A DNA stretch of 11,926 bases from Deltaproteobacteria bacterium (GTDB lineage Bacteria > Myxococcota_A > UBA796): the NCBI GenBank assembly GCA_002707085.1, contig PALY01000008.1:2452-14377 (forward strand), read 5' to 3'. Under the pieces are notes generated by a model, which did no database searches, was not told the origin of the DNA, and saw only the letters and a list, made by a program, of their open reading frames with translations. Position numbers and translations under genes: made by a program. Positions 1 to 11,926 of this stretch are shown here, piece by piece; the stretch's first letter is position 1, and the number at the start of each line of letters is the position of its first letter.

Positions 1-1245
1 TTGAAAGAACTTGAGGGCGCAGCCTGTCCAGGAGCGGGTGCATGCGGTGGGCAATTCACCGCCAATACGATGGCCACCGCTTTGACCTTTCTCGGTGTGT
101 CTCCAATGGGAATGAACGATCTACCGGCCATGGATCCGCGAAAGGATTCGGCGGCCTTCAAAGCCGGAGAACTTGCTCTCGACCTGATCAAAAGCAACCG
201 TCGGCTCAAAGACTTTGTAACGGTCCGTTCCCTTGAAAATGCAACCGCGTCGGTCGCTGCAACCGGTGGTTCAACCAATGCTGTGCTTCACCTGCTGGCA
301 TTGGCCAGAGAGTTTGAGCTGGATTTTCATCTTCACGACATCGATAGAATCTGTGCAGACACTCCCGTTCTCGCAGACCTCAAGCCAGGAGGTCAATTTA
401 CAGCACCCGATCTCCATGATGCTGGTGGCAGTCCGTTGTTGGTTCGCCGTTTGCTTGAAGCTGGGCTGCTCCACGACGAAAAGACGGTTTCAGGACAAAG
501 CTTGCACGCATTGACCCACCATGCAGAAGAAGTCTTGGGTCAACAGGTCGTCCACAGTGTGGATGCACCACTCAAGACTCGCGGTGGGTTGGCCATCCTC
601 AATGGTTCATTGGCCCCCGAAGGGTGTGTGGTCAAACTATGCGGGCACGGAACCCTGCAGCACGAAGGCCCTGCACGTGTTTTTGACCGTGAAGAGGATG
701 CATTTGATGCCGTCCAAAATGGTGACATCCATGCAGGCGATGTGATCGTCATCCGCTACGAAGGACCGCGCGGTGGACCGGGCATGAGAGAGATGCTGGC
801 CGTCACCGCCGCCCTGATTGGGCGGGGGTTGGGAGACAGCGTAGCGCTTGTGACCGACGGACGGTTCAGCGGTGCTACCCATGGACTGATGGTGGGTCAC
901 ATCGCACCGGAAGCCGCCAATGGTGGACCAATTGCATTCGTACGCGACGGTGACTTGATCACGCTCGATGTCACCACACGAAGACTCGACGTTCATGCAG
1001 ACTTATCGGCCCGTCACAATGATTGGACACCGCCACCCCCCAAGTACACCCGGGGAGCCTTGGCAAAATTTGCGGCCCTGGTTTCATCAGCATCGGAAGG
1101 TGCAGTCACAGGCTTTCCAAATCTTCTGGTCACTCCGCGACCTCAAGTCGCTCGGCCAACCACCCTGAATCAAAAAACCAATCCGAACTCAACCATGGTT
1201 CGGACATCAACGCTGCACACCGGTGCAGTTCTGGAGCAATCATGA
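1..1245 (+). CDS. ilvD: Dihydroxy-acid dehydratase, 3' part (5' end outside window)
   Basis: IlvD dehydrates 2,3-dihydroxy-isovalerate and 2,3-dihydroxy-3-methylvalerate to the 2-keto acids of valine and isoleucine synthesis, using an Fe-S cluster and Mg2+ in the cytosol. The reading frame is open from base 1, so the gene is cut by the window edge; the TTG at base 1 is not a real start. Visible family motifs are [17 protein letters not shown] (fragment residues 8-24, with a probable cluster-ligand Cys15), GGSTNA (89-94), the [14 protein letters not shown] region, EGPRGGPGM, and [11 protein letters not shown] (285-295), whose Ser290 is the expected catalytic base. About 414 residues remain, so roughly the first quarter to third of the enzyme is missing. 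The last ~30 residues after 'TGFPNL' are low in conservation and look like a C-terminal tail. The stop codon overlaps the ilvC start as ATGA (1242-1245). Confidence 0.95.
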
Positions 1246-2258
1246 ACCGTCTATTCACCGCCGCCGATACCAGCCTGGCCCCTCTTCAATCTTCTCGAAT
1301 CGCTGTCTTGGGCTACGCCAGTCAAGGGCGCGCCCAAGCGTTGAATCTCCGTGATTCAGGGCTGAATGTCACCCTAGGCCTTCGTCCTGGAGGTGCCAGC
1401 TGGAATCGAGCCTTGGTCGATGGTTGGCAACCCCAAACCATGACGGATGCCGTACAAGATGCAGATGTCATCGTATTTCTGGTGTCTGATATGTCTCAAC
1501 CAGAAGTATGGGAAAACCACGTAGGTCCATCCGTAAAGCCGGGGGCCCTTTTGATGTTTAGTCACGGCTTCAATGTTCACTACAACCGCATTCGTCCTCC
1601 AGCAGATGTGGACGTAGCGCTTATCGCTCCCAAATCACCGGGCGCCCTTGTACGAACTCAGTTCGAAGCAGGACAAGGCGTTCCTTGCCTCTTGGCTGTT
1701 CATCAAGACGCCACCGGAACAGCAGAATCACGGGCACTGTCCTACGCTCATGCCCTCGGTGGAACCTTGGCTGGTGTGTTGCAAACAACATTCGCCGAAG
1801 AAACAGAAACCGACCTATTTGGTGAACAAGCTGTACTGTGTGGTGGAGTGACTGAACTCATTCGAGCCGGCTGGGAAACCCTTGTCGAGGCTGGGTACAA
1901 CCCTCAAGTTGCCTATTTTGAATGTCTGCACGAACTCAAATTGATCGTCGACCTGTTGCATGAAGGTGGATTTGCTCGCATGCATCGAGATGTCAGTGAA
2001 ACCGCTCGTTTCGGAGACCTGACCCGGGGGCCTCGGGTAGTGAACCAAGACACACGTACAAGAATGAAAGAAATCCTTTCTGAAATCCAAAATGGGAGTT
2101 TTGCTCAAGAATGGATCAATGAAAATGAAGAAGGCCGCCCACGCTACGAAGCGTTGATGCAAGAAGATCTAAACCACCCTCTTGAAGAGGTCGGTCAGCA
2201 GCTTCGCGCTCGGATGGCTTGGCTCCAAGAAGAAGCACCAAGAGCGTCGGCAAAATGA
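1242..2258 (+). CDS. ilvC: Ketol-acid reductoisomerase, class I (short form)
   Basis: IlvC converts 2-acetolactate and 2-aceto-2-hydroxybutyrate to the dihydroxy acids by Mg2+-dependent alkyl shift and NADPH reduction. I chose ATG 1242 because it overlaps the ilvD stop and gives 338 residues, the normal class I size; a longer in-frame ORF from 1023 would only run back through ilvD. The Rossmann region is at residues 20-60 with GYASQG (24-29) and the cofactor-specificity loop GLRPGGASW (46-54). His108 (SHGFN) and Lys131 match active-site positions. The knotted C-terminal domain carries the metal ligands Asp191 and Glu195 (DLFGE) and Glu227 and Glu231 (ECLHE), then [10 protein letters not shown] and the conserved HPLEEVG end. 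Oddities are Ala for the second Gly of GxGxxG and KSPGALVR where KGPGHLVR is usual. It is stop/start coupled to the next gene. Confidence 0.95.
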
Positions 2259-3952
2259 GTCCAAACACCGCAAGACGACTCGTCGCACCAAGTTCGGGAG
2301 CCCAAGTAGTCCTTGATGCCCTCAAAGCTGAGGGCGTGGATGTGCTGTTTGGCTATCCGGGTGGTGCAATCCTTCCCGTATACGACGCCCTGCACAGTTC
2401 AGATCTTCGACACATCCTATGCCGACACGAACAAGGGGCGGCGCTTGCTGCGGATGGATACGCCCGGGCGACCGGACGGGTTGGGGTCTGTATGGCCACT
2501 TCCGGTCCGGGTGCGACCAACTTGGTCACGGGCTTGGCGAATGCCATGCTTGACTCCATCCCCATGGTTGCCTTGACCGGTCAGGTGCCCACCCAAGTGT
2601 TGGGTACCGATGCCTTCCAAGAAGTGGACACCATGGGGCTGACAATGCCCGTGGTCAAACACAACTTCTTGGTTCGTGAAGCCACCGATCTGCCCTGGGT
2701 CATGGCAGAAGCATTCCGAATCGCTCGCTCGGGCCGACCAGGGCCGGTCTTGGTCGATCTGCCCAAAGATGTCCAACTGGCAAACGTTCGGGTTCAACAA
2801 CCCAAACCACACACAAATCCCGAACCCACCAGGCTCGTGACAGACATTCATCCGTCGATTCAGCTACTCAAAATGTCGAAGCGACCGGTCATCTATGCTG
2901 GCGGTGGCGTCGGCATGGCCGATGCTGTCGATGTCTTCCGGAAATTCGTGGAAACCACCGGCATCCCCACAGTGACCACCCTGAAAGGACTGGGATTATT
3001 GCCGCCAAACCATCCTCTGAACTTGGGCATGCTCGGCATGCATGGCCTTGAGCAGGCCAACAAAGCGGTACAAGCGTCCGATTTATTGATCGTCTTGGGC
3101 GCGCGCTTCGATGACCGGGTCACTGGAAAGCTCTCCGGATTCGCACCCCACGCTCGAGTATTGCACGTAGAGATCGACCCTTCTGAAGTCGGAAAAGTGC
3201 GGGCTGCTGACGTATCCATCGTCGGAGACTTGGGACCCGCCCTGGAAACACTGTGTCATCAACTGGAACGACCGCTCCAAATCGCTGATTGGAGAGAAAA
3301 ATGCAAGCGACTACAAGCCGAACACACGTGGGACTATGAACCTCCGCATGAAAAAGTGTATGCCCCTCGTTTCCTTAAAATGCTTTCGGCAGCACAAGGG
3401 CCTCATGGGGTCATCGCCTGTGATGTCGGTCAGCATCAAATGTGGGTGGCCCAACACTGCGGCATACATCGGCCAGAAAACCATCTCAGCAGCGGAGGCT
3501 TGGGTACCATGGGGTACGGACTGCCCGCAGCAATTGGCGCCCAACTGGGAAGACCCAAAGCGTCGGTCATAAACGTCAGTGGGGATGGTTCGTTCATGAT
3601 GAATGTACAAGAACTGGCGACCCTCAAACGCTACAATCTTCCCGTAAAGATTGTTGTCTTGGACAACAGCTGTCTTGGCATGGTGCGTCAATGGCAAGAA
3701 CTGTTTTTAGAAAAGCGGTACAGCGAAACAGACCTCAGCGACAATCCGGACTTTTCGAAAGTTGCTGAAGCATTTGGGATCGCCTCTTCACGACTGTGGA
3801 GACGCGACCAAGAAGCAGAGTCCATCAACTGGCTGCTCAATACAGAGGGTCCTGCACTCTTGCACGTCGCCGTCGATCCTCAAGCAAATGTCTGGCCATT
3901 CGTACCGCCTGGTCACGACAACTCGACCATGATGACTGGAGAATCGAAATGA
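2255..3952 (+). CDS. ilvG: Acetolactate synthase large subunit, AHAS II (IlvG)-like
   Basis: This ThDP-, Mg2+- and FAD-dependent enzyme condenses pyruvate with pyruvate or 2-ketobutyrate, the first step common to valine and isoleucine synthesis. ATG 2255 overlaps the ilvC stop (ATGA) and gives 565 residues, normal for the family; an upstream in-frame ATG at 2219 lies inside ilvC and is less likely. The ThDP-activating Glu59 lies in RHEQGAALAADGYAR. The central FAD domain includes GARFDDRVTGK (282-292). The ThDP/Mg2+ motif runs from GDGSFMMN (443-450) to LDNSCLGMVRQW (469-480), followed by RYSETDLSDNPDF. The Trp480 position corresponds to the IlvG Trp linked with 2-ketobutyrate preference. The C-terminal 'NVWPFVPPG' resembles E. 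coli IlvG more than IlvB or IlvI, and the next gene is IlvM-like, which supports the IlvG call. Confidence 0.93.
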   Translation: MSPNTARRLVAPSSGAQVVLDALKAEGVDVLFGYPGGAILPVYDALHSSDLRHILCRHEQGAALAADGYARATGRVGVCMATSGPGATNLVTGLANAMLDSIPMVALTGQVPTQVLGTDAFQEVDTMGLTMPVVKHNFLVREATDLPWVMAEAFRIARSGRPGPVLVDLPKDVQLANVRVQQPKPHTNPEPTRLVTDIHPSIQLLKMSKRPVIYAGGGVGMADAVDVFRKFVETTGIPTVTTLKGLGLLPPNHPLNLGMLGMHGLEQANKAVQASDLLIVLGARFDDRVTGKLSGFAPHARVLHVEIDPSEVGKVRAADVSIVGDLGPALETLCHQLERPLQIADWREKCKRLQAEHTWDYEPPHEKVYAPRFLKMLSAAQGPHGVIACDVGQHQMWVAQHCGIHRPENHLSSGGLGTMGYGLPAAIGAQLGRPKASVINVSGDGSFMMNVQELATLKRYNLPVKIVVLDNSCLGMVRQWQELFLEKRYSETDLSDNPDFSKVAEAFGIASSRLWRRDQEAESINWLLNTEGPALLHVAVDPQANVWPFVPPGHDNSTMMTGESK

Positions 3953-4176
3953 ACCATCAACTGCTCATCCATCTGCGTTCCGTGGAAGGCGCGCTGGTTC
4001 GCACGATCGGTTTGGTTGAACGACGAGGCTACGCGCCGGAAAGAGTGTCTGCTGTGCCCGTAGGTTCGCACACCACCATGCTGCGCCTGACTGTGAACGC
4101 ACAACGACCCATCGAAAAACTCATTCACCAACTCAGAAAACTGTACGACGTACAACACGTGGAGATCACAACATGA
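3949..4176 (+). CDS. ilvM: Acetolactate synthase small subunit, short IlvM-like ACT-domain protein
   Basis: This is the regulatory/activating subunit partner of the preceding large subunit. ATG 3949 overlaps the ilvG stop (ATGA), and the 75-residue product ends in an ATGA overlap with ilvE. A single ACT-like fold is suggested by the alternating pattern from LLIHLRSVEGALVRTIGLVERRGY to VSAVPVGSHTTMLRLTVN. The end QRPIEKLIHQLRKLYDVQHVEI parallels the end of E. coli IlvM. It is far shorter than IlvN/IlvH-type subunits that bind valine, having no second C-terminal domain. Known AHAS II enzymes need the small subunit for activity and are poorly inhibited by valine; whether that holds here is an inference. 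The reading frame is open upstream to 3796 inside ilvG, but the coupled ATG is the logical start. Confidence 0.85.
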   Translation: MNHQLLIHLRSVEGALVRTIGLVERRGYAPERVSAVPVGSHTTMLRLTVNAQRPIEKLIHQLRKLYDVQHVEITT

Positions 4177-5072
4177 ACAACAACACACCCTACATCTGGG
4201 TCGATGGAAACATCATCACGAGCGACGAGAGCGGTTGTACGCTGCTTGAACACGGACTTCATTATGGAACGGGTGTATTTGAGGGCATTCGTTGCTATCC
4301 AACCGCCAATGGTCCCGCGATTTTCCGTCTTGATGCACACATGAAACGACTGCAGGCTGGCGCCGAAGTCCTTGGAATGAACATTGACATTCATCAACTG
4401 TCCCAAGCGGCACTCGATGTTCTGCATGCAAACCAACATCAAAGTGCGTACATCCGACCGATCATCTTCTATGGAGCAGGTTCTCTGGGTTTAGATGTCG
4501 GCGATCAATTGGTCACCCATTCTGTCGTGGCTTCGATGCCATGGAAGTCCCATTTAGGAGAAGCGGCTGAAAACAAAGGGGTCTGGATGAAAACATCCTC
4601 TGTGCGCAGGGTTCCCGCCTCTTCGGTCCCTCCACTGAAATTGTGCGGCACCTATGTAAATTCCATCATTGCCAAACGGGAAGCCACACAAGCGGGATTC
4701 GAAGAGGCTCTTTTTCTAGACCCAGATGGACGAATCTGTGAGGCCACTGGAGAGAATGTATTCATGGTGAAAAATGGCATTGTGACCGCTGTAGAACACC
4801 ACGATGCTTTGCCAGGCATCACCCGGGACACGATCATCTCTCTCGCGCAAGCAGAAGTGCGACCGGTCTACCTCAAAGAACTGTTGAACGCAGATGAGGT
4901 TTTCCTGACGGGTACCTCTGCAGAGGTTGCACCCGTGACTCGCATCGACAACACCCAATTTGAAATCGGTCCCGTCACGCGCAGATTGCAGACTTTGTAC
5001 CAAGACCTGGTGCATGGAAGGCTGCCACAACACACAGCCTGGCTCACTCGGGTTCGAAAATGGGCGGCCTGA
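4173..5072 (+). CDS. ilvE: Branched-chain amino-acid aminotransferase (class IV PLP enzyme)
   Basis: IlvE makes the final transamination of 2-keto acids to valine, isoleucine and leucine, with glutamate as amino donor. The 299-residue product has the usual family length. The N-terminal region carries the fold-type IV signature GLHYGTGVFEGIRCY (28-42). The PLP lysine is probably Lys156 in PPLKLCGTY, followed by YVNSIIAKREA and the cofactor-contacting stretch ICEATGENVF (188-197, with Glu190). LPGITRD follows further on, and GTSAEVAPV is near the C-terminal end. The start ATG 4173 overlaps the ilvM stop and the 3' end overlaps ilvA by 13 bases, placing it firmly in the operon. A D-amino-acid or aminodeoxychorismate-lyase function is possible for the fold but unlikely in this context. 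Confidence 0.93.
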   Translation: MNNNTPYIWVDGNIITSDESGCTLLEHGLHYGTGVFEGIRCYPTANGPAIFRLDAHMKRLQAGAEVLGMNIDIHQLSQAALDVLHANQHQSAYIRPIIFYGAGSLGLDVGDQLVTHSVVASMPWKSHLGEAAENKGVWMKTSSVRRVPASSVPPLKLCGTYVNSIIAKREATQAGFEEALFLDPDGRICEATGENVFMVKNGIVTAVEHHDALPGITRDTIISLAQAEVRPVYLKELLNADEVFLTGTSAEVAPVTRIDNTQFEIGPVTRRLQTLYQDLVHGRLPQHTAWLTRVRKWAA

Positions 5073-5998
5073 AAAGAGTCACCCTCAACGATGTACACAA
5101 AGCCGCAGAGCGGCTGCGACCGATCTTGTCGCCCACACCCCTTGTGTACAGCCACGACCGGGATGCTTGGCTAAAATTAGAGAACCTCCAGTTCACCGGT
5201 GCCTACAAAGTTCGCGGGGCGCTCAACGCACTGTTGATACAGATACAACGCAATGACCGAAGAACGGTCATTGCAGCATCTGCGGGCAACCACGGTGCGG
5301 GTGTGGCCTGGGCCGCACGCCATGTGGGGCTGGAAGCCATCATCGTGGTTCCAGTCCATGCACCAAGATCGAAAGTCGACCGGATACGGCAACTTGGTGC
5401 AAAGGTTGTGTTCATGGGCGAGACCTTTGAAGGCAGTCTCAAATGGGCCCAATACTGCGCACGCCAACATGGATTCCGCCTGCTGCATGCTTTTGACGAT
5501 CCGGATGTCATCGCAGGACAAGGCACCGTGGCTCTGGAGCTTCTCGATCTTCAGCCTGACGTTGTCTTGATTCCCATTGGTGGGGGCGGTTTGGCAGCAG
5601 GAACGTCTTTGGTCTTGAAGGATGCAGGGATCCGTGCGGTTGGCGTACAAATCAAAGGGGTTGATGCGCTGGCCAGCTACCTGCGGGGTGGCCCTGTCCG
5701 GATTCGTCCGAAAAAGACCATTGCAGATGGACTCCGTGTCCGTGAATCCGGACACATCACGCGAGAGTTGTGTGAACAGAATCTCTCGCAGGTGGTGTTG
5801 GTCACAGAATCAGAAGTGCAATCATCGATGCAATCTCTAGAAACATGTGAACCGTGGAGCGTCGAGGGTGCAGGCGCGGTTTCTGTCGCAGCGCTTACAC
5901 AGGTCGTGGGCCTTCGACGCGTAGCCCTCATTACCGGTGGCAATCGCGACACGGCTCCCATGATGAACGACCAACGAAAAGCCCTACTCATCAATTGA
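5060..5998 (+). CDS. ilvA: Threonine dehydratase (deaminase), catalytic domain only
   Basis: This enzyme deaminates threonine to 2-ketobutyrate, the isoleucine-specific entry to the pathway. ATG 5060 lies 13 bases inside ilvE and gives 312 residues. The fold-type II PLP signature is FTGAYKVRGA (45-54) with Schiff-base Lys50. The phosphate/substrate loop is SAGNHG (74-79), the glycine-rich PLP-phosphate loop is GGGG (174-177), and EGAGA and TGGNRD are near the end. The protein stops after the catalytic domain. The ~200-residue C-terminal ACT-like regulatory part that makes E. coli IlvA isoleucine-sensitive is absent, so it resembles TdcB in size. Its place in the ilv operon argues for a biosynthetic role. 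Serine dehydratase or serine racemase activity cannot be excluded from sequence alone. Confidence 0.88.
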   Translation: MGGLKRVTLNDVHKAAERLRPILSPTPLVYSHDRDAWLKLENLQFTGAYKVRGALNALLIQIQRNDRRTVIAASAGNHGAGVAWAARHVGLEAIIVVPVHAPRSKVDRIRQLGAKVVFMGETFEGSLKWAQYCARQHGFRLLHAFDDPDVIAGQGTVALELLDLQPDVVLIPIGGGGLAAGTSLVLKDAGIRAVGVQIKGVDALASYLRGGPVRIRPKKTIADGLRVRESGHITRELCEQNLSQVVLVTESEVQSSMQSLETCEPWSVEGAGAVSVAALTQVVGLRRVALITGGNRDTAPMMNDQRKALLIN

Positions 5999-6013
5999 TC
6001 AGTTTTACTGATC
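5997..6013 (+). terminator. Hairpin at the end of the ilv operon, candidate terminator
   Basis: GATCAGT (5997-6003), a TTT loop and ACTGATC (6007-6013) form a perfect 7-bp stem that starts within the ilvA stop codon. It is followed by TATTTG, a weak T tract. The stem is AT-rich, so it may be a weak terminator or an mRNA 3' stabiliser. The remaining bases to 6111 are AT-rich; TTTAAT at 6046-6051 resembles a -10 box, but no good -35 is paired with it. Confidence 0.35.
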
Positions 6014-6123
6014 TATTTGAACAAAACGTTTCGTTGTTTGTGATCTTTAATCTCCGGTAGTCATAGAGCAGCCAACGAGAAATCGTCGGCAAAAAACAAC
6101 CTTCAACGTTCATGAGGTTTCCA

Positions 6124-6858
6124 ATGACATCCATTTCTTCTTCAGCCATCAAGCTGCGACTGCTTGGTGTGGTGGCGATTTCATCCACAGCATGGGGATG
6201 CAACGTTGGAATCAAGACCTTTCCTGTTGGCGATACAGGTACGGCACCGGTAGCGGTCGATGACGACTCTGAAACTCCTGCATCTTCCGATGAAGACGAT
6301 TCCGATGAACCTTCAGACGATGAGTCCGGATGGGGAAGCGATGATGGCTCAGGAGGCGGTGATGATGCTTCTGGTTCAGGGGGGGGCTCCACTTCTTGTA
6401 CCTACGACGACTTTCCCGCGTTGATTCATCAAGCCATTCAAGACAACGGAGATCCCGCACACCCTCTGTTTACGTATCAAGCACGCGATGCTGAAACGGT
6501 ACCCTTTGATGAACTTCGAATCGAAAGCTACCAAGCTGAACCCTACTACGGTCCCTCTGGCCCTGGTTCTTACTCTCTCTCGGGTACCAACTATGAAGAC
6601 TGTGCGTTGTGCGTATACGTGATTCAAAACTGCAGTGACGACTACATGTGCGACAAAGTCTACTATGTCGATCAAGGGTCCTTGGACATCGCTTCCATGA
6701 GTACCAGCGGCGGCATGTTCAACGCGACCCTGCGCAACGCCCTCTTCCGCGAAGTGACAATCGATAGCACAACGTACGAATCAACCCCTGTACCGGGTGG
6801 TCAAAACTGGTGTGTAGAAAGCCTCGATATCGAACTGCCCATCACAATGTTCTATTAA
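6124..6858 (+). CDS. Lipoprotein with acidic/Gly-Ser linker and Cys-rich C-terminal domain, function unknown
   Basis: I chose ATG 6124 because TGAGG (6113-6117) sits 6 bases upstream as a Shine-Dalgarno; an in-frame ATG at 6112 would overlap it and only add four residues. The 244-residue product has a signal peptide with a basic KLR, a hydrophobic LLGVVAIS core and a degenerate lipobox AWG-C26. This predicts a lipid-anchored envelope protein, with Asn at +2 compatible with outer-membrane sorting. A 'VGDTGT' motif (35-40) and a D/S/G/E-rich linker (about 46-90) follow. The C-terminal domain (about 91-244) has Cys92, 160, 163, 170, 176 and 230, in patterns CALC, NC, MC and NWC, plus GGMFNATLRNALFREVTID. 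I recall similar domains in myxobacterial lipoproteins, but no function is known to me. An 8-G run (6379-6386) lies in the linker. The gene appears to be monocistronic. Confidence 0.82.
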   Translation: MTSISSSAIKLRLLGVVAISSTAWGCNVGIKTFPVGDTGTAPVAVDDDSETPASSDEDDSDEPSDDESGWGSDDGSGGGDDASGSGGGSTSCTYDDFPALIHQAIQDNGDPAHPLFTYQARDAETVPFDELRIESYQAEPYYGPSGPGSYSLSGTNYEDCALCVYVIQNCSDDYMCDKVYYVDQGSLDIASMSTSGGMFNATLRNALFREVTIDSTTYESTPVPGGQNWCVESLDIELPITMFY

Positions 6859-6860
6859 CC

Positions 6861-6880
6861 AGAGGGATGCTCCATCCTCT
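6861..6880 (+). terminator. Hairpin just after the first lipoprotein gene, candidate terminator
   Basis: AGAGGGATG (6861-6869), a CTC loop and CATCCTCT (6873-6880) form an 8-bp stem with one bulged G, two bases after the stop codon. No T run follows, so any termination may need a factor or act as a transcript end-stabiliser. It lies between convergent genes (the LysR gene ends at 6913 on the other strand). A 9-bp direct repeat, CTATGGTCA, follows at 6881-6889 and 6895-6903. Confidence 0.4.
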
Positions 6881-6912
6881 CTATGGTCATGAAGCTATGG
6901 TCAAATGACTGA

Positions 6913-7800
6913 TCAGGTGGCCACACTGTGCATGGTATCCAAAAACAACTGACCTGCGCGACCCAGTGAATGGCCCTTCCGAACTACAATTTGGGGTGAA
7001 TAGGTCCAGGTGCTGGTTTCTGCTTCGAGCACGACCAACCTTCCTTCTCGCAGGTCGTCCTCAATAAAATGTCGAGGAATCCAACCGTAGCCGGCCGCCT
7101 CAACCAGAGCGATACGCTTTGAGTGAAAGTCAGAGAGAAACACCACGTTCGTGTTTCCCATAAACGATGCCTTCGACCGACGATCAAACCGGGGTGAAGA
7201 GTCTCTCACCACCAACTCTGCATGCTCCTTTCTATTCTCGGCAGTCACAACCTCACTGGCAAGAGGGTGTTCAGGAGAGGCAACCAACAGCAACTCTAGG
7301 TCTGCCAAAGGCGTACAGTCATACCCATCATCATCCCCATTTCCGTCAAAACCAATCACCAATGCCAAATCGCCTTTCGATTCTTCAAAGCGATCTACAA
7401 CCCCTTCTTGGTACTCGACATTCAACCGTAGTGCTGTCGGAACATCAGGATCGGAAAACCTACGAATACAGCGAATGATTGCATTCATGGGAAGGGCGCC
7501 ATCTACAACCACATGAAGTTCTGGTTCCCAACCATCATGAAGCTGGAAAGCCACTCGTTCCAGCATTCGAGCCTGGTCGAGTACTTCTCGGGAAGCATCC
7601 AAAAGCCGCTGTCCTGCGGGTGTCAGCACCGCCTTGCGGCGGCTACGGTCAAACACATCCACACCCAAAGCAGACTCCAACCCTTGAATGGAGTAGCTGA
7701 CTGCAGACGGTACCTTGTGTAGTTCCGATGCTGCAGATGCAAAAGAGCCGGTTCGGGCAATGGCATCTAAAGCCAACAATTGATCAAGTGTGAAATTCAT
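6913..7800 (-). CDS. LysR-family transcriptional regulator
   Basis: The 295-residue product has the standard LysR length and layout. Residues 1-60 form the winged helix-turn-helix (LDQLLALDAIARTGSFASAASELHKVPSAVSYSIQGLE), followed by the linker helix and a periplasmic-binding-protein-like effector domain from about residue 90 to the end, including LLLVASPEHPLA and IALVEAAGYGWIPRHFI. The start is the ATG at 7798-7800, with TAGGAT about ten bases upstream on the minus strand. It is transcribed divergently from the second lipoprotein gene across a 100-bp gap, the classic arrangement for a LysR regulator and its target. It converges on the first lipoprotein gene. The effector and targets are unknown. 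It is not adjacent to ilvC, so there is no positional reason to call it IlvY. Confidence 0.93.
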   Translation of the reverse strand: MNFTLDQLLALDAIARTGSFASAASELHKVPSAVSYSIQGLESALGVDVFDRSRRKAVLTPAGQRLLDASREVLDQARMLERVAFQLHDGWEPELHVVVDGALPMNAIIRCIRRFSDPDVPTALRLNVEYQEGVVDRFEESKGDLALVIGFDGNGDDDGYDCTPLADLELLLVASPEHPLASEVVTAENRKEHAELVVRDSSPRFDRRSKASFMGNTNVVFLSDFHSKRIALVEAAGYGWIPRHFIEDDLREGRLVVLEAETSTWTYSPQIVVRKGHSLGRAGQLFLDTMHSVAT

Positions 7801-7900
7801 AGTTCAAAAATCCTAACCTTATTTGTCAGTATTTATCGCTTTTTCTGTCGCTATTTCGTCGGTAAAGTAAAAAACGACATCAAAAAAGGAAGGCGAATTT
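7801..7900. promoter_or_regulatory. Divergent intergenic region between the LysR gene and the second lipoprotein gene
   Basis: This 100-bp AT-rich gap must hold promoters for both divergent genes. AAGGAAGG (7886-7893) is a strong Shine-Dalgarno seven bases before the lipoprotein ATG. A near-tandem motif occurs as CGCTTTTTCTGTCG (7837-7850) and CGCTATTTCGTCG (7849-7861), a roughly 12-bp step that could be part of a regulator site. TTGTCA (7823-7828) resembles a -35 box, but I cannot pair it with a convincing -10. Confidence 0.45.
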
Positions 7901-8869
7901 ATGTACAAGATCATCCTACTCATTGCTTCTTCCTTTACATATGGATGCACAGAAACAGGCATCTCTTCGCTCAATGGTGGCGCCGATGGCGTCAGCGATG
8001 TTCCTGTAGACACAGGCATCAGTTGGGACCGCGAAGATGAAACGGAAGATTCAGAAGAAGACCCAGAAGACGAAGAGCCAAACAATGAGGAAATGCCAGA
8101 AGACGAGGACTCAACCGAAGACGATGAACCCATCGATGTAGAAGAGCCTCCAGAAGACGATTGCGACCATACATCTGACCTGGTCTATGTGATCGATCGA
8201 ACTGACGAAGCCATCTACCTTTTCGATCCCACGGACTACAACTTTGACTTGGTCGGTGAACTGGATTGTGGCATCTTCGCGGGCTCTCCAGGATCCATGT
8301 CGGTCTCACGCGACGGCTACGCCTACGTTCGCTACTCCGACAACACCGTATACCAAGTAGACCTGGAATCGATGGAGTGTGTGGAAACGTCCTATGACGT
8401 AGACTTCGGTGGTTTCGGCATGGGGTATGCAACCAACAGTGGTTCCACCTGGCGAGACCAACTGTATGTCGCAAACTCCAACGAAATCGCTGTGGTCAAC
8501 ACCGATACCTGGAACCTCTCTGTCATCGGAAGCCTGCCGAGCCAATCTGAACTAACGGGCAATGCAGATGGAGAACTATGGGCCATTCTGCCGTTAGAAA
8601 GCCCCGCAAAACTCGTGGAAGTCAATAAAACCGATGGAGCCGTTGTCGATACCATCAATCTGGGCAGCATGCCCAACCCAACAGACATCGACACCTTTGC
8701 CTTTGCCACTTGGGGAGGGGAGTTCTGGGTGTTCATTCGAACCTACGGAATGGGCAGCAGCACGGATGTATACCGAGTCACATCCGGTGGCGTGATGACC
8801 AAAGTGTCCGGAGACACAGGAATGGATGTGGTCGGAGCCGGTGTCTCCACGTGCGCACCCACCGAATGA
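7901..8869 (+). CDS. Lipoprotein with highly acidic linker and beta-propeller-like domain, function unknown
   Basis: The 322-residue product begins with a short signal peptide (KIILLIASSF) and a degenerate lipobox TYG-C16, so it is predicted to be a lipid-anchored envelope protein. 'PVDTGIS' (35-41) precedes a linker of about 45 residues (42-88) made almost wholly of Asp, Glu and Pro. The remainder has repeated beta-strand blocks typical of WD/NHL-like propellers: LVYVIDRTDEAIYLFDP, GSMSVSRDGYAYVRYSDNTVYQVD, FGMGYATNSG, LYVANSNEIAVVNTDTW, ELTGNADGELWAILPL and FAFATWGGEFWVFIR. It ends with VGAGVSTCAPTE. This layout, including the VGAGVSTCAP ending, matches lipoproteins I recall from myxobacteria; their function is unknown. 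Start choice is firm because of the strong Shine-Dalgarno. It is divergent from the LysR gene and probably under its control (inference). Confidence 0.85.
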   Translation: MYKIILLIASSFTYGCTETGISSLNGGADGVSDVPVDTGISWDREDETEDSEEDPEDEEPNNEEMPEDEDSTEDDEPIDVEEPPEDDCDHTSDLVYVIDRTDEAIYLFDPTDYNFDLVGELDCGIFAGSPGSMSVSRDGYAYVRYSDNTVYQVDLESMECVETSYDVDFGGFGMGYATNSGSTWRDQLYVANSNEIAVVNTDTWNLSVIGSLPSQSELTGNADGELWAILPLESPAKLVEVNKTDGAVVDTINLGSMPNPTDIDTFAFATWGGEFWVFIRTYGMGSSTDVYRVTSGGVMTKVSGDTGMDVVGAGVSTCAPTE

Positions 8870-8920
8870 ACCGGGACCGTTCTTTCTCAAGCATGTGCAT
8901 CAAGGTCTGGAGCATATCGG

Positions 8921-8940
8921 TGCAGGAGGATAGGCCTGCA
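8921..8940 (+). repeat. Small inverted repeat upstream of the selenoprotein gene
   Basis: TGCAGG (8921-8926) and CCTGCA (8935-8940) form a 6-bp stem around an 8-base purine-rich loop, AGGATAGG. It ends eight bases before the Shine-Dalgarno of the next gene. There is no T run, so it is not an obvious terminator. The rest of the gap from 8870 to 8958 shows only a weak hairpin-like GAAC...GTTC (8868-8882) followed by TTTCTC, perhaps the end of the lipoprotein transcript. Confidence 0.3.
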
Positions 8941-8958
8941 TGCAAATGAGGAGACGTC

Positions 8959-9306
8959 ATGACGACCGACATCAAATGGTATTACCACCGCAAGTCCTGA
9001 ACGAGTTGCACACGCGCCCAGGAGTTCCTGGGACCCAAGAACATCTCGCAACCTGAATTTGTCATCGCAAACAAGATCAAGATTCATGAAGAAGAGGCTT
9101 TGAGCCTCGCCCGCGATGCCAAGCATATCTGGGTATCGAAGGGGAAAAAGCTCATCAAGTTTGACTTGAGCAATGATGTGTCAGATGAAGAGATTGCGCG
9201 CGTAATATTGGGACGCAGCGGTACACTACGCGCCCCCGCCATTCGTGCTGGAGACACATTTCTCGTGGGCTTCCATCCGGAAGGGTACACCGAGATTTTT
9301 GGGTAA
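8959..9306 (+). CDS. ArsC/Spx-like thioredoxin-fold selenoprotein (Sec at 8998-9000, UxxC motif)
   Basis: The frame reads MTTDIKWYYHRKS, then TGA, then TSCTRAQEFLG and on to a TAA at 9304-9306, with no other stop. This gives 115 residues with selenocysteine at position 14. GAGGAG (8948-8953) lies five bases before ATG 8959, a strong ribosome site that would be pointless for a 13-residue peptide. In ArsC/Spx-like proteins a redox Cys sits right after the first beta strand (WYYHR), often in CxxC form; here TGA occupies the first Cys position, giving U14-T-S-C17. The rest fits the family: a helix, EALSLARDAKHIWVSKGKKLIKFDL, and GRSGTLRAPAIRAGDTFLVGF, where LRAP (90-93) corresponds to the conserved Arg/cis-Pro region. 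A SECIS-like hairpin follows the TGA. It is likely a cytosolic redox enzyme; the substrate is unknown and arsenate reduction is not shown. The alternative is a pseudogene or a short ORF from 9100 without the active site. Confidence 0.85.
9005..9042 (+). promoter_or_regulatory. Bacterial SECIS-like hairpin within the selenoprotein gene
   Basis: CCCAGG (9017-9022) and CCUGGG (9027-9032) form a perfect 6-bp G/C-rich stem closed by the loop AGUU (9023-9026). The loop starts 22 nt after the UGA, within the spacing usual for SelB-dependent bacterial SECIS elements. It has a G in its first two positions and a GU step like the key GU of the E. coli fdhF element. A weak lower helix, GUU (9005-9007) with AAC (9040-9042), may extend it. 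Its fit is inferred from known bacterial SECIS rules, without a folding calculation. Confidence 0.65.
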
Positions 9307-9315
9307 AAACCATCC

Positions 9316-9882
9316 ATGTGGCTGCTACTTTTGATCCAAATCTGCATGGCCGGTGTCCCGGAACCCATTCAACTGACCCCGGCTGAACAGAAACTCATCG
9401 GCAGCGGTGAACTGGTGATTCGGGAAGGTGCTTCGGGTAGCATCACCGCAATCTTAGATGTGCAGGCTTCCAATCAAATCGTTTTGGAAGAAGTCATGAA
9501 TCTTCAAGCCAGAGTAGATGAGGTTCCATCAATCCAGGACCTATCGATCTATCTTCGGCAACCCAACACCATTGGTGGGAAGTGGACGGTGGGCATGTTT
9601 GGTGTGCAGGCACAATTCCATGTGCTGTACACCTTTGATTATGCCAACGGATGGATCACGTTTCGGATGGACGACGAGCGTGTAAACGAACTCAATGCGG
9701 CCGATGGTTCATACCAGACATACCCAGTCAATGGAGGCACACGGCTGATTTACCGATGTGCAGCATCGCCTGAATCCGCGGTACCTGGCTGGGTACGCGA
9801 CATGATTACCGGACGATCAATGAACCAACAACTGACCGGGATCGAAAGCCGCGCAAGAAAACGAAAAAACCCCGGCCAATGA
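9316..9882 (+). CDS. Probable exported SRPBCC/START-like protein
   Basis: The 188-residue product starts with a short hydrophobic stretch (WLLLLIQICMAG) that looks like a minimal signal peptide or anchor with no basic residue before it. The mature part resembles the SRPBCC (START/polyketide-cyclase/COQ10-like) ligand-binding fold: SITAILDVQASNQIVLEEVMNLQARVDEVPSIQDLSIY, then alternating strands with GMFGVQAQFHVLYTFDYANGWITFRMD, and GGTRLIYRCAASPESAVPGWVRDMITGRSMNQQLTGIESRA as the closing strand and long C-terminal helix. These proteins bind hydrophobic ligands in a cavity; the ligand here is unknown. It lies nine bases after the selenoprotein stop, in the same frame, with no clear Shine-Dalgarno, so translational coupling is likely. 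The C-terminal tail is basic (RARKRKN). Confidence 0.7.
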   Translation: MWLLLLIQICMAGVPEPIQLTPAEQKLIGSGELVIREGASGSITAILDVQASNQIVLEEVMNLQARVDEVPSIQDLSIYLRQPNTIGGKWTVGMFGVQAQFHVLYTFDYANGWITFRMDDERVNELNAADGSYQTYPVNGGTRLIYRCAASPESAVPGWVRDMITGRSMNQQLTGIESRARKRKNPGQ

Positions 9883-9929
9883 CCCCAGCATAAAAAACCA
9901 CCCTATTTCGCGTAGAATTAAATTGGCCG
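9873..9929 (+). repeat. 8-bp inverted repeat bracketing the leader of the aminotransferase gene
   Basis: CGGCCAAT (9873-9880) and ATTGGCCG (9922-9929) are perfect inverted copies separated by 41 bases. The first arm overlaps the end of the SRPBCC gene and the second lies three bases before the Shine-Dalgarno AAGGAGGT. TAGAAT (9913-9918), a 5/6 match to a -10 box, sits between the arms without an evident -35. The repeat could be an mRNA structure or a binding site. Confidence 0.35.
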
Positions 9930-9932
9930 AAA

Positions 9933-9940
9933 AAGGAGGT
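9933..9940 (+). promoter_or_regulatory. Strong Shine-Dalgarno of the class III aminotransferase gene
   Basis: AAGGAGGT is nearly a full anti-16S match but stands 13 bases from ATG 9954, longer than ideal. A second ribosome-site-like GGAGG (10013-10017) stands five bases before an in-frame ATG at 10023, so the start of the aminotransferase is not fully settled. Confidence 0.6.
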
Positions 9941-9953
9941 TTGTCGAGAACAT

Positions 9954-11519
9954 ATGAATACCATCTTTTCTCTACGTGCCGACCCCGCTCAAGTGGGGTA
10001 TTCCGCCCATACGGAGGATGGCATGAACGGACCAATGGAAACACTCAAGGCGATTCGCGAATATGCAGGAACTCGAGTCACGCTCGGTCTTAGCGATGAC
10101 ATTTTGGAGAGATTCTTCAAACTTGACCCTTCACTCCCCGCAGCCATCAAAGATGCTGCAAGAATCCACCAGCAACTTCAAGAAGAATACGGTGAACTGC
10201 TCGCCGGAGATGAAACAAAACTCGTCGATTCTCTCCAATCCGAATTCATCAACTTCTATCCGGCCAACACCATCAACCCTTATGTTGCGATGGCAGCAGC
10301 AGGACCCTGGATCATCACCACTCACGGTGCAGTCATTCATGACAACGGTGGCTACGGCATGCTTGGATTGGGGCACTCTCCTTGCTTGATTATGGACGCG
10401 ATGAGCAACACCCACGTGATGGCCAACATCATGACGCCCAACATCAGTCATGCTCGTTTTTCAAAGCGTTTAAAAGCAGAAATCGGCCAACTTCGTGGGC
10501 ACTGCCCCTTCGATAAGTTCATCTGCATGAACTCAGGATCCGAGAGTGTAACGGTAGCATTCCGTATTTCGGATGTGAATGCACTCAACCAAACATCTCC
10601 TGGTGGTCGACACGCAAACAAGCCCGTGAAGATTTTGTCCCTGGTTGGCTCCTTCCACGGCCGTACGGATCGTCCTGCGCAGGCATCTGACTCTTGTATT
10701 CGAACATACAAAAAGAACCTGGCGACCCATGCGTCCAATGAAAACCTGATCACGACTCCGGTCAATGACATCGATGCACTGCGCGCTGCATATGCTCAAG
10801 CAGAAGCGGATGGGTACTTTATTGAGATGATGTTGTTGGAGCCTGTGATGGGTGAAGGCGATCCAGGCCAAAGCATTGACCGCGCCTTTTACGATGTTGC
10901 ACGCGAACTCACACTGGCACACGGAAGCTTACTGTTGGTGGACTCCATTCAAGCCGGTATCCGCGGCACTGGATATCTTTCAATCGTGGACTACCCCGGG
11001 TTTGAAGATTGCCAAGAACCCGACATGGAGACGTACTCCAAAGCACTAAACGCCGGCCAATATCCCTTGTCCGTACTCGCCTGTAATGAACGTGCCTCTC
11101 AACTGTACGTACGTGGCGTCTACGGAAACACCATGACCAGCAACCCAAGAGCTCTTGAAGTCGGGTGCGCTGTACTGGACAACCTCACCGACGAAATTCG
11201 CCAAAACATCCGACTTCGCGGGGAACAAATGGTCGAAGGCCTCAAAGGGCTGATGGTTGAGTTCCCTGAAAAGGTCATTCATGTACAAGGCACTGGACTT
11301 CTGTTTTCCGCAGAACTCGATCCATCTATCGAAGTGGTTGGCTTCAACGGCATCGAAACCTGGCTCCGAAAAAATGGCCTGGGTGTGATTCACGGTGGCG
11401 AAAACTCTTTGCGATTCACCCCACACTTTTTACTCTCCGAAGAAGAAGTGACGCTCTTGGTGGATCTTGTCAGACAGGGCATCCAAGCGTTTATGGCTTG
11501 CGAACAGGCTGCGTCTTAG
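9954..11519 (+). CDS. Class III PLP-dependent aminotransferase, substrate unknown
   Basis: The 521-residue product belongs to the fold-type I, class III (omega) aminotransferases, the family of ornithine, acetylornithine, GABA and lysine-epsilon aminotransferases. Visible landmarks are MNSGSESV (192-199), the PLP-stacking GSFHGRT (232-238), LLVDSIQAGIRGTGY (327-341) with Asp330 for the pyridine nitrogen and Gln333, the Schiff-base lysine Lys363 in YSKALNAGQYPLS, and GNTMTSNPRALE (391-402). It is longer than the ~430-residue norm because of an N-terminal extension of about 100 residues. The usual DE(V/I)QTG is DSIQAG here. Starting at ATG 10023 instead would remove 23 residues. Lysine, diamine or beta-alanine substrates are possible, but no residue I can read decides. 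It has its own Shine-Dalgarno and is probably transcribed separately. Confidence 0.88.
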   Translation: MNTIFSLRADPAQVGYSAHTEDGMNGPMETLKAIREYAGTRVTLGLSDDILERFFKLDPSLPAAIKDAARIHQQLQEEYGELLAGDETKLVDSLQSEFINFYPANTINPYVAMAAAGPWIITTHGAVIHDNGGYGMLGLGHSPCLIMDAMSNTHVMANIMTPNISHARFSKRLKAEIGQLRGHCPFDKFICMNSGSESVTVAFRISDVNALNQTSPGGRHANKPVKILSLVGSFHGRTDRPAQASDSCIRTYKKNLATHASNENLITTPVNDIDALRAAYAQAEADGYFIEMMLLEPVMGEGDPGQSIDRAFYDVARELTLAHGSLLLVDSIQAGIRGTGYLSIVDYPGFEDCQEPDMETYSKALNAGQYPLSVLACNERASQLYVRGVYGNTMTSNPRALEVGCAVLDNLTDEIRQNIRLRGEQMVEGLKGLMVEFPEKVIHVQGTGLLFSAELDPSIEVVGFNGIETWLRKNGLGVIHGGENSLRFTPHFLLSEEEVTLLVDLVRQGIQAFMACEQAAS

Positions 11520-11521
11520 GC

Positions 11522-11541
11522 GGTTCGCAACACCCCGAACC
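11522..11541 (+). terminator. Hairpin after the aminotransferase gene, weak terminator candidate
   Basis: GGTTCG (11522-11527) and CGAACC (11536-11541) form a 6-bp stem with an 8-base loop two bases after the stop codon. No T tract follows. A second small stem, GTGC/GCAC (11552-11555 and 11562-11565), comes next. Either could serve as a factor-dependent or structural transcript end. Confidence 0.3.
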
Positions 11542-11546
11542 CGTGA

Positions 11547-11926
<380 letters not shown>

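Follow-up and report, generated by a model that had tools for sequence, protein, structure and literature searches.

An open reading frame with an internal TGA codon

The stretch of DNA analysed here (11,926 nucleotides, hereafter the window) carries on its forward strand, at positions 8959-9306, a single gene that we assign, from its sequence and its scores against the models NF041106.1 and PF03960, to the ArsC-family selenoproteins. A Shine-Dalgarno-like GAGGAG (8948-8953) lies 5 nt upstream of the ATG start codon (8959-8961), in line with the strong ribosome-binding site that the first-pass annotation of this DNA had described. The same annotation had described a TGA at codon 14 followed by 101 open codons, and such a TGA is found at 8998-9000, followed by 101 sense codons and a TAA stop at 9304-9306. 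Another in-frame TGA occupies positions 8947-8949, immediately 5' of the gene start, and the only ATG, GTG or TTG found in frame between these two TGA codons is the ATG at 8959. When the codon-14 TGA is written as U, the translation reads MTTDIKWYYHRKS-U-TSCTRAQEFLGPK...TEIFG and comprises 115 residues, with the predicted selenocysteine (Sec) as the U of a UTSC motif and with Cys17 (9007-9009) as the presumed resolving residue of the resulting UxxC, according to the sequence and its alignment column.

The length of the open frame was dropped as weak evidence, since a run of 101 open codons has a probability of about 0.013 in a random frame with the base composition of the window. As judged from comparisons between homologues, the above-chance case lies in a protein that is conserved before as well as after the TGA, and in the conservation of the TGA itself. 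When the 11 codons located 5' of the TGA were compared between five genes from the same class, the 10 pairs summed to 28 synonymous and 23 non-synonymous differences, against an expectation of 85 synonymous to 410 non-synonymous under random single changes, bearing in mind that these pairs are not independent and that codons changed several times were counted once. By this measure, the codons before the TGA are under coding constraint.

The protein stored for this locus (P0006) has 68 amino acids encoded from a TTG at 9100 (9100-9306, forward strand) and does not include the active site, just as had been predicted for a standard annotation. Gene finders lose the front end of the gene because a UGA codon, most likely read as Sec, sits at the active site, which makes this locus a clean example of a catalytic residue lost by standard annotation. 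The same holds for most of the family: sorted by a motif test, 102 of the 108 stored homologues lack the residue column because they start after the UGA, so that protein databases hardly show this family as a redox enzyme.

The upstream part of the window (1-5998, forward strand) contains a branched-chain amino acid gene cluster with all genes in one direction: an IlvD-like gene truncated by the start of the window, then IlvC, genes resembling the large and small subunits of acetolactate synthase, IlvE and an IlvA-like threonine dehydratase. Three other forward-strand frames, at 6112-6858, 7901-8869 and 9316-9882 have no Pfam match up to E 1, and the latter two have no NCBIfam match up to 1e-5 either. 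By eye, the frames at 6112-6858 and 7901-8869 start with lipoprotein-signal-like N-termini that are followed by acidic Ser/Asp/Glu-rich stretches.

The codon-14 column and the decoding of UGA

Reading the DNA of relatives at the codon-14 column gave TGA in 104 and TGC in 3 of 107 distinct places, drawn from a search of 93 genomes, from the best 80 of 562 confirmed stretches and from a draw across the phylum, after removal of ten duplicates and of two rows that lack the column; since only the best 80 of the 562 stretches were taken, this set leans to relatives of the Sec query. A second census, kept separate from the first, covered 59 further places having the column (L203, which does not, was left out) and gave 55 TGA, 3 TGC and 1 TGT. 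Thus, the position at which homologues were to be checked for Cys or Sec holds one or the other wherever the DNA was read. The phylum draw offers a less biased view, even if its profile was built mostly from Sec members and may still favour Sec: 94 of 377 genomes matched, and the 78 strong matches (at least 96 bits) had TGA in 77 cases and TGC in a single one, G363/L196, whose NF041106 score of 105.2 bits is above the cut-off. Lower matches of this draw, with TGA or none (G365, G201, G245 and G328 among them, all below 30 bits), were left out of this reading. In the search from which the best 80 of 562 stretches were taken, titles of the TGA-bearing records listed point to Planctomycetota, Acidobacteria, Gemmatimonadota, Obscuribacterales, Bdellovibrionales, Zixiibacteriota and others.

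Closer to the window host, 10 of 93 genomes match, its own included: nine have a full-length match with exactly one TGA each, while in the tenth (G074) the match is split into two pieces, of which the first contains the TGA. No match was found in 59 genomes from other families of the same order, showing that the gene is patchy near the host. The second Cys of the motif is not strictly required, since L100 (position 3028) has UTTS in place of UTSC, meaning a Sec without the usual second Cys.

One could suspect a sequencing error at the TGA, or a Cys-encoding gene that is decaying after a nonsense mutation, considering that the host assembly is of the metagenome type and fragmented (165 contigs, 3.87 Mb, 72% complete), that stored homologues sharing the motif with a Cys at this column do exist (P0010, P0011 and P0039), and that damaged copies are seen among the relatives, with an extra in-frame stop in L087 and a broken frame in G074. 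However, an error at 8998-9000 is not credible because independent genomes carry a TGA at the same codon, and the constancy of this TGA, both in the 107 places (best 80 of 562 stretches included) and among the strong matches of the phylum sample, together with the coding constraint upstream of it, leaves error or decay with next to no chance.

A host-wide reassignment of UGA to tryptophan or to another residue (as in codes 4 or 25) is what three other stored homologues might suggest, since P0002, P0004 and P0005 have a Trp at the Sec column. Yet these three come from short contigs (at longest 1524, 723 and 566 bases) and their Trp may, as a guess, come from a code-4 gene call; wherever the column was read in DNA, it had TGC or TGT as the alternative to TGA and never TGG. 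Moreover, 9 of the 11 other main frames of the window, ilv genes among them, end in TGA, so that UGA works as a stop codon there and a general reassignment can in practice be excluded. With complete Sec machinery in the host as well, we regard this reassignment as extremely improbable. P0004 and P0005, both from such short contigs, also have an Ala in place of the second Cys, giving a WTSA motif.

The first-pass annotation had inferred that the host decodes UGA as Sec and had named the Sec machinery as a way to check it. SelA (375.7 bits in a profile search of the host genome), SelB (300.5 bits for a cut-off of 242.25), SelD (398.2 bits for a cut-off of 125, with an in-frame TGA of its own within a GGGUGCK motif) and tRNA-Sec were all located in the host assembly, which, together with the Sec/Cys column of the homologues, supports that inference. 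Since every one of the 14 control genomes gave low-score matches in the SelB, SelD and tRNA-Sec searches, the count was restricted to matches over the cut-off, which occurred in 2, 2 and 5 of these controls, respectively. Two tRNA-Sec genes of the host assembly exceed the Rfam score, on contigs C71 and C121. The one on C71 is of the bacterial type, with 96 nt plus an encoded GCCA, and resembles the tRNA-Sec of the 11 relatives listed, 10 of which also end in GCCA. A tRNA-Sec match was found in 16 of 20 relatives but not in G001, a genome of the same genus that has the TGA-containing gene and whose assembly is about 80% complete; we take this absence as a probable assembly gap.

The C121 copy (L001, G000:C121; 1500-1586, minus strand, 86 nt) was considered as a duplicated selC and rejected: it has no encoded CCA, it differs from the C71 gene and from those of the 11 relatives, and it sits in DNA of outlying composition. 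The stretch around it contains simple repeats, has a lower GC content (0.482) and shows outlying trinucleotide use, and C121 is probably a eukaryotic, perhaps algal, contig that was binned into the host assembly. G016, an assembly from the same order, likewise has two tRNA-Sec matches that exceed the cut-off, at 65.3 and 53.7 bits.

A hairpin just downstream of the UGA

Folding, together with the pairing seen in relatives, places a SECIS-type hairpin at 9017-9032 on the forward strand (CCCAGG-AGUU-CCUGGG, 6 pairs), with an apical loop G at 9024. In the family, the stem-loop lies 18-37 nt after the first base of the UGA and has a GU in its loop. Of the 7 possible stem pairs, 6 or more were counted in 145 of 153 distinct relatives, a set that includes the best 80 of 562 stretches, whereas eight shifted centres used as a control gave as many pairs in only 2 to 21 of the 153 sequences. 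These counts stood at 146 of 154 before L175, a repeat of L080, was removed; L087 and L030 (which has a broken frame) had been left out before the hairpin tests, and L196, which has a Cys, and L201 were left out of the pair count by the motif search. The eight places that fall below 6 of 7 pairs include L024, from the window's own genus. The letters of the stem vary by group (CCCAGG/CCUGGG, GCGCAAGA/UCUUGCGC or GCGUCCAA/UUGGACGC), and the stem occurs in three registers that differ slightly.

The loop G is the third base of a codon in 148 of the 153 sequences, and where this codon encodes Glu it is GAG in 59 of 59 cases among 102 Sec sequences; codons pooled downstream in the same 102 sequences were GAG 122 times and GAA 122 times (best 80 of 562 stretches included in both sets). 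For the 102 Sec places, which again include these best 80, the mean folding energy was -10.4 compared to -7.1 in synonymous re-codings, but only about 22 of the 102 were individually beyond their re-codings at 0.05. The window hairpin, taken alone, was not stronger than its synonymous re-codings (fraction 0.37). The hairpin signal lies in the set and not in single sequences.

The three Cys places had a mean energy of -4.9, compared to -5.0 in their synonymous re-codings, and 4, 5 and 4 of 7 pairs; this control is small and not clean, since it has only three members, two of which keep the loop G, and since one of them (L109) folds to -8.3. At the level of the family, the genes have what is expected of bacterial selenoproteins, which is a SECIS hairpin just 3' of the UGA with a G in its loop.

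Family, fold and proposed function

Written with a Cys in place of Sec, the protein scores 117.7 bits against NF041106.1, the NCBIfam model for an 'ArsC family (seleno)protein' (ArsC_rel_Se_1; cut-off of 85), with residues 5-110 aligned onto positions 1-107 of the 107 in the model, and 24.3 bits against Pfam ArsC (PF03960), just over the cut-off of 24. Its codon-14 TGA and Cys17 supply the UxxC that NF041106 specifies, in which the first redox residue is Sec (or Cys). All 40 members of our alignment match NF041106 at E up to 0.001, and in these 40 chosen rows, which exclude P0002, P0004 and P0005 with their Trp, the U/C14 and R91-A92-P93 columns are invariant, while the C17 column is at least 90% conserved. 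The UxxC motif and the existence of Sec and Cys forms are common to the window protein and NF041106, without any substantive difference other than that the window copy is stored truncated. A profile search put Spx structures first (best solved relative 6ghb, E 5.6e-8). The 'ArsC/Spx-like' label given earlier is right for the fold family, and the profile matches to Pfam ArsC and to Spx assign to the protein a predicted thioredoxin fold of the Spx/ArsC type. Thioredoxin-fold Sec sites are also found, judging from family names, in the UXX-star glutaredoxin-like selenoproteins NF041212 and NF041114, but these are different family models, which match 9 and 1 of the 40 alignment members only weakly and are not among the matches of the window protein at E up to 1.

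Four divergent sequences from the phylum (L198, L199, L200 and L202) have a FYGR-x-UTGC motif, a TGA in the codon-14 column and all 7 of the hairpin pairs. L198, L199 and L202 score 59-69.5 bits, under the NF041106 cut-off of 85, and the four possibly form an unmodelled sister group of this family.

The gene had also been called unannotated, which is correct for the copy at 8959-9306 and incorrect for the family, which is curated as NF041106 and already in print. The 2008 GOS selenoproteome (PMC2398784) describes an 'Arsenate reductase 2' (cd03032) with a UxxC motif, in 42 Sec and 238 Cys forms. This protein shares the ArsC/Spx domain and the UxxC with the window protein, whereas Sec predominates almost completely in the places read here, in a sample that leans to relatives of the Sec query; the GOS Cys set may be wider than ours. 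PMC9312934 names an 'Arsenate reductase-like protein' (COG1393) with UxxC. A 2026 review (PMC13188914) uses the same name and COG, lists NF041106 as a UxxC selenoprotein, cites PMC2398784 as its reference 61 and describes the biological functions of such proteins as largely uncharacterized. From the motif and this citation, and with the sequences themselves not compared, we infer that 'Arsenate reductase 2' corresponds to the NF041106 family. Considering that the NF041106 cut-off is exceeded and that the family is in print, the gene at 8959-9306 is a further, misannotated member of a family that is already catalogued, and in itself it overturns nothing; the present analysis adds its place, its corrected start and the hairpin evidence.

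Altogether, the sequence comparisons make it almost certain that the product of this gene is a small NF041106-family selenoprotein, in which UGA codon 14 would be decoded as Sec by SelB and tRNA-Sec, aided by the SECIS hairpin about 20 nt 3' of the UGA, and which would be a putative thiol/selenol-disulfide oxidoreductase. From general knowledge of thioredoxin folds, Sec14 would be the attacking nucleophile of the UxxC centre and Cys17 the resolving residue; both would form a selenenylsulfide, which cellular thiols would then recycle, and it is from this cycle that a role as a soluble oxidoreductase is proposed.

A true Spx-type regulator that binds RNA polymerase, with Sec replacing Cys in its redox switch, seems unlikely. 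The best solved relatives are Spx proteins, 38 of the 40 alignment members match the Spx/MgsR model (TIGR01617) at E up to 0.001, and the likeness to Spx/MgsR (6ghb and other PDB entries) extends from the profile fold family to an LR-x-P stretch and to the CxxC position, kept as UxxC. The window protein itself, however, reaches only 25.8 bits for a TIGR01617 cut-off of 75.05 and 21.4 bits for a cut-off of 123 with the Spx model NF002459, which leaves it far short of both.

An arsenate reductase using Sec as the arsenate nucleophile would agree with the fold, given that PF03960 is common to the window protein, to ArsC arsenate reductases (TIGR00014) and to the GOS 'Arsenate reductase 1', and also with the names 'arsenate reductase' or 'arsenate reductase-like' given in the published sources. 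Nevertheless, the window protein has UxxC and not the UxxS of 'Arsenate reductase 1', TIGR00014 is absent from its 9 matches up to E 1, and scans of other frames of the window (5 against Pfam, 10 against NCBIfam) named no gene for arsenic resistance, making this activity quite improbable.

The gene context provides no clue to a substrate of the proposed oxidoreductase, since no gene neighbour recurs widely: when 549 frames from the flanking 3 kb or 1.5 kb were clustered, the two largest clusters lay across the gene on the opposite strand and were rejected as presumed shadow frames, and the next largest linked at most 7 loci, among the 15 listed. With a near-fixed Sec in the places read and a conserved hairpin, the substrate of this widespread small selenoprotein is a reasonable target for future work.

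A more speculative idea, to which we give little credence, is that of a selenium-based, Spx-like redox switch: a Sec-Cys bridge would serve as the sensor of oxidants, and the target would be transcription or a protein partner, as opposed to bulk reduction, Sec being almost fixed across several phyla and Cys being rare. Two further TGA-bearing sequences, L207 and L208, have a YLK-x-TUTSC motif and score 59.7 and 43.6 bits against the Spx/MgsR model (cut-off of 75.05) and 37.7 and 36.4 bits against NF041106; they are candidate Sec forms nearer to Spx itself.
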